Positions 1 to 63,826 of a stretch of 63,826 bases of DNA are shown here, in pieces. The notes beneath the pieces were generated by a model. It was not told the origin of the DNA. It saw only the letters and a list, made by a program, of their open reading frames with translations, and searched no databases. The stretch lies in the NCBI GenBank assembly GCA_947446025.1, contig CANFEY010000021.1, positions 1 to 63,826 on the forward strand, read 5' to 3'. The stretch's first letter is position 1. Every line of letters begins with the position of its first letter. The DNA is from Bryobacterales bacterium (lineage in GTDB: Bacteria > Acidobacteriota > Terriglobia > Bryobacterales > Bryobacteraceae). The position numbers and the translations under genes are program-made.

Positions 1-35
1 CCCTGCCCCCCCTGTAAACTTAAAACTCTAGACTC

Positions 36-881
36 TTAGCGTAATTCCCCCGCACAACGAAACCCGATGCCGTCAAGCCGGCCCGCCGGCTCGCTCCTGT
101 TGCGGACCGAGACGCGGACGAGCCGAGGAATGTCGTACCACCCGCCCCCGCGCACAATTCTCGCAGTCCCCTTCTCGGGACCAACCGGATTCTCAACAGG
201 TCCTTCTGAGTAAGCCTCAAACCAATCTCCGCACCACTCCCAAACGTTGCCCAGCATATCGCACAACTCCTCCGCCGTGTTGCCCGCTGGGAATACGCCC
301 ACCGGCGAGAGATGGCCTATGGTGTCGCCATAATTCGCGCGCGAAACATCCAGGGGTGCATCGCCCCACGGGTAGCGCAAACCCAGGGGACCTCGCGCCG
401 CGCGCTCCCATTCCGCTTCCGTCGGCAACCGCCCTCCCGCCCAGCGGCAATACGCGGCGGCCTCAAACCAACTCACGCCCACCACAGGCCGGTTCGGGTA
501 CGCTATCTGCCGCTCCCACTCCTCCGGCTCCGGTGTCTCACCGAAGCCCCCCGTCCAGTGTTTCTTCTCCGCATAGCCACCGCTCTTGATGAAGGCCTCA
601 TACTCCTGCACGGTCACCAGAAACTTACGCATCCGAAACGGCGCAAGCTTCACCCGGTGCACCGGCCATTCGCCGTCGAACGCCTCGGGGTCGTAATTGG
701 CCTCACTCTCCTTTTCCTTCTGTGCCCCCATCCAGAAATTGCTCTCAGGAATCGTGACCCACCCATCCTCCTCCAAACGGGGATCCCCCACCTGCCCCAA
801 CGCATCCGCAGCGTCGCTCCGCGTCTTCGCGTCAATCTGACCCGCCCCTTCCACCGTAAAGATCCGCATCGCGCTCTTCAC
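36..881 (-). CDS. FGE-sulfatase (SUMF1-like) domain protein; detached C-terminal part of the STAND protein
   Basis: 281 codons from a GTG start at 881. The protein is almost entirely a formylglycine-generating-enzyme-type domain: WVTIPESNFWMGAQ near residue 40, PVVGVSWFEAAAYCRWAG, LPTEAEWERAARG, LGNVWEWCGDWF, and the terminal GFRCAGEL. FGE domains at the end of STAND proteins are usually ligand or effector modules rather than sulfatase activators. The upstream bases in this frame still encode a plausible continuation (EPKTPEYEKT before residue 1, AVLLGVMMRDLSRMG before a TGA at 912-914), which fits the missing junction to the NACHT ORF. I therefore read it as the C-terminal part of one broken gene (36-2953). 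Separate translation from the GTG remains possible. Confidence 0.75.
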   Translation of the reverse strand: MKSAMRIFTVEGAGQIDAKTRSDAADALGQVGDPRLEEDGWVTIPESNFWMGAQKEKESEANYDPEAFDGEWPVHRVKLAPFRMRKFLVTVQEYEAFIKSGGYAEKKHWTGGFGETPEPEEWERQIAYPNRPVVGVSWFEAAAYCRWAGGRLPTEAEWERAARGPLGLRYPWGDAPLDVSRANYGDTIGHLSPVGVFPAGNTAEELCDMLGNVWEWCGDWFEAYSEGPVENPVGPEKGTARIVRGGGWYDIPRLVRVSVRNRSEPAGRLDGIGFRCAGELR

Positions 882-940
882 CGTCTTCTCATACTCCGGA
901 GTCTTCGGTTCTCACCCCATCCGCGAAAGATCCCGCATCA

Positions 941-2953
941 TTACCCCGAGCAGCACCGCGCCTGGTCCGGCAGCGCCAACGACCCAAGCAGGTCACTACC
1001 CGCGCCGCCAACTGCCAGAATCGCCTCAAAGAGCCCCTCGATCTTGGCCTCTCCCTGCTGCCGCAGCACGCCCCCCAACAGCCGCATCGTCTCCCGCCAC
1101 TCCGGGTGATACAGCTTGCCGCTGGTCACCACCCGCTCCACCTGTTGCCTCTCGGACAGGCTGGCAATTTCGCGCGCCGCCAGATACTCCTGGAAACTCA
1201 GGTGCCAAAACTTCACATCGGAGCCCACCGAGACGATGATCCCGCTATCCAGCATCTCCTCTTCCAGCACTGCTTCATGCTCGTCCGCGCTGCCGTCCAA
1301 CTCTTTCGCTTGCAACTCCGCCGCCTCGCGGATACCCACCTGTACCAGGCGCTTTCCGTCCGGTGCATCCTGCATGCTCACCGCCAGCTTGCGCATCCGT
1401 TCCAAGCACTTCTCCGGCGTGGGCCGCCCCGGCTTATCCTGCCTCGCCACTGCCAGCCACCACAGAATCGATGCGTATAACTCCACGCGGTATTCCGGCA
1501 GCCGTTGGTCGTTGTGCTGCAACACCGCCAACGCCGTCAACATCACCGCGTTGGCGCTCATCTCACGGATCTCGGCGCGGCTCTCCAGCGCCGTCTCCAA
1601 GCCATCCTTGAATTCCGCCGCTTCCGCCGATGTCAGAGCCAACGCGCCCGCAAAATGCTCGAAAAACGCCCGGATCTCTGCCAACGCAAGATCCCCAATC
1701 CGAATCCCGTGATACCCCGCCAGCACCGCATCCCCTTCATTGGTCTGCGGTCGCGTACCCACCAGGAAATGGCACTTCGGGAAAGCGGTGGTAGCATTCT
1801 CAAACACCCGCGCAATCCGCTCCCGCATCTTGCGCTCCGGGGCCTCATCCAGCCCGTCCACCATCACCAGGCAATTCCCCTCGTCCAACTTACGCTGGAA
1901 AAACGCTTCGTCCACACCCCACTTGTATTCCGCGCTCTGCTTCCCCAGGAAGTAAGGAATCCAATCCGGAGAATCCGCGGGCTTCTGCGCGCCGTCCTCC
2001 GCCAGAAATTTCGCGAAGGCCGCCACCCGGATCAGAATCGGAAAACGTCTGTCGGCCTCCGCCAGAAACAGTGGAGCCTCCGCCGGCCGGCTGCCCCGCC
2101 CTGTGCGGCACAACTCGAATGCCACGCGCCTCAGGAATGTCGACTTGCCCGACCCCGGGTCGCCCACCACCACCATCAACCGGTGCGCCAGCGCCTTCTC
2201 CAGCACCACCGGCCGTTGCCGTTCCAGCTCCGCGCCCTTCTCGCCGCCTACGTTCGTCGTGAGAGGAATGTAAATGTCGTCAATTCCAAAAAAGTACGGC
2301 TCGGCCCGCTTCGTCTTCAAACCCTTGATCCGTATCTGCCGCGTGTCTTCCTCCAGAACGCTCAAATATTTGTCGGAGTCGGTATGCCCCACTGCGATGG
2401 AAGGGCGATGTCTCCTGCGCCAATCCGCCAACGCCTCGGATACCAGCGGCCGCACACTCGCCGCCTCCGTAAACGTCCCCCTCACATAACTGCTGAGCTT
2501 CCCCTTGAACTCGCCCAGCTTCTTCTCGTTGCGCCGGACCTCTTTGCGGAGTTTGTCGTAATCCTCGTCCGGCAGGTCTTTACCCTTGGTCAGCCGGTAG
2601 TCTTCGCGCAACTCAGCGGGCCAGGAATGGGCAGGGTCCACCAGGACCGCCAGCACTTCCTTGCCCAAGCTCCAAGCGTGCTCGCACTCCAGCCACGTGA
2701 TGCTCTTGTGATCCGGATTGCTCGCATCCTCCGGCACCCATCCATACCTGTGCGCCACCAGCACCACAACTACTTCCGCTTCCGCCACCTTCTCCCGGCA
2801 CACCGCCAGACTCGGCTGGTGCCCCGAGGCCGGAAAATACTCCATCATGCGCGCAGAAAATCCACTGGCCGACGCCGCTCTGCCAGCCTGCTCCCGGTGT
2901 TCCTTCAAATCCTCGGCGGTGGATGAAATGAAAACTACAGGATCGTGAGCCAT
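941..2953 (-). CDS. DUF4062-NACHT STAND NTPase, N-terminal part of a broken gene
   Basis: Start chosen at the ATG at 2953, because VVFISSTAEDLKEHREQAG right after it is the standard DUF4062 N-terminus; the ORF also extends 8 codons upstream. Domains: DUF4062 (about 1-105, TIR-like fold), a linker, then NACHT with P-loop GDPGSGKST (about 264-272), Walker B LVMVDGLDEAPE, and a C-terminal helical region with FWHLSFQEYLAARE. Such STAND proteins are sensor ATPases often linked to anti-phage or conflict systems. The reading frame ends in QARCCSG and a stop at 941, where relatives continue into an FGE domain. That domain lies just downstream in another frame (36-881). One missing base near 955-962 plus a TGA at 912-914 would explain the split. 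Confidence 0.82.
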   Translation of the reverse strand: MAHDPVVFISSTAEDLKEHREQAGRAASASGFSARMMEYFPASGHQPSLAVCREKVAEAEVVVVLVAHRYGWVPEDASNPDHKSITWLECEHAWSLGKEVLAVLVDPAHSWPAELREDYRLTKGKDLPDEDYDKLRKEVRRNEKKLGEFKGKLSSYVRGTFTEAASVRPLVSEALADWRRRHRPSIAVGHTDSDKYLSVLEEDTRQIRIKGLKTKRAEPYFFGIDDIYIPLTTNVGGEKGAELERQRPVVLEKALAHRLMVVVGDPGSGKSTFLRRVAFELCRTGRGSRPAEAPLFLAEADRRFPILIRVAAFAKFLAEDGAQKPADSPDWIPYFLGKQSAEYKWGVDEAFFQRKLDEGNCLVMVDGLDEAPERKMRERIARVFENATTAFPKCHFLVGTRPQTNEGDAVLAGYHGIRIGDLALAEIRAFFEHFAGALALTSAEAAEFKDGLETALESRAEIREMSANAVMLTALAVLQHNDQRLPEYRVELYASILWWLAVARQDKPGRPTPEKCLERMRKLAVSMQDAPDGKRLVQVGIREAAELQAKELDGSADEHEAVLEEEMLDSGIIVSVGSDVKFWHLSFQEYLAAREIASLSERQQVERVVTSGKLYHPEWRETMRLLGGVLRQQGEAKIEGLFEAILAVGGAGSDLLGSLALPDQARCCSG

Positions 2954-3290
2954 GCCCACAATTCTATACCGGGTCACACCAAACCCCGGCCTAAATCTCC
3001 CCCCGAATCACCCACATCCCGCTTTGACCCGCCCACACCGCAACATCCCCAGGCGATAACCAATGCGAAGAGTCCGGCTACCCCGACGGTGCCCGGGCCA
3101 CGAAAGTCGCGGCGGATCGCAATATCCGAACCGCGGCCCGATAATCCCAGGTGAGTCCGCGGAAACCCCTGGGAGCGTCAATAAACGTTGGGCCCGAACG
3201 GCCGGGTATGTCCGTGGCGCTCCCGGAAGCGAAATTCCGGGTTCAGTTCGAGAGCTCTCGGATGTTGGAAACGTTCTTTGAAAACTTAGC
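2954..3290. other. Intergenic stretch upstream of the STAND gene
   Basis: No convincing gene. It contains a short inverted repeat (CCCGGAA at 3222-3228, TTCCGGG at 3235-3241) and several small ORFs with no recognisable protein features. It should hold the promoter of the minus-strand STAND gene and the end of the rnpB transcript, but I cannot mark either boundary. Confidence 0.4.
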
Positions 3291-3331
3291 GGACCCCGCG
3301 ATGTTGGACCCCGCGATGATTGGACCCCGCG
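3291..3331. repeat. Three near-tandem copies of GGACCCCGCG at the rnpB 3' end
   Basis: GGACCCCGCG occurs at 3291, 3306 and 3322 with spacers of 5 and 6 bases (ATGTT, ATGATT). The copy at 3322-3331 is the complement of the 3' strand of the rnpB P1 helix; the other two repeat it downstream of the RNA. Each could pair with the same 5' strand. Confidence 0.8.
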
Positions 3332-3713
3332 AACGATAAGCCGGTTTCTGTGCCCCGTCCTTGCGAACAGGCGGCAGCCATTCCTCTAGGTTGACGCTCT
3401 CACGCCAACTCATCAGCAACCTACCCGGAAGTTCTAACGGAGCGGGCCGCTCCTCCTCCCCTATTTGGTCTTGCTCCGCATGGGGTTTGCACTGCCAGCG
3501 CGCATTACTGCGGCCGCGGTGCGCTCTTACCGCACCTTTTCAACCTTACTGCCTCTTGCGAGGTTAGCGGTTCATTTTCTGTTGCACTTTCCGTAAAACC
3601 CGCTTTGAGCGAGCCCCCCCGGCCGTTAGCCGGCATGTTGCCCTATGGAGACCGGACTTTCCTCCCGCCGAAGTGTTGCCACCCCAGCCAGCGGCTGCCT
3701 GTCCGCGAGGTCC
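3322..3713 (-). ncRNA. rnpB: RNase P RNA, class A
   Basis: The catalytic RNA of RNase P, which removes 5' leaders from pre-tRNA. Read on the minus strand the hallmark blocks appear in order: GAGGAAAGTCCGG, CTCCATAGGGCA, the variable P10/P12 region, AAAAGGTGCGGTAAGAGCGC, GCAAGACCAAATAGGGG, GGGTAGGTTGCT, GAGGAATGGCTGCC and the closing CACAGAAACCGGCTTATCG. The ends were set by the P1 helix: 5' GGACCTCGCG (3704-3713) pairs with 3' CGCGGGGTCC (3322-3331) over ten bases with one G-U. The length of 392 nt is normal for a class A RNA. It runs divergently from the OmpA-type gene at 3834. Confidence 0.95.
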
Positions 3714-3749
3714 GTTCCGATTATCCGCCGGACGCCGCACCTTGCACAA
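3714..3749 (-). promoter_or_regulatory. Promoter of rnpB
   Basis: On the minus strand TTGTGC (3749-3744), an 18-base spacer and GATAAT (3725-3720) lie so that the sixth base after the -10 box precedes the first base of helix P1. The position fits a sigma-70 promoter starting exactly at the mature 5' end. Confidence 0.65.
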
Positions 3750-3833
3750 GCGCAATCGTAAGAAACATTTCAACCGCCGAATGTATCTCCTTTGTAACGG
3801 AACGGTCCGGAGAGACCGCGGGAGGAGACTTAC

Positions 3834-6659
3834 ATGTCGAGACGCAGTCCACTACTGATGGTGGGGCTACTAAGCGCAGTGCTTACCTGGGGGCAGGGCC
3901 TGAATACCCAGGCCAGCTCAGCGGACTGGGAGGAAATCAACTTCGACTTCGACTCCTCGGTGCTGGTGGACGGGTTTCCCACCTTGTTGCGGATTGCGGA
4001 ACTGCTCCAGGCAAATTCGGGACACCGTGTGCGCATCGAAGGCTTCACGGACCGCTTGGGCAACCCCGCCTATAACCAGGCATTGGGGCTGGCACGAGCA
4101 AATGCCGTGCAAAGCTTCCTTCTCAAATACGGCGCGCGCCCCGACCAGATTACGACTTCATCGCGCGGCGCGGAGGCACCCAAAATATCCGATCAAGGCA
4201 ACACCTTCCGGCCAACCGACGAGGCTCGCTTCATGAACCGGCGCGTCGTGTTGACCATCACCGACGCGCAGGGAAACAGCACAACGCCGGGCAGCGCGGG
4301 CGATGCCATTCGCGCCATCAACGGACAGGCCGCTACGCCGGCCGCCGGACCACAGGGTCTGGGAGGACCAGCCGGAGCCAACCCGACAAACGCTGCGGCA
4401 CCGGACTGCTGCCCGCAAGTGCTCCGCCGCTTGGATAAGCTCGACGAGATCGCAGCATCGCTCAAGGACCTTGCCGACCAAAACGCGCAGCTCCGTCGCG
4501 ACCTAGACTCCGTAAAGCAGAACCAACAGGCGATGGAGGCCGCACTCCGTGACCTCAACTCTCCAGCCCGTAGTAGCGCGATAGCGCAGGCTGTCGGACC
4601 CGCTGCCCCGCCCACTCCGGAGCCCACGCGCACCAGTTCAGCCAATGCCGCGAGTCCATCCTTCATTGGCGGCAATTCCCTGCTGCAGTCGCTCAGCTTC
4701 AACGTCGGGGCCGATGACCGAGGCAAAGTCTCCGTCGCTGGACGCGGACGCGTCTTCGCATCCGCCGGCAAGAACGTCGGTTTCCAAGCGCAGGGCGAAT
4801 ATTACTACCTCCGCGGACAGCGCGAAGGGCAGTTCGATTTCGGCGTGGTCGACCGCTTCCACCGCCGCGTGCAGGCCGGCTTGTTCGCCAGCGTGAAGAC
4901 TGTCACCCTCGCCGGGAATCAAACCAGCGGAACGCTGGGCCAGGGATCTTTCGTCCTCGACTACTTCTTCGGACGCGGCAAAATCGGCCTCTTTGCCAGC
5001 AAGGCGTTCAAGGACAACTCCTTGATCCACCGCGCCAACGGCATCTCCAGCAACGGTTTGCTGCAACGCAACATCGTTGAAGAGCGCTACCTCAAAGTCG
5101 TGGAACAAGTGGGCCTCGCCAGCACGTTCGCGCTTGTCGGCAACACCTACGCCGAAGCCAACGTCGGTTACTTGCGCAGCGCGGCCTCCAGCAATCGCGC
5201 CGGCGGCAGCCTGCGTTTTGTACTGCCACTCAATGAGCGTGTGGCCTTCACGGTGGAGGGCGGCGTCAACGAAACTTTCCTGCCGCTCCAAGGCATGCAG
5301 CAAGGTCGCGCCGCAGTCGGCGTGCAGCTGGGCAACTTCCTGCGTCCGAAACAGTATCTGGCCGCCGACCATGCCATCCCCATGGAAATTCCCCGCGTGC
5401 GCTATGAGATGCTCACCCGCCGTGTGCGCACCGGAAACGATCCGCCCGTCGCCGACGCCGGCCCCGATCTCACCAACGTGCCCGCGGGCGTGGTTCAACT
5501 CGACGGATCCAAGTCTTACGATCCGGACGGCGACCCCGTCACCTATCAATGGGTTCAGGAGGCTGGCCCGTCGGTCTCCATCCTGACCTCCACCTCTGCT
5601 CGCGCTACCTTCACCGCTGCCGCCGGACAGGTCTACGCATTCCGGCTTCTGGTCAAAGACAACCAAGGCGGCGAAGCGGCGGACCGCGTTCAACTTTCCA
5701 CCGGTGGCGGAGAGCGCGTACAGATCCTGTTCTTCCAATCCGACCCGCGTCAGATCAACGGCGGCGAAGTGGCCACGCTCTCCTGGCGTGTGCTCAACGC
5801 CGATTCGGTCAGCATCAGTGGACTGGGCGCAGTCTCGTCAACCGGATCGCGCCCGGTCACGCCCACCGCGACGTCAACCTATATTCTGACCGCCAAGAAC
5901 GCCGTTAGCGAAGAGAGCGCCACTACCCAAGTTGTTATCTCCGCCGCCCGCTTCCTGACCTGCTACGCATCGCCCGCAACCATCCGGCTCGGCGAAACCG
6001 CCACGCTGAACTGGCAGAGCAACGGCGCGTCCGGCGTAAGCATTTCTCCGGCCATCGGACTCGTCGGAGCCAACGGCAGCGTCTCCGTCTCGCCCACGGC
6101 GAACACCACCTATACATTGACCACTACGGGCGGCGCGTCCGATTCCTGCACCGTCACCGTAGCCGTCCGGAGCGGTGCCAAACCCGCCGTGATCCACTTC
6201 TCAGCCAGCCCCTCCACCATCGAAAAGGGCGAAAAGACCGAACTGTCGTGGAGCGTGATCGATGCCGACAGCATCACCATCTCCACGCAAGGCGGCGTGC
6301 CGCAGTTCGGGACACGCCTGGTGAGTCCGACGGAGTTCACCACCTACGTGCTCACGGCAACCAACGCCGCCGGCTCGGTGACAGCGGAAGTGCAGGTGAA
6401 CGTCTACACGGTTCCACCGGCGGAAATCGCCTCCTTCACCGTGGATAAACCGACCATCCCTGCAACGGGGACAGCTGTGAAACTTACGTGCAACACCACA
6501 GGAGCAGTATCCGTCAGAATCGGCCCCAACGCGCAATTCTTCACCGCCAATCCAACCCTGGAAGCGTTCCCGCCCGCGGACACAACCTATACGTGCCTCG
6601 CGACGAACTCCAAGGGCCAGACCGCGACGAAAGACGTAAGCGTGAAGATCGCGCCCTAG
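3834..6659 (+). CDS. Surface protein: OmpA-like domain, coiled coil, beta-barrel, PKD and Ig-like repeats
   Basis: 941 aa with a strong Shine-Dalgarno (GGGAGGAG) before the ATG. Layout: signal peptide 1-26; OmpA C-terminal-type peptidoglycan-binding domain about 31-145 (FDFDSSVL, RIEGFTDRLGN, NRRVVLTI); Ala/Pro linker with a short coiled coil 195-243; a beta-rich, aromatic region about 280-530 that looks like an outer-membrane barrel; a PKD domain 535-625 (VADAGPDL, SYDPDGDPVTYQWV); then four Ig-like repeats to the end, three with the W-x(n)-P-T-x-T-x-T-Y-x-L-T pattern. An N-terminal periplasmic anchor, barrel and C-terminal Ig passenger recall inverse autotransporters, with an OmpA domain where intimins have LysM. 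Barrel assignment is inference. The TAG stop overlaps the tex stop in CTAG. Confidence 0.8.
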   Translation: MSRRSPLLMVGLLSAVLTWGQGLNTQASSADWEEINFDFDSSVLVDGFPTLLRIAELLQANSGHRVRIEGFTDRLGNPAYNQALGLARANAVQSFLLKYGARPDQITTSSRGAEAPKISDQGNTFRPTDEARFMNRRVVLTITDAQGNSTTPGSAGDAIRAINGQAATPAAGPQGLGGPAGANPTNAAAPDCCPQVLRRLDKLDEIAASLKDLADQNAQLRRDLDSVKQNQQAMEAALRDLNSPARSSAIAQAVGPAAPPTPEPTRTSSANAASPSFIGGNSLLQSLSFNVGADDRGKVSVAGRGRVFASAGKNVGFQAQGEYYYLRGQREGQFDFGVVDRFHRRVQAGLFASVKTVTLAGNQTSGTLGQGSFVLDYFFGRGKIGLFASKAFKDNSLIHRANGISSNGLLQRNIVEERYLKVVEQVGLASTFALVGNTYAEANVGYLRSAASSNRAGGSLRFVLPLNERVAFTVEGGVNETFLPLQGMQQGRAAVGVQLGNFLRPKQYLAADHAIPMEIPRVRYEMLTRRVRTGNDPPVADAGPDLTNVPAGVVQLDGSKSYDPDGDPVTYQWVQEAGPSVSILTSTSARATFTAAAGQVYAFRLLVKDNQGGEAADRVQLSTGGGERVQILFFQSDPRQINGGEVATLSWRVLNADSVSISGLGAVSSTGSRPVTPTATSTYILTAKNAVSEESATTQVVISAARFLTCYASPATIRLGETATLNWQSNGASGVSISPAIGLVGANGSVSVSPTANTTYTLTTTGGASDSCTVTVAVRSGAKPAVIHFSASPSTIEKGEKTELSWSVIDADSITISTQGGVPQFGTRLVSPTEFTTYVLTATNAAGSVTAEVQVNVYTVPPAEIASFTVDKPTIPATGTAVKLTCNTTGAVSVRIGPNAQFFTANPTLEAFPPADTTYTCLATNSKGQTATKDVSVKIAP

Positions 6660-8920
6660 CGGCTCTTCCAGCGATTCGTCAGAGCGGCCAGACTGTCCTC
6701 CATGGACGGCTTGGCCGGCTTGACCTTTTCTTTCACCGGGACCGGTGCGGACTTCGACTGCAGAGCCTTGATGGAGAGCGCAATCCGCTTCGCCTTGGCG
6801 TCCGCGCTTAGAACCTGGACCTTCACAATCTGGCCCACCTTGACAGCATCACTCGGCTCTTTGATGTAGCGGTTCGACAGCTCGCTGATGTGGACCAGCC
6901 CGTCCTGATGCACGCCGATATCAACGAACGCGCCGAACTTGGTCACGTTGGTCACCACTCCTTCAAGGATCATGCCAGTGGCCAAGTCACCAATGTCGCG
7001 CACGCCGTCCTGGAATACCGGAGCGACGAACTTGTCGCGAGGATCGCGCCCGGGCTTGCGCAATTCGTCCAGAATGTCGCGCAACGTGTAGGTGCCCGCA
7101 GTGAGGGACGCCGCATCCACCTTCTCAATCGATTGGGGCCGCTCGATGAGTTCGGACACCGTAATCCCCAGCCCGGAGGCAATCTGCTCCACCACAGGGT
7201 ATGACTCAGGATGCACTGCCGTGATGTCGAGCGGATTCTCCCCACCGCGAATTCGCAGGAACCCCGCCGCCTGCTCGAACGTCTTCGGACCGATCCCAGG
7301 CACCGCAGTAAGCTGCACGCGCGAACGGAATCGGCCGTTGTCGTTGCGATACTCGACAATCTTCTGCGCCGTGCGTTCATTGATGCCGGCCACGTAACGC
7401 AACAGCGCCCAGGATGCGGTGTTCAGGTCCACGCCCACGCGGTTCACGCAACTCTCGATGACGGTCTGTAGCGCCTTATTGAGATGGCTCTGATCCACGT
7501 CGTGCTGATACTGCCCGACGCCAATCGACTTCGGATCAATCTTCACCAGCTCCGCCAGCGGGTCCTGCAAGCGCCGCGCAATCGAAATCGCGCCGCGCAC
7601 CGTGAGGTCCAGGTCCGGAAACTCCTGCCGCGCCAGATCGGACGCCGAATAGATCGATGCTCCCGATTCGTTCACCGTCACGCTGAACAGAGACAGCAGC
7701 CCTTTGTCACGCAAGAAGTCGCGCACCAGCGCTTCGGTCTCGCGCGATGCGGTGCCATTGCCGATGGCGATGGCCTGCACATTGAACTTCTCAATCAACG
7801 ACGCCAGCACGCGGTACGATCCCGCGGTATCGAACTTGGGCGCGTGCGGGTAAATCACCTCATGGGCCAGAAACTTGCCCGTATCATCCACCACCGCGAT
7901 CTTGCAGCCCGTGCGAATCCCAGGGTCGAGGCCCAGCACCGCCAGCTGCCCCGCAGGCGGCGAAAGCAGCAGGTTCTCCAAATTGTCGCGGAACACTTTG
8001 ATCGCGTCCGCGTCGGCGTTGGTCTTCAATTCCAGCCGGACTTCACCCGTGATGGAACTGCTCAGCAGCCGCTTCCACGAATCTTCCGCCGCCAGATCCA
8101 AATGCGGCGTCCAATCGCCCACCTGCTTGTGAATCTGCCCGCGAATGATCCCGTGCGGCCGCAGCGGGTCCATCTCAATCAGGAAGTACAGCACCTTCTC
8201 CGCTTCCCCGCGCCGGATCGCCAACATCCTGTGCGAGGGGATCGCCTTCACCGGCTCGCGGTAATCGAAGTACATCTTGAACTTCTGTTCTTCGTCGGTG
8301 TTGGTGGCGGGGTCGATCTTGCGGCTGACGATCACGCCTTCCTCAAACATCGCCTTGCGCAGCAGTTTGCGGATGTCGGCATGATCACTGATGGTCTCCG
8401 CGACGATGTGCCGCGCGCCCTCCAGCGCCTCTTCCACGCTCGCTACGCCCAACTCCAGGTTCACAAAGGTGCCTGCGAAATCTTCTAACCCCGCCCCGGT
8501 AGCCTGTTGCTCCCACAGATAGTCGGCGAGCGGCCCCAGTCCCTTCTCGCGCGCGATCGTCGCCTTGGTGCGCCGCTTCGGCTTGTAAGGAAGGTACAGG
8601 TCTTCGAGTTCGCTCTTATCCAGCGTAGCCTCGATCCGCGCGCGCAGTTCGTCTGTCAGCTTGTCCTGCTCCAGAATCGAAGCGAGGATCGTTTCCCGCC
8701 GCGACTCCAATTCGCGGAAGTACAGCAGCTTTTCTTCGATGCCGCGGATCTGCACTTCATCCAGATTGCCCGTCACCTCCTTGCGGTAACGCGCAATGAA
8801 CGGCACAGTGGAGCCTTCGTCCAGCAGTTCCACCACCGCGAGCATCCCCTTCATGGGAACTTGCAGCAGCTTGGCAATGTGAATCAGAATCTGGGAGGGT
8901 AGAGCTTTGAGGTCAGACAT
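6656..8920 (-). CDS. tex: Tex family transcription accessory / RNA-binding protein
   Basis: 754 aa from the ATG at 8920; the ORF runs 17 codons further upstream but MSDLKALPSQILIHIAK is the usual Tex start. Recognisable parts: N-terminal helical domain with FIARYRKEVTGNLDE and LYLPYKPKRRTKATIARE, YqgF-like RNase H fold (LGLDPGIRTGCKIAVVD, IGNGTASRETE), helix-hairpin-helix segment (LTAVPGIGPKTFEQAAGFLRI) and a C-terminal S1 domain (GMILEGVVTNVTKFGAFVDI, HISELSNRYI). Tex is a cytoplasmic nucleic-acid-binding protein involved in transcription. Full length for the family. Convergent with the OmpA-type gene, sharing the CTAG stop overlap. Confidence 0.96.
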   Translation of the reverse strand: MSDLKALPSQILIHIAKLLQVPMKGMLAVVELLDEGSTVPFIARYRKEVTGNLDEVQIRGIEEKLLYFRELESRRETILASILEQDKLTDELRARIEATLDKSELEDLYLPYKPKRRTKATIAREKGLGPLADYLWEQQATGAGLEDFAGTFVNLELGVASVEEALEGARHIVAETISDHADIRKLLRKAMFEEGVIVSRKIDPATNTDEEQKFKMYFDYREPVKAIPSHRMLAIRRGEAEKVLYFLIEMDPLRPHGIIRGQIHKQVGDWTPHLDLAAEDSWKRLLSSSITGEVRLELKTNADADAIKVFRDNLENLLLSPPAGQLAVLGLDPGIRTGCKIAVVDDTGKFLAHEVIYPHAPKFDTAGSYRVLASLIEKFNVQAIAIGNGTASRETEALVRDFLRDKGLLSLFSVTVNESGASIYSASDLARQEFPDLDLTVRGAISIARRLQDPLAELVKIDPKSIGVGQYQHDVDQSHLNKALQTVIESCVNRVGVDLNTASWALLRYVAGINERTAQKIVEYRNDNGRFRSRVQLTAVPGIGPKTFEQAAGFLRIRGGENPLDITAVHPESYPVVEQIASGLGITVSELIERPQSIEKVDAASLTAGTYTLRDILDELRKPGRDPRDKFVAPVFQDGVRDIGDLATGMILEGVVTNVTKFGAFVDIGVHQDGLVHISELSNRYIKEPSDAVKVGQIVKVQVLSADAKAKRIALSIKALQSKSAPVPVKEKVKPAKPSMEDSLAALTNRWKSR

Positions 8921-8991
8921 GCGGAGAGAACTCCCATGATAGCCGCGCGGCTCGCTCCGGCACCACAACACTTTTCAGGTAGACTCACACC

Positions 8992-10458
8992 ATGCGTTTC
9001 GTTTTCGTATTCCTGGCCCACAGCCTTCTCGCGGCCGACTTCACCACCACCATCCTCCACGTCAACGATACGCACGACCGCATTGAGCCGACCGTCATTC
9101 AAGGCAAACCCTACGGTGGAATGCCGCGTCTTGCAACGCTGATCGCCCGTTACCGGCAAGCCGATCCGAACCCCATCGTGCTGCACGCCGGAGACGCATT
9201 CCAAGGTACGCTCTACTTCAACGTCTATGAAGGCCTGGCCGATTTGGCGTTTCTCAACGCCCTCCCGTTGGATGCGATGGCCGTAGGCAACCACGAGTTC
9301 GACAAAGGCCCCGCCGCCCTCGCCGCTTTCGCCCGAGGAGCACGCTTCCCGTTGCTTTCGGCAAACCTCAACGTCGACACCGAGCCTCTGATCAAGGACC
9401 TTATCCACCCCTCGACAATCCTCACCAGAGGCCGCGAGCGGATCGGCATCATCGGCGGCATCACCGCTTCGCTACTCACCCTCAGCAATCCGGGACCCAA
9501 CATTAGCCTGCGCGATCTCAACCGGTCTCTGCAAACGGAAATCGATGCGCTCACACGCGCCGGAGTCAACAAAATCGTGCTGCTCACGCACGTTGGCTAC
9601 GAAGAGGAACAAGCACTCGCCCGCACCCTCCACAATGTGGACGTCATCGTAGGCGGGCATAGCCACACGTTGCTCGGCTCCACCACGGCTCCTGGCTGGC
9701 CCGAAGCCCGCGGTCCCTATCCCACGGTGGTGGACAATCCGGACAAGGGCAAAACGCTGGTGGTGTCGTCGTGGGAAGGCGAGAAGGTCCTGGGCAGAGT
9801 CCAAGTAACCTTCGACAGCCGCGGCCGAGTGAAGAAGTGGAGCACGACGCAGCCCATCCTCATCGACGAGTCCATCCCTGAAGATCCCCCGCTGACGGCA
9901 ATGGTGGCTGCGTTCCAGAAACCCATCGTTCAGCAGCGTGACCGCAAGATCGCGGTGGCCGCGCAACCACTGCGGGGCGCGGAACTAGGACGCATCATCG
10001 CCGACGCCATGGCCGCCGCCACCGGGAAGCAGAATGTCGTCGCGGCCCTCATGAACACCGGCGGTGTGCGAGCAGCGCTGGAGCCCGGGGACCTCACCTT
10101 CGGCATGGCCATTTCCGTGCAACCCTTCAACAACACGCTTGTCGTCATGGACCTGACCGGCGCGCAGCTCAAGGACACACTTGAGATCCGCCAGGTATGG
10201 ACCTCCTCCGCCCTTCGGTATACGTTCGATGGGGCCAAGCCGCAAGGTAGCCGGGTCTCTGGACTTTCGCTCGGCGGGCAAGCAGTCGATCCCGCGGCGA
10301 CCTACCGGATCACGGTCAACAACTTCATGGCCGGCGGCGGCGATGACTTCATCACGCTGAAGAACTCGACCGGACCCCGTCTCGACACCGGCCTACTCGA
10401 TATCGATGCATTCCTCGACTACCTGACCGCTCACTCACCCGTCGCCGCGCCGAGGTGA
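8992..10458 (+). CDS. Secreted 5'-nucleotidase / UshA-type metallophosphatase
   Basis: 488 aa with a short signal peptide ending near residue 15 (FLAHSLLAA). The calcineurin-like metallophosphatase domain shows all metal-site blocks: LHVNDTHDR (about 22-30), HAGDAFQGT, VGNHEFDKG, LLTHVGYEEE and VGGHSHT. The C-terminal 5'-nucleotidase domain follows from about residue 320, with MNTGGVRAAL and NNFMAGGGDDF as substrate-recognition segments. The expected role is hydrolysis of extracytoplasmic nucleotides to nucleoside and phosphate. It diverges from tex by 71 bp and ends 1 bp from the convergent ABC permease gene. Confidence 0.93.
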   Translation: MRFVFVFLAHSLLAADFTTTILHVNDTHDRIEPTVIQGKPYGGMPRLATLIARYRQADPNPIVLHAGDAFQGTLYFNVYEGLADLAFLNALPLDAMAVGNHEFDKGPAALAAFARGARFPLLSANLNVDTEPLIKDLIHPSTILTRGRERIGIIGGITASLLTLSNPGPNISLRDLNRSLQTEIDALTRAGVNKIVLLTHVGYEEEQALARTLHNVDVIVGGHSHTLLGSTTAPGWPEARGPYPTVVDNPDKGKTLVVSSWEGEKVLGRVQVTFDSRGRVKKWSTTQPILIDESIPEDPPLTAMVAAFQKPIVQQRDRKIAVAAQPLRGAELGRIIADAMAAATGKQNVVAALMNTGGVRAALEPGDLTFGMAISVQPFNNTLVVMDLTGAQLKDTLEIRQVWTSSALRYTFDGAKPQGSRVSGLSLGGQAVDPAATYRITVNNFMAGGGDDFITLKNSTGPRLDTGLLDIDAFLDYLTAHSPVAAPR

Positions 10459-10459
10459 C

Positions 10460-11527
10460 TTAATCCGTGCTGTAGTTAATCTCCAGCCGCCGCGCTTGGC
10501 GCCCTGCCAACAGCAATACCACCGCCGTCACCGCCAGCAACCCAAGAATCGCCACGGGAGCCGACACAGGCTCCGCCGCGTTCACCAGCAACTTCAGAAT
10601 CTGGTTCATCTCTTTGTCCGGCGAGGCAAGCACTGGGCACAAGGATTGCAGGTAGTAGATCACGCTGACCTTTTTCAGCGCCGCCGGCAGGAAGATGTTG
10701 AGGCTCTCCCAACCTTCCACCAGTGCCGCCGGAATGATCGGATTCTTGAAGAACAAACCCGCCGCCAGGAACACGCTGCCGTATCCGAGGCACGCCAGCG
10801 CAGTGACGCCGAGGTAGGAGGCGAGGTGCCCCCAGCCTCCGCCGTCGAGATATTGCGAGACTTCGGTCCCGTCAAAATGCCACGAGAGCGTCCACATCTG
10901 CAGCGCGGCGCTGGTCACAAAGATCACTGTCGTCGCGATCAAGCCCGCGGCGTACTTGCCCACCACCAGCACTTCGCGCCGTAGCGGCGTGAGCAGGTAA
11001 TAGTGCAGGCTCCGGTCCAGAAGTTCGCCCCGGAACAGATTGGTGAACACCCCAACGCAGCCGAAGAACACCGCCAGACGCAGGAAGACAAATTGGAAGA
11101 TACTCGCGAAGATGTTAGTGTCCTGCGCGATGGTGTCACGGGTCTCCACCGTCACATTGCGAAGCTCGTGGTTGGCGAAGTTGTAAGTGTACATATCGGT
11201 CCCGTCAGTGTATTGGTAGGACCCGACCTCGCGGTTACGCCCGTTGCGGAACTGCCACTGATTGTGCGGTTCACCGAGCCGTTCCCGAACCTCATCCTGA
11301 GAGAGGGGCGGCTTGACCGATTGCAGCAGCGCGGCGTCGACGGGACGCGCCGCTGCCATGGCCCTGCGTTGTTCGCCGCTGTTCAGCTCAACCAGCGAAT
11401 GAATCGTCGTGATCCCCACCGGAGCCAGCGCCAACAGGTACACCCACAAGCCGCGCTTGGAAAGGAACGTCTTCGCCATCTCAAGCCGGATCACTGCGCC
11501 GATTTGTGCGAACCAAAGTCCCATCAT
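10460..11527 (-). CDS. ABC-2 type transporter permease
   Basis: 355 aa integral membrane protein. An N-terminal segment (about 24-43) is followed by a roughly 100-residue extracytoplasmic domain, then five or so further membrane helices; [27 protein letters not shown] is the cytoplasmic loop typical of ABC-2 permeases. The start overlaps the stop of the ATPase gene upstream in an ATGA, so translation is probably coupled. Last gene of the operon that begins with the sigma factor at 17056. Substrate unknown. The large loop before the second membrane segment is its distinguishing feature compared with the other permease of the operon. Confidence 0.85.
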
Positions 11528-12459
11528 CGCGTCGGCTCCTCTCCGCCGATCAAGTACTCGTAAAGCGAATTCACGTTGTCATCCGCCGGGGCCACGCTCT
11601 CCATCACGAACCCATCGAGCGCGATGTGGTTCAGCATCCGGTAGAACTTGTCTGCGTCTTTGGTCTTCACCAGCAAGCCTCCGCCATCGGAATGCAACCG
11701 CGCCTCGACGACATGGTCGGCTCCAAACACCCGAGCCGCCATTTCATTCGCACGATTGCAGCGGATCAGCACTTGCATCGGATGCTCACGCATCTCATCA
11801 CGTACGCCGCGAATTTGCCCCTCGGCCACAACGTAGCCGTTGGCCAGCAGGATCACCTGGTCCGAAATCGTGTCCACCTCATGCAAGATGTGGCTCGACA
11901 CGATCACGTGCCGCCCCTCAGCGGCCCACGTGCGGAATAGCGCGATCGTCTCGGCTCGCACCAACGGGTCGAGCCCGTTCAGCGGCTCATCCAGCACCAA
12001 CACGCGCGGATCATGCGCAATCGCCTGCGCCAACCGAATCCTCTGCCGCATCCCTTTGCTATAGCCCGCGATCTTGCGATGCGCCGCGTCTCCCAGGTTC
12101 ACCCGCTCAATACACTTGACGGCGGCAGCCGCCGCAGCCGCCGCCGACATCCCGAACAACCGCAGGTAGGATTGAATGAACTGAAATCCCGTCAGCCCGC
12201 GCGGGTAGGAATCGAACTGCGTCGAATACCCGCACAACTTGAACAACTTCTCCGGGTCCTGCGGATTCACTCCGAGCACGCTGATCTCCCCGCGCGTAGG
12301 CCGCACCAGCCCCGTCATCAGGTTCATCAGCGTCGTCTTGCCGGACCCGTTCGGGCCGACCAAGCTAGTGATCCCCGGCGGAATCGTCAACGACACGCGA
12401 TTCACGCCCAGCACATCGCCATAGAAGCGCGAGACGTTGTCGAAAACAATCTCGCTCAC
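11524..12459 (-). CDS. ABC transporter ATP-binding protein
   Basis: 311 aa from a GTG start at 12459 that overlaps the preceding permease stop as GTGA. The open frame continues far upstream through the permease gene, but the domain begins exactly here ([15 protein letters not shown]). Walker [10 protein letters not shown] (about 36-44), signature YSKGMRQR, Walker [14 protein letters not shown], and the switch histidine in [12 protein letters not shown]-terminal extension of about 90 residues is typical for ABC-2 drug or lipid exporter ATPases. It contains an unusual run of nine alanines within [11 protein letters not shown]. It pairs with the permease at 10460-11527. Confidence 0.92.
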
Positions 12460-13316
12460 TTGACGACCTCGAACGCTCGAATCTTCTTCGCCAGCAACCA
12501 CACGCATCCCGCGCAGACCACGGCGACCACGCTCCAGGCTTCTCCAATAGTCAGCCCCGTGTCCGGCGTCAACCCGAACAGCTGCGACCAAATCGTGTAC
12601 ATCACCTGGGTCAGGTTGAGCAGCGAGCCGTACTCGGTCCGCACAATGGCATTCAGCGCCGACCCGAATCCAGCGCCCGCCACGAAGATTCCCAGCAGTA
12701 ACGCGCCGGCTGCGATGCGCCACTTCACGAACGCGGAAATCGCCATCGAAATCAGCGACAGCAGCACCACCCACAACACCATACCCACGAACATTGACCA
12801 GGCAATCCACGCATTGTCCACCGTCCAGTCCCATCCGGCCAAGCTGGCCTGTACGATGAAGACCACCAGCCCCGGCACCCACGTCGCCAGTGACAGCAAC
12901 CCGCCCAGCACGCTCATCTTGCCCAACACGTATTCGGTGCGGGAAAACGGACGGCACAAATACAGCGGCAACGCGTTGTTCACCAGATCCGGCCAAACCA
13001 GACTCGGACCCACCAGCGCCGTCATCACATACGCGAACGCGCCCTGAATCCAGCAGAAGTAGAGGAACATCGTCCGGTCCACGCTCAGGTAGCGGCCCGC
13101 CGGAATGCCCAGGTCCTGCAGCGCGGAAAGATTGTTCGCCAAGTACACATAGAGGATGCACCCCAGCGGATAGATCAGCGAAGCCATGCGCAGAATCATG
13201 AGCAGCTTCGATTCGCCGAATTTCTTCCACCCCGCGCGCGGGATCACCAGGAAGCGCGACCACTCCGGCGTCATCGCGCCTTCATAGGCCGTATAGGTGC
13301 GCTTGTAGACAGCCAT
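12456..13316 (-). CDS. ABC-2 type transporter permease
   Basis: 286 aa membrane protein with about six predicted helices. The N-terminus is cytoplasmic ([20 protein letters not shown], a segment common in ABC-2 permeases), and [18 protein letters not shown] is the conserved loop after the second helix. Its start shares one base with the TAA of the ATPase gene upstream (TAATG) and its TGA overlaps the GTG of the next ATPase. Together with 13316-14236 it forms the first exporter of the operon. Confidence 0.85.
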
Positions 13317-14236
13317 TACTTGGTCTCCATGGCTTTCAAGAAAATGTCCTCAAGCGTATCGCGCTTGTAATTCAGCCTACGCAGTTGCAGGTCGCGCTCC
13401 GCCGCCAGCACGTAGATCTCGCGCATCTCAAATTCGACCGGCACCACTATCTTCAGCCGCCCCGGACCCACAGCCATGCACTCGCACCCGCGGCCCGTCA
13501 GCGCCTCGGCGAATCCCGCATCGTCCCCCAGAGTCTCCAGCTCCACGAACCGCTTGTTCGCCTTGCGCTCCTCTTCCAGATTCGAATAGTGGACGATACG
13601 CCCCGCTTTGAGGATCAGCACCTCTTCGCAGGTCTCTTCCACATCGCGCAGCAAGTGCGAACACACCACCAAGTGCATCTTGCCCGTGTCGCGCATTTCC
13701 TTGATCAAGCGGATCATCCGAACACGCGCCGGCGGGTCCAGCCCATTGGTAGGCTCATCCAGAATCACCAGCCGGGGACCATGCACAATCGCCTGCGCCA
13801 GCTTCGCCAGCTGCTTCATCCCCAACGAGTACGTCCCCAGCGGACGATACCGCGCCTCACCCAGCCCCACGTAAAAGAGAACCTCGTGAGCCCGCTCCAG
13901 CGCAGCCTCCGACGGCAACCCGCTCAACTCGCCCATCAGGCGCACGAACGCCACCGCGGTCATGTCCGCAATGAATGAATCGTTCTCCGGCATGTAGCCG
14001 ATCATCGACCGCAGCGGGCGCGCGTCCTTGCGGATATCACGCCCAAAGATTGCAGCCGAACCCGACGTGGGTGGAATGAACCCCAGCAACGTTTGAATGA
14101 GCGTCGACTTCCCCGCCCCATTGGGACCCAGCAGTCCGATGGTGCCGCCGCGCAGTGTACCCCGCAGCTCATGCAGGATTTCGCGCTTGCCCAGGCGGAC
14201 CGTCAGCCCATCCAGTTGAATAACAGGTTCCGCCAC
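13316..14236 (-). CDS. ABC transporter ATP-binding protein
   Basis: 306 aa. Walker [10 protein letters not shown] (about 36-44), Q-loop region IGYMPEND, signature [15 protein letters not shown], Walker [14 protein letters not shown] and [14 protein letters not shown] carrying the switch histidine. The C-terminal about 90 residues form the accessory domain seen in CcmA/NatA-like exporter ATPases. The gene starts 4 bp after the stop of the FecR-type gene, so it belongs to the same transcript. It should drive the permease at 12456-13316. Substrate unknown. Confidence 0.93.
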
Positions 14237-14240
14237 CAGC

Positions 14241-16526
14241 CTATTGTGCCTTTCCTGCCGAGGGCATGGGAAGCCCCATCAACGGATTGCCCGCCATCAG
14301 CGCCTGCAGACCCATCTGGAACAACGTGCTCCGGCTGCCGACTTGAATGCGATCCGTCTCGCCGTAAACGTAAATCAGACTGGGCGCACGGTTGGCCATC
14401 AAGCTATCCGCCTGCGCCTGCGTCTGCGCCGTAAGCATCCCGGTGGACTTGAGTTGATCCACAATCGGACCCAACGTCGAGCCGAAGTTGTAATACATCA
14501 GCCCCGAAAAATACGTGTACCCGTCCTGCGGCATCTGCGCGCGGAACTCCGGCGACCGGGACAGCGTCAGCCCCGCGGTCCGGTTGGAGATCGCACGCAT
14601 CAGTTGCGCCCGCGTGGAACCGAGCAACCAGTAGCCTTCGACAAACGTGTAGTGGACCGGCATAGAAGTTTCGCTGATGGAATAGTAGGTGCGGCCGTCC
14701 GCCACTTCCTTCTTCACCGAGGGTAGCAATTGCTCTATCGCGCTCTGCAACCGAGGGGCATTCTCCAGTTCCACGGCCACCACCCAGGCAGGTGTGGGCA
14801 GCAGCGCGCCATCCATGGCCATGGTCACTTCACCGCCCAGCGAGCCGGACACTTCGTCCATGAAACGCCGGTCAGCATCCGAGCCGACGCCCGACATCGC
14901 CCGCACTTCGTCCAGCAACTGGCGGGGATCGCGCATCAGGAACGAAGCCGCGAAGGTGGCATCTTTGGAAACAAACTCCATCGATCCCATGGGTCCCGGC
15001 GCAGCCAACCAGCTCGCCATCCCGTGCCGCGCCCCGTTGAAGTTCAACGAAGCCGAATGCACTGGCGTCGCCAGCGTTCCCTTCTGCTCCGCGATCAAGA
15101 ATCGCAAGTTGTCCAGCCCGATCACAGAAGTATCTACGGATGGCTCCGCGATTTGTTCCACGTTGGCCGCAAAAAGTAGCCCGGCACCTGCACGGTAACT
15201 CTCCATCACCCGCTTTCCCATCGGGGTCGATCCAAACCCGCTCCCCGGGGGCACCGCCGCCCCGCCCACTGCGACCAACCCGCCTTCAACCGCCACAGGC
15301 CCCGTATAGCCGAGCCGGCGTAGTTCTTCCACTAGTCCCGGCTTGCGCACCTCGGCCAGCATCACCGACGTCGCACCCTTGGGAATCGCCACCACAATCT
15401 CGTCCCCCAAATAGTCGCTGATGGCCCGGGCATGCTCCACAAACGTCCGCATCTCCGCGCCGCCGGATGCGGTCCACCACTCCTTCATCGCCGCGCTCTC
15501 CCGTGCCTTGTCCTCAAAAATCCGCGTAGCCTCGCTCATCACCGGACCAAGGTTCGGCATCGCCGCCACCACCACGCTATCGAGCGGCACCCGGTCCAGC
15601 AGCTTCGAGGAATACCGCAGCCCAGGCAACGGAATCTGCGAAATCCGCCGGCCTACGTCATTCAAATCCGCCAGCAGCGCCATGTACTTCGCTGCATTCG
15701 CGCTCCACGCCACGTCATCCAGCACCGTGGTGCCAGCCATCGCCGCATTCGTCACCTTCTGATCACCGCGATACAGCAGCCCGGTGGACCCTCCCTCGTC
15801 CACCCGAACCTCGCCCTCCACCACCGACACGCGCGATCCCTTCAGCCCCGTGCTCACGCCGAAAATCGTGCCCTTCACCGAAACCAGCGCATCCGCCGTG
15901 GCCACCTGTAGATATCCGCTCCGCTGCTTGGCCGCTTCTACAATCACGTTGCCCCGCACCAGCCGAACCGTCTTGCCGCGCCACAACTCCGCCAGCGTGA
16001 CCACGCTGCGCTCAGCCATCTCCACCAGAGACCCGTCCCGCAACCGCAGCACTGCCCGCGAACCCTTCCCTGTACGGATCTCCTGCCCCTCCGCAATCTC
16101 CGCTCCAGCGGCAAGCGGCGCAGCCCCGTCCGCAGCGATCGTCACCAACGTGCCAGAAACAGAAGCCACCGTCGCGCGAGCCCCCGCAGGCGCAAACACC
16201 CGGTCCAGCACCGGCAAACCCGCCCACAACACTCCCGCCATCAACGCTGCCGCCATCGCCGGTGCAATCCATCGCGGCACCCGCCGAGGCATCTCCACCA
16301 CCTCCGCCCGGTACCCGGAAGCCTCCCTCCGGCAAGACACGCACGACCGCCGGTGATCCTCCCACAACATCTGCCGAGCCTCACTCCGCACCCCGTCGCC
16401 ACGGAAGCTGTCACACAATGTCTCCCCGCCACTCAGGCGAGCCCGCACCCGGTCCGCCGCCGCCGAAGAATCCGGCACGTCCCCACGCACCGTCTCCACC
16501 AACTGGTCAAAGTCCTTGTGATTCAT
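14241..16526 (-). CDS. FecR-domain anti-sigma factor with large C-terminal periplasmic region
   Basis: 761 aa. The first 80 residues are cytoplasmic and carry a zinc anti-sigma motif H-x3-C-x2-C (H58, C62, C65). One membrane helix follows at about 86-108, then a FecR domain at about 115-240 ([25 protein letters not shown]). The last 500 residues, probably periplasmic, consist of repeated alpha/beta segments resembling the DUF3352 type, an uncertain match. It starts in an ATGA overlap with the sigma factor gene, which is the classic sigma/anti-sigma arrangement, and is followed by two ABC exporters. It is expected to bind the sigma factor at the membrane until a signal is sensed outside. Confidence 0.85.
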
Positions 16527-17056
16527 GACCTCACCCCCGCCTTCCGCAACTCTTCCTGTAACTTCTTCCGTGCCCGATGCAACGTCACCGCCACCCCAAT
16601 TTGTGAGATCCCCAACATCCGTGCGATCTGCGGATTCGTGTGCCCTTCAAAATGCCGCAGCACGAACACCTCCGCGGCCCGGTCCGGCAGAGTCGCCAGC
16701 GCCGCCCGCAGTTGCGCGCGCAGTTCGGAGTCCCGAACCGCGTCCAACCCGTCCCGCCCACCGGATGCCATCCGTTCCAACTCCACGTCGGTACTCCCGC
16801 GCCGCGCCCGCACTACGTCCAGCGCCGCATTCACCGCCGCCCGTCGCAGGTACCCCTCGGCATTCTGCGTCGGAACCGACCCACGCAGCACCCGCAGGAA
16901 CACCGTGTGCAGCACATCCTCAGCATCCGCCGCCGACCCGGTAATCCGGTATGCAGCGGAGAATACCAAGCGGTTGTGCTGCGCATAAAGGTCGTCGAGC
17001 GCTGGGGGCATCATCGCTATGGACATGGGCAGGGAAACTTCAGCCATCTGTAGCAT
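16523..17056 (-). CDS. ECF-type RNA polymerase sigma factor
   Basis: 177 aa. Region 2 is visible in LYAQHNRLVFSAAYRITGS and DAEDVLHTVFLRVLRG, region 4 in LRAALATLPDRAAEVFVLRH followed by the helix-turn-helix NPQIARMLGISQIGVAVTLHRARKKL. Several in-frame ATGs (17056, 17047, 17026, 17014) precede region 2, so the exact start is uncertain. It heads an operon with its FecR-type anti-sigma partner and two ABC-2 systems (17056 down to 10460). Divergent from the secreted protein at 17158 across about 100 bp. Confidence 0.93.
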   Translation of the reverse strand: MLQMAEVSLPMSIAMMPPALDDLYAQHNRLVFSAAYRITGSAADAEDVLHTVFLRVLRGSVPTQNAEGYLRRAAVNAALDVVRARRGSTDVELERMASGGRDGLDAVRDSELRAQLRAALATLPDRAAEVFVLRHFEGHTNPQIARMLGISQIGVAVTLHRARKKLQEELRKAGVRS

Positions 17057-17105
17057 CTCACCAGTAAGACTGCTCTCGCCATAAAAAATTACAGTCCCCG
17101 GCGGC

Positions 17106-17133
17106 TTTACTCGGACACCAAACCTTATATACT
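17106..17133 (+). promoter_or_regulatory. Promoter of the secreted-protein operon at 17158
   Basis: TTTACT (17106-17111), a 16-base spacer and TATACT (17128-17133), followed by a Shine-Dalgarno-like GGGAG 8 bases before the ATG at 17158. It lies in the short divergent gap with the sigma-factor operon. Confidence 0.6.
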
Positions 17134-17157
17134 AGACTGGATCATTTGGGAGACTCC

Positions 17158-18177
17158 ATGAAGACTCTACTACTCGCCGCCTCGCTGTGCGTGATGCCGT
17201 TGTGGGCCCAGGCTCCACCCGCGCCTGCTAAACCCAAGCCCACCCCTCCGCCCGCGCGGATTCGCGAGTTCAAGGCCTCGCGCGCCACGCTGCAAGCCGG
17301 CCAATCCACAACGCTGTCCTGGCAGGTGGAGAACCCCACTACGACAACGCTGAGCAGCGTCGGCTCGGTCGCCGCCATCGGCAATCGGACCGTTGCTCCC
17401 TCGGCAACCACCACTTACACATTGACGGTGCGCGGGGCGAACGGCGAAGAGTCGCGGTCTTTGACCGTCACAATTCCGGGCACGACGCCCGTCACCGCGG
17501 CAGCCGCCGAAGCTCCCAAGGGCATCCCTCGTATGCCCGACGGCAAGCCTGACCTCTCCGGCATCTACAATCCGGGTTCGTTCTCGCAGATGTTTGGCGG
17601 TCGTCAGACCCGTGGTGAGAACACGCCCTTCACCGGCAAGCTGAAACCCGGTGCCGAGAAATACAAGGTCGCCCGTGGTCCGAACGACGCAGGCCAGTAC
17701 GCGATGTGCTCGCCGACGGCGACGCCCGGAGCCTACTTCGTACCCTACCAGTGGCAAATCATCCAAGGCCGCGATTCCGTGGTCATCCTGTACGAGTATC
17801 CGCACCTGTTCCGCGCCATTCCCATCAGCACCGCCGCAAATCCGGTGGAACATCCCGAGGATCCCGATCCCACCTGGATGGGCAACTCCGTCGCGCACTG
17901 GGAAGGGGACACGCTTGTAGTGGACGTAGTCGGCTTCAACGAGAAGACCGAACTGCCCGGCGGCTTCCGTCATACCGAAGCCCTGCACGTGGTGGAACGC
18001 TTCACGCGTGTTGCCGATGACTTCCTGGAATGGACCGCGCGGGTGGAAGACCCCAACGTCTTCGTCGAACCCTGGACCATCTCGCGTGGATTCCCTCTGC
18101 GCACCGACCTGCAATCCATGTCCGAGTTCATCTGTGAAAATAACAAGGACTACAAAGATCTGTTCGAGAAGAAGTAG
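17158..18177 (+). CDS. Secreted protein: Ig-like domain plus W-E-G-D-T-L-V-V-D family domain
   Basis: 339 aa from the ATG at 17158 (signal peptide 1-18, cleavage after LWAQA). After a Pro/Lys linker comes an Ig-like module of about 80 residues (TLQAGQSTTLSWQVENP, TTTYTLTVRG), closely similar to repeats in the 3834 surface protein. From about residue 130 follows the conserved domain: PDGKPDLSGIYN, CSPTATPGAYFVPYQWQIIQ, DPDPTWMGNSVAHWEGDTLV, HTEALHVVERFTR, EDPNVFVEPWTI. This family is abundant in soil Acidobacteria and has no function I can name; it is probably periplasmic or outer-surface. First gene of a four-gene unit ending at 19809. Confidence 0.85.
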   Translation: MKTLLLAASLCVMPLWAQAPPAPAKPKPTPPPARIREFKASRATLQAGQSTTLSWQVENPTTTTLSSVGSVAAIGNRTVAPSATTTYTLTVRGANGEESRSLTVTIPGTTPVTAAAAEAPKGIPRMPDGKPDLSGIYNPGSFSQMFGGRQTRGENTPFTGKLKPGAEKYKVARGPNDAGQYAMCSPTATPGAYFVPYQWQIIQGRDSVVILYEYPHLFRAIPISTAANPVEHPEDPDPTWMGNSVAHWEGDTLVVDVVGFNEKTELPGGFRHTEALHVVERFTRVADDFLEWTARVEDPNVFVEPWTISRGFPLRTDLQSMSEFICENNKDYKDLFEKK

Positions 18178-18186
18178 GAGCCGCCG

Positions 18187-19158
18187 ATGAGAACCCTTTC
18201 CCTTGCTGTGTTTTGTGCCGCGACCATGTTCGCGCAAGCCCCGCCCGCCGCGGCTCCCGCCAAACCCGCGCGCATCCAGCCGCCCGCGCGCATTGCGGAG
18301 TTCCGTGCGCAGCCCGCCTCGGTGCAGGCCGGACAACCCGTGCTGCTCATTTGGGCGACGGAGAATCCCAGCAGTACCACGATTGCCCCGCAGCCCGGCC
18401 GTGTGACGCCGCGCGGCAGCCAGGCCGTCACGCCCACGACGACCACCACGTACACGCTGACCGTCACCGGTCCGAACAATCAGACCGAGACGCGCACGCT
18501 CACGGTGAACGTCACCGGCTCGGCCGCCCCTGTCGCCACGGCGGCGGTCAAGCGTCCCGACCTTTCCGGCGTCTACAATTTCGGCGGCGGTGGCGGCCGC
18601 GGCGCTGCGGCAGCCCCGGCAGGCCCTGAGCTCAAGCCCGGCAAAGAAAGCTACCGCGTGGTGCGCGGACCCAATGACGCCGGTTACCTCTCCGATTGCA
18701 TGCCAGTCGCCGGCCCCGCTGCCTACGGTGTGCCCTATCCGTTCCAGATCATCCAGAATGACAAGTACGTCGTCATCTTCCACGAATACCCCGGCACCTT
18801 CCGCATCATCAACACCGACGGCGGCATCCATTCGGTGGACCCGGATCCCACCTGGCTGGGCGAGGCCATCGGCAAGTGGGAAGGCGACACCTTTGTGGTC
18901 GACACCATCGGCTTCAACACCCGCACGGAGCTGAACGGCTTTAAGCATTCTGAAGCGCTCCACATCGTGGAGAAGTTCCGCAAGCCGACGCCGGACGCGC
19001 TGGAGTATGAAGCCACCCTCGAAGACCCCGAAGTCTTCGTCCGCCCATGGGTCGTCACCCGCACGTTCTCCCTCCGCCCCGATCTCAAGAAGGTGGATGA
19101 GTTCGTGTGCGAGAACAACAAGGACTACAAAGAGCTGTTCGTAACTCCGGCGAAGTGA
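18187..19158 (+). CDS. Secreted paralogue: Ig-like domain plus W-E-G-D-T family domain
   Basis: 323 aa, starting 9 bp after the previous gene and built the same way: signal peptide 1-19, Ig-like module (SVQAGQPVLLIWATENP, TTTYTLTVTG), a Gly/Ala linker, then the family domain (RPDLSGVYNF, DCMPVAGPAAYGVPYPFQII, DPDPTWLGEAIGKWEGDTFV, HSEALHIVEKFRK, EDPEVFVRPWVV, ENNKDYKELF). Clearly a tandem duplicate of 17158-18177, but diverged. Its TGA overlaps the GTG of the following membrane protein. Confidence 0.85.
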   Translation: MRTLSLAVFCAATMFAQAPPAAAPAKPARIQPPARIAEFRAQPASVQAGQPVLLIWATENPSSTTIAPQPGRVTPRGSQAVTPTTTTTYTLTVTGPNNQTETRTLTVNVTGSAAPVATAAVKRPDLSGVYNFGGGGGRGAAAAPAGPELKPGKESYRVVRGPNDAGYLSDCMPVAGPAAYGVPYPFQIIQNDKYVVIFHEYPGTFRIINTDGGIHSVDPDPTWLGEAIGKWEGDTFVVDTIGFNTRTELNGFKHSEALHIVEKFRKPTPDALEYEATLEDPEVFVRPWVVTRTFSLRPDLKKVDEFVCENNKDYKELFVTPAK

Positions 19159-19511
19159 TCGAGAATACCTGGATCTTCCCCACCCTGGAAGCGCTGCATG
19201 TCATCGGCCTGGCGCTGCTGGTGGGGAACATCGTGCTGGGCGATCTACGCGTGCTCGGCTGGAGCACCGCGCTGCCTTCGCAACGCATGCAGGAAGCCGG
19301 CTTCTGGCTGATGGTGCTCACCGGGCTGCCGATGTTCGCATCCGGCTTTGAGCGGTATCGCGAGAATCCCGCCTTTTGGGTGAAAATCGCCCTGCTCGCC
19401 GTGGCCTTGGCCATTCCCAAGCGCAGCACGCGCGCTCACGCCGTGCTGTCCCTGGTGGTGTGGACGCTGACGGTGGTTGCGGCCAGAGCGGTGATCGACT
19501 TCGATGCCTGA
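19155..19511 (+). CDS. Small integral membrane protein (DUF6644-like)
   Basis: 118 aa from a GTG that overlaps the preceding stop as GTGA. Three or four predicted helices: FPTLEALHVIGLALLVGNIVL, GFWLMVLTGLPMFASG, FWVKIALLAVALAI and VLSLVVWTLTVVAARA. The pattern E-x-L-H-x-x-G-L-A-L-L with a membrane-embedded histidine resembles DUF6644-type proteins, an uncertain assignment. Translational coupling ties it to the two secreted proteins upstream. Confidence 0.75.
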   Translation: MIENTWIFPTLEALHVIGLALLVGNIVLGDLRVLGWSTALPSQRMQEAGFWLMVLTGLPMFASGFERYRENPAFWVKIALLAVALAIPKRSTRAHAVLSLVVWTLTVVAARAVIDFDA

Positions 19512-19809
19512 GTGGATCGACATCTGGTATCAGCCCGCCCTGGGCGCGCTCCACGTGCTCGGGCTCGCCTGGTTCGGGGCCAGCTTGTGGACCGACGCAC
19601 CCAAGCTACGCCGCATCGGTCTAGTGTGGCTGCTGGCGACCGGCGCACTGCTGTTCGCGGTCAATGCGGACCGCGTCTTCGCCAGTACGGCCTTCCGCGT
19701 CAAGCTAGCTCTGCTCATTCCGGCAGTGCTCGTGACCAAACCCCGCTGGCTGGTCTGGACCCTATGGGCTGCGGTCGTGTTCGCCTCGCGCGGCATAGCC
19801 TACTTTTGA
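19504..19809 (+). CDS. Small integral membrane protein, related to its upstream neighbour
   Basis: 101 aa, overlapping the previous gene by 8 bp. Predicted helices: ALGALHVLGLAWFGASLW, IGLVWLLATGALLFAV, FRVKLALLIPAVLV and LVWTLWAAVVFASRGIAYF. LHVLGLAWFG and AFRVKLALL mirror the neighbour, so the two may form a heteromeric membrane unit. Histidine in the first helix is shared. Function unknown. The gene ends 10 bp inside the convergent glycosidase gene. Confidence 0.75.
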   Translation: MPEWIDIWYQPALGALHVLGLAWFGASLWTDAPKLRRIGLVWLLATGALLFAVNADRVFASTAFRVKLALLIPAVLVTKPRWLVWTLWAAVVFASRGIAYF

Positions 19810-20606
19810 ACTGCAGTTGGACCCAGGAAAATCGCCAGATTACTGCCCACCGCCCTGCCCTCCGCCGCATTCAGCAAGCGCGATTCGTGCGTCACAGGGT
19901 CCTCCATGGCCAGACTGCTCGACCCTCCCCCATCCAGGTTGAGGGCGTCCCAGGTGGCATAGTTCGCGATGAGGAAGTCCGCCACCTCCCCGACGGTGGC
20001 CCGGTCCATTACGAGCAGAATGAGTGTCGATGCCTCCTTAGTGAGTCCAATCACCGTGCGTGAGGCGCGGCGTTCGTACCAGGAGTCGGCGTTGGAATAG
20101 TTGCCGGGAGTAAGTTCGCCCTCCGAATACCTTGGGATGGTCTTTCGGCCACCGGTGACGATCTGCGCAGACCCCGCGATGGTATTGAAAAGCTTCGCGC
20201 CATCCCCACGATGGACGATGCGTGCATGGTTCTCAGGATCGAAGTTGAGCGCGGGCGCGTCGCTGAGGATCGCGTACGATTGGCGGGGTGTCTCGAAGTC
20301 CGAATACACTTTGCCGTCGGAGGCAGCCGGGCCAATCAGGAACGCCTCGCGGTCATCGGAAGGAAAAGGCTCAAAGAAGTGCGTGTTAACAGCAACCTGC
20401 GCGTGCTCCTTCCTCAGGAATTCGAGCGTAGTCTGCCGCACCGTCTCCCGTGAACCGCCGGGCGGAGTGACGCGGAAACGCAGCCCCGGCTGAGCCAAAT
20501 CGATCACCACCACGTGCGCGTTGCCCGTGTGCGCATAGCTGACGCCCGCCCACGGAGCCTCGGCGTGCAGCACCCACGTGAGCAGAAATAGAAGCCGCAC
20601 TACCAT
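19800..20606 (-). CDS. NAGPA-type phosphodiester glycosidase family protein
   Basis: 268 aa with a signal peptide (1-16, LLFLLTWVLHAEA). The phosphodiester glycosidase (NAGPA) family is recognised from VVVIDLAQPGLRFRV, AVNTHFFEPF, RTVIGLTKE and the signature NLDGGGSSSLAM near residue 225. Family members remove sugar residues from phosphodiester-linked glycans; in bacteria they act on cell-surface polymers. Its start overlaps the end of mtgA by 7 bp, so the two are probably co-expressed in envelope metabolism. Confidence 0.88.
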   Translation of the reverse strand: MVVRLLFLLTWVLHAEAPWAGVSYAHTGNAHVVVIDLAQPGLRFRVTPPGGSRETVRQTTLEFLRKEHAQVAVNTHFFEPFPSDDREAFLIGPAASDGKVYSDFETPRQSYAILSDAPALNFDPENHARIVHRGDGAKLFNTIAGSAQIVTGGRKTIPRYSEGELTPGNYSNADSWYERRASRTVIGLTKEASTLILLVMDRATVGEVADFLIANYATWDALNLDGGGSSSLAMEDPVTHESRLLNAAEGRAVGSNLAIFLGPTAVQK

Positions 20607-21298
20607 CCCAGTTGCCCCATACGGGTTTCAATGATCGCGCTATACCGGTTCATCGCCTGCGGACGCCGCCGGCGAGGAAGCGGCAAACAGGCCGCCAGAC
20701 GCGAGGCCTGTTCGCGCGTCAACTTCCCGGCGCTTGAACGGTAGTGATACTCCGCTGCCGCCTGCGCGCCCCACACCCCCGGCCCCCATTCCACAGTATT
20801 CAGGTACAGCTCCAACACCCGCCGTCTGCCCAGAATCACACTGGCCATGGGCGCCAACGTGTACTCCAACAGCTTGCGGAACGGATTGCGGTGCGTCGTG
20901 AAGTACAGGTTCTTGACCAGCTGCTGAGTAATGGTCGAAGCTCCGCGCGGGATCTCGCCTTCTTCCAGGCTCTCTTGCATCACCAGTTCCACTTGCTGCC
21001 AATCGATGCCGCGGTGCTGATAGAAACGCCCGTCCTCAGCGGCGATGACGGCGTGTTGCAGGTGCGGCGAGATCCGCTCCAACGGCACAAACGTGGACCG
21101 CTTGTCGTAGTCTGACCACGATAGCCACGCTTCCACCCGCCGCTGCGTCTGCACACCAGTGGTGATGGGGTCGATGAACCGCAGCGCTACCAGCGAAACA
21201 GCCCCTAGCCCATGCAGGCCCAGGAAGATGAGGACCGGAATCCGAATCCACCACGGAATCCCCCGCCCTTTCGACTTTCTGCCGCGCTTGCGCTTCAT
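20600..21298 (-). CDS. mtgA: Monofunctional biosynthetic peptidoglycan transglycosylase
   Basis: 232 aa from the ATG at 21298 (MKRKRGRKSKG); an 8-codon extension upstream is less likely. One N-terminal membrane helix (about 18-40) anchors a single GT51 domain: VIAAEDGRFYQHRGIDW with the catalytic glutamate, GASTITQQLVKNLYF, KLLEYTLAPMASVILGRRRVLELYLNTVEWG. No transpeptidase domain follows, which defines MtgA. It polymerises lipid II into glycan strands in the periplasm. Upstream lies the promoter region of the divergent secreted-protein operon. Confidence 0.94.
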   Translation of the reverse strand: MKRKRGRKSKGRGIPWWIRIPVLIFLGLHGLGAVSLVALRFIDPITTGVQTQRRVEAWLSWSDYDKRSTFVPLERISPHLQHAVIAAEDGRFYQHRGIDWQQVELVMQESLEEGEIPRGASTITQQLVKNLYFTTHRNPFRKLLEYTLAPMASVILGRRRVLELYLNTVEWGPGVWGAQAAAEYHYRSSAGKLTREQASRLAACLPLPRRRRPQAMNRYSAIIETRMGQLGW

Positions 21299-21360
21299 GG
21301 CTGTGGGTCTATCGTAGCGCACGGGAACCGCGCCGCTCTCGGCCCCCTGCCATTAGGGCC

Positions 21361-21389
21361 TTGACTCTGAGGCATTTTGCGAAGATACT
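21361..21389 (+). promoter_or_regulatory. Promoter of the 21397-24266 operon, possibly giving a leaderless mRNA
   Basis: TTGACT (21361-21366), a 17-base spacer and GATACT (21384-21389). The ATG of the first gene lies only 7 bases after the -10 box, so transcription would begin at or next to the start codon. No Shine-Dalgarno sequence is present. Confidence 0.65.
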
Positions 21390-21396
21390 GAACGCC

Positions 21397-21801
21397 ATGC
21401 GAATTTTCAGATATCTGAAGTGGTCCCCGGCTGTGTTCGCCCTGGCTGCGATCCTGCCCATGGCGGCCCAAGAAGGCTACCCGCTGAAGGGTTCATGGAT
21501 TGGTGAATGGTCCGCAAACGCCACCCATGGCAATGACATCATCCTGGTCATGAACTGGGACGGCAAAGCCGTCTCCGGCATCATCAACCCCGGGACCGAC
21601 AACATCAAGATTGACAAAGCCACGCTCGACCCGGCTGGCTGGAAGGTCCACATCGAAGCCGATGCGAAGGACAAAGCAGGTGCCGCGATCCGCTACGTCA
21701 TTGACGGTGCCATCGGGCAGCTGGAAATGGCGAATCGCACCATCACCGGGACTTGGTCCAGCCAAAAGGGCAAGGGCAAGTTTGAGATCCGCAGGCAGTA
21801 G
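21397..21801 (+). CDS. Small secreted protein of unknown function
   Basis: 134 aa from the ATG at 21397. Signal peptide about 1-25 (AVFALAAILPMAAQ), then a beta-rich domain beginning GYPLKGSWIGEWSAN, with NDIILVMNWDGKAVSGIINPG and GTWSSQKGKGKFEIRRQ. The alternation and the G-x-W-x-G-x-W opening suggest a small beta-barrel or lipocalin-like fold, but I do not recognise a family. First gene of the operon with the DUF6152 and W-E-G-D-T proteins (2 bp gap to the next). Confidence 0.75.
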   Translation: MRIFRYLKWSPAVFALAAILPMAAQEGYPLKGSWIGEWSANATHGNDIILVMNWDGKAVSGIINPGTDNIKIDKATLDPAGWKVHIEADAKDKAGAAIRYVIDGAIGQLEMANRTITGTWSSQKGKGKFEIRRQ

Positions 21802-21803
21802 CT

Positions 21804-22955
21804 ATGAAGAACAATCTGGTAAGCAGGAATCTTGCCGTGGGCGCGCTTGGGTTAGCAGCGTTCCTATGGGCGGCCTCCGCCTGGGCCCATCACTCCATCT
21901 CGGGTAAGTTCAACACCACCGCCGCGAAGACCACCTTGGTCGGCGTCGTCACCAGTGTGGATTGGCGTAACCCGCACGTCCACGTTTTCATGAACGTGAA
22001 GACGGCCGGACAGGCCAAAGCCGGAGCCCAGATCCTCAATTGGGCCGTGGAACTGGAAAGCCCCAGCATTCTCGAAATGGAAGGCCACAATCGCAACACG
22101 CTCCACGTGGGCGCGGCCATCACCGTTCGCGGCAGCCGGGCTCGCGACAACTCCCGCCAGCTGTGGGGAGAAGACGTGCGCTTCACGGTCGACCAAAGCC
22201 TGGTCTTCCCTCCCAAGGTCAAGTTACCGCGGAATCCGACCAACTCCCGCGCCACCCCCACCTGGCCCGACGGTCAGCCTGCCCTCGGTCAGGCTCCCGG
22301 CGCAGCCGATGGCTTCTGGACTGACCCCAGCGAAACCGCCCTGGTGGAAGACGGCGTCACCGTCGCCATGGACGAATACGGCGTGCTCGCGAATCCCGCC
22401 GATGCCGCCAAGGTTGCACCGATGCAGCCCTGGGCACTGGGCGTCTATCAATACCGTCAGAGCCGCCAACTGCGCGATGACCCCACCTACGTAAACTGCA
22501 AGCCCCCGGGCGGACCTCGGATGTACCAGTCGCGCTTGGGCGTTCAACTGGTGGAAGACCGCGAACGGAAGCGGATTTTCGTGCTGATGGGAAGCGGAAA
22601 TCACAACTACCGCATCATCTACCTGGACGGACGCAAGCAGGTCGGTCTGCAAGGTGGCGATGACGACAATCCACTCTACTTCGGGCGTTCCGCGGGCAAG
22701 TGGGAAGGCAAGACCCTGGTAGTGGATACCATTGACTTCAATGAAGACTTCTGGTTTACTCAGGGCGGGTTGCCTCACACTGGCCAGTTGCATATGATCG
22801 AACGCTTTACGCGCACCGACTACGATACGCTTCGCTACGAAGTCCAGATCGACGACGCCGGGGCTTATACTAGAAATTGGTCCGCTAGTTGGACTTTGAA
22901 GTGGAACGGTGGCGGTGCTTTGCCGTCGCATTTCTGCCAGAATAACAGACAGTAA
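21804..22955 (+). CDS. Secreted fusion protein: DUF6152-like domain plus W-E-G-D-T family domain
   Basis: 383 aa. Signal peptide 1-28 ending AASAWA, so that the mature protein should begin HHSISGKF. Residues about 29-140 match the DUF6152-type domain (GVVTSVDWRNPHVHVFMNV, AITVRGSRARDN). The rest is the W-E-G-D-T domain: CKPPGGPRMYQSRLGVQLVE, IIYLDGRKQVG, SAGKWEGKTLVVDTIDFNED, HTGQLHMIERFTRTD, DDAGAYTRNWS. The two parts occur as separate proteins in the next two genes, so this fusion links them functionally. Both neighbours are within 16 bp. Confidence 0.83.
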   Translation: MKNNLVSRNLAVGALGLAAFLWAASAWAHHSISGKFNTTAAKTTLVGVVTSVDWRNPHVHVFMNVKTAGQAKAGAQILNWAVELESPSILEMEGHNRNTLHVGAAITVRGSRARDNSRQLWGEDVRFTVDQSLVFPPKVKLPRNPTNSRATPTWPDGQPALGQAPGAADGFWTDPSETALVEDGVTVAMDEYGVLANPADAAKVAPMQPWALGVYQYRQSRQLRDDPTYVNCKPPGGPRMYQSRLGVQLVEDRERKRIFVLMGSGNHNYRIIYLDGRKQVGLQGGDDDNPLYFGRSAGKWEGKTLVVDTIDFNEDFWFTQGGLPHTGQLHMIERFTRTDYDTLRYEVQIDDAGAYTRNWSASWTLKWNGGGALPSHFCQNNRQ

Positions 22956-22970
22956 AAGGAGAACAACAAA

Positions 22971-23393
22971 ATGAAACATTTTATCGCATTTGGATTAATT
23001 CTCGCTGGTGTGCTGGTGGGCACGCAGTCAGCCACGGCTCATCATTCCTTCTCGGCGGAATTCGACCGCAACAAGCCGATCAAGCTGGAAGGCGTGGTCA
23101 CCAAGGTCGAATGGACCAATCCGCACGTCTGGATCTACATCAACGTGAAGGATGCCAATGGCAAGGTCACGAACTGGGGAGCCGAGCTCGGTCCGCCGCA
23201 CGGTTTGCAGGGTGGTGGCTGGCGCCGTGACACCTTGAAAATCGGCGATGTCATCAGCTTGAATGGTTCCTTGGCGAAGAACGGCACCTCGCGCGTAAAC
23301 GCGGGCAACGTCACGTTGGCAGGAACCGGTGGCCGTCCGGGTGCGACCCTGGATGCCGCTTCGTCCGGCAAGCAAGAAGAAAAAGGCAAATAA
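22971..23393 (+). CDS. DUF6152 family secreted protein
   Basis: 140 aa with a good Shine-Dalgarno (AAAAGGAG). Signal peptide 1-23 ends SATA, placing HHSFSAEFDRNKPIKLEG at the mature N-terminus. The domain carries VVTKVEWTNPHVWIYINV, the family hallmark, and reads as an OB-like beta-barrel. A C-terminal low-complexity tail ends in Lys/Glu. Function unknown. The invariant His-His at the predicted mature end could bind a metal, which is inference. It sits between the fusion protein and a stand-alone W-E-G-D-T protein. Confidence 0.87.
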   Translation: MKHFIAFGLILAGVLVGTQSATAHHSFSAEFDRNKPIKLEGVVTKVEWTNPHVWIYINVKDANGKVTNWGAELGPPHGLQGGGWRRDTLKIGDVISLNGSLAKNGTSRVNAGNVTLAGTGGRPGATLDAASSGKQEEKGK

Positions 23394-23399
23394 GAAACG

Positions 23400-24266
23400 A
23401 TGCGTCGAACCATAATCGCAATCGCCGCAGCTGCGGTGCTGAGCCTGCTGGTGATGACTGCTGGCGCTCAGCAACCGGCTGGCGCCGCCAAAGGCAAAGG
23501 CGGCGGTGGGGCTAACGCGAATAAGGGTGGCGGCGGTGGAGCCAATAAGGGCAAGGCGGCAGCTCCCGCCGCGCCCACTCCCCGAAACGCTAGCGGCAAG
23601 GTCCTTTTTGGCGGCGAAGTTGCCGGCAAGAACGGCGTTTGGACGCCCGTGTTCAGCCTCACAGCCCCGGCTGCACCCTATGAAACCGTATCCTTCCAGC
23701 CGTGGGCGAAAGCCCTGTATGACGAGCGGCAGAAGCACGAACTGGAGCCGCACGCACGCTGCAAAGCCTCCGGCGTAACCCGGCAGTTCCTCACTCCCTA
23801 CGGTGTGGAATTCACCATGATCCCGGAACTCCAGCGAGTATTCATTTTCGACATCGGCGGTCCGCACACCTTCCGCACCATTTACATGGACGGTCGTTCG
23901 CACCCCGACAACATCTCACCCTCCAACTACGGCCATTCCATCGGCTGGTGGGAAGGTGACACCTTGGTAGTCGATTCGGTCGGCTATAACGAAGACTTCT
24001 GGCTTGACCGCCGTGGTCTTCCGCACACCGAACAGCTCCACACCATCGAACGCTTCACCCGGACCGACAAGACCACCATCGAGTACAAGATTACGGTCGA
24101 CGATCCGGGCGCATACACCGCCCCGTACGACGGGGGCTTCAACCTCCGTTACAACGAAAACCAGGAACTCTTCGAATACGTTTGCCAACAGGCGAACTAC
24201 GCGCATGAGTTGATGGTGGGCGGCGAATCGCGGGTCATCTCGCGTAGCAGCCAAATCGTTCCGTAA
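23400..24266 (+). CDS. Secreted W-E-G-D-T family protein
   Basis: 288 aa, 6 bp after the DUF6152 gene. Signal peptide 1-23 (cleavage after AGA), a Gly/Lys-rich linker at about 28-60, then the conserved domain: WAKALYDERQKHELEPHARC, GVTRQFLTPYGVEFTMIPEL, IGGPHTFRTIYMDGRSHP, SIGWWEGDTLVVDSVGYNED, HTEQLHTIERFTRTD, DDPGAYTAPYDGGFNLRY. Near-duplicate of 24402-25226. Last gene of the operon, followed by a strong terminator. Function unknown; probably periplasmic. Confidence 0.85.
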   Translation: MRRTIIAIAAAAVLSLLVMTAGAQQPAGAAKGKGGGGANANKGGGGGANKGKAAAPAAPTPRNASGKVLFGGEVAGKNGVWTPVFSLTAPAAPYETVSFQPWAKALYDERQKHELEPHARCKASGVTRQFLTPYGVEFTMIPELQRVFIFDIGGPHTFRTIYMDGRSHPDNISPSNYGHSIGWWEGDTLVVDSVGYNEDFWLDRRGLPHTEQLHTIERFTRTDKTTIEYKITVDDPGAYTAPYDGGFNLRYNENQELFEYVCQQANYAHELMVGGESRVISRSSQIVP

Positions 24267-24287
24267 CATCCAGGCAGTTCTCCTTAC

Positions 24288-24333
24288 AACCGGCCTTCCC
24301 GCAGCAATGCGAGGAAGGCCGGTTTTATTTTGG
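24288..24333 (+). terminator. Rho-independent terminator after the 21397-24266 operon
   Basis: Perfect 12-bp stem AACCGGCCTTCC (24288-24299) and GGAAGGCCGGTT (24313-24324) with a 13-base loop, followed by TTATTTT. Confidence 0.9.
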
Positions 24334-24348
24334 ATGCCTATTTGGCGC

Positions 24349-24377
24349 TTGAGGTCCACCGCGCAGGGGCCTATACT
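24349..24377 (+). promoter_or_regulatory. Promoter of the second W-E-G-D-T paralogue
   Basis: TTGAGG (24349-24354), a 17-base spacer and TATACT (24372-24377). An AAAGGAAAAC Shine-Dalgarno region precedes the ATG at 24402. It follows the terminator of the preceding operon, so the paralogue is an independent unit. Confidence 0.65.
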
Positions 24378-24401
24378 ATTGAGAAAGGAAAACAAGAATA
24401 C

Positions 24402-25226
24402 ATGCGTCGAACCATATTCACGATTGCTGCCGCCGCTGCGCTGAGCATGCTGGTGATGACCGCCGGAGCCCAGCAGCAAGGTGCCGCCAAGGGCGGTGGT
24501 GGCAATAGGGGTAAAGAGGCCCCTCCCGCCGGACCCGCTGCCCGCAATGCCAGCGGCAGAGTCCTTCTTGGCGGCGACGTTCCCGGAAAGAACGGCGTCT
24601 GGCTCCCCGGCATCGGCACCCAAGTCCCCGCTGCGAAGCTGGAGGACGTGAAGTTCCAACCGTGGGCCAAGGCGCTCTACGACGAACGCCAGAAGCATGA
24701 ATTGGAACCCCACGCTCGCTGCAAAGCCTCGGGCACTTCGCGCCAGTTCCTCACGCCCTACGGCGTCGAGTTCACCGAAATCCCCGAACTCCAGCGCATC
24801 TTTATCTTCGACATCGGCGGCCCCCACACCTTCCGCACTATCTACATGGACGGCCGCTCGCATCCCGACAACATCTCCCCCAGCAACTACGGCCATTCCA
24901 TCGGCTGGTGGGAAGGCGACACGCTAGTGGTCGACTCCGTCGGCTTCAACGAGGACTTCTGGTGGGACCGCCGCGGCCTGCCGCACACCGAGCAATTGCA
25001 CACCATCGAGCGCTTCATCCGCACCAACAAGACCAACATTGATTACACAATCACCATCGACGATCCGGGTGCCTACACGGCTCCCTACGTGGGCGGCTTC
25101 AACCTACGCTACAACGAAAACCAGGAGCTCTTCGAATACGTTTGCCAGCAGGCCAACTACGCGCATGAGCTGATGGTGGGCGGCGAATCGCGAGTCATCT
25201 CGCGCAGCAGCCAAATCGTTCCGTAG
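24402..25226 (+). CDS. Secreted W-E-G-D-T family protein, recent duplicate
   Basis: 274 aa from the ATG at 24402; the frame is open further upstream across the promoter, which is not coding. Signal peptide 1-23, a shorter Gly/Lys linker, then a domain nearly identical to that of 23400-24266, including the whole C-terminal stretch from NLRYNENQELFEYVCQQANY to SRSSQIVP. Differences cluster in the linker and in the segment before WAKALYDERQ. The duplication includes the terminator that follows, and the new copy has its own promoter. Confidence 0.85.
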   Translation: MRRTIFTIAAAAALSMLVMTAGAQQQGAAKGGGGNRGKEAPPAGPAARNASGRVLLGGDVPGKNGVWLPGIGTQVPAAKLEDVKFQPWAKALYDERQKHELEPHARCKASGTSRQFLTPYGVEFTEIPELQRIFIFDIGGPHTFRTIYMDGRSHPDNISPSNYGHSIGWWEGDTLVVDSVGFNEDFWWDRRGLPHTEQLHTIERFIRTNKTNIDYTITIDDPGAYTAPYVGGFNLRYNENQELFEYVCQQANYAHELMVGGESRVISRSSQIVP

Positions 25227-25248
25227 CGCTCAGGCAGTTCTCCTTACA

Positions 25249-25292
25249 AACCGGCCTTCCCGTAGCGATGCGAGGGAGGCCGGTTTTGTTTT
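25249..25292 (+). terminator. Rho-independent terminator, copy of the one at 24288
   Basis: Stem AACCGGCCTTCC (25249-25260) with GGGAGGCCGGTT (25274-25285), one T-G wobble, followed by TTGTTTTG. The flanking bases CAGGCAGTTCTCCTTACAA are shared with the first copy, showing common origin. Confidence 0.88.
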
Positions 25293-25354
25293 GTGGGGCA
25301 GGTTCCCGACCTGCCATTTGTCAAGCTTGATAGAATCTGGGATAGAATCCATCG

Positions 25355-26269
25355 ATGCCCCCTAAATTTCTCCTCGGATTGGCCGCAGCGGCGAGTTGCT
25401 TCGGTCAGACACCTTTGGTCGCCAACGTCGGCAACTTCATCCACCCCGTCGCCAACCTGGAGCGCTCCATCCACTTCTACCGCGACGTCATAGGCATGGA
25501 CATGCCCCGCCCCGCTAGCGCCGCGCAGACCACCGAGGCCGTGCTCAAGCTGTACGACGCCTCGGGTGGGAAATTCATCGTTGCCAACGCGCAGATCCCC
25601 GGTTCGCCGATGCGCCTGGAGATGGTCGAATTCCAGGGCGTCGAGCGCACGCCGGTACCGCACAAGTGGGGCGCAGCGGGATCGAGCGTGCTGATGCTGA
25701 CCGTCGCCGACCTGGGCCCCGTCGAAGAGCGCTTGAAGGCGGCAGGTGCACCGATGCCGGTGAAGACCAAGCAGGCTTGCGACGGGCGCGGCTTGGTCAC
25801 CGAGGACCCCGACGGGTCAGCCGTAATGATCGTGGAGCGCGGGACTCCGGGAGCCACCAGCAATTTCACCGGGCTGCGCTTCGGCTACCTGGTCAGCAAC
25901 GGTGCCGTGGCCACAGCTCCCTTCGCCGCGCTGGGACTGAAAGCAGAGACCCGCACCCACGTCTGCCAGCCGATCGAGGAGGCGCTGTTCGGTCAGTCGG
26001 CCTCCGTCGTCCAGCTTCCGAACGGATTCGAGGTGTGGCTGGTGAAAGGCTCCCCCGCGGCAAAGCATCCCGCCGCCCGCCAGCGCGATCCCGGAACCGC
26101 CGTACTGCGCCTGATGGTCACCGACGTCGACGCCGCCGTCAAGGCGCTAGGCACAGCGGGCATCAAGGTGGTCTCCGAAGGCGGCGTGATCCAGACCCTG
26201 CCGCCCGGGACCACGCGCGCAGGCATCCTGGCCGCCCCGGACGACCTGTTCATTCAGGTGGTGAGGTGA
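25355..26269 (+). CDS. Secreted VOC (glyoxalase-fold) protein
   Basis: 304 aa. Predicted signal peptide 1-17 (LLGLAAAASCFG), unusual for this superfamily. Two or more beta-alpha-beta-beta-beta modules are visible: VGNFIHPVANLERSIHFYRD (about 25-44), TVADLGPVEERLKAAGAPM, GLVTEDPDGSAVMIVE, then a second half ending with LRLMVTDVDAAVKALGTAG and AGILAAPDDLFIQVV. The histidine in FIHPVAN and glutamate near LEMVEFQ could be metal ligands. No reaction can be assigned. The start codon lies 6 bases after a TAGAAT box, and GATAGAATC occurs twice just upstream. Confidence 0.85.
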   Translation: MPPKFLLGLAAAASCFGQTPLVANVGNFIHPVANLERSIHFYRDVIGMDMPRPASAAQTTEAVLKLYDASGGKFIVANAQIPGSPMRLEMVEFQGVERTPVPHKWGAAGSSVLMLTVADLGPVEERLKAAGAPMPVKTKQACDGRGLVTEDPDGSAVMIVERGTPGATSNFTGLRFGYLVSNGAVATAPFAALGLKAETRTHVCQPIEEALFGQSASVVQLPNGFEVWLVKGSPAAKHPAARQRDPGTAVLRLMVTDVDAAVKALGTAGIKVVSEGGVIQTLPPGTTRAGILAAPDDLFIQVVR

Positions 26270-27178
26270 TTATTTCAAGTACGCGATCAAGAACGTCAGC
26301 GTCAGCGGACTGAGAATCGTCGACACAAACACAGCGCTGGTAACAAACTCCGGTGCCAGCTCAAACTCCAGCGCCAGAATCGTCGTCACTACCGCCACCG
26401 GCATTGAGGACAGCACCACCGCCGCCTGACGCGCTGCTCCGGAGATACCCAGCAGTTCCACCAGCCCCAGCGCCACGAACGGCGCAACCAACAGCGATAT
26501 GCCGACAGCCCACAGCACGATGCCCGGCCGGGCCGGCCACACCGCGCGTTCCAGCTGCATGCCCAGCACCAGAATCATCACGGGAATCGCAGCATCGCTG
26601 AACATGGTGACCGGCCGCATGACCGCCTCCGGTAACGGCTGTCCAATCACGAGAACGAGCGAAGCCAGAGCCACGCCGTAGAGCGACGGCATGCGCCAGA
26701 TTTTGTCCAGCGCGCCCGCGATCTTGCCGCGGCGGTCCCCGGCGAAAAATGCACCCGCTACGTAGGTGGTCACCGAACTGGCCAGAAAAAGGATGGTCGC
26801 ATAGCCCAGCGCGTCCGGCCCGAAGGCGAACTGGACCACAGGCAAACCGTAGTTTCCGCCGTTGGAGAACATCACCACCATAATGAACGCCCGCAGCGGC
26901 GCGCCCGCTAGACCGAGCATCTTCGCGGCCGCAAGCCCCACCGCTCCCATGGCCAGCATCACCAAGACTGCCAGCACGACCAGCCGGACCACATTGGGAT
27001 CGGAGACATGCGCCTGCACCAGCATGCGGAACGCCAGGCACGGCATCAGCGTGTAAAACACCACGCGGGAGACCATCTTGACGTCCACGGCGGCAAAGCG
27101 GGCCAGCAGGTAGCCCGCACCGGCCATGGCGAAAATGGGCAGGATGTCGGAGACCAGGATGGAGAGCAGCAGGTTCAT
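26270..27178 (-). CDS. AEC family (auxin efflux carrier-like) transporter
   Basis: 302 aa from the ATG at 27178; the long upstream extension runs through the neighbouring receptor gene and is rejected. Ten predicted helices in two halves: ILPIFAMAGAGYLLARF, VVFYTLMPCLAFRMLV, FSNGGNYGLPVVQFAFG, and in the second half FSDAAIPVMILVLGMQLE and VVLSSMPVAVVTTILALEF. N-x-G-N-Y-G-L-P is the family hallmark. Family members export or import small organic acids; the substrate here is unknown. Divergent from the TonB receptor at 27222 and abutting the VOC gene at its 3' end. Confidence 0.92.
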   Translation of the reverse strand: MNLLLSILVSDILPIFAMAGAGYLLARFAAVDVKMVSRVVFYTLMPCLAFRMLVQAHVSDPNVVRLVVLAVLVMLAMGAVGLAAAKMLGLAGAPLRAFIMVVMFSNGGNYGLPVVQFAFGPDALGYATILFLASSVTTYVAGAFFAGDRRGKIAGALDKIWRMPSLYGVALASLVLVIGQPLPEAVMRPVTMFSDAAIPVMILVLGMQLERAVWPARPGIVLWAVGISLLVAPFVALGLVELLGISGAARQAAVVLSSMPVAVVTTILALEFELAPEFVTSAVFVSTILSPLTLTFLIAYLK

Positions 27179-27221
27179 GAGGCCAGAGTTCAATGGTAAA
27201 GCATCGGTCCAGCTCGCCGAT

Positions 27222-29225
27222 ATGGCTGCTATGGGGTATTCAAAGACTCTGGCGCTGCTAGCCCTGGCATTGCCGCTTGCCGGGGAAGACAAAGATCTGA
27301 CGTCTCTCAGCCTGGAGGACTTTCTGAGAGTGGAGGTCGTGTCCGTTCGCAAAAGCCAGCAGAAGCTGTCGCGGACGCCGGCGGCGGTGTTCGTGATCAC
27401 CCAGAATGACATTCAACGCAGCGGGGCCACCAGTCTGCCGGAGGCGCTACGGATGGCTCCGGGCATTCACGTGGCGCGGCTGAACGGCAACGTGTGGGCC
27501 ATCGGGATGCGCGGCTTCAACGCGTTCACCAGCAACCAGCTGCTGGTGATGATCGACGGGCGGACGATTTACAACCCGGTGATGTCGGGCGTGTTGTGGA
27601 GCCACCAGATGGTGATGCTGGAAGACATCGAGCGGATCGAGGTGATCCGCGGTCCCGGAGGCGCGGTGTGGGGCGCGAACGCGGTAAGCGGGGTGATCAA
27701 CGTGATCACCAAGAAGGCTTCGGCGACGCAGGGCGGCTTGGTGGCGGCCTCGGGCGGTTCAATGGACCCGGGGCGTTCGAGCGCGCGGTATGGCGGCAAA
27801 CTCGGCGGGAGCATCAGCTGGCGGACCTGGTTTCATCAGGAGACCAACGGACAAGCCGTGACACCTGGAGTGCAGCGGTTGAACCCCTGGAACACGCAGC
27901 GCGCCGGCGCGCGGATGGAGTGGTCGCGCGGGGAGTCTGATCAGGTAACGGTGCAGGGGGAAGGCACTGCGCTACAGGCCGACACAAACGTATACCACTA
28001 TCCCAGGCCGCTGTCGATTGAGATTGGCAAGGCTCAGGCGGGCGGCAAAGCCGGCTTTCTGCTGGCGCAGTGGACGCACCCCAACCGGCGCGGAGATCAG
28101 ACCAAGCTACAGGTGTTCGAAGATTTGCAGCAGATGAACACGGGACTGATTCCGTTGGGAGTGCGGACGTTTGATGTGGATTTGCAACATAGTGTGGCCC
28201 TGCGGCACGGGCACAACCTTCTATTCGGCGGCGGATTCCGGGCAAGCCGGATGACCACGGTGGGGACGCGCGATCTTTCCTTTGACCCGGCCAACCGGAC
28301 CTACACCATTGCCAATGCGTTCGTGCAGGATGACTGGCAGCTTTCGCCGGACCGGTTGGTGCTGACCGTGGGCGGCAAGCTGGAGCGCTACACCTTGGCC
28401 GAGGCTGCGTTTCAGCCCAGCGCGCGGCTTATGTGGACGCCCACCACGCGGCAAGGCTACTGGGCCGCGATGTCCCGCGCGGTGCGCGTGCCATCGCATG
28501 TGGACTATGCGGTGCGCTTCCCGATCGGTGCCTCGGAAGGGAATCTGTTGCCCATCCCTCTACTGATCAGCGGCAGCAACCAGGTAAAGCCGGAGCGGTT
28601 GCGGGCCCTCGAAGTGGGATTCCGCTGGCAACTGTGGAAGCGGGCGGCAGTGGAGGTCAGCGGCTTTCAAAATTCCTTCCGCGGGCTGAGCGCCTATCAG
28701 GCCGCCTTTGCCTTGAATCCGCAGAACATCGTGGGGGCGCTGCTGCAAGGCGCAACGGCCATCCCGGCCAGGCAGGTGAACGGCCGGGATGCCACCATCC
28801 GGGGAGCCGAGCTATCGGTGCATCTGGATGTAACCCGCGGTTGGCGGCTGGTGGGTGCCTATAGCACCGCTACCCAGGGGCAGCGGTTGCGGCCCGGTTT
28901 TCCGCCCGAAACCACCTTGACCGTGGACGCCTACTATCCCGGACACATGGCGCAACTGCGTTCTTCCTGGGATTTAGGTCGAAGGTGGTTATTGGACGCC
29001 GAAGTCTACCGTACAGGCACGCTGCGGAATTTCGGCGAGAAGGGGATGCCCGCCTGGACCGGCACCGATGTGCGCCTCGAACGCAAGCTGGGCGAGCGCG
29101 CTAGCGTCTACGTGAATGGCCAAAATCTACTGCACCGCCGTCACGCCGAGTTCACCAGCGATCTGTTCTACGCGGCGGGCAACATCGGACGCAGCATCTC
29201 AGTGGGTTTGCGATGGGAGCAGTAG
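27222..29225 (+). CDS. TonB-dependent receptor of the receptor-YfiR-kinase operon
   Basis: About 667 aa; two in-frame ATGs (27222, 27231) both give a signal peptide (YSKTLALLALALPLAGE). A TonB-box-like region is followed by a canonical plug domain (about 50-170): VFVITQNDIQRSGATSLPEA, WAIGMRGFNAFTSNQLLVMI, IERIEVIRGPGGAVWGANAV, INVITKKA. The rest is a 22-strand-type barrel ending RSISVGLRWEQ with a terminal aromatic region. There is no carboxypeptidase-like N-terminal domain, unlike the Oar-type receptors elsewhere in the window. The last 13 bp overlap the YfiR gene, so both are translated from one message. Confidence 0.92.
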   Translation: MAAMGYSKTLALLALALPLAGEDKDLTSLSLEDFLRVEVVSVRKSQQKLSRTPAAVFVITQNDIQRSGATSLPEALRMAPGIHVARLNGNVWAIGMRGFNAFTSNQLLVMIDGRTIYNPVMSGVLWSHQMVMLEDIERIEVIRGPGGAVWGANAVSGVINVITKKASATQGGLVAASGGSMDPGRSSARYGGKLGGSISWRTWFHQETNGQAVTPGVQRLNPWNTQRAGARMEWSRGESDQVTVQGEGTALQADTNVYHYPRPLSIEIGKAQAGGKAGFLLAQWTHPNRRGDQTKLQVFEDLQQMNTGLIPLGVRTFDVDLQHSVALRHGHNLLFGGGFRASRMTTVGTRDLSFDPANRTYTIANAFVQDDWQLSPDRLVLTVGGKLERYTLAEAAFQPSARLMWTPTTRQGYWAAMSRAVRVPSHVDYAVRFPIGASEGNLLPIPLLISGSNQVKPERLRALEVGFRWQLWKRAAVEVSGFQNSFRGLSAYQAAFALNPQNIVGALLQGATAIPARQVNGRDATIRGAELSVHLDVTRGWRLVGAYSTATQGQRLRPGFPPETTLTVDAYYPGHMAQLRSSWDLGRRWLLDAEVYRTGTLRNFGEKGMPAWTGTDVRLERKLGERASVYVNGQNLLHRRHAEFTSDLFYAAGNIGRSISVGLRWEQ

Positions 29226-29776
29226 ACCGCTGTCACCGGACGCTGGCACGGGCGGCACTGGCGATCTGGCTGTTCGTCCCGTTCGCGTTGCCTGCGCGAA
29301 AAACCGTACACTCCGCCACCGACGAGCAGGTCCGGGCGGCGTTCTTCTACCAATTGGCGCAGTTCGTCACTTGGCCGGAGCAGAAGGACCGCGCGCCCAT
29401 CCAATTCTGCGTGCTCGGCAACGACGGATTCGCAGACATGCTGGATGCGGTCCTCAAAGGAAAAACCATCCGCGAGCATGCGCTCACCGTGCGCAAGGCC
29501 GCGAACCTGGATCAATTCAGCGGCTGCCACATAGCTTTTCTGGCGCTGGGAAAACGCAAACAACTGCAGGACGCTCTGGCCCGCTGGGGCTACACGCAAA
29601 TGCTGCTGGTGGGGGAGGCGGAAGGCTTCACCGAAATGGGCGGCATGGTGAATCTCAAGATCGACGATGGGCGCGTCAGCATTGAGATCAACCTGAACGC
29701 GGCTCGCAAGGCGGGGCTGGATATCCGCTCGCAACTCCTGCAGGTGGCCCGTATCGTACCCGGAGTCAAGCCGTGA
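29213..29776 (+). CDS. YfiR family periplasmic regulator
   Basis: 187 aa with a signal peptide (about 1-27). The YfiR/DUF4154 pattern is clear: VRAAFFYQLAQFVTWPEQ (about 40-57), IQFCVLGNDGFADMLDAVLK, CHIAFLALGKRKQLQDAL, MLLVGEAEGFTEMGGMVNLK, ISIEINLNAARKAGLDIRSQ. YfiR is a periplasmic protein that in Pseudomonas represses the CHASE8-containing diguanylate cyclase YfiN. Here the CHASE8 partner is the hybrid kinase encoded next, overlapping by 4 bp (GTGA). It probably modulates that kinase in response to the upstream receptor or to redox or envelope state. Confidence 0.93.
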   Translation: MGAVDRCHRTLARAALAIWLFVPFALPARKTVHSATDEQVRAAFFYQLAQFVTWPEQKDRAPIQFCVLGNDGFADMLDAVLKGKTIREHALTVRKAANLDQFSGCHIAFLALGKRKQLQDALARWGYTQMLLVGEAEGFTEMGGMVNLKIDDGRVSIEINLNAARKAGLDIRSQLLQVARIVPGVKP

Positions 29777-31719
29777 CCTTGTTCAACCATTTGCGGATGA
29801 ACAGCAAGATCGTGGCCCTAGTGCTGCTGACGAATCTGGCCACGTTGACCTTATCGGCGGGAGCCTTCGTCGTCTTGGAATACCGGCAGGCCGAGACCGA
29901 TCTAGCCAACGAACTCCGCGCAGTAGCGCAGACCATCGCCAATTCGTCCACGGCGGCGCTGAGCTTTCGAGACCACCGGACGGCGCAGGAAAATTTGGAC
30001 TCGCTACGCGGAGATGCCCGCGTGGTGGGAGCCGCCGTCTATGACCGTGAGGGATCCATTGCGGCCACGTTTCGGCACGGGGTTGAAGTAGATCGCCCCC
30101 GTGAGCTACAGACCGGGGACACCTACGGCGAGGACACCCTCTTCGTGGTAGAGGAAATTGTCCTGGATGGCGAGGTCCTGGGCCACATTGTCGTGCAGGC
30201 CAACATGGATCAGTTGCGCGAGCGGCTGTGGCGCTACGCTGTGATTGCGGGACTGGTGCTGGTGGTTTCGCTCGGCGTAGGCGCCGTGTTGTCGCGCAAG
30301 CTGGCGGCCATCCTGATCCGGCCCATCACTTTGCTGACCGAGGCGGCACGCCAGGTAACCGAACAGGCCAGCTACGAGGTTTGCCTGCCCAAAGCAGGCA
30401 ATGACGAAGTAGGCGAGCTCACCGAGTGCTTCAACGGCATGCTGGTGACCATCCGTGACCGTGACCGGCAGCTGAACGACCATCGGGAACATCTGGAGGA
30501 CAAAGTCCGGCAACGCACCGGAGACCTCGAAATCGCACGCGCCAAGGCGGAAGAGTCCGCGCGCTTGAAGAGTGAGTTTCTGGCCAACATGAGCCATGAA
30601 ATCCGCACCCCCTTAAACGGCATGATGGGGATGACGGCCCTGGCGCTCGAAACCAGCCTCCCGCCGGAGACGCGCGATTACCTGGAAACCGCCAACACCT
30701 CCGCGGAGAGTCTGCTGGCGTTGATCAATGACATTCTGGACTTCTCCAAGATTGACGCGGGCAAGCTCGTGATGGAGTGGATCCCCTGCCCTCTGCCAGA
30801 GCTGATGGAGCGCTTGGTCAAGACCTTTGCACTGGCGGCGCGGACTAAGGGCCTGGAGCTGCGTTGCAACTTGGATCCCGGCCTGCCACCAGCAGTCATT
30901 GTCGACCCCACACGACTGCAACAGGTGCTGTCCAACCTTATCAACAATGCGCTCAAGTTCACCGCGAGCGGCAGCGTCTCGCTGACGGTGGAGCAGCGTG
31001 GCATCGATGCCGGCCAGGCGCGCATCCGCTTCTCCGTCACCGACACAGGCATCGGCATCCGCGAGGAACACCAGGCGCGCATCTTCGATTCCTTCACGCA
31101 AGCCGACGGCTCCACCACCCGCAAGTTCGGCGGCACCGGTCTGGGGCTTTCAATTGCCAGCAACCTGGTAGCTCTCATGGGCGGCTCGCTGCAACTGGAA
31201 AGTGAACCCGGCAGTGGCAGCACGTTCCACTTTGAGCTGCCTCTGCGTCTGGCCGAAGCGCCGCCACTCTCACCCTTAAGTGCTCTGGGAGCCGCCATCG
31301 GCGTGGAACAGACGCGCAGATTGCGCGTTCTGGTAGCGGAAGACAACCTGGTCAAGCAACGCCTGGCCTCCCGCCTGCTCGAAAAAATGGGCCACGAACC
31401 CGTCATTGCCGAGAACGGGCAGCAGGCGCTCGATGCGCTGTGGCACCCCGCCTGCCCTGGCTTCGATCTCATCCTGATGGACTCCCAAATGCCGGAAGTG
31501 GACGGCTTCGAGGCCGCGTGCCGCATCCGCGCTAAGGAACGGGAAACAGGTGGGCACCTTCCCATCATTGGCCTCACCGCCCACGCTCTCAAAGGCGACC
31601 GCGAGCGTTGCCTCGAAGCCGGAATGGACGACTATCTACCCAAGCCGGTCGACCCGCGGCTTCTCGCCGAAAAGCTGGCCGCGGTGGCGCTGCGCACCAA
31701 GCATTTGACCCCAGCTTAA
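29773..31719 (+). CDS. Hybrid sensor histidine kinase with CHASE8 sensor
   Basis: 648 aa from a GTG at 29773. Membrane helix 13-35, periplasmic CHASE8 domain about 36-150 (AQTIANSSTAALSFRDHRTA), second helix 156-174, HAMP about 176-230, coiled coil, HisKA with phospho-acceptor H275 in NMSHEIRTPLNG, HATPase (NLINNALKFT, DTGIGIREE, FGGTGLGLSI) and a C-terminal receiver (LVAEDN, phosphorylation site in LILMDSQMP near 565, LTAHALKG, PKPVD). The receiver probably relays to an unlinked phosphotransfer protein. CHASE8 next to YfiR mirrors the YfiN/YfiR pair, with a kinase replacing the cyclase. Confidence 0.94.
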   Translation: MTLFNHLRMNSKIVALVLLTNLATLTLSAGAFVVLEYRQAETDLANELRAVAQTIANSSTAALSFRDHRTAQENLDSLRGDARVVGAAVYDREGSIAATFRHGVEVDRPRELQTGDTYGEDTLFVVEEIVLDGEVLGHIVVQANMDQLRERLWRYAVIAGLVLVVSLGVGAVLSRKLAAILIRPITLLTEAARQVTEQASYEVCLPKAGNDEVGELTECFNGMLVTIRDRDRQLNDHREHLEDKVRQRTGDLEIARAKAEESARLKSEFLANMSHEIRTPLNGMMGMTALALETSLPPETRDYLETANTSAESLLALINDILDFSKIDAGKLVMEWIPCPLPELMERLVKTFALAARTKGLELRCNLDPGLPPAVIVDPTRLQQVLSNLINNALKFTASGSVSLTVEQRGIDAGQARIRFSVTDTGIGIREEHQARIFDSFTQADGSTTRKFGGTGLGLSIASNLVALMGGSLQLESEPGSGSTFHFELPLRLAEAPPLSPLSALGAAIGVEQTRRLRVLVAEDNLVKQRLASRLLEKMGHEPVIAENGQQALDALWHPACPGFDLILMDSQMPEVDGFEAACRIRAKERETGGHLPIIGLTAHALKGDRERCLEAGMDDYLPKPVDPRLLAEKLAAVALRTKHLTPA

Positions 31720-31746
31720 GCAAACATCGGCTATAGTGGAGGGATC

Positions 31747-32325
31747 ATGCTACATCCCAAAACTACTCTAGCCTTGGCCCTCGCGGTGGCCGGCATCGCT
31801 TCCGCTCAAGCTCCCGCGCCTGCCGCGCCGGTCAGCACCGCCGTCGCCAACCCGACCTACGTTTCCATTCCCATGGAGATCACCGTCAACCGCCCCGCCG
31901 CCGAAGTGTGGAAGCGCGTAGGCAAGTACTGTGACATCGGCGAATGGCTGCAGGTTGCTTGCACCATCACCGCCGGCAAAGATGGCGAATTCGGCGCTGT
32001 ACGCTCCATTGGCCGCGAGATCCTGGTGGGCAAGACCGAGCTCTCTTACACCTACACGCAGCCGGTACAGGAAGGCCGGGCGTACATCATGTACCACGGC
32101 ACCTTGGAAGCTCGGCCCCTCACCGCCACCACCTCCAAGCTGGTCTACACCTTGGTCTACGACAACTCCACTCTGGCCGACGACGCAGCCCGCGAACGCG
32201 ACCTCACGCAACGCCGCACCACCTTCGAGCGTGCGCTGAACAATATGAAGATCCTGTCGGAAGGCGGCACCCTGCCTCCTCCAGCAACCAAGGGCGGCGG
32301 CAAGGGCGGAGCGCCCAAACAGTAG
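31747..32325 (+). CDS. Secreted SRPBCC (START-like) family protein
   Basis: 192 aa with GGAGGG just before the ATG and a TATAGT box at 31732. Signal peptide 1-20, Ala/Pro linker, then a START-like fold: ITVNRPAAEVWKRVGKYCDI (about 50-69), FGAVRSIGREILVGKTELSY, AYIMYHGTLEARPL, KLVYTLVYD, and a C-terminal helix RRTTFERALNNMKIL. Such folds bind hydrophobic ligands; secretion is unusual. The tail is Gly/Lys-rich (TKGGGKGGAPK). Followed after 13 bp by the sugar dehydrogenase gene. Confidence 0.85.
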   Translation: MLHPKTTLALALAVAGIASAQAPAPAAPVSTAVANPTYVSIPMEITVNRPAAEVWKRVGKYCDIGEWLQVACTITAGKDGEFGAVRSIGREILVGKTELSYTYTQPVQEGRAYIMYHGTLEARPLTATTSKLVYTLVYDNSTLADDAARERDLTQRRTTFERALNNMKILSEGGTLPPPATKGGGKGGAPKQ

Positions 32326-32338
32326 TTAAGGACCCACC

Positions 32339-33646
32339 ATGAAACAACGAATTTTGATTCTGGCCGGCGCGGCCGCCATCGCCACGGCATTGATCGCGCA
32401 ACCCCCGGCAGGCGCTCCTCCCGGCGGCGTCCCCAAGGGTGGCGGTAAAGGCGGAGGCAAAGGCCCCGGTCGCGGCGCTCCGGCCTACCGCCTGGAAAAA
32501 GGCCTCCCCGTCGACACGCGCGCGCCTTTGAAGACAGACGATCATGACGTGGTCAAGGGCCAAAGCCACGCTCCTTACGAGCCAACCCCCGCGCCCGTCG
32601 TCACCGTCCTCACCGACAAGCTGAACACCCCCTGGGGCATGGCGTTCCTGCCCGACGGCAAGATTCTGATCACCGAGAAGCCCGGGGCCATGCGCACATT
32701 GGCGAAAGACGGCACGCTGTCTGAGCCGCTGAAGGGCGTCCCCGCCGTGCATTACGCGGGCCAGACCGGCTTGCTCGACATCGCGCTCGACAAAAACTTC
32801 GCGCAGAACCGCCGGATCTTCTTCGCCTACGCCGAACCTGTGGGCGAAACCGATAGCCACATCGTGGTGGCCAGCGCGACCCTCAACGCAGCGGCCAGCG
32901 AGATCACCGGCTCAAAGGTCATCTTCGGTTCCGGACCCGCACTCAATAAGCGTACGTTTTCAGCCCAGCAAGGCGGCCGCATCGCCGTTGACCGCGACGG
33001 CAACCTCTTCGTTAGCATTGGCGACCGTTCCGGCACACCTCCGCACGACTACGCGCAGAAGCTGGACAACACCCTGGGCAAGATGATCCACATTACGCCC
33101 GACGGCAAGCCCGCGCCCAACAATCCTTACCTGAACCGCGCCGACGCCAAACCCGAAATCTGGTCCTCCGGCCACCGCAACCCGCAGGGCCTGACCATTC
33201 ATCCCGAAACCGGAGAGCTGTGGAACGTCGAACACGGCCCCAACGGCGGCGATGAACTCAATCAACCCGAAAAGGGCAAGAACTACGGTTGGCCCGTGAT
33301 CGTTCACGGTATCGACTACAACGGCCAGCCCATCAACGAAGGCATCGTCGAAAAGGCCGGCTTGGAACAGCCCCTTTACTACTGGGACCCCGTGATGGCC
33401 CCCTCAGGCCTGGCGTTCTACACCGGCACGCAGTTCCCGCAATGGAAGAACAGCGTGCTCATCGGTGGCCTGGGCGGCCAGATGTTGAACCGCCTGCGCC
33501 TCGACGGCAAGAAGGTGGTGGCCGAAGAGCCCATTCTAACCGGCGACGGCCGCACCCGCCTCCGCGACGTGCGCATGGGCCCCGATGGCATGGTCTACGT
33601 GCTCACCGAAGCAAATTCGCTGTTGAAGCTCACTCCGAAGCCGTAA
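32339..33646 (+). CDS. PQQ-type sugar dehydrogenase (glucose/sorbosone dehydrogenase family)
   Basis: 435 aa. Signal peptide 1-20, a Gly/Lys-rich linker (about 30-45), then the six-bladed propeller of soluble glucose dehydrogenase type: LNTPWGMAFLPDGKILITEK, GQTGLLDIALDKNF, GGRIAVDRDGNLFVSIGDRS, SSGHRNPQGLTIHPETGELW, EHGPNGGDELNQPEKGKNYG, WDPVMAPSGLAFYTG. GHRNPQG and EHGPNGGDE are the cofactor and calcium-site motifs of the family. The expected role is periplasmic oxidation of aldoses; PQQ and substrate are inferred. Likely co-transcribed with the SRPBCC gene. Confidence 0.92.
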   Translation: MKQRILILAGAAAIATALIAQPPAGAPPGGVPKGGGKGGGKGPGRGAPAYRLEKGLPVDTRAPLKTDDHDVVKGQSHAPYEPTPAPVVTVLTDKLNTPWGMAFLPDGKILITEKPGAMRTLAKDGTLSEPLKGVPAVHYAGQTGLLDIALDKNFAQNRRIFFAYAEPVGETDSHIVVASATLNAAASEITGSKVIFGSGPALNKRTFSAQQGGRIAVDRDGNLFVSIGDRSGTPPHDYAQKLDNTLGKMIHITPDGKPAPNNPYLNRADAKPEIWSSGHRNPQGLTIHPETGELWNVEHGPNGGDELNQPEKGKNYGWPVIVHGIDYNGQPINEGIVEKAGLEQPLYYWDPVMAPSGLAFYTGTQFPQWKNSVLIGGLGGQMLNRLRLDGKKVVAEEPILTGDGRTRLRDVRMGPDGMVYVLTEANSLLKLTPKP

Positions 33647-33653
33647 CGCCGGA

Positions 33654-34922
33654 ATGGCTGAGACCACATACGAAACACGCCTAAAGAACGAGGAGAGCTT
33701 CTATAAAGAGGCTCTCCTCGTTCATGATCTGCCCGCGATTTACCACTACTGGTCAGAGAAGTATCTCCGGCCCAAGCTGAAAGCGGCGGGCTTCGCGAGT
33801 ATCTCCGCCCTCTTCACCGACCCTCTTCGCGCCGCCTGCGCGCGCCGCCAGCCAGCCCGCTTCCTCAGCATCGGCGCGGGAAACTGCGACGTCGAAATCG
33901 ACATCGCCGCCGCGCTCACCGCCGACGGCCACCACAACTTCGTCATCGATTGCCTGGACCTGAACCCCGCCATGCTGGAACGCGGCGTGCAGGCCGCGGC
34001 GGAACGTGGTCTCGCCCGCCACATCGCCCCGCTCCAAGGCGATTTCAACCACTGGACTGCCATCGCCGAATACGACGCCGTGCTCGCCAACCAAGCCCTG
34101 CACCACGTGATGAACCTGGAGGGCCTGTTCGCCGAAATCCGCCGCAGCCTGCGCCCCGACGGTTGCTTTGTCATCTCCGACATGATCGGCCGCAACGGAC
34201 ACCTGCGCTGGCCGGAAGCGCTCACTCTGATCTACGAGTTCTGGCGCACGCTCCCCGCCTCGCACCGCTTCAACTGGCAGCTGCGGCGCTATGAGGCGAT
34301 GTTTCAGGATTGGGACTGCTCCGGCGACAGCTTTGAAGGCATCCGCTCCCAGGACATTCTCCCGCTGCTGCTGGAGCAGTTTCACGTGGATCGCTTCGTG
34401 GCCTTCGGCAACCTGATTGACCCCTTCGTCGACCGCAGCTTCGGCCACAACTTCGACGTGAATGATGAATGGGACCGCGCGTTCATTGACGCCGTCCACG
34501 CGCGCGATGAACAGGGACTCGCCGACGGGACGCTGACGCCAACGCATCTCTTCGCCGTGGTGGACCTGCGCCATGGAACTCCATCCGCGCATCTGGACCC
34601 GCCCGATCCCGCGCGCTGCGTGCGCCGCGGAATCGCGGTCGACGCCGAGGCCCCGCAGGCCCCGCAGGCCGAAAACCGGCTGGAGGGAATGATCGTCGAA
34701 CTGGAGGCCGAGCGATGCAGACTAGCCGCGAGCTTACAGGCCAAGTGCCAAGAAGCCCAGTTCCTGAACGACGAACTGATCAAGCGCACCGAGTGGGCAT
34801 GGGGCATGGAGCGCGAACTCAATGAGCGCACCCGCTGGGCCATGGCGCTCGACCGCCGCATCGCGGAGCTGACCAAATCCTCCGGTTGGGCCGGACGCTT
34901 GTGGAACCGGAAGCAGTCCTAA
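33654..34922 (+). CDS. Class I SAM-dependent methyltransferase with C-terminal coiled coil
   Basis: 422 aa. Rossmann-type methyltransferase domain: motif I FLSIGAGNCDVEIDIA (about 70-85), acidic loop DCLDLNPAMLERG, AVLANQALHHVMNLEGLFAE, RRSLRPDGCFVISDMIG. From about residue 335 there is a charged coiled coil (LEGMIVELEAERCRLAASLQ and two E-L-N-E/D-E heptads). The N-terminus (VHDLPAIYHYWSEKYLRPKL) is that of a subfamily found near glycosyltransferase and surface-polysaccharide genes, but no such cluster surrounds it. Its first codons contain a 13-bp inverted repeat. The gene starts 7 bp after the sugar dehydrogenase. Confidence 0.87.
   Translation: MAETTYETRLKNEESFYKEALLVHDLPAIYHYWSEKYLRPKLKAAGFASISALFTDPLRAACARRQPARFLSIGAGNCDVEIDIAAALTADGHHNFVIDCLDLNPAMLERGVQAAAERGLARHIAPLQGDFNHWTAIAEYDAVLANQALHHVMNLEGLFAEIRRSLRPDGCFVISDMIGRNGHLRWPEALTLIYEFWRTLPASHRFNWQLRRYEAMFQDWDCSGDSFEGIRSQDILPLLLEQFHVDRFVAFGNLIDPFVDRSFGHNFDVNDEWDRAFIDAVHARDEQGLADGTLTPTHLFAVVDLRHGTPSAHLDPPDPARCVRRGIAVDAEAPQAPQAENRLEGMIVELEAERCRLAASLQAKCQEAQFLNDELIKRTEWAWGMERELNERTRWAMALDRRIAELTKSSGWAGRLWNRKQS
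33686..33723. repeat. Perfect 13-bp inverted repeat in the 5' coding region of the methyltransferase
   Basis: GAACGAGGAGAGC (33686-33698) and GCTCTCCTCGTTC (33711-33723) with a 12-base loop, starting 32 bases after the ATG. Not followed by a T run, so a simple terminator is unlikely; a translational or attenuation hairpin is possible. Confidence 0.75.
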
Positions 34923-35012
34923 GAAGCCGCTCCCTCGCGGTCTCGGTAACACACTTCATCTACTGAGCCGCGCGCGTCAGCAAGCGGTGTCTTGAAATTT
35001 CTACCACGGGCC

Positions 35013-36194
35013 CTAACTCGCCCACACCTTTAAGAAACTCTTCCCAGGCATCTGCCGAACCAACCCATTCAGCTCCAGCTCAAACAACGTCGCGATGATC
35101 TCCGAAGCCGAATGCGGCACCAGCGTCACCACCAAGTGGTCTAGCGGCACCGGCGCATCCGGCGTCAGCGCGTGAAGAATGCTCCGCCCCACCTCGGTCA
35201 TCGGACCCAGGTCTAGCGGCGCGGTCCCCTCCTGCAGGTCGAGTTCGTCGCTGAGGTGCAGCTTCTCCCTGCACTGCCGCACCAGCCACCGGCGATCCTC
35301 GGGCTTGAGCTCGGTCACCACGTCATTCCAGTCCTGCACCAGCTTCGCGCCTTGCTTGATCAGCAGGTTCGGACCCCAGCTCATTTTCGAGGTGATATTT
35401 CCCGGCACGGCGAATACCTCGCGGTTGTGCTCCGAAGCCAGCCGCGCGGTAATCGCGGAGCCCGAGTACTGCCCTCCCTCCACAATCAGCACCCCCAGGC
35501 TGATGCCGCTGATGATCCGATTGCGGATCGGGAAATTCTGAGGGTACGGAGGCGTCCCCATGGGAAAATCCGAGAGCAGCAGCCCCGACTCGGCGATCTG
35601 CCCCGCTAGCTTCCGGTTCTCCGTTGGATAGAGTTCGTCCACCCCGCATCCGAAGACCGCGATGGTGTTGCCTCCAGTCTCCAGCACGGCCTTGTGCGCC
35701 GAGGTGTCAATGCCCCGCGCCATGCCGCTGGAAATCGTCAGTCCGGCGTCAGCCAGGTCCTTGGACAGCCGCGCCGCAGCGGAATTTCCGTACGCCGTAG
35801 GCCTCCGGGTCCCCACCACCGCCAGCGCCAGCGTGTCCAAAAGCTCGACCCTCCCCCGCCCAAAAAGCACTGGAGGCGGATCGTATATCTCCTTTAAACG
35901 CTGCGGGTAATGCTGACTTGTGTAAGGAATCACTACAGCGCCCGCTTCGCCGACCTTCTGCTGCTGGGTGACCGCATCCTCAAAGGCGCAGCCGCTGGAA
36001 ATGTTGCGGGCCAGCCCTGCCGAAGTTCCCGCAGCCTCCAGCTCCGATTTCGACGCGCGGAAGATCGCCTGCGGCGTGCGGAAACGTTCGATCAGGCTGA
36101 TGGCGGTCTTCGACCCCAGCCCCGGCGTCATGCGCAGGGCGAGCCAATGCAGTTCTTCGTCAGGGGAAAGCGCAATCGCGCTGGCGGCAGGCAT
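35013..36194 (-). CDS. dprA: DNA-processing protein DprA
   Basis: 393 aa from the second of two adjacent ATGs. An N-terminal SAM/HhH-like region (LHWLALRMTPGLGSKTAISL) is followed by the Rossmann-fold DprA domain: LAVVGTRRPTAYG, GLTISSGMARGIDTSAHKAV, TIAVFGCGVDELYP, FPIRNRIISGIS, VVEA-type VLIVEGGQYSGSAITARLAS, and a C-terminal winged helix (IIATLFELELNGLVRQMPGK). It loads RecA on incoming single-stranded DNA during natural transformation. Complete by length. No other competence genes are in the window. Confidence 0.96.
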   Translation of the reverse strand: MPAASAIALSPDEELHWLALRMTPGLGSKTAISLIERFRTPQAIFRASKSELEAAGTSAGLARNISSGCAFEDAVTQQQKVGEAGAVVIPYTSQHYPQRLKEIYDPPPVLFGRGRVELLDTLALAVVGTRRPTAYGNSAAARLSKDLADAGLTISSGMARGIDTSAHKAVLETGGNTIAVFGCGVDELYPTENRKLAGQIAESGLLLSDFPMGTPPYPQNFPIRNRIISGISLGVLIVEGGQYSGSAITARLASEHNREVFAVPGNITSKMSWGPNLLIKQGAKLVQDWNDVVTELKPEDRRWLVRQCREKLHLSDELDLQEGTAPLDLGPMTEVGRSILHALTPDAPVPLDHLVVTLVPHSASEIIATLFELELNGLVRQMPGKSFLKVWAS

Positions 36195-36229
36195 CACATA
36201 AAGATGGTGCGGCCAGGGGGCAGAAATTC

Positions 36230-36882
36230 TCAGTTAACCGCGAGGATGCCGATCAATTTTTGCAACTCCGGCACATCCGTCGTCTTGGTGGCCGCGCTGA
36301 GGGGGTTGTTGCGCAGCGACACGCTTCGGAAGGGAACAAGCCCCTTGGGTTTGGCGGCATCCGGGCGGACTGCCTCCACCAGCGGCTTCAGGTCGGTAAT
36401 CTGGTTGCCGTCCAGGTACCGCGAAGACGAGGATTGCAGGCTCTTGACCGGGGCCAGATCGCGCACACGGTTCTGGTTCAGATCGAGCATGACCAGCTTC
36501 TTCAATCCCATGACCGGAGCCATGTCGGCCACCTGATTGTTCTGCAGCCGGAGCCACTCCAATTTGGCGAGGCCCCCCAGCGGCGCGAGGTCCGTGACCG
36601 TGCCGCCTTTGATCGTGATCGATTCCAGATCGGTCAGCCCGGCCAGCGGACCAAGGTCGCTGATCTCGGACTTGCCTATGTAGAGGAAGCGGAGCCCCGT
36701 CAGCTTCTCCATGCCCCCAAGTCACGAATCGTGTCCCCGGATTGGATGAGCAAGACCGTGGGAGCCTGGGTTTGGGTGACCGGTCCGGCGGGCTGCCCCG
36801 CAGGCAGGCTCTGCGCGGCGAAGGCGGCGGACAAACTCAGCATCAGCCCGCCGGACCGAATCAGCATGAATCGTGTCTTCAT
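36230..36882 (-). pseudogene. Secreted leucine-rich-repeat protein, frameshifted
   Basis: Two ORFs overlap: 36700-36882 encodes a signal peptide (MLIRSGGLMLSLSAAFAAQ) and VLLIQSGDTIRDLG, while 36230-36712 encodes five leucine-rich repeats of about 22 residues (DLGPLAGLTDLESITIKGG, DLAPLGGLAKLEWLRLQNNQ, and so on). Adding one G to the run of five (plus-strand C run 36714-36718) joins them as IRDLGGMEKLTGLRFLYIG, a perfect repeat continuation. So this is one gene with a single-base deletion or an assembly error. The intact protein would be about 217 aa, of the internalin-like bacterial LRR type, lying 33 bp from dprA. Confidence 0.82.
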
Positions 36883-36985
36883 GACAAGTGTCTCCAGAAG
36901 GAAAGTTGGGGTTGTATTCACATTCTACAAAAGAGCGGGGCGGCGGGCACTAGCGCCGGGGACCCAGAGTGAACTACAGTTAACT

Positions 36986-38854
36986 TTGGACACGAAACCA
37001 CAGCTACCCTCCGCGCCCGCCTCCCTGCCGGAGGTTCACGCGTCGGTAACCACGTCAAAGCCCACGCTGCTGAAGCGGATGTTCGCCTTCGCCGGGCCTG
37101 CCTACCTGGTCAGCGTCGGCTACATGGACCCCGGCAATTGGGCCGCCGGCCTGGGTGCCGGTTCGCAGTTCGGCTACCAACTGCTGTGGGTCATGGTGCT
37201 GTCCAACCTCATGGCGATCCTGCTGCAGACGCTCTCCGCGCGCCTGGGCATCGTCACCGGACGGGATCTCGCCCAGGCCTGTCGCGAAGCGTATCCCCGG
37301 CCCATCAGCTACTCGCTGTGGATCCTCTGCGAAATCGCGATTGCGGCGACGGACTTGGCGGAGGTCCTGGGCGCGGCCATCGGTCTGAAGTTGCTGTTCG
37401 GAATCCCGCTGGTCACCGGAGTCCTGCTCACCGCGCTCGATACCTTCGTGGTGCTGTGGCTGACCCGCTACGGCATCCGCGTGGTGGAAGGCCTGATCCT
37501 GGTGGTCATCTGCATCATCACAGGATGCTTCCTGGTGGAACTGACGTTCGCCGGACCCGCCGTGGGCGACATCGTATCCGGTCTGGTGCCGCGCATCGGA
37601 GGTTCACAACTCTACCTGGCCATCAGCATCCTGGGTGCCACCGTGATGCCGCACAACCTGTACCTGCATTCCGCACTGGTGCAGACGCGCAAGGTGGGGC
37701 GCAGCGAAGCAGAGCAACGCTCGGCGTGCAAGTTCAACCTGATCGATTCCGTCATCGCCCTCAACGGAGCGCTCATTGTGAACGCGTCCATTCTGATTCT
37801 GGCCGCGGCGGTGTTCTTCAAGAACGGCACCATTGTCACTGAGATTGAACAGGCGCATGAATTGCTGACGCCGCTGTTGGGCACGGCGCTCGCCAGCGCG
37901 CTGTTCGCCGTGGCGCTGCTGGCCAGCGGCCAATCCTCCACCTTGACCGGCACCTACGCGGGTCAAATCGTAATGGAAGGCTTCCTCAATCTGCGTCTGC
38001 GCCCGTGGCTGCGGCGGCTGCTCACACGCTCGGTCGCGATCATCCCGGCCGCCATCACCGTTTCGAGTTCGGGTGATTCGGGCACCTACCAGCTGCTCAT
38101 CCTGAGTCAGGTCATCCTCAGCCTGCAGTTGCCGTTCGCCATTCTGCCGCTGATCCGCTTCACCAATGACAAGCAACGCATGGGCAAGTTCGCCAACAAG
38201 CCTTGGGTCAACGCGCTGGCGTGGATCGTGGCGGCGGTGATCCTGGGTTTGAACTTCTGGCTGGTAAGCCAGGTGGCGCTCCCGTGGTTACAGGAAGCGG
38301 CGTGGCACTACGCCGTGGCCATTCCGGTGGGCGCGGCGATTCTGGCGCTGCTGGGCTGGGTCGCGTTCGCGAAGCACTTGCCGCCGCCGGTGGAGGATGA
38401 ACTGCGCGGTGTGGCCGTGGCATCCGACCTCCCTGCTCCGATCTACCGTAAGATTCTGGTCCCACTCGACCACTCAGACCGTGACCGGGCCGCCGTCGCG
38501 CACGCGGCCGCCATGGCCCGCATCCACGGAGCCACCATCCACCTGCTGCACGTGGAGGAAGGCGCAACCAGCCAGCTGTACGGCCCGGACGCTTCGACGG
38601 CGGAGGTCGCCACCGGCGAACGCTACTTCCACAACATCGTAGAGGCTCTACGCAAAGACGGCTACTCGGCGGAACTTATGGTTGCCCACGGCCGCAACCC
38701 CAGCACCGAAATCATCCGTGTCGCCAACCAGCTGAAGCCGGACCTGGTGGTAATGGGCGCGCACGGCCATACCGGCATCAAAGACGTGGTCTTCGGCACC
38801 ACCATCAACGGCGTCCGCCACAAGCTCAGCGTTCCGGTCCTCGTGGTCCGTTAA
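36986..38854 (+). CDS. Nramp-family divalent metal transporter fused to a universal stress protein domain
   Basis: 622 aa from a TTG at 36986 (poor ribosome site; ATG at 37079 is the alternative). The open frame extends over the LRR gene upstream but that part is non-coding. The Nramp domain covers about residues 30-450: YMDPGNWAAGLGAGSQFGY with the D-P-G-N metal site, VLGATVMPHNLYLHS with the M-P-H-N site of helix 6, and eleven predicted helices. From about 475 a UspA domain follows (YRKILVPLDHSDRDRAAVAH, VMGAHGHTGIKDVVFGTTIN), with the ATP-binding G-x2-G-x9-G pattern partly kept. Expected proton-coupled Mn/Fe uptake, perhaps nucleotide-regulated. Confidence 0.92.
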   Translation: MDTKPQLPSAPASLPEVHASVTTSKPTLLKRMFAFAGPAYLVSVGYMDPGNWAAGLGAGSQFGYQLLWVMVLSNLMAILLQTLSARLGIVTGRDLAQACREAYPRPISYSLWILCEIAIAATDLAEVLGAAIGLKLLFGIPLVTGVLLTALDTFVVLWLTRYGIRVVEGLILVVICIITGCFLVELTFAGPAVGDIVSGLVPRIGGSQLYLAISILGATVMPHNLYLHSALVQTRKVGRSEAEQRSACKFNLIDSVIALNGALIVNASILILAAAVFFKNGTIVTEIEQAHELLTPLLGTALASALFAVALLASGQSSTLTGTYAGQIVMEGFLNLRLRPWLRRLLTRSVAIIPAAITVSSSGDSGTYQLLILSQVILSLQLPFAILPLIRFTNDKQRMGKFANKPWVNALAWIVAAVILGLNFWLVSQVALPWLQEAAWHYAVAIPVGAAILALLGWVAFAKHLPPPVEDELRGVAVASDLPAPIYRKILVPLDHSDRDRAAVAHAAAMARIHGATIHLLHVEEGATSQLYGPDASTAEVATGERYFHNIVEALRKDGYSAELMVAHGRNPSTEIIRVANQLKPDLVVMGAHGHTGIKDVVFGTTINGVRHKLSVPVLVVR

Positions 38855-38874
38855 ATGGTGTCAGACACCATTTA
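38852..38874. repeat. REP-like 23-bp perfect palindrome containing both stop codons
   Basis: Core GGTGTCAGACACC at 38857-38869, extended to a perfect 23-bp palindrome. The core is identical to that in the RAYT inverted repeats at 44105 and 44841 and in the solo copy at 56847. Its outer arms are the TAA stop of the Nramp gene and, on the other strand, the TAA stop of the receptor at 38872, so it may also terminate both transcripts. Confidence 0.85.
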
Positions 38875-41499
38875 GAATCCGAGGCGCAACGTGAAGCGGA
38901 AGGTGCGCCCGTCATTCAGCGTGTTGGTGATCTGCCCGAAGTTCGGGGCCGCCAGATTGTCCCCGGGCCCCGCGAACTGCGGCGTGTTGAAAAAGTTGAC
39001 CGACTCCGCGCGGAACGTCACTTGCCAGTCCCGAACCGCAAAGGCGCGCTGGATGGACGCGTTGACGTTGGCGATCTTCCCTTTGCGGAACACGTTGCGC
39101 CCCAGACTTCCCTGCATCTCCAGCGGAGCGTTCATGAAGCGGAACGCAGAGCGCGGCAGCAACTGGGTTGAGGTGTCCGGATCACCAATGGTTCGGCCAA
39201 GAATCGACGGATCGAGAATGAACGGCCGGTCCCCTTGCAAGCCGTCGACATTGCCGAAGCCAGGGCCATCCGAGCCCGCAACAATCGTGATCGGCGTACC
39301 GCTCTTCACCAGGTACACCGACGCCACCGTCCAATTGCCGGCCAGCCGATTCCACCAGCCCGAGCCTCGCTTGCCCACATCATAAGAGGCCTGCACCAGC
39401 GCCGCGTGCGGTTGATCGAAGTCGCTGAGGCCCTTTTGATCCTGGCGCGCGTTGACGCCGGATTGCCCCGCCGCCTCACGCGAACTGTTGCCGATGCCGG
39501 TGAACGTGTAGTCCGTTCCGTAGTCGATCGATTTGCTCAGCCAGTACGACCCAGTGAGCGATAGCCCGTTCCAACGCGGCGTGGAGATGGTGGCAATGGC
39601 GGCATCGTAGAACGCCCGCGAGCCGTTGTGAATATCGAGCACCTCGAACGCCGTCTGATCCGCGCGGCGGTCACTAACCGTGGCGGTGGTGAACGGAATG
39701 CCCGCCACCGGAACCGCGCGGTTTTCCAGAAAGTTGTAGAAGATCTTCTGCGTGCGGCTGCCGGTGTAGCCCAGCGTCATGCGCCAGTTGCGCGATAGCT
39801 CGCCTTCCCAACTGAAGTTGTATTGGTAGGAATACGGCGTGGCGATGTTCGGACTCATCACGAAGCGGCTGCTGCGCAAGTTCGCCGGGTTGGTGTCCAC
39901 GCCTTCCAGCGGCCGGCCCAGCACGGGAGCCTGCACGATCACGCGTGAGTTGTACGGCTTGTTGTAGCGGTCAATGCCGAAGATCACCGGGAAGATCTGC
40001 CCGAACATCACCCCGCCCGCGCCGCGCAGCACGCCCCAGCGCCCCGGCAGCCGGTACGCGAAGCCGGCGGACGGCGCGACGTTATTCCAGTCCGAGCCGA
40101 ACGGCACCTTCGCAAGACCGGTCACATCGAAAGGCTTGGTCACCGGTTCCCAGCGCACGGACGCGTTGAGCGTGAAGTTCTTCGTGGCCTGCCAGTGGTC
40201 GCCAATGTAGGCCTGCATGTCCCAGTTCCGCATCGCCCGATATGCGGTGCCGATGGACTGCAGAAAGCGCGAGGGCGTGCCCATACGCAGGTTGGTGATG
40301 CCGTCGCGCCCGAAGTCGGGATTGAATTGGTACAGACCGCGTGCGGCCTCCGGTTCATCACTGTTGTACTGCAGCCGCGTCGCGGCGAAGCCTGCGGAAA
40401 TCGTATGTGAGCCCCGCTTGCTCTGCGCCGAAGCCGCTGTGCGGTAACGATTCTGCACGCGCCACCGGGGAACATCGAACGACGGACCCAGTCCCGTGAG
40501 CCCCTGCACCGCGATGGGACCAACGGCTCCGGCGGCAGCTTCGAGATTGGTCGTCGTGCGTTCGAAGGCTCCCGTGACATCGATCACGGTCTGCGGCGTC
40601 AGCACGTGATGCCACGTGGTCGCGGCCGTGTGCGACTTGGTCGTTGTGTTCGGATTCTGCCCTGTCACGAATTGGAACGCCGTGACGTGCTGCCCCGTGA
40701 ACGCGTAACGCGCCGTGATGCTGTCCTTCTGGGAAAGCTGCTGCGTAATCTGGCCGCTATGCGTGTCCGTGTCGGTCGACTGCGGACTGTTGGTGTTGAG
40801 CGCCCGCTCCGCGATGTCCGGCCGGTTGGGCAGCACGTTCGGGTAGGCATTGAAGTAGCGCTGAATGATCGCTCGCATCGCCGGATCAGTAGTAAGCGGC
40901 GTGCGCTCTCCTGGCAGCGGCACCAGGATGTTGCCGTTCACTTGCCCCCGGTTCTTGTTCTGCGAAAGCGAGGTGGAAAGGAACGCTCCCTTCCACAACC
41001 GCGTGGTCAGATTGATCCCGTACTGATTGCTGCGCGCGGGCTGCACCTTGCCCACTTGGAAATACGTCCGGGCGCTGAAGACGCTGTTCTGGTGGGTCCA
41101 GAAGATCTGCCCATGCACGCCGGAGCCATTCTGCTGCGCCACTTGAAACCCGCCGCGCGCGTTGTTGCCCAGCTCGGCGGAGAAGTAGTTGCGGTCCGGC
41201 AGAAACTCCTGAACGATGGTAGCGCTGGTCCCCACCCGGCTGTTCAGCTCGCGCGTGGCATTGTTGTCGATCAGCGTGATCTGCACGTTCTCATTGCGCC
41301 GGCTCTCGCCGCGTTCGGTGTTGGCCGCGCCCAGCAAGTTGAGCGTGGTCCGATTCTGCACCGCCGCGTCGACCGGTTCTTCGGCTGCAGCCTCTTCTTC
41401 AGGCTCCGGTGCCGGAGCCGACGGCTGTTGCGCGAAAAGGGAAATGGACGTGAGAAGGAGTAGAACTCCAAGACGAAAAGAGGGAAGCACTTGATCCAT
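38872..41499 (-). CDS. Oar-like TonB-dependent outer-membrane receptor lacking the usual N-terminal domain
   Basis: 875 aa. Signal peptide 1-23 (VLLLLTSISLFAQ), an acidic Pro/Glu-rich stretch (EPEEEAAAEEPVDAA), then a short plug-like region (NENVQITLIDNNATRELNSR, PDRNYFSAEL, GVHGQIFWTHQNSVFSARTY) that goes quickly into a very large barrel of the Acidobacterial Oar type (RYAFTGQHVT, FNPDFGRDGITNLRMGTPSR, QAYIGDHWQATKNFTLNASV, ending GRTFRFTLRLGF). The carboxypeptidase-regulatory domain and standard plug motifs are missing. It probably imports glycans or peptides. Convergent with the Nramp gene across the palindrome. Confidence 0.85.
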   Translation of the reverse strand: MDQVLPSFRLGVLLLLTSISLFAQQPSAPAPEPEEEAAAEEPVDAAVQNRTTLNLLGAANTERGESRRNENVQITLIDNNATRELNSRVGTSATIVQEFLPDRNYFSAELGNNARGGFQVAQQNGSGVHGQIFWTHQNSVFSARTYFQVGKVQPARSNQYGINLTTRLWKGAFLSTSLSQNKNRGQVNGNILVPLPGERTPLTTDPAMRAIIQRYFNAYPNVLPNRPDIAERALNTNSPQSTDTDTHSGQITQQLSQKDSITARYAFTGQHVTAFQFVTGQNPNTTTKSHTAATTWHHVLTPQTVIDVTGAFERTTTNLEAAAGAVGPIAVQGLTGLGPSFDVPRWRVQNRYRTAASAQSKRGSHTISAGFAATRLQYNSDEPEAARGLYQFNPDFGRDGITNLRMGTPSRFLQSIGTAYRAMRNWDMQAYIGDHWQATKNFTLNASVRWEPVTKPFDVTGLAKVPFGSDWNNVAPSAGFAYRLPGRWGVLRGAGGVMFGQIFPVIFGIDRYNKPYNSRVIVQAPVLGRPLEGVDTNPANLRSSRFVMSPNIATPYSYQYNFSWEGELSRNWRMTLGYTGSRTQKIFYNFLENRAVPVAGIPFTTATVSDRRADQTAFEVLDIHNGSRAFYDAAIATISTPRWNGLSLTGSYWLSKSIDYGTDYTFTGIGNSSREAAGQSGVNARQDQKGLSDFDQPHAALVQASYDVGKRGSGWWNRLAGNWTVASVYLVKSGTPITIVAGSDGPGFGNVDGLQGDRPFILDPSILGRTIGDPDTSTQLLPRSAFRFMNAPLEMQGSLGRNVFRKGKIANVNASIQRAFAVRDWQVTFRAESVNFFNTPQFAGPGDNLAAPNFGQITNTLNDGRTFRFTLRLGF

Positions 41500-41782
41500 T
41501 GTAGCCCGTCCGCCGATTTTCTCATCGACTCACTGAAGAACCAGCGGCGAGCGAAGGCTTATCTCAAGGCGGCCATAAGATGACGATCCACGCGTGTTCC
41601 TCCTGGCCCTGCGAAGCGTCGCACAGGCCCGCGGTATTAGCGACGTCGCGGAGAAGAGCAAGCTCAACCGCAGCCTCTACAAGATGCTTTCGAAACGCGG
41701 CAACCCGAGTCTCCAGAGTCTGGCAGCGCTGCTGGGCGAACTGGGTTTCCGGCTCACCTTGGAGGCGAAGAACGCGGCTTAG
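41491..41782 (+). pseudogene. HigA-like addiction-module antidote, frameshifted
   Basis: Two frames together give the antidote family layout. 41515-41577 encodes ADFLIDSLKNQRRAKAYLKA and stops at 41578-41580; 41582-41782 encodes DDDPRVFLLALRSVAQARG, then KLNRSLYKMLSKRGNPSLQS and LGELGFRLTLEAK, the helix-turn-helix half. The break lies at ATAAGATGACGAT (about 41574-41586). The N-terminal segment overlaps the start of the receptor gene at 41499. No toxin gene of the HigB/RelE type is adjacent. Probably a dead orphan antitoxin. Confidence 0.65.
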
Positions 41783-41786
41783 TTCG

Positions 41787-41870
41787 CCAGCCCGGTTCTC
41801 GCTCGATGCGCTTGTGAACATTGCGACGGCGCTCGGGTGTCGTGTGCGTTTCGATCTTGAGGCCGCATAA
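41787..41870 (+). pseudogene. C-terminal fragment of a second HTH antitoxin-like protein
   Basis: The segment FSLDALVNIATALGCRVRFD ending LEAA* resembles the end of HTH antitoxins (F-S-L-x-x-L-V-x-I-A-x-A-L-G). Nothing upstream in this frame continues the domain, because those bases code for the other antidote. It marks remains of a second toxin-antitoxin module. Confidence 0.45.
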
Positions 41871-42078
41871 GTCTCCGCCGGTCCCGGCCTTCTACTTCGA
41901 GGGCATGGCAGGGATCACCCGGAACTTGCGGCGGGATCGGTGGCGGCTCAAAGCACGATCCCCACCGCCCGTTGTATACTTCATAAAGACCCCGGACAGG
42001 CTGTCCACAAGTTAGTCGTGCCGCCCCTTACCGCGCCACGCACCCGGCATGCCCGGTCCAAAATCAGGAGACATCTCA

Positions 42079-42921
42079 ATGAGTGAAGTGCTCAGCGGAG
42101 CTGAATTTAAGAAAGAACTGCGCGCCGGCGTCCCCAAGTTGGGACTTTTTGTGAACTCGCACAGTCCCACGGTCGCCGAGCAGTTGGCGCACAGCGGCTA
42201 TGATTGGCTGCTGGTCGACATGCAGCATGGCCCCATGAACTATGAGAAGCTCTCGGTCATGCTGGCCGGCATCGCTAACGGCGGAGCCAAGTCGTTGGTC
42301 CGCGTCGCCGGCTATCAGGATCGTCAAGGCATCCAGCAATCACTCGACACCGGTGCCGATGGCGTGCTGGTCCCCTACATCAACACCGCCGAAGAAGCGC
42401 GGCAGGCCATCAGCTGCTGCAAGTACCCCATGGCGGGCACCCGCTCGGTCTACTTCCCGCAGCGCAGCATGAACAAGGAAGGCTTGCTCGGTTACGCCGG
42501 TGCCGCCAATGACAACACCATCGTCGCGCTGCAAGTCGAAACTGCGGATTGCATCAAGAACATCGATGAGATCGCCGCTGTCCCCGGCGTCGACCTCCTC
42601 TTCCTCGGCCAGAATGACCTCTGCATGTCCATGGGCCTGTACGAAAAGTACAAGTTCCCGGACATGTACACCTCGCCTGAACTGCTCGAGGCCACCAACA
42701 AGTTGATCGCGGCCGCCAAGAAGAACAACGTCATCCTCGGCTTGTTCCTGTTCGGCACCTCGCGCGTCGGCGAATTCCTCGATAAGGGCTTCCCGCTCAT
42801 CAGCCTCGGCAATGACCTGCATCACATGCTGACCCAAGCGGGCGCGTATGTGAAGGACGTCGAAGCCATCTCCAAGGAAAAGGGTTCGAATTGGCAGCGC
42901 CGCAAGTCGGCTCTCCTGTAG
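42079..42921 (+). CDS. HpcH/HpaI-family aldolase
   Basis: 280 aa from the ATG at 42079, which has an AGGAG Shine-Dalgarno 9 bases upstream; a TATACT box lies at 41975-41980. TIM-barrel of the 2-dehydro-3-deoxyglucarate/HpaI aldolase class: PKLGLFVNSHSPTVAEQLAH, YDWLLVDMQHGPMNYE (catalytic His and metal-site Asp region), LVRVAGYQDRQGIQQSLDTG, DGVLVPYINTAEEARQA, ALQVETADCIKNIDEIAA with the metal-binding glutamate, and VDLLFLGQNDLCMSMG. It cleaves or forms a 2-keto acid from pyruvate and an aldehyde; the substrate is unknown. Twelve bp upstream of an aminotransferase, so probably one operon. Confidence 0.92.
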   Translation: MSEVLSGAEFKKELRAGVPKLGLFVNSHSPTVAEQLAHSGYDWLLVDMQHGPMNYEKLSVMLAGIANGGAKSLVRVAGYQDRQGIQQSLDTGADGVLVPYINTAEEARQAISCCKYPMAGTRSVYFPQRSMNKEGLLGYAGAANDNTIVALQVETADCIKNIDEIAAVPGVDLLFLGQNDLCMSMGLYEKYKFPDMYTSPELLEATNKLIAAAKKNNVILGLFLFGTSRVGEFLDKGFPLISLGNDLHHMLTQAGAYVKDVEAISKEKGSNWQRRKSALL

Positions 42922-42933
42922 GCAACACGAGAC

Positions 42934-44106
42934 ATGGAACTAGTTAAAGGTATGGCCGGCCTCGGTGCCGAGTCTGCGTTCGAGGTCCTAGCGAAAGCCC
43001 GGGCCCTCGAAGCGCAGGGCAAAAACATCATCCACCTGCAGATCGGCGAACCGGACTTCCCTACCCCGAAGCACATCGTGGAAGCCGGACAGAAGGCCCT
43101 CGGCGACGGCTTCACGAAGTACGGCCCCACCCAAGGCATGCCCGAGGCGCGCGCCGCCATCGCGCGATACGTCTCGCGCACCCGCGGCATTGAAGTGGGA
43201 CCCGAGCGGGTCTGCATCGTCCCCGGCGCAAAGCCGATCATGTACTTCGCGATGATCGCGCTGCTGGGCCCCGGCGATGAGGCTATTTACGCCAACCCCG
43301 GCTTTCCCATTTATGAATCCATGATCCGCTTCCAGGGCGCGACGCCAGTGGCGATTCCGCTGGTGGAAGAAAAAGGCTGGACGCTCGATATGGACATGCT
43401 CGAGTCCAAGCTCACGTCCAAGACCAAGCTGATCGTGCTCAACTCGCCGCAGAATCCCACCGGCGGCATCATCCCCAACGAAGACATCGAACGCCTCGCA
43501 AATCTGTGCAAGGACCGCGACGTAGTCGTGCTGAGCGACGAAATCTACTCGCGCATCATTTATAGCGGCGGCTTCTCGGACTCCATCGCGAAGTACCCCT
43601 GGATGTTGGACAAGACGATCATTCTCGACGGCTTCTCGAAGACCTACTCGATGACCGGCTGGCGCCTGGGCTACGGCGTGATGAGCAAGCAGTTGGTTGC
43701 AGCAACCGTGCAACTGATGGGCAACTCGAACTCCTGCACCGCGACCTTCACGCAGATGGCCGGCATCGCCGCGCTGGAAGGCCCGCAAGACGACGTCGAC
43801 ATGATGGTGGCCAAGTTCAAGGAACGCCGCGACGCCATCGTAACGGGCTTGAACGGCATCCCCGGCTTCCGCTGCTCACTCCCCAACGGAGCCTTCTACG
43901 CCTTCCCGAACGTGAAGGCCACCGGCGTCCCCTCCAAACAGCTTTCTGAAATGATCCTGCAAGAAGCCGGCGTTGCGTGCCTCGACGGTCGCGGCTTCGG
44001 CGAATACGGTGAAGGCTACCTCCGCTTTAGCTACGCCAACTCGCTCGAAAACATCCAGGAAGCCCTGCGCCGCATCAAGGCGCTATCGGCTCGCTGGGCG
44101 AAATAG
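42934..44106 (+). CDS. Pyridoxal-phosphate-dependent aminotransferase, class I/II
   Basis: 390 aa, aspartate-aminotransferase fold type I. IIHLQIGEPDFPTPKHIVEA (about 29-48), NSPQNPTGGIIPNEDIE with the substrate-binding Asn, VVVLSDEIYSRIIY, and the PLP lysine in LDGFSKTYSMTGWRLGYGVM. The C-terminal GEGYLRFSYANS carries the carboxylate-binding Arg. It transfers amino groups between an amino acid and a 2-keto acid. Next to the HpaI-type aldolase it may process the keto acid that enzyme releases, which is inference. Its stop codon lies within the first bases of the RAYT element repeat. Confidence 0.94.
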   Translation: MELVKGMAGLGAESAFEVLAKARALEAQGKNIIHLQIGEPDFPTPKHIVEAGQKALGDGFTKYGPTQGMPEARAAIARYVSRTRGIEVGPERVCIVPGAKPIMYFAMIALLGPGDEAIYANPGFPIYESMIRFQGATPVAIPLVEEKGWTLDMDMLESKLTSKTKLIVLNSPQNPTGGIIPNEDIERLANLCKDRDVVVLSDEIYSRIIYSGGFSDSIAKYPWMLDKTIILDGFSKTYSMTGWRLGYGVMSKQLVAATVQLMGNSNSCTATFTQMAGIAALEGPQDDVDMMVAKFKERRDAIVTGLNGIPGFRCSLPNGAFYAFPNVKATGVPSKQLSEMILQEAGVACLDGRGFGEYGEGYLRFSYANSLENIQEALRRIKALSARWAK

Positions 44107-44136
44107 ATCGGTGTCAGACACCACAACTCCCGAACT
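44105..44136 (+). repeat. Left 32-bp inverted repeat of the RAYT element
   Basis: Perfect inverted copy of 44841-44872. It contains the palindromic core GGTGTCAGACACC followed by ACAACTCCCGAACT. The first two bases belong to the aminotransferase TAG stop. Confidence 0.95.
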
Positions 44137-44146
44137 ATTCTGAGAA

Positions 44147-44196
44147 AATCGGGGCGGTCGGGGCACTTAGGTGCATATGCCACGACCGCCCCGATT
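44147..44196 (+). repeat. 14-bp inverted repeat spanning the RAYT start codon
   Basis: AATCGGGGCGGTCG (44147-44160) and CGACCGCCCCGATT (44183-44196) are perfect complements with a 22-base loop that holds the ATG at 44177. In mRNA this would hide or frame the start codon, suggesting control of transposase translation. Confidence 0.85.
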
Positions 44197-44863
44197 CATT
44201 GTGCCCGACCTGCCTCACCACGTCACACAACGCGGCAACTACCGCCAACAGGTCTTCTTCGAAGACTCCGACTATCTCTTATACCTCCGCCTGCTCCAGC
44301 TCTACGCACAAAAGCTCGAGGTAACGGTACAAGCCTTCTGCCTAATGCCGAACCACGCTCATTTGGTCCTGACGCCACCTTCTGAAGATGCCCTCCCCCG
44401 GTTGCTGCAACGGCTCCACGGCGAATACGCACGGATCAAGCACGTCCATGACGAGAAAACCGGCCACCTCTGGCAGGCCCGATACTTTTCCTCCCCCATG
44501 GAGGATGCCTACTTCTGGAACGCGATGGTCTACGTTGAGCAGAATCCGAGCCGAGCCGGGCTGGTCGAGCGTTGCTGGGACTGGCGTTGGTCTAGCACCA
44601 GCGCGCACCTTTGTGAATCGTACGACCGCATCGTAGATCTCACGGAGTGGAATCGCCACTACACAGCCCGAACCTGGAGGGAACGACTGGAACACGGACT
44701 CCGCGACGCAAATCTGCTCCAGCGCATCCGCGAAGCCACCACAAGGGGATGGCCGCTGGGTTCCGAAGCCTTCCTGGACCGCCTCGAAGCCGAACTCGGC
44801 CGCCCCACCCGCCCCCGTCCCCCAGGCCCGAAAGCGCAGAAGTTCGGGAGTTGTGGTGTCTGA
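44177..44863 (+). CDS. REP-associated tyrosine transposase (Y1_Tnp / IS200-like)
   Basis: 228 aa from the ATG at 44177 (a GTG at 44171 is also in frame). Y1 transposase features: HHVTQRGNYRQQVFF (14-28), the HUH metal motif in MPNHAHLVL (H60, H62), GHLWQARYFSSPMED, and the catalytic tyrosine in YVEQNPSRAGLV (Y119). A C-terminal extension (about 150-228) is Arg/Pro-rich. RAYTs are single-copy, domesticated relatives of IS200 transposases that bind and spread REP palindromes. Its last codons run into the right inverted repeat. Related solo repeats in this window are its likely substrates. Confidence 0.94.
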   Translation: MPRPPRFIVPDLPHHVTQRGNYRQQVFFEDSDYLLYLRLLQLYAQKLEVTVQAFCLMPNHAHLVLTPPSEDALPRLLQRLHGEYARIKHVHDEKTGHLWQARYFSSPMEDAYFWNAMVYVEQNPSRAGLVERCWDWRWSSTSAHLCESYDRIVDLTEWNRHYTARTWRERLEHGLRDANLLQRIREATTRGWPLGSEAFLDRLEAELGRPTRPRPPGPKAQKFGSCGV

Positions 44864-44872
44864 CACCGATCT
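44841..44872 (-). repeat. Right 32-bp inverted repeat of the RAYT element
   Basis: Exact reverse complement of 44105-44136. The transposase stop codon (44861-44863) lies inside it, within the palindromic core. Confidence 0.95.
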
Positions 44873-44885
44873 CTACACTAGATCT

Positions 44886-45806
44886 ATGCGCCTCGTACTA
44901 GCGTTTCTATTAGCTATCCCCGCCTTCGCAGCCGACTGCGACCGAGCGTGCCTCAAGTCCACCCTCGACCAATACCTCGCCGCCGTCATCAAGCACGACC
45001 CCGCCGCCGCACCGCTCTTCGTCGGCTTCCGCCAGACCGAGAACGCCGTCGTCGTCCGCCCCGGCACCGGCACCTGGAAATCCGTCACCGGACTCGGCAA
45101 GCTCCAGCGCAAATACGTCGACGCCGTGAGCGGCCAAGCCGCCTACTTCGGCATCGTCGCCGAAGGTGAAAAATCCGCCATCGTCACCATCCGCATCCGC
45201 GTCGAAGACCGCAAGATCACCGAAGCCGAATGGATCCTCGCCCGCCCCGGCGACCCCGGCCTCAACGGCTTCAACGCCAACGGCACCCCCAACGGCAACT
45301 TCTTCGAGCCCGACTACCTCGCCATGAATCCCCCGCCCGAACGCGTCGTCCCCAAGGACCAGCGCGCCTCGCGCGAAGCCCTGCTCGCCATCACGAACAG
45401 CTACTTCGACGGCCTCACCACGCACGACGGCTCCATCATCATGCACCACGACGGCTGCACTCGCATCGAAAACGGCCGAGGCATGGCCACCGGCCCCAAC
45501 GATTGCGCCTCCGGCCTCGCCAACCTGAACGTCTCCATCGTAGCCGCCCGCCGCTACCCCGTCATCGATGAGGAAGCCCAAGTGACCCTAGCCCTAGCCG
45601 TCTTCCTCCGCAAACCCGGCACCACAACGAGGCGTAACTCCTTCGCCGAATGGTTCGTCATCGACAACAACAAGATTCGAAACATCTACTCGGCTATGTT
45701 CTACCCCACACCCGACAAGCCCGTCCCCAACTGGCCCCCCTACGACGGCAACTTCCCCCTGCCTGCGGAGTTGGCTCCACCGCCCACGCCGGCACCAGCG
45801 AAATGA
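44886..45806 (+). CDS. Secreted protein of unknown function, possibly NTF2/SnoaL-like duplication
   Basis: 306 aa from the ATG at 44886; the frame opens 11 codons earlier inside the RAYT repeat, which cannot be the native start. Signal peptide 1-16 (VLAFLLAIPAFAADC). Two similar halves: CLKSTLDQYLAAVIKHDPAA (about 20-39) and EALLAITNSYFDGLTTHDGS (about 160-179), each followed by short strands, as in duplicated NTF2-like folds. Cysteines pair plausibly (C17, C21; later C196, C208). No family recognised with certainty. The RAYT element has inserted directly upstream, so its promoter may have been displaced. Confidence 0.75.
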   Translation: MRLVLAFLLAIPAFAADCDRACLKSTLDQYLAAVIKHDPAAAPLFVGFRQTENAVVVRPGTGTWKSVTGLGKLQRKYVDAVSGQAAYFGIVAEGEKSAIVTIRIRVEDRKITEAEWILARPGDPGLNGFNANGTPNGNFFEPDYLAMNPPPERVVPKDQRASREALLAITNSYFDGLTTHDGSIIMHHDGCTRIENGRGMATGPNDCASGLANLNVSIVAARRYPVIDEEAQVTLALAVFLRKPGTTTRRNSFAEWFVIDNNKIRNIYSAMFYPTPDKPVPNWPPYDGNFPLPAELAPPPTPAPAK

Positions 45807-45807
45807 G

Positions 45808-46386
45808 CTAAAACTCGACCTTGTCGTAGATCTCCGCCATCGGAATCGAAATCGGCGCGCCCGCCAACCCCTCGAACCGGCACGCTGCGTCGAGCCCATC
45901 CACATCCGTGACCACCCATTCGCCCGCCGCGTTGCGATGATAGATCTCCACGTGCGGCTCACTCTGTGAGACGAATACGTAAGCCTGCAAGGACGCAATG
46001 CCCCGATAGTGCAACGCCTTCGTCGCGCGATCAGAAAGCTCGGTGGACGGCGAAAGAACCTCGACCAGCAAAGTGGGATTCACCAGCGTGTCTTTGTCCT
46101 CAGCGGCATACTCGCGCGGCTCACAGGCGATCACCAAGTCCGGGTAGCAGTACAGTATTCCCTTGCCCACCCGCACCCGAGCATCGGCAGGCATCACCAG
46201 GCAAGCGCGCTTCTTCAGAGCGATGCCGAACTCGCGTGCAAGGTTGCCCATGATGTGGCTATGCACGTGGGAACCACCAGCCATGGAGTACATCACGCCA
46301 TCAAAATACTCGCTGCGAAACTCCGCGGCCCGTTCCATCGCAAGGTACTCCTCAGGACTCAACCAAGCTTGCGCATGTGCGGACAT
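45808..46386 (-). CDS. Uma2 family endonuclease (DUF820)
   Basis: 192 aa, full family length. PD-(D/E)XK-like fold pattern: LSPEEYLAMERAAEFRSEYF (about 9-28), HVHSHIMGNLAREFGIAL, ARVRVGKGILYCYPDLVIAC with the acidic catalytic residue, and LLVEVLSPSTELSDRATKAL. These genes are abundant in cyanobacteria and some soil bacteria; biological role is unclear. It converges on the secreted-protein gene with a 1-bp gap. Confidence 0.92.
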   Translation of the reverse strand: MSAHAQAWLSPEEYLAMERAAEFRSEYFDGVMYSMAGGSHVHSHIMGNLAREFGIALKKRACLVMPADARVRVGKGILYCYPDLVIACEPREYAAEDKDTLVNPTLLVEVLSPSTELSDRATKALHYRGIASLQAYVFVSQSEPHVEIYHRNAAGEWVVTDVDGLDAACRFEGLAGAPISIPMAEIYDKVEF

Positions 46387-46856
46387 GACTCCAGTTTACT
46401 GCTTCGGCGGCCGCTATACTCTCTGGCGGGCCAACCACGTCCCGTTCCGCTTCCGTTCCATATTGCCACCAGTTGCCTGGCTCGATGAGTCACGTAAGAT
46501 AGGGTCATGGATGGTCCTTCGTTCGCGCAGCGAGTGTACGACTTGGCCCTTGACGTTCCCCCCACCGTCCGACACTCACGGTTTCGCTGGGTCTCCCAAC
46601 GCGGGACGCGTCGGGCTACTTCAGTTGTGAACACGAGATCAAGGGTGACCAACATGACATCTATTCCATGGTCGGAGGGGTCGATGAATTCACGCCGTTA
46701 TCAATACCCTCGCCATGGTGGGCAGTTCTGTATCAGGAATCAATGATTCGGAGTTCCAGGGGCACTTGATATGGGAAGGAAGTAGCGCACCTGGAGACAT
46801 TGGTCTTCCTCTGGTCGAGCGCGACTGGCCTTCGTAAAGAGTACCTGAGCAGAGAG
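46387..46856. other. Intergenic stretch with possible degraded coding sequence
   Basis: 470 bp. A small plus-strand ORF at 46507-46746 (79 aa, start VYDLALDVPPTVRHSRFRWV) and, in another frame, a stretch ending LVERDWPS* at about 46834 read somewhat like protein. Neither is recognisable. Could be a frameshifted remnant. GC is lower than in the flanking genes. Confidence 0.35.
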
Positions 46857-48068
46857 TCACAACCCCAACCGCCGGTCCAGCTCCCCCGTGTACCCCGCCA
46901 GCTTCTCCGGATTCCGCAACAAGTTCCGCAGCCCGTACCCGCCGAAGTCCTGATTGAAGACCTCCACCGCCCGCAGCGCAATCGCGTACGCCATCCGAGC
47001 CGTCGTCGCGTCCAGCCCCGACCAATCCCCGCCCAACCGCGTCAAACTCGGCAGCGTCTTCGCCCGCCCCATCTGCGCGATCTGATCCCGCTCCCCCGCC
47101 GAAAGCGTCTGCCCAGACATGTACTGCGCCACGCCTTCCTGCAGCCAAGCCGGCCACCGCCCGAGCATCGACAAACACGCGTGCGTGGTCTCATGCGACA
47201 GCGTCCGTCGCGTATCGGCGTCCAACGAACCGCGGTCGAACACCGGCACCCGGATTCGCCCGTCATACTGACCCGCGCTCCACTCCGCCGCCGCCGTGGT
47301 CTTCTTATATGCGTCCCGGCTCTGCGCGATCGTCACAATCCGTTCCGCCGTCGTGCAACCAAGCTGCGCCGAAATCCGCGCGAACTCCTGGTCCACCACC
47401 TGCGCCATCTCCCGAGCCGTCTCCACCGAAATCGCCGGGCCCTCGTAGCGCAACAGCACCCGCGTTCCCACCAATCGCTGATTGCTCTGGTCGCCCTTGG
47501 TCTCGCGCTCCACCCGGTCATAGAGTTCCTTCACCTGGGGATTGGGCTGAATCGCCAACGACTTACGCCACAGCTCCAGAGCCTGCTGCGGATCATCCGC
47601 CCGCCAGGCCGCCGCCCCCGCCAAGGCCAGCAACCCCGGATCAGACCGCTTCTTCAGCTCCGGCTCCAGCAACGCCAAGGCCTGAGCCGGCTGGCTCGCC
47701 TCGATCAGACCCGCCGCGCGATCGGCCAACGGACCCGTCCCCGTCTTCAGCGCCGAAGCCGCCGGCGGAGTGACAGCCGCCAGCACTTCCTTAGTACCCA
47801 ACACCGCGCCCTGCTTGCGCGCCGCCTCAAAGGAAGACAAGTCCACAATCGAGCTCGCCGCCAGGTACCCCTCCCGGCTCACGCCGTCAATGTTCGCCAC
47901 CACCTTATAACAAGGGACACTCTGACCCGATAAGGAATAACGGATGGTGACCTCGCTGCCAGCAGAAAGTTGCGCCAACGCCGCGGAATCGGCGTCGCAG
48001 GCGCTCCGTAGCGCCGCCCCACCGTCTTTGATCGTGACCGCCAGCAGCAAACCGAGCAGCAAGTGCAT
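46857..48068 (-). CDS. Peptidase MA-like zinc metalloprotease with TPR-type region
   Basis: 403 aa. N-terminal signal-like segment (MHLLLGLLLAVTI), an SH3-like stretch (about 15-80), a helical repeat region (about 105-195, PAQALALLEPELKKRSDPGL and DPQQALELWRKSLAIQPNPQ), then a C-terminal gluzincin-like domain with H-E-T-T-H in LSHETTHACLSMLGRWPAWL and the downstream glutamate in QEGVAQYMSG. This is the peptidase MA arrangement; likely a periplasmic protease of unknown substrate. Confidence 0.85.
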   Translation of the reverse strand: MHLLLGLLLAVTIKDGGAALRSACDADSAALAQLSAGSEVTIRYSLSGQSVPCYKVVANIDGVSREGYLAASSIVDLSSFEAARKQGAVLGTKEVLAAVTPPAASALKTGTGPLADRAAGLIEASQPAQALALLEPELKKRSDPGLLALAGAAAWRADDPQQALELWRKSLAIQPNPQVKELYDRVERETKGDQSNQRLVGTRVLLRYEGPAISVETAREMAQVVDQEFARISAQLGCTTAERIVTIAQSRDAYKKTTAAAEWSAGQYDGRIRVPVFDRGSLDADTRRTLSHETTHACLSMLGRWPAWLQEGVAQYMSGQTLSAGERDQIAQMGRAKTLPSLTRLGGDWSGLDATTARMAYAIALRAVEVFNQDFGGYGLRNLLRNPEKLAGYTGELDRRLGL

Positions 48069-48368
48069 GCTTCGAGCATACGGGTTCCCGGTTCCAAAAG
48101 CCCTCCGGCGAAGACCGCAGTCGCGGGTAGGGGTTTTTGCTGCTTGCCCGTAACTGCTGAAAACAAGGGAGATTCAACACCCTTGCCGGACTACCACCCG
48201 AGGGACAACAAGGTACTAAGGTGATTGGCCTCCGATTTGGGCCCTTTCCTGAGGGCAATTCGGACTCTTCCTAGGAACTCCTGCTGATTCCTATGAACGC
48301 CCGCTCGCAGTAATCTGATCATGTCGGCAGGGATGTCGAACAGCAAAAAGGGAGAGAGAGAAAACAAA
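48069..48368 (+). other. Upstream region of the first Flp pilin gene
   Basis: 300 bp without a gene. It holds a GTACTAAGG motif (48213-48221) also found twice before the second pilin gene, a TTCCTAGGAA palindrome around 48267, and TGTCGGCAGGGATGTCG near 48325, matched by TGTCGACAAGGATGTCG near 48752 before the second gene. These shared blocks are probably promoter or regulator sites. Confidence 0.55.
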
Positions 48369-48551
48369 ATGAAAAATTTGATCCTGAAGTTGAAGATTTG
48401 GAAAGACCAGAGCGGTCAGGACCTTATCGAATACGCGTTGATGGCCGGCTTCGTAGCCGTCGCCGCCGGCGCCATCATGCCCGGCGTGGCCACCAGCATC
48501 TCGACGATCTTCTCGAAGGTCGCGTCCGTGATGGCCGCCGCCGCCGCGTAG
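48369..48551 (+). CDS. flp: Flp/Fap-type type IVb pilin
   Basis: 60 aa from the ATG at 48369 with GGGAGAGAGAAAACAAA upstream. Flp prepilin layout: short basic leader MKNLILKLKIWKDQSG, probable processing after the glycine, then QDLIEYALMAGFVAVAAGAI with the G/x-E-Y class IVb motif, and an Ala-rich C-terminus. It would be polymerised by a Tad secretion machine for adhesion or surface colonisation; no tad or prepilin peptidase gene is in the window. The protein is identical to that at 48788. Confidence 0.93.
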   Translation: MKNLILKLKIWKDQSGQDLIEYALMAGFVAVAAGAIMPGVATSISTIFSKVASVMAAAAA

Positions 48552-48572
48552 TCAGCAACCAAACCAAACCGG

Positions 48573-48601
48573 AAAGGGGAGCGGGCAACCGCTCCCCTTT
48601 T
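48573..48601 (+). terminator. Terminator after the first Flp pilin gene
   Basis: Perfect 12-bp stem AAAGGGGAGCGG (48573-48584), GCAA tetraloop, CCGCTCCCCTTT (48589-48600), then T. Confidence 0.85.
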
Positions 48602-48641
48602 CTGCGTATAAACCCTGCCTTTTGAATCCCTCCCACAGCTA

Positions 48642-48683
48642 GTACTAAGGCCCTTTGCCCCATCCACAGCCTCCGTACTGAGG
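48642..48683 (+). promoter_or_regulatory. Paired GTACTRAGG motifs before the second pilin gene
   Basis: GTACTAAGG at 48642-48650 and GTACTGAGG at 48675-48683, 33 bases apart start to start. The motif also occurs once before the first pilin gene (48213). Same-face spacing of about three helical turns suggests a regulator site; the factor is unknown. Confidence 0.45.
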
Positions 48684-48787
48684 CCCATTAACTCCCCACC
48701 TTACGGATCTTGCTAATTTCCCCGAAGCGCAACTCGGATTATTCTGGATTTGTCGACAAGGATGTCGCAAAACGGAGAGAAAACAAA

Positions 48788-48970
48788 ATGAAAAATTTGA
48801 TCCTGAAGTTGAAGATTTGGAAAGACCAGAGTGGTCAGGACCTTATCGAATACGCGTTGATGGCGGGTTTCGTCGCCGTCGCCGCCGGCGCTATCATGCC
48901 CGGTGTGGCCACCAGCATCTCGACCATCTTCTCGAAGGTCGCTTCCGTGATGGCCGCCGCAGCCGCGTAG
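48788..48970 (+). CDS. flp: Flp/Fap-type type IVb pilin, second copy
   Basis: 60 aa, same amino-acid sequence as the pilin at 48369; the DNA differs only at a few silent third positions (for instance in the M-A-G-F-V-A-V codons). Own ribosome site (CGGAGAGAAAACAAA) and own terminator. A tandem duplication kept identical at the protein level, by recency, gene conversion or strong selection. Confidence 0.93.
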   Translation: MKNLILKLKIWKDQSGQDLIEYALMAGFVAVAAGAIMPGVATSISTIFSKVASVMAAAAA

Positions 48971-48995
48971 TCAGCAACCAACCAACAAACCAGAT

Positions 48996-49020
48996 GGGGA
49001 GCGGGCAACCGCTCCCCTTT
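48996..49020 (+). terminator. Terminator after the second Flp pilin gene
   Basis: Stem GGGGAGCGG (48996-49004), GCAA loop, CCGCTCCCC (49009-49017), then TTT. A shortened copy of the terminator at 48573; it abuts the end of the convergent lipoprotein gene. Confidence 0.8.
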
Positions 49021-49023
49021 CTG

Positions 49024-50508
49024 CTATTTAGCCAGGTCTTTCTTAAGTTCAAGATACACTGAATACAGCAGCGGCTGTAGCGACGCCTCTCCCGACTCCG
49101 GCAGCGGCCACAAGACAACCAGATTCTCCGCCTCCGCCTTCCGTCCCGCCTTCAGCAGAGCCTTCGCGTACAGCACCCGGACCATGCCATCGGCACTCGG
49201 CGGCGTACTTCGATACGCCCTCTCCAACCCAGGCAAGTCTTCCGTCAGCTTCGCCACCACCGCTGCCCGATTGTTCAGCACCTGAAGCTGCGCTTGTGCC
49301 ATGGCCGCCGCCGACCCCGTAACTTGCTTCAGCAGATCGATCGCATTCGCCTCCCGGCCGGTCGCAAAACCCCAGATCGCCCGCCTCCACAACCCAAGTG
49401 AATCAGCATTTTGCAATCTGAACATGATGTACTGGTCAAAGATTTTGTCCGCCCCCGGCAAGTCCCCACCCAGCCAATGCGCAAACGCCGCCTTCAGCAA
49501 GTCCGCTCCGCCGAGCATGGCCGGGTTTGCCGCGTGGGCGCTCAGGAACCTCTGTTCGGCCTCGGCGAACCGGCCCGCCATAAAGAGCACCTCGCCCTCC
49601 GAATCCAGCGCATTCGCCGCCTGTCCTGGGAGCCGGCCGTAGGCCTCGAAGGATTTCCTGGCTCCCGCCAAATCGCCGCCGAAGAACTGGGCGTAGCCGA
49701 GCAGGTTGCCTACCGAAGGGTCGCCCGTCTCCAGCGGCATCAGTGCCTGGTAGAACTGCACGGATTGGGCAAAATTCCGAGCCGTCGTCTCCTCATCGGC
49801 AAACCTGCGCAACATAGCAGTGTCGTTGGGGACCAGCCGGACCAATTCCCCCCGCGCCTTGGAGGCAGCTACCGCATCGGCACGCAGTTGGCCGTCGAGC
49901 AAAGCGATCTGAGCGCGCTCCAGCCCCGACCGCAGTGTGGTGCGGGCCAGAGCCCGGCCAGCGGATTCCGAAGCAGCCGCTTGATCTGCCGCCCGCGACT
50001 GCACCAAATCCCGCCACGCAACGCCGAAGTCCGGGTCCAGCTGCACCGCCTGCTCAAAGTTGCGCTTTCCCCAAGCCTCCACCGCCTGCGGACTGGCCGT
50101 TGAGAACGGCTTGGCGGAAGCATCCAGCGCCCTGGCGATTCCGTCCGCCGCATGCAGCGCGTCCCCATCCAGAGCCAGCGGCCGTATGACATGGGTATCC
50201 GCATCCTCCACGGAAAACTCAAAGTGGAGCTTCCCCCCGCGCCGGTCAAAGTAGCCATGGACCATTTGGGTGGCCGCCACCACCGCGGCTTCCCGCGAAC
50301 TGTCGGCCCGCAGCGGCAGAATCTTCCCTACCCCGGCCAGTTGCGCGGCAGCGATGTTCGGCACCGCCTCGCCCATCCAGGCGAGCGAGTCGTCTCCAGA
50401 GAGATTGTCGAGGGATAGAAACGCGACCCGCTCCACGGTTCTGGGCGGACCCGACGGCGCGCACGCCGTCAGCGCCACAAGCATCAGGCTAGCGGAGAAG
50501 GGCTTCAG
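49024..50508 (-). CDS. TPR-repeat lipoprotein
   Basis: 494 aa if translation starts at the CTG at 50508, which overlaps the preceding stop as CTGA. That start gives KPFSASLMLVALTAC, a proper lipoprotein signal with lipobox L-T-A-C; the internal ATG at 50481-50476 would leave too short a signal. The frame is open far upstream through the next gene, which is not coding. After the lipid anchor comes a region VAFLSLDNLSGDDSLAWMGE, like the FlgO/TolB-type N-terminal domain of adenylate-cyclase-associated TPR proteins, then many helical repeats (NFEQAVQLDPDFGVAWRDLV, RFAEAEQRFLSAHAANPAML). Last gene of the PBP operon. Confidence 0.78.
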   Translation of the reverse strand: MKPFSASLMLVALTACAPSGPPRTVERVAFLSLDNLSGDDSLAWMGEAVPNIAAAQLAGVGKILPLRADSSREAAVVAATQMVHGYFDRRGGKLHFEFSVEDADTHVIRPLALDGDALHAADGIARALDASAKPFSTASPQAVEAWGKRNFEQAVQLDPDFGVAWRDLVQSRAADQAAASESAGRALARTTLRSGLERAQIALLDGQLRADAVAASKARGELVRLVPNDTAMLRRFADEETTARNFAQSVQFYQALMPLETGDPSVGNLLGYAQFFGGDLAGARKSFEAYGRLPGQAANALDSEGEVLFMAGRFAEAEQRFLSAHAANPAMLGGADLLKAAFAHWLGGDLPGADKIFDQYIMFRLQNADSLGLWRRAIWGFATGREANAIDLLKQVTGSAAAMAQAQLQVLNNRAAVVAKLTEDLPGLERAYRSTPPSADGMVRVLYAKALLKAGRKAEAENLVVLWPLPESGEASLQPLLYSVYLELKKDLAK

Positions 50509-51242
50509 AGGACGTGCTGCTCCGTGGCCAGAAGTTCCTTCAGCGCGACGCTTTCCTTGAACGGGGCGAACTCGGGTTCCTCCAGGAACCGGTTGCGCTC
50601 CTTGAAACCACTTTCGAGGGCAAAGCGCACGTAACGCAGCATGCGCTCTTCGTCGCCGGCCTGGGCGTAACTCTTGGCCAGCGTGAAGTAGAACATGGCT
50701 TTTTCTTCGACGGACCGCTCCTGGAGCATGACGCCGTTGGAGCCGCGCCGCTCGAATACGTCCGGGTCGATCTGCATCGCGGTTTGATACGCGCGCAGCG
50801 CCTCGTTGTAGCGCTTGCGCGCGAAGTAGGCAGTGCCTAGATTGGTCCACACCGCCGCCGCCTGCGGGGTGAGGGCGAGCGCGCGCTCATAGCTCTTGAT
50901 GGCGTTGCCGTAGGATTTGTTGGCGTAGTGGACGGTGCCCAGATTGTTGTGGGCCTCAGGGTAGGTTTTATCGAGCTTGATGGCACGCTCGTAGTATTTC
51001 TTGGCGTTGCCCACGTCGCCCATCTGGTGGTAGGCGATGCCGGTTTTGTTGGCCATCACCGCGCTCTTGTTGGATGTCGGCTTGTAGAAGTCGATGGCAT
51101 CGCGGTACATCTTCCGCGCCATCATGATATCGCCCCGGACCTCATTGGTAAGGTTAGGATTTTTCTCCGCGACGGCACGCGGCGACTGCGGCGTCGCGGC
51201 AGGTTCCTGGAAGGCGAGCAATAGGAGGACGAGAGAAGTCAT
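50505..51242 (-). CDS. Tetratricopeptide repeat protein
   Basis: 245 aa with an N-terminal signal-like segment (SLVLLLLAFQEPAA). At least four TPR units: DIMMARKMYRDAIDFYKPTS, KTGIAYHQMGDVGNAKKYYE, NNLGTVHYANKSYGNAIKSY and TNLGTAYFARKRYNEALRAY. A C-terminal helical tail ends ALKELLATEQHVL. Probably a periplasmic scaffold. It lies 40 bp after the PBP gene and overlaps the lipoprotein gene by 4 bp. Confidence 0.87.
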   Translation of the reverse strand: MTSLVLLLLAFQEPAATPQSPRAVAEKNPNLTNEVRGDIMMARKMYRDAIDFYKPTSNKSAVMANKTGIAYHQMGDVGNAKKYYERAIKLDKTYPEAHNNLGTVHYANKSYGNAIKSYERALALTPQAAAVWTNLGTAYFARKRYNEALRAYQTAMQIDPDVFERRGSNGVMLQERSVEEKAMFYFTLAKSYAQAGDEERMLRYVRFALESGFKERNRFLEEPEFAPFKESVALKELLATEQHVL

Positions 51243-51282
51243 GGATCGTTTCTCCGCTTCAGTTACTACTGTACCATCGGCA

Positions 51283-53790
51283 TTACTGGAACAGCCCCTT
51301 CACCTTGTCCCAGAAACCTTTCTGTTGTTTGGGCTCTTCCTTCGCCGCAGGCGTGATCGGAATGACCTTGGGAGCCTTCGCGCGCGCCCTTGGACGGGCC
51401 TTAGCCGCCTCCGGTTCGTCGGCCTTGGCCAGCGTGACCGGTTCCGGGGCGTCGAAGGCGGAGACTAGCGTCTGGCCGCCGCGGCCGTGGCGGCTGCAGG
51501 CGTGGATGGGTTGGGTGCCGGAGATGAAGACTTCCGTGCGGACCTTGGGGCAGGCGGCGGTGGCGAGTTCGCCGGTTTCGGCGTCGACCTCCACGGTCAC
51601 GATGCCGTCGGGGGCTTCCAGCGTGTGGACGTTGCTGTACTCGCGATGCTTGTGGGCGTGGGCCATGAATTCGCCCCAGATGGGCAGCGCGCTGCGTGCG
51701 CCTTCCAGGATGAAGTCGCGGTTGTCATCGAAGCCGACCCAGACGGCGGTGATGATGCGGTTGGTGAAGCCTACGAACCAGCCGTCGCGCGAGGTGCCGG
51801 TCTTGCCCGCGGCGGGGAGATGGAAACCGTACTGCCCGACACCCGCGCCGGTGCCGGAGCGCAGCACTTCCTGCATCATGCTGTAGGTGAGGTACGCCGC
51901 GCGGGGATCGATGGCATCCTTCTTTTCGAGTTTCGACTGAAAAAGGCGCTTTCCATCCACACCCCGAATTGCCTTGATCATGCCGGGACGGATCAGCTGG
52001 CCTTGATTGGCGAAAGCCGTATACGCCCCGGCGATTTCCAGCGGCGTCACTTCATAGGTGCCCAGCGCGATGGAAGGCGTCGCCTTGATGCTCTTGTTCA
52101 AGCCCATCGCCACGGCCGTTTCCACCACCTTGTCATACCCCACCATCTCCGCGATCTTCACCGCTGGAATATTGAGCGAGTGCGCCAGCGCGTAGCGCAA
52201 CGTCACTGGCCCCATGGGTTTGCCGTGATCACCAGGCTCATACGGTTTGTCATCGAACCAGAACGTTGTCTCCTCGTCCTGCACGATGGAGGCGGGCGTC
52301 AACACGTTGGGACTGGAGGAATCCAGCGCCGACGCCATCGCCGCCGCGTAGACGATGGGCTTGAAAGACGATCCGGGTTGGCGCATCGCCAGCACGCGAT
52401 TGAGCTGCGATTCCCCGTAACTGCTTCCACCCACCAGTGCCAGGATCTCTCCGGTCTCCGCATCCAAGGCGACGGCCGCCACCTGCGCCTTGGGGAATTT
52501 CGCGGTCCCATAATTCTTGTTGCGCTTCAGCCACTGCGCATGCACCAGGGGCATGCCCTTGCGAACCGCTTCCACCAGATCCCGCTGCAATTCCAGATCC
52601 AGCGAAGTGTAGATTTTATGTGCGGAAGTACGGAAGCTCAATTCCTTGAACTGGGATTCCAGCGTCTTGGTCAGCAGGTCCACGAAGTACGGCGCGTCGC
52701 TGCTCTCCACGGCTTCTGAGATGACGCCCAGAGGGCTCTCCATCGCCGTCTTCAACTGCGCATCGGTGATCTTGTCATTCTCGCGCATGGCCTTCAGCAC
52801 GATGTTGCGCCGCGTCAACGCCGCTTCCGGATGGCGGAACGGATCGTAATTCGACGGCCCCTTGGCCAGACCGGCCAGCATCGCGGCTTCGGGAAGCTGA
52901 ATCTGCCCCAGGTCCTTGCCGAAGTAAGCCTGCGCGCCCTGCGCATAACCGCGCACCCAGAAGCTGCTCTGATGGCCGATATCGATGGAATTCGCGTAAT
53001 ACTCGAAGATCTCTTTCTTATCGAGCTTCTGCTCCAGATGCAGCGTGATCAGCGTCTCCGGCAGCTTGCGCCGCCAGCCTGCGGCCTTGTGGTCCAGCCA
53101 CAAGGTGCGCGCCAGCTGCTGGGTAATCGTCGATGCGCCCTGCCGCTTGCCTTCCACGATGTCCCTGTACGCCGCGCGCAAAATACCGAACGCGTCAAAA
53201 CCGGGGTGGTTGAAGAAATTCTTATCCTCGGCCGAGAGCGCCGCGTCCACCATCACCTGCGGAATGTCCGCGTAGCGCACGATGCGCCGCTTCTGCCGCT
53301 GCTTGTCGAAGAGGTTGCTGATGGCTTCCGGCTCCAGCAGGAATTGCGTGCGCTTGCGGTTGTCGTGCTGGGAGATGATCTCGGTGACCACGCCGTCCGC
53401 CACCTTGATCACCGCGCCTTCATTGTCGAACGCATCCGGGCCCGGATTGATCTCAATGCCATCGGGCCGCAGCCGGTACCAGCCCACGCTGCTACGGTTG
53501 CTATTTTCCGAATACCCCGCCCTGCGCAAGTACGCCGCGATCTCTACAGGAGTAATCGTTTCGCCCTTCAGCACCGGGCGAGGCGCTGCGTACAACACGC
53601 TCATATCCGCGAACGGACCCGCCTCCAACTTGGCGTGAATCATGTTCGCGTACAGGTTGTAGTAGTAAATGAACGTGCCGGCACCGACCAGGAACAGCAA
53701 TAGGCCCGTACCCAAAATGGCGCGTCGCCACGGCGTGGCGACAAGCTTGGCCAATCTCGAACTCTTAGAGACGCGAAGTTTTACAGGCAC
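51283..53790 (-). CDS. Class A penicillin-binding protein (bifunctional, PBP1b-like)
   Basis: 835 aa. Cytoplasmic N-terminus, membrane helix about 24-45, a UB2H-like domain about 65-150 (VEIAAYLRRAGYSENSN), glycosyltransferase GT51 about 165-340 (ALSAEDKNFFNHPGFDAFGI with catalytic Glu, GASTITQQLARTLWL), and transpeptidase about 400-700 with the serine motif SSFKP, SLN and KTGTS. A basic Pro/Ala tail ends in KGFWDKVKGLFQ. It polymerises and cross-links peptidoglycan in the periplasm. The UB2H-type domain suggests regulation by an outer-membrane lipoprotein, and a TPR lipoprotein is encoded two genes downstream in the same operon. Confidence 0.95.
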   Translation of the reverse strand: MPVKLRVSKSSRLAKLVATPWRRAILGTGLLLFLVGAGTFIYYYNLYANMIHAKLEAGPFADMSVLYAAPRPVLKGETITPVEIAAYLRRAGYSENSNRSSVGWYRLRPDGIEINPGPDAFDNEGAVIKVADGVVTEIISQHDNRKRTQFLLEPEAISNLFDKQRQKRRIVRYADIPQVMVDAALSAEDKNFFNHPGFDAFGILRAAYRDIVEGKRQGASTITQQLARTLWLDHKAAGWRRKLPETLITLHLEQKLDKKEIFEYYANSIDIGHQSSFWVRGYAQGAQAYFGKDLGQIQLPEAAMLAGLAKGPSNYDPFRHPEAALTRRNIVLKAMRENDKITDAQLKTAMESPLGVISEAVESSDAPYFVDLLTKTLESQFKELSFRTSAHKIYTSLDLELQRDLVEAVRKGMPLVHAQWLKRNKNYGTAKFPKAQVAAVALDAETGEILALVGGSSYGESQLNRVLAMRQPGSSFKPIVYAAAMASALDSSSPNVLTPASIVQDEETTFWFDDKPYEPGDHGKPMGPVTLRYALAHSLNIPAVKIAEMVGYDKVVETAVAMGLNKSIKATPSIALGTYEVTPLEIAGAYTAFANQGQLIRPGMIKAIRGVDGKRLFQSKLEKKDAIDPRAAYLTYSMMQEVLRSGTGAGVGQYGFHLPAAGKTGTSRDGWFVGFTNRIITAVWVGFDDNRDFILEGARSALPIWGEFMAHAHKHREYSNVHTLEAPDGIVTVEVDAETGELATAACPKVRTEVFISGTQPIHACSRHGRGGQTLVSAFDAPEPVTLAKADEPEAAKARPRARAKAPKVIPITPAAKEEPKQQKGFWDKVKGLFQ

Positions 53791-53793
53791 GGT

Positions 53794-54216
53794 CTACTTC
53801 TTCAGAAGCTCTTTCCACATATCTTCATTGGCTTGCCAGTCGGGCTCGGCATGGCCGGTGATCTGCAGTTCTTCTACCTTTAGAGTACCGTGCCCGTAGG
53901 GGCAAATGTATTCGGTTCGCGGACGGCTCAGCAGCACCTGTGTCCAGGATCCTGTCGCCAGCGGCATGCGCAAGCGCCGCATGCAGGTCCGGCAGCGGTA
54001 CCGGTGGTCCCACACGATGAGCAACAGCACCATCGCGCTGGCCACGGTGTAGAACATGATGCCGACGGTGTATCCCAGGCTGTGGCCGAAAGGATCGTCC
54101 ACCAAGCCGCGGATCGGTGCCGGGCGCGGCAAGACGGCAAGCACCGCCGCGGCGATGCCGCACAGCATCAATCCCGCGCCGGCCAACTTTGCCGCCAAGT
54201 AGCCCCAGTACCTCAT
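53794..54216 (-). CDS. Membrane protein with cytoplasmic zinc-ribbon-like motif
   Basis: 140 aa. Two helices (LAGAGLMLCGIAAAVLAVL about 11-29, and GIMFYTVASAMVLLLIVWDH about 52-71), then a soluble part with two cysteine sites, YRCRTCMRRLRM and YICPYGHGTL, which could form a C-x2-C...C-x3-H zinc ribbon. No family recognised. First gene of the PBP operon (3 bp gap to the PBP). Confidence 0.75.
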   Translation of the reverse strand: MRYWGYLAAKLAGAGLMLCGIAAAVLAVLPRPAPIRGLVDDPFGHSLGYTVGIMFYTVASAMVLLLIVWDHRYRCRTCMRRLRMPLATGSWTQVLLSRPRTEYICPYGHGTLKVEELQITGHAEPDWQANEDMWKELLKK

Positions 54217-54363
54217 ACATTGTTAGACGGAGAAAGCGGTCGAATGTTCCATACCCTCCGCTCCACTATTTGGATGGTACAACGTTGACGATAGTAGGGG
54301 GTGCCTGTGCTATCTTCAAAACATCAGGCGGCATCCCGCGTCGCGCCTGTTACAACCCCAGGA

Positions 54364-55800
54364 ATGAGTGTCTCGACCATGACTTTTACACGTATATTGC
54401 TAGCTCTGAGCTTGGTGTGTCTCCCCATCGGCGCGCAGGTTTCGCCCACCATCAATCCCTTGCCCTCGCGGGCCTTCGGCCAGACTAAGATGACTCTAGG
54501 CCTCCAGACCCAGACTCCGAACCTTCTGGAGGGCAACGAACTCAGCGGCCCCACCGCGATTGCGTTTGATACCACGTCTGCGACCCCGGTGGTCTATGTG
54601 GCGGATACGGCCAATCACCGGGTGCTGGCCTGGAAGAACCCGGGTTCGCTCACTCGGGGAAATCCAGCCGACCGCGTGATTGGGCAGCGTGATTTTTTCT
54701 CCGCGTATCCCGGCGGACCCGGCACAGCACCGCCCGCCCTGGTCTCCTCCGGCATGGTGTTCCCCAACGGTCTGGCCGTGGATTCCAACGGCAACCTGTA
54801 CGTCATGGACGCGGGCAACAACCGGATTTTGCGTTTTCCGCGCCCCATGGAGCAGCAGGGTGAGCTAGTCAACCCGGACATGGTCATCGGCCAGAAGACG
54901 CCGGGAGCCACCGCGACGCTAGGCTCGGCAGGCCCCATCGGCATTGCGCTGGACGCCTTCGACAACATCATTGCCGCCGAAGCGGCAAACCGCATGACGT
55001 TCTACTATGCGCGCGCCATCTATCAGCACGCCGCTACCTATGCGTCCGGATCATTGTTAGGTTCCACCCTGACACCTAACATGTACACGATTCTTTACCG
55101 CCTGGGCAAAGGCTTTGACTTCACTCCTGCCAGCGCGGTTCCGCCCTGCCCGAAAACGCTGGCTGGATTGGAAGTGCTGGTGAACGGCACGCCCGCTCCC
55201 ATCACCAGCGTGTTGGCCAATGCGATCTATTTCCTGGTTCCCAACAACGCCCCCACTGCCGGGGATGTTGAGTATCTGGTAAGACGCCCCGCCACCGGTG
55301 AAATCATCGCTGCCGGGAATTTCACCATGGGCACCGCTGCCCCCGGCTTCTTCACCGCCAACCAGCAAGGCACCCAACAGATCGCCGCCACCAATGAAGA
55401 CGGCACGCCGAACAGCGCCAGCAATCGCATTGGCCAGGACCAACTGCTGACGCTGTGGATGACCGGCTTCGGCCGCCTCGACAACGCTCCCCCGGATGGC
55501 GAAGCAGCCGGACGCGCCGTGCCCACGGACGTGAACCCGGTGATCACCATCGGTGCCTATCGTGTTCCGCCGGAGAAGATCCTGTACTCGGGCTTATCGC
55601 CGGAGTTCCCCGGCCTGTGGCAGATTAACATTCGCATGCCGAAGAACGGTGAGCCGTTCGCTCCTTTACCCGGACCCAAGGTTCCGATTCTGGTGCAGAT
55701 GCGCGACGTTCCCAGCAACATCGGTGGCACGGCCAATCCGGGCGTCGACCGCCAGCTGACGGTCCCCAACGACCTCATCACAACGGTGGCACTCAAGTAG
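54364..55800 (+). CDS. Secreted NHL-repeat protein with TIGR03437 C-terminal domain
   Basis: 478 aa from the ATG at 54364 (ATG at 54379 also possible). Signal peptide to about residue 25. NHL-type propeller repeats in the first half: PTAIAFDTTSATPVVYVADT, NHRVLAWKNP, PNGLAVDSNGNLYVMDAGNN, RILRFPRP. From about residue 255 the TIGR03437 domain: LAGLEVLVNGTPAPITSVLA, IYFLVPNNAPTAGD, APGFFTANQQGTQQIAATNE and LLTLWMTGFGRLDN. This domain is a hallmark of Solibacter-type Acidobacteria, where it ends many secreted proteins. Function unknown. Confidence 0.9.
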   Translation: MSVSTMTFTRILLALSLVCLPIGAQVSPTINPLPSRAFGQTKMTLGLQTQTPNLLEGNELSGPTAIAFDTTSATPVVYVADTANHRVLAWKNPGSLTRGNPADRVIGQRDFFSAYPGGPGTAPPALVSSGMVFPNGLAVDSNGNLYVMDAGNNRILRFPRPMEQQGELVNPDMVIGQKTPGATATLGSAGPIGIALDAFDNIIAAEAANRMTFYYARAIYQHAATYASGSLLGSTLTPNMYTILYRLGKGFDFTPASAVPPCPKTLAGLEVLVNGTPAPITSVLANAIYFLVPNNAPTAGDVEYLVRRPATGEIIAAGNFTMGTAAPGFFTANQQGTQQIAATNEDGTPNSASNRIGQDQLLTLWMTGFGRLDNAPPDGEAAGRAVPTDVNPVITIGAYRVPPEKILYSGLSPEFPGLWQINIRMPKNGEPFAPLPGPKVPILVQMRDVPSNIGGTANPGVDRQLTVPNDLITTVALK

Positions 55801-55803
55801 AGC

Positions 55804-56844
55804 ATGCAAAATCCCTACGCCCGGTGGATGTACGACTGGGAAAATCGATTGATGTCGGTCTCCACCAATCGGGTGGTGCGGCCGTTCGACTGGGGCTTGG
55901 AGTGGGCGCGGGATCTTCCCTGCGCCCCCACGCCGAACGGGCACGCGCCGCACGAATACCTGCGCGACTTCAGCCTGGCCGCGCTTGCCGATACGGACGA
56001 GTTCTTCCGCTACACAACTCCCAGCGACTACACGCTGACGGGCAACATCCTGCGCTTTACCACCGCGGCGCCGAGCCCCTACCCGGAGAATGACCGGGTA
56101 CACGGCGTGTGGTTCCCAGCCGAGCACAAGCCCGGCAGGCGCAAAACCGCGGTCATCGTGCTGCCGCACTGGAACGCATCGCTCAATCAGCACGGAGCCT
56201 TGTGCGCCGGCATCGCCAAGTTCGGGACCAGCGCGCTGCGCCTGAGCCTTCCCTATCACGACTACCGCATGCCGCCGGAGCTGCAACGCGCCGACTACGC
56301 CGTGTCCTCAAACGTCGCCCGCACCATCCATGCCACCCGCCAGGCGGTCATCGACGTGCGCAGCGCCGCCGATTGGCTGGAGCAACAGGGCTTTGAGAGC
56401 ATCGGCCTGGTGGGCACCAGCCTGGGTTCCTGCTACGCGTTCCTGGCCAGCACGCATGATCCGCGCTTGAAGGTGAATGTGTTCAATCACTGCTCCACCT
56501 ACTTCGCCGATGTGGTGTGGGAGGGCCTCTCCACGCAGCACATCAAGACCAGCCTCGAAACCGCAGTAACGCTCGACCAGCTGCGGGATTCCTGGAAATG
56601 CATCAGCCCGCCGTACTACATTGAGCGCTACGCTAAGGGCGGCAAGAAGCCGCTGTTCATGTACGCGAAGTACGATACGACGTTCCCGGTGCGCTTCTCT
56701 GAGCAGTTAGTGCAGAAGGCCCGCGAGCTAGGCTTCTGGCACAAAGCCGTGGTCCTCCCCTGCGGCCACTATACGCTAGGCGAAACGCCCTTCAAGTTCA
56801 TGGCCGGCTTCCACATCATCAGCTTCCTGAAGCGGCACCTGTAA
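55804..56844 (+). CDS. Alpha/beta-hydrolase family protein
   Basis: 346 aa, no signal peptide, starting 3 bp after the TIGR03437 gene. Alpha/beta-hydrolase core: TAVIVLPHWNASLNQHGALC (about 115-134, oxyanion strand), SALRLSLPYHDYRMP, SIGLVGTSLGSCYAFLAST with nucleophile Ser in G-T-S-L-G, LFMYAKYDTTFP with the acid Asp, and VVLPCGHYTLGETPF with the catalytic His. Similar to dipeptidyl-peptidase- or acetylxylan-esterase-like hydrolases of unknown substrate. A solo REP copy lies 3 bp after its stop. Confidence 0.87.
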   Translation: MQNPYARWMYDWENRLMSVSTNRVVRPFDWGLEWARDLPCAPTPNGHAPHEYLRDFSLAALADTDEFFRYTTPSDYTLTGNILRFTTAAPSPYPENDRVHGVWFPAEHKPGRRKTAVIVLPHWNASLNQHGALCAGIAKFGTSALRLSLPYHDYRMPPELQRADYAVSSNVARTIHATRQAVIDVRSAADWLEQQGFESIGLVGTSLGSCYAFLASTHDPRLKVNVFNHCSTYFADVVWEGLSTQHIKTSLETAVTLDQLRDSWKCISPPYYIERYAKGGKKPLFMYAKYDTTFPVRFSEQLVQKARELGFWHKAVVLPCGHYTLGETPFKFMAGFHIISFLKRHL

Positions 56845-56846
56845 AA

Positions 56847-56875
56847 AGATCGGTGTCAGACACCACAACTCCCGA
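56847..56875 (+). repeat. Solo copy of the RAYT element repeat
   Basis: 29 bp identical to the first 29 bp of the left RAYT repeat at 44105, core GGTGTCAGACACC included. It fills the gap between the hydrolase stop (56844) and the convergent tyrS stop (56879). Confidence 0.93.
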
Positions 56876-56878
56876 TCT

Positions 56879-58072
56879 CTACGTCTCGACGCGTTTCCAC
56901 TTCTTGCCCGCCCGGATCGTGAGCACCGCGCCGCCCGGATGCGACAGATCGGTCCACCGCGCGCCGTCGATTTCCACGGCACCCGACTTTACCAGCCGGT
57001 CCGCCTCTGTACGCGACGGAGCCAGCCCCACCGCGACCAGCAACTTCGGCACGTGCAGTCCCGCCGCCGTCCGAGCCTCAGCCGGTGCGGCCACAGTCAC
57101 GATATCCGACGGCACACCGCCCTGCTGCACCTCGCGCGCGAAATCTTCGGCGGCCTGCGCCGCGTCCGCAGCCGAGTGGAAGTCCGTAACGATGCGGCCG
57201 GCGAGTTCCTTCTTCACCGCCATCGGCTCGCGAGCTTTCATCGCCGCGATCTCGGGGACCGTCGCATCCGTCAGCAGCTCCCAATATCGCCACATCAGCG
57301 TGTCATTGACCGACATGACTTTGCGGAACATCACCTTCGCCGGCTCCGTAATCCCGATGTAGTTGCCCTTGGACTTCGACATCTTCTCCACGCCGTCGGT
57401 GCCTTCAAGCAGAGGCACCGTCGCGACGATCTGCGGCGGCTGCCCCGCGTCCTTCTGCAATTCGCGCCCAACGAGAAGGTTGAACCGCTGATCGGTGCCG
57501 CCTAACTCGACGTCGCACTTGAGCATCACCGAGTCGTAGCCCTGCACCAGCGGGTACAAAATCTCATGCATCGAAATCGGCACGCCGTCCTTCAGCCGCT
57601 TGGTGAAGTCGTCGCGTTCCAAAATGCGAGCCACCGTGTACTTCCCCGCCAACCGGATCATCCCTTCAAAGCCGAGCTGCTCCAACCATTCGCTGTTGTA
57701 GCGGATTTCGGTCTTGGCCGGATCCAGAATCTTGAAGACCTGCTTCTTATAAGTCTCGGCATTCTCAACGATCTGCTCTCGCGTCATCGGAGGCCGCGTC
57801 GCATTGCGCCCGCTCGGGTCGCCGATCATCGCTGTGCCATCGCCGATGAGGAAAATCGCGGTGTGCCCCAGATCCTGAAAGTGCTTCATCTTGCGGATCA
57901 GCACGGTGTGGCCCACGTGCAAGTCGGGAGCGGTAGGGTCAAACCCCGCCTTCACGCGCAGCGGGCGGCCAGCCTTGACGCATTCCTCCAGGCGAGTCTT
58001 CAAGTCCTCTTCGCGGATAATATCCACGAAGCCTTTGCGTAAGTAGTCGAGTTGTTGGGATACGGGAAGCAC
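56879..58072 (-). CDS. tyrS: Tyrosyl-tRNA synthetase
   Basis: 397 aa from a GTG at 58072 ([13 protein letters not shown] is the family start); 20 more codons are open upstream but run into the divergent promoter region. Class I features: [20 protein letters not shown] with the HIGH-type [38 protein letters not shown] (tyrosine and tRNA recognition), and the K-M-S-K-S loop in [12 protein letters not shown]-terminal S4-like domain ends the protein ([20 protein letters not shown]). It charges tRNA-Tyr. The bacterial TyrZ/TyrS subtype was not resolved. Confidence 0.96.
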
Positions 58073-58162
58073 TTGTCTTAGTGTATTTTGTTTGCCCGGC
58101 CTGCGGCGAACTGTAGCCGGACATTCATCCAATTGAAAAGGCTGCTTCGTATCTTAATGTGT

Positions 58163-61096
58163 ATGAGAAATCGTTTTGGTGCCTTTCTATTATTCTTGTT
58201 CGCAACACTGTCTTTCGGCCAATCGCAATTTGGCGGAGCATCGTTGAGCGGCGTCGTCGCAGACCCCTCTGGCGCGGTCATAGCGAACGCGAAAATCGCG
58301 GCCACGCAAACGGCCACCAACGCTGTTCGCGAAACCCAGACCACCGATGACGGATTTTATAGCCTCGCCTCATTGCCTCCCGGCGTCTATGACTTGAGCG
58401 TGGAAGCGCCAGGATTCAAAACAGCCAAGCGCACCGGACTAACACTGAACGTTGGTGCCACGGTGTCGCTCGACATCGCGCTGCAAGTTGGCACGCCCAC
58501 TGAGACCATCACCGTGACTGAGGACGCTCCCCTGGTCGAAACCTCACGCTCGCAGACTTCCACCGTTATCAACGCGCGGTCCGTATCCGACCTGCCCATC
58601 AACGGCCGTAACTTCCTGGACTTCACCGCCCTCACCCCCGGCGTTGTGAAGGACCCCACCCGCGGCGGCGACCTGACGTTCGGCGGGCAGCGCGGCACCA
58701 TGAACAGCCTCACCGTCGACGGCACGGACTCCAATAACGTATTCTTCGGCCAGTCCACCGGTCGCGCCGGCTCCGGCCGCAGCCCCTATAGCTTCAGCCA
58801 GGATGTGGTGCAGGAGTTTCAGGTCTCCACCAACACCTTCGCCCCGGAAATCGGCCGCGCGGGCGGCGGCGTGGTCAACGTGATCACCAAGAGCGGCACC
58901 AACGCCTTCCACGGTACCGTCTTCGAGTTCTTCCGCGACCGCGGCCTGAATGCCAACACCTTCATCAACAATTGCAACAGCGCACGCAAAGGCAACTATC
59001 ACTTCAACCAATTCGGCGGCAACATCGGCGGCCCGGTGGTCAAGGACAAGCTGTTCTTCTTCTTCGATTACGACGGCCAGCGCAATAACGAAGCCATCAC
59101 CACCGTGCTAGCCGGTGGTGCCGCCCCCGCCGACGCCGCCTCGCAAGCAGCGCTGCAGATCCTCCGGGGCTACGTCGGCCAGTATCCTCGCAAGCTGGAC
59201 AACAACGTCTACCTGCTCAAGGGCGATTACAACATCAGCAGCAACCAGCGCTTTGGCATCCGCTACAACAGCAATCGCTTCAACGGCGTCAACTTCGAGA
59301 ATAGTGGCGCGCAGAGCGCGCTGGAGCACACAGGCAATAGCAAGGTATCCACCGACAACCTCTCCGGCAATCACTCCTGGACGCTTTCGCCGACCGTGGT
59401 CCTGGATTCCCGCCTCACCTACACCAAGGACGATCAACCGGGCCAGGCCAACAGCACCGCGCCTGAAGCCATCATCCGCCAGGGCGGCCAGAACGTCATG
59501 AGCATCGGCCGCAACGCCTTCAGCCCGCGCTACACCAACGCGAAAACGATTCAGTGGGCCGAAGCGCTCTCCATCGTGAAGGGCAACCACACCATGAAGT
59601 TCGGCGTGGACATCATCAGCCAGCGCATCGACAATTTCTTCCCCGGCAACTTCAGCGGAACGTACACGTTCAACAGCTATGCCGATTTCTTTAACAAGAC
59701 CCCGGCCAGCTTCACGCAGGGCTTCGCAGGAGCCAACACCGATGGCGCGCTCACGAAACCGAACGTCACCGAATCCGCACTCTACCTGCAGGACTCCTGG
59801 CGCGCCACTGACCGCCTGACGTTGAACTACGGCGTCCGCTATGACCTATTCGCCTACGCGCAACCCAAGGTGCAGAATCCGAACGCCGCGCTGCTCGCAG
59901 GCGGACTCGACACCAGCCGCATCAATCGCGACCGCAACAACTGGGGTCCGCGCTTCGGTTTCGCCTACAAGGTCAACCGCAGCGGCACTACCCTGATCCG
60001 CGGCGGCTGGGGCATGTATTACGGACGCACGCCGTCCATCATGACCGGCACCGCGATGTCGCAAAACGGCATCCAGGCGTAGACCTACACGCTGACCAGC
60101 GGCTTCCCCACCTACCCCAGCATCCTCGCCGCTCCGCCCACTGTGAGCCGCACTCCCGACATCTACGTCTTCGCGAAAGACTACGTGCAGCCGCTTACCC
60201 ATCAGTTCAGCCTCAACCTGGAACAGGGCTTGGGCAACGATTACGCGCTGACCATCGGCTACCTGGGCGTGCGCGGCCAGCACCTGAGCCGCACCCGCGA
60301 CGTCAACCGCTTCCCGGCCGAGCCCACCACGCTGACCTACTCCACCGGCGGCAGCGCGACCATTCTGCGCTACAACGGGCGCCCCAACACCGGGTTCGGA
60401 CGCATCAGCCTCTTCGACAGCGGCGCCGATTCTTACTACCACGGCGGCTTCGTCCAGATCACCAAGCGCTTCGCGAACAGCTTCCAGTTCCTGACCTCCT
60501 ACACGTACTCGAAGGTCATCGATTCCAACCCCGACTTCACCTCGGTCGTGGTCGGCGTGGATGACGGCAAGAACGCGCAGGACACCTTGAACGCCAACTT
60601 CGAGCGCGGCCGCGGCAACGCCGACATCACCAACAAGTTCGTCTTCTCCGGCATCTGGGACATCGACTACGCCCGGTCGCTGAGCAACGTCGTCGCGCGC
60701 AACCTGCTGCGCGGCTACCAGCTCTCCATCATCTCCAACGTGCAAAGCGGCCGCCTGTTCACCGCCACCGTCGGCAGCGATCCGAACAACGACGGCAACA
60801 CCGCCACCGACCGTCCCCCGGCCATCAACCGCAACACCCTGGGAGCCCCGGCGTTCATGACCGCCGACGTGCGCTTCACCCGCGACATCGCACTGAAGGG
60901 CGAACGCGTCAAGCTCCGCATCATCTTCGAGGCGTTCAACGTCACCAACCGCGCCAACTTCAACGCCCTGAACCGGGCGGCGTATACGTTCAACGCGACG
61001 TCTCGGGTGCTGACGCCCGTGGCCAACTTCGGCACGGTCACCGGCACCACGTCCGACCCGCGCATTCTCCAACTGGCCGGCAAGATTACCTTCTAA
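58163..61096 (+). pseudogene. Oar-like TonB-dependent receptor interrupted by an in-frame amber codon
   Basis: Starts at ATG 58163 (or 58157). Signal peptide 1-18, a carboxypeptidase-regulatory-like domain about 24-105 (GASLSGVVADPSGAVIANAK), plug domain about 110-230 (DLPINGRNFLDFTALTPGVV, GGGVVNVITKSGTNAFHGTV), then barrel. The frame reaches TAG at 60080-60082 after NGIQA and continues open from TYTLTSGFPTYPSILAAPPT to TAA at 61094-61096, so the full length would be about 977 codons. The second half encodes normal barrel strands ending LAGKITF. A single CAG-to-TAG change explains it. Nonsense mutation, suppression, or a sequencing error remain possible. Confidence 0.88.
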
Positions 61097-61136
61097 TTCC
61101 TTCAACGCCGCGGCGGGGCAGTGCGTCAGACTTTTT

Positions 61137-61865
61137 ATGAAGGCTGCCGCCCTCCTCGCCGCGTTTTGTCATTTGGCTCACGCCCAGACTGCGCCCATCG
61201 CGTTCGAAGTCGCAACTATCAAACCCTCTGAACCCGGCGTGGTTGCGTCTCCCACGCGGCAGTCCGGCCTCAGAATCAACGGCGACCGCGTCGACATCCG
61301 CGATTTCGACATTCGCTACGCCCTCGGCCAAGCCTACCGCGTCCGTCCCATCTACGTGTTCGGCGAGGATTGGATCACCAAGGCGAAATTCGACATCAGC
61401 GCCAAGATGCCAGAAGGCGCGACGCCCGCGCAGGTCCCCGAGATGCTCCGCGCGCTGCTGGTCGAACGGTTCGGCGTCCGCATGCACACCGAGACCCGGC
61501 AGATGCCAGTCTTCGTGCTGCGCGTCGCCAAAGGAGGGCACAAGCTGAGGGAACTTCCGCCGGATGCGCCCAGGGGTTCGCGCGTGGAATCCATCGGTGC
61601 CTCCGCCAGTTTCGCCGGCCTGCGAGACCCTCTCATCGATCAGACCGGCCTCACGGGCAAGTACGAAATCGCACTGAACCCCGAACTTATCTTCGCTGGC
61701 ATAGGCGGCAGAGGCGGCGTCACCCGCGACCCGCTCGACGATTCCGATGCCCTGGCCCGCATGCAGGAAGCCGTCGTGCCGCTTGGACTTACCATCGAGC
61801 GTGCCCGGATTCCCTCAGAGGTTGTGGTCATCGACTATATCGAGCACACGCCGACGGGCAACTGA
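61137..61865 (+). CDS. TIGR03435 family secreted soil protein
   Basis: 242 aa. Signal peptide 1-16 (ALLAAFCHLAHA) followed at once by the family opening FEVATIKPSEP. Further hallmarks: RVDIRDFDIRYALGQAYRV, WITKAKFDISAKMPEGATPA, MLRALLVERFGVRMHTETRQ, PVFVLRVAKGGHKL, DQTGLTGKYEIAL. Found in very large numbers in Solibacter and relatives; function unknown, often near regulators and TonB receptors, as here. Shorter than many members in the middle region. Confidence 0.9.
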   Translation: MKAAALLAAFCHLAHAQTAPIAFEVATIKPSEPGVVASPTRQSGLRINGDRVDIRDFDIRYALGQAYRVRPIYVFGEDWITKAKFDISAKMPEGATPAQVPEMLRALLVERFGVRMHTETRQMPVFVLRVAKGGHKLRELPPDAPRGSRVESIGASASFAGLRDPLIDQTGLTGKYEIALNPELIFAGIGGRGGVTRDPLDDSDALARMQEAVVPLGLTIERARIPSEVVVIDYIEHTPTGN

Positions 61866-61939
61866 TACGCGCTACAGACACTTCAATTCATCCCACTCAA
61901 GCGCGCTCCCCAAAGCCAGATGGATCGTTGCTTACTGCC

Positions 61940-61986
61940 TTGACATCCTAGGCATGTCCGGAGTAGTCTATGCCTAGCATGCCTAG
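61940..61986 (+). promoter_or_regulatory. Promoter and probable PadR operator overlapping the padR start
   Basis: TTGACA (61940-61945), an 18-base spacer and TAGTCT (61964-61969). CTAGGCAT (61948-61955) is inverted relative to ATGCCTAG at 61970-61977 and at 61979-61986, flanking the -10 box. The second ATGCCTAG contains the start codon at 61979. This fits autorepression by the PadR protein. Confidence 0.6.
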
Positions 61987-62353
61987 ACACTATGATCCGG
62001 CTTCGCCCCGAGACGCGGTTCTGCTGCAGGGCACCCTCGACCTCCTCATTCTGCGCGTCCTGGCGCTTGAACCGCTGCACGGATACGGTATTGTCCGCCG
62101 CATCGAACAGATGTCGGGTGAGGCCATGCAAATTCGTCAAGGCTCGCTCTACCCGGCGTTATATCGAATGGAGCAGCGCGGCCTGCTTACGGCGGATTGG
62201 AAGACCGCCGAATCCGGCAAGGAAGCCAAGTACTATCGGCTCACCAAGCCGGGCCGGAAGGCTTTGGAATCAGAGACCGCAAGCTGGCAGCGCCTCCGCA
62301 GTGCAATCGACCTGATCCTGGCTAGCGAACTTCCCAAAGAAGGAGAGGCCTAA
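61979..62353 (+). CDS. PadR family transcriptional regulator
   Basis: 124 aa from the ATG at 61979 (an ATG at 61970 lies in the operator). Winged-helix PadR features: LQGTLDLLILRVLALEPLHG (about 17-36), GYGIVRRIEQMSGEAMQIRQ, GSLYPALYRMEQRGLLTADW, KYYRLTKPGRKALESETASW. Small PadR repressors paired with an ABC permease of the macrolide-export or ADOP type are typical of Acidobacteria. It overlaps the permease start by one base (TAATG). No ligand can be inferred. Confidence 0.94.
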   Translation: MPRHYDPASPRDAVLLQGTLDLLILRVLALEPLHGYGIVRRIEQMSGEAMQIRQGSLYPALYRMEQRGLLTADWKTAESGKEAKYYRLTKPGRKALESETASWQRLRSAIDLILASELPKEGEA

Positions 62354-63705
62354 TGGGCGATCCGTTCGAAGAGGGTATGAACAAGGAACTCCAGTTCCAC
62401 CTCGACCAAGCCACCGCCGACTACATCGCCCAGGGCCTATCGCCCGACGAAGCCCGCCAGCGGGCTCGCAAGGATTTCGGTGCAGTGGACTTGGCCAAGG
62501 AAGAACTCCGCGACACGAGGCTTTCGTTTCTTGGGCCTGTGTTTGACGGCCTGCTGTCCGACCTTCGCCAATCCGTACGTCACTTCCGCAGCGCTCCCAG
62601 TTTTACTGTGATCGCGATTGGCATGCTCGCTCTCGGGATTGGTGTCAACAGCGCTGTCTTCACCGTGGTCGATGCAGCGCTCTTTGGCGGATATACACAT
62701 GTCCAGGAGAGCGACCGTCTGGTGCAAATCAGGTCCAACAACTCAACTCTCTACTATCCGGACTTTCGGGCCTGGCAATCGGAGTCGAAGTCGCTCCAGG
62801 GCGTTGCACTTGTCCGCGGGGTCTTCCACACGCTAGGAGGCAACGGACTCACTCCGGAGAGTCTCTTCACCACTGAAATAAGTAGCGGCACATTCGGTAT
62901 GCTCGGTGTTCGCCCTTTGCTTGGTCGAGACTTCAGCGTCGAAGACGAGCGCGCCGGTGCTGAACCCGTCCTGATCCTCCGCCACGACATCTGGTCGTCC
63001 CGCTTCGGAGCCAATCCAGCCATCATTGGACAACAGGTTGTCCTCAGCGGACGCGCAGCCAAGGTGATTGGCGTGATGCCGGAGGGATTCTCGTTCCCGT
63101 GGGGCCAGTCCCTTTGGACACCTCTCATCCCGAGCCCTGCCGCGCTGGCCCGGCAAACGGCTTACGCGCGCTACGCAATCGGACGGCTTCAACCAGGCGT
63201 AAGCATGAAAACCGCCCAGATAGAACTCGATACGATTGCAGCGCATCTGTCGGAAGCCTACCCCGCGACAAACAAGAACCTCCGCCCTATTCTCAGTGGA
63301 TTTGAAGACTGGTATATCGGGCAGCGCAATCGCAGTCTGTATCGCATGACCTGGGCCGCTGTACTTTTCTTGCTTGTCATCGTTTGCGCAAACGTGGCGA
63401 ATCTCTTCGTCGGACAAGCTATCTCGCGTTCGCGGGAAATCGCCGTCCGCCTTGCCCTAGGTTCCGGTCGATGGCGGATTTATCGCCAGCTACTGATGGA
63501 AGGTCTTATGCTCGCTGGCTTGGGTGGCCTCGGGGGCTTGATACTTGCGTGGACCTTCCTGCGAATCTATCCAACCGTCGAGGTGAGCGAAGTCATACTA
63601 GGCCTGAGCCTTAACACTCGAACGGTGGTGTATCTCGTTTTGATCTCGGCGACAGCTGGTCTCACATCCAGCCTTGGTGCCGCCGGTGCGTGTCAACGAC
63701 TTTGA
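62353..63705 (+). CDS. ABC transporter permease (ADOP / MacB-like), truncated by frameshift
   Basis: 450 aa. A soluble helical prefix domain (about 1-55, NKELQFHLDQATADYIAQGL, SPDEARQRARKDFGAVDLAK), membrane helix FTVIAIGMLALGIGVNSAVF (about 81-100), a large periplasmic MacB-type domain (about 105-320), then FtsX helices (WAAVLFLLVIVCANVANLFV, REIAVRLALGSGRWRIYRQL). Full ADOP permeases are near 800 aa with a second half; here the frame ends at ACQRL*. One base skipped near 63680 would continue as VPPVRVNDFETLRDGV and stop at 63725-63727. So the gene looks truncated or decaying. Confidence 0.82.
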   Translation: MGDPFEEGMNKELQFHLDQATADYIAQGLSPDEARQRARKDFGAVDLAKEELRDTRLSFLGPVFDGLLSDLRQSVRHFRSAPSFTVIAIGMLALGIGVNSAVFTVVDAALFGGYTHVQESDRLVQIRSNNSTLYYPDFRAWQSESKSLQGVALVRGVFHTLGGNGLTPESLFTTEISSGTFGMLGVRPLLGRDFSVEDERAGAEPVLILRHDIWSSRFGANPAIIGQQVVLSGRAAKVIGVMPEGFSFPWGQSLWTPLIPSPAALARQTAYARYAIGRLQPGVSMKTAQIELDTIAAHLSEAYPATNKNLRPILSGFEDWYIGQRNRSLYRMTWAAVLFLLVIVCANVANLFVGQAISRSREIAVRLALGSGRWRIYRQLLMEGLMLAGLGGLGGLILAWTFLRIYPTVEVSEVILGLSLNTRTVVYLVLISATAGLTSSLGAAGACQRL

Positions 63706-63826
63706 GACACTCCGGGATGGAGTTTAGAGAGTATTTTCGTCTGAGCTTTGTGGTTTGTTGATCCAGACCTCCTTTGGAAGGGGCAGCGGAGTAGGGGGCC
63801 TGCGGACGAACCTGTCCGGGCGAGCC
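63706..63826 (+). other. Sequence after the truncated permease
   Basis: The first about 20 bases are the out-of-frame continuation of the permease. From about 63728 to the window end I recognise no protein, repeat or RNA. A junction to unrelated sequence is possible. Confidence 0.3.

Follow-up and report, generated by a model that had tools for sequence, protein, structure and literature searches.

In a Bryobacterales bacterium (GCA_947446025.1), one gene encodes in a single polypeptide two secreted domains that the next two genes encode separately, which raises the question of what these two protein families do together. The gene lies in a stretch of 63,826 nucleotides (contig CANFEY010000021.1) that was analysed as a whole and is referred to here as the window. 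The genome of the window (own genome, G000) comprises 4.43 Mb in 120 contigs. The first domain belongs to DUF6152 (PF19649; hereafter D), described in Pfam as a family of unknown function, and the second is an unnamed W-E-G-D-T domain (hereafter W). The best reading of the analysis is that D and W constitute a much duplicated module that is new in its scaffold and in its partner. With a probability of roughly 60%, this is a two-part secreted metalloprotein module, in which D carries a site of the histidine-brace type and W is its partner.

Organization of the locus

The fusion gene is part of a run of five consecutive genes on the plus strand, which starts with a member of a small secreted-protein family (f2), continues with the fusion and a stand-alone D and ends with two W genes. 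The features of the locus are the following:

17194-18177, plus strand: W protein with an N-terminal extension (W profile, 186 bits at 17635-18165)
18187-19158, plus strand: W protein with an N-terminal extension (W profile, 277 bits at 18607-19149; this protein is one of the four rows from which the profile was built)
21397-21801, plus strand: small secreted protein, f2, 134 aa; first gene of the cassette, stopping 3 bp upstream of the fusion
21804-22955, plus strand: D-W fusion gene, 383 aa (PF19649 match and identity of the W half)
21804-21887, plus strand: apparent signal peptide of the fusion protein, 28 aa, with the end AWA (from the sequence)
21888-21893, plus strand: His1-His2 of the predicted mature fusion protein (from the sequence)
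21969-21977, plus strand: NPH motif, with the third His, of the fusion protein (from the sequence)
22971-23393, plus strand: stand-alone D protein (DUF6152), 140 aa (PF19649 match)
23040-23045, plus strand: His1-His2 of the predicted mature stand-alone D (from the sequence)
23118-23126, plus strand: NPH motif of the stand-alone D (His29 in mature numbering; invariant in a 47-row alignment)
23400-24266, plus strand: stand-alone W protein, 288 aa (conserved W columns)
24402-25226, plus strand: second W protein, a tandem copy, 274 aa (85% identity to 23400-24266)

Both D proteins are members of DUF6152 by the curated Pfam cut-off of 27 bits, with 63 bits at residues 23-118 of the fusion and 99.9 bits for the stand-alone D. 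The C-terminal part of the fusion shares 41% identity with the W protein of 23400-24266 over 185 aa (E 7e-48), and its N-terminal part shares 36% identity with the D protein of 22971-23393 over 111 aa. The fusion of D and W at 21804, with both domains separate in the next two genes, had been proposed from the DNA alone and is confirmed, as the coordinates are right and both halves match the neighbours. The f2 protein has no Pfam match. Further upstream, the protein of 17194-18177 has a weak Pfam match to PKD (E 0.036), and downstream of the two W genes with N-terminal extensions, two small membrane proteins are encoded at 19107-19809, the first of which has weak matches to DUF2214 and DUF6644, under the cut-off.

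D and W as one system

In the own genome, 52 D matches (PF19649) and, using the profile from four window rows, 100 W matches were found. Two of the 52 D matches contain internal stops and are apparently decayed copies (G000:C88:9356-9502 and G000:C84:12439-12549). A W is located within 1 kb of 40 of the 52 D (39 on the same strand), where about 3.2 are expected by chance, and conversely 44 of the 100 W lie this close to a D; the remaining 12 D and 56 W are without such a neighbour.

The two families also co-occur at the level of genomes. Among 297 Acidobacteriota genomes, for which 90% completeness was asked, D was found in at least 42 and W in at least 40; both are present in 40, only D in two (G155 and G252), only W in none and neither in 255, with the best 16 D and best 10 W candidates scored per genome, so that some absences may be misses and copies are uncounted. 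The Fisher test gives p 1e-47 if the genomes are independent; by genus, D is present in at least 22 and W in at least 20 of 167, and the effective sample is smaller than 297. Among the best candidates scored, every genome with W also has D (40/40), so that a lack of co-occurrence, which would have refuted the original prediction, was not seen.

In addition, the pairwise identities of D proteins correlate with those of the adjacent W proteins, with r 0.62 over 36 own-genome pairs and r 0.74 over 103 pairs, and the identities of the D and W halves of 21 fusions correlate with r 0.75 (0/1000 shuffles in each of the three cases). Such correlated divergence is predicted by co-duplication and by physical interaction alike. 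The proposal that the two families act together is thus supported by fusion, adjacency, genome co-occurrence and correlated divergence, and D and W can be considered one system with fair certainty. In this way, two families without known function, which together account for about 150 gene matches in a single soil-bacterium genome of 4.4 Mb, are tied together.

Fusions in other genomes

Relatives were collected by a contig scan, in which at least 558 of the 579 stretches listed encode relatives and the best 80 loci were kept. These 80 loci come from metagenome-assembled genomes (MAGs) whose titles name Acidobacteria or groups within it, Gammaproteobacteria and a few other taxa; the taxon names used here are taken from these titles. 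Together with 40 own-genome stretches and the window they make up 121 regions, which were annotated with our own gene caller (recovering 48 of the 52 own-genome D) and two HMMs. The regions contain 159 D genes and 185 W genes, with 21 fusions among them, including three in the own genome.

D-W fusions occur in MAGs of both Acidobacteriota and Gammaproteobacteria, and the gene order f2, fusion, D and W recurs, by eye, across the fusion maps. A D gene directly follows the fusion in 20 of the 21 maps, and in L103 an uncalled D match lies at that place. The f2 gene is found upstream of the fusion in 16 of the 21 maps and only downstream in two more, and in five of the 21 a gene for a small putative cytochrome c (f20) lies between f2 and the fusion (all by eye). 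When one f20 copy was run through Pfam, its matches were all under the curated cut-offs; four of the five f20 N-termini show CxxCH.

The D halves of all 21 fusions group in one pure clade (support 0.92). The W halves likewise group together (support 0.993), with two stand-alone W proteins as intruders in their clade. Since each half forms one clade, a single origin of the fusion is most likely, after which it would have spread or been inherited across phyla. The two intruders (L145:7036-7896 and L131:7292-7912) look as if their D part has been lost.

The N-terminal histidines of D

Both D proteins of the window start with a charged and then a hydrophobic segment, with Ala immediately before His-His (AWA/HH and ATA/HH, the slash marking the predicted cleavage). 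In the own genome, 51 of the 52 D frames, with start codons chosen by script, place HH after 14-30 residues. The residue at -1 in these 51 is Ala in 49, Ser in one and Gly in one; K or R is present within residues 2-9 in 50, and a hydrophobic window in all 51. An alignment of 47 D proteins with 25-50% identity to the first row has the invariant columns Met1, His24, His25, Asn50, Pro51, His52 and Gly92.

Across the 121 regions, all three His (His1, His2 and the NPH His) are present in 157 of the 159 D proteins. The 80 loci were located by patterns containing HH or NPH, and the 39 D proteins other than the seed-pattern match of their locus were hence counted apart; 38 of these carry all three His. 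HH before NPH was also observed in 40 out of 40 D proteins from 35 Acidobacteriota genomes, picked by us among the high-scoring matches listed, with Ala at -1 in 39 and Gly in one. With called starts, [AGS]HH at positions 15-36 is found in 128 of the 159 D proteins versus 7 of 1430 non-D proteins of the same regions; the number is 128 and not 157 because the gene starts come from our own caller. For comparison, His is the first mature residue in about 2.6% of the signal-peptide proteins in the SignalP 6 training set, according to the accessible text of PMC12537917.

D can thus be described as a family of secreted proteins with a conserved His at +1, where the cleavage before His1 is predicted from the register of Ala at -1. 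In nearly every homologue examined the mature protein would start with His-His, and the refuting outcome named with the original prediction, cleavage sites of homologues that do not fall before the His pair, did not occur. The window copies of W, on the other hand, have by eye the apparent processing GA/QQ without an exposed His, and only the D family shows the N-terminal His. 

It could be argued that D and W have no metal function and serve as lineage-specific binding proteins of the surface or periplasm, with HH as an accident of the signal-peptidase context. Such proteins could show a large expansion and a patchy spread (at least 42 of 297 genomes), as seen here. However, HH persists among D proteins that share 25-50% identity and have little else in common, and where HH is lost the NPH His is lost as well; this explanation is considered highly improbable.

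The joint loss is seen in the two exceptions among the 159 D proteins, which have QRS and QPR at the three His positions and are both fusions (L057:12073-13188 from the own genome and L101:6121-7431). In these proteins His1 is replaced by Gln and the NPH His is gone, and the signal-peptide end A/Q is retained, so that they can serve as natural loss-of-site controls. They have different nearest neighbours in the tree, and their smallest joint clade, of 21 tips, is the fusion clade; two separate complete losses of the three His are the simpler reading. That all three His disappear together in both proteins suggests that they belong to a single site, which would most probably hold a transition metal. 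Both proteins retain the Glu of the W-x-x-E motif despite the loss of the His residues, which argues against this Glu as a ligand. That the two fusions are still kept as genes counts against a reading of the family based on this site.

Predicted fold of D and the candidate metal site

AF2 models were obtained for the mature stand-alone D (pLDDT 85.8) and the mature fusion (pLDDT 90.9, pTM 0.86). In Foldseek, the D model matches the OB-fold proteins LysRS, PriB and SSB with probability 1.00, a best E of 2.6e-3 and a query TM of about 0.5; for D alone there was no match at E <= 1e-3. The fusion model reaches a best E of 7.3e-4 and a target TM of 0.72 to PriB. The 50 matches that Foldseek listed for D are to OB-type proteins, which in our reading are matched by their OB parts, and the D fold is predicted to be an OB barrel. 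Sequence searches with D or with W gave no credible relative in the PDB.

Covariation in D was calculated from 199 sequences (effective 114). The top pair is Glu7-Asn87 (5.2 sd), and Glu7 also pairs with Tyr33 (4.0) and Trp31 (3.1), which suggests that the N-terminal helix packs against the strand starting directly after His29. Like the joint loss of the three His, these pairs indirectly favour a clustering of the putative ligands, with His29 near enough to His1 for coordination. The pairs H2-H29 (4.3) and H1-H29 (4.2) both rest on the two site-loss sequences, and some near-invariant columns also covary with Gly69, for example H1-G69.

We propose that D and W are two parts of a periplasmic or extracellular metalloprotein module. 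Signal peptidase would expose His1-His2 of the small OB-fold protein D, and the amino group, His1 and His29 (of NPH) would together form one transition-metal site of the histidine-brace type, with His2 as a further or neighbouring ligand and W as the partner of D. Binding of a transition metal by D at His1, His2 and His29 is judged likely; that this metal is copper is guessed from the histidine braces already described. We know of no OB fold that serves as the scaffold for a histidine brace. If the proposal is true, such a metal site has arisen on another scaffold.

The three His could also hold haem, take part in acid-base chemistry without a metal or form part of a protein interface. For haem, there are the small putative cytochrome c genes in five of the 21 cassettes and the precedent of CcmE, a periplasmic haem carrier with an OB fold. 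These alternatives are nevertheless unlikely, as the His stands exactly at the processed N-terminus, where a free amine can chelate, and the three His are lost jointly; a haem ligand or an interface would presumably not need the register of Ala at -1 and His at +1.

Comparison with known N-terminal-histidine and OB-fold proteins

The likeness to CopC and LPMOs, which was part of the original prediction, is not upheld, as the D model has an OB fold, with His1, His2 and His29 as the conserved His residues. As far as the accessible sources go, CopC and LPMOs (AA9/AA10) resemble D in having an exposed N-terminal His and an internal conserved His. CopC and LPMOs have an Ig-like fold, and the predicted fold of D is different. 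Membership of CopC was rejected on the absence of a Pfam match at E <= 10, and membership of the LPMOs (AA9/AA10) on the absence of a Pfam or PDB profile match at E <= 10, in both cases together with the OB-type model of D. CusF is a periplasmic OB-fold copper protein with internal Met, His and Trp ligands and no N-terminal His. It resembles D, as proposed here, in being a small periplasmic OB fold that binds metal; CusF does not appear in the lists of 50 Foldseek matches obtained for D and for the fusion.

The nearest case to D that we have read of, in the accessible text of PMC12537917, is DUF6702. Like D, this family is secreted, has an N-terminal His after signal cleavage and has three His, which are His1, His28 and His32 in DUF6702 versus His1, His2 and His29 in D. 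According to the same text, the model of DUF6702 is an Ig-like beta-sandwich, and 65% of the members of this family retain the N-terminal His, whereas D is predicted to be OB-like and retains it in 157 of 159. As far as that text goes, D also differs from DUF6702 in having a dedicated partner, W. The number 6152 does not occur in the main text of PMC12537917, which mentions several candidates and treats four; DUF6152 may be among the rest. A literature search that covered few subscription journals yielded no paper that describes DUF6152/PF19649, be it its N-terminal His, its fold or its W partner, and none that joins a histidine brace with an OB-fold. Nothing on secreted unknown families was found in the accessible text of the Solibacter genome-duplication paper (PMC3174227).

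Genomic context and possible role

Near D and W, PQQ dehydrogenases, c-type cytochromes, large TonB/Oar-type receptors (by eye) and amidohydrolases recur. The own genome contains 84 PQQ-dehydrogenase matches, merged by hand to about 47 genes, ten of which span the whole PQQ model, and 109 receptor matches, merged by hand to about 59, which are kin of L132:118-3297 (TonB/Oar-like by eye), many of them on contig C19; in addition, 46 cytochrome matches were found. Closeness was tested in the own genome, with intervals clipped at the contig ends for 41 contigs. Within 5 kb of D, 4 of the 47 PQQ dehydrogenases are found versus 5.0 expected, which is no enrichment, and within 5 kb of D or W 14 of 47 versus 9.2 (p 0.06). 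For the receptors, 11 of 59 are within 5 kb of D versus 6.9 expected (p 0.08). An association with PQQ dehydrogenases and TonB/Oar-type receptors, as seen in the gene maps, is thus not significant in the own genome because both are so common there, and a redox or uptake role is without statistical support from the context.

Among the recurrent neighbours, of which eight families were run through Pfam, none was recognised as a transporter or regulator of metals. Clusters of DUF6644 membrane genes lie within about 3.3 kb of D in 3 of 9 cases in the own genome (p 0.03, post hoc), which makes these genes a lead as a third part of the system. At L065 and L072, D is followed by two DUF6644-family genes. 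DUF6644 is, as we assume, linked to CopD; an analogy to CopC-CopD through DUF6644 was set aside, as no CopD match appeared in Pfam.

These neighbours bear on the alternative that D is a chaperone for metal trafficking or sequestration, like CopC, DUF4198 and DUF6702, with W as the acceptor, with Cu, Ni, Co or Zn as the metal and without catalysis. According to the accessible text of PMC12537917, DUF4198 and DUF6702 are tight metal binders whose oxidase or peroxidase activity is weak or not significant, none of significance being reported for DUF6702, and the DUF6644 clusters near D could resemble CopC with a membrane partner. The numbers of about 50 D and 100 W in one genome, however, would be far above the need of metal homeostasis, the constant partner of D is W, and the neighbour families run through Pfam include no recognised metal transporter or regulator. 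A chaperone of this kind is considered possible but not probable.

In the preferred reading of D and W as a two-part metalloprotein module, we infer a catalytic or capture role. The approximately 40 pairs in this genome would be better explained by many organic compounds, each bound or oxidized as the target of its own pair, than by metal housekeeping. A more far-reaching version, which is speculative and rather doubtful, is that D is an OB-fold histidine-brace metalloenzyme and that D-W forms a massively duplicated extracytoplasmic system for copper-dependent oxidation in Acidobacteriota and some Gammaproteobacteria, in which W picks the substrate of each pair and the small cytochromes c are electron partners in some cassettes. 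If true, a large unexplained gene expansion of the Acidobacteriota gains a role.

The W domain

Searches with the stand-alone W proteins starting at 23400, 24402 and 18187 gave nothing in Pfam at E <= 10 or in NCBIfam at E <= 1, and of the 50 Foldseek matches listed for the fusion model none clearly corresponds to W. In the own-genome regions, the mean pairwise identity is 0.29 for W (n=60) versus 0.375 for D (n=45); being the more divergent half, W probably sets the target. Among 192 W domain rows, the conserved columns are Cys121 (185 of 186 letters), Cys262 (177 of 177), Gly178, Trp184, Glu217 and Asp235, and the two Cys perhaps form a disulphide. Six genes carry two W domains in tandem, including L058:7492-9054, L094:2004-3602 and L096:4477-6108.
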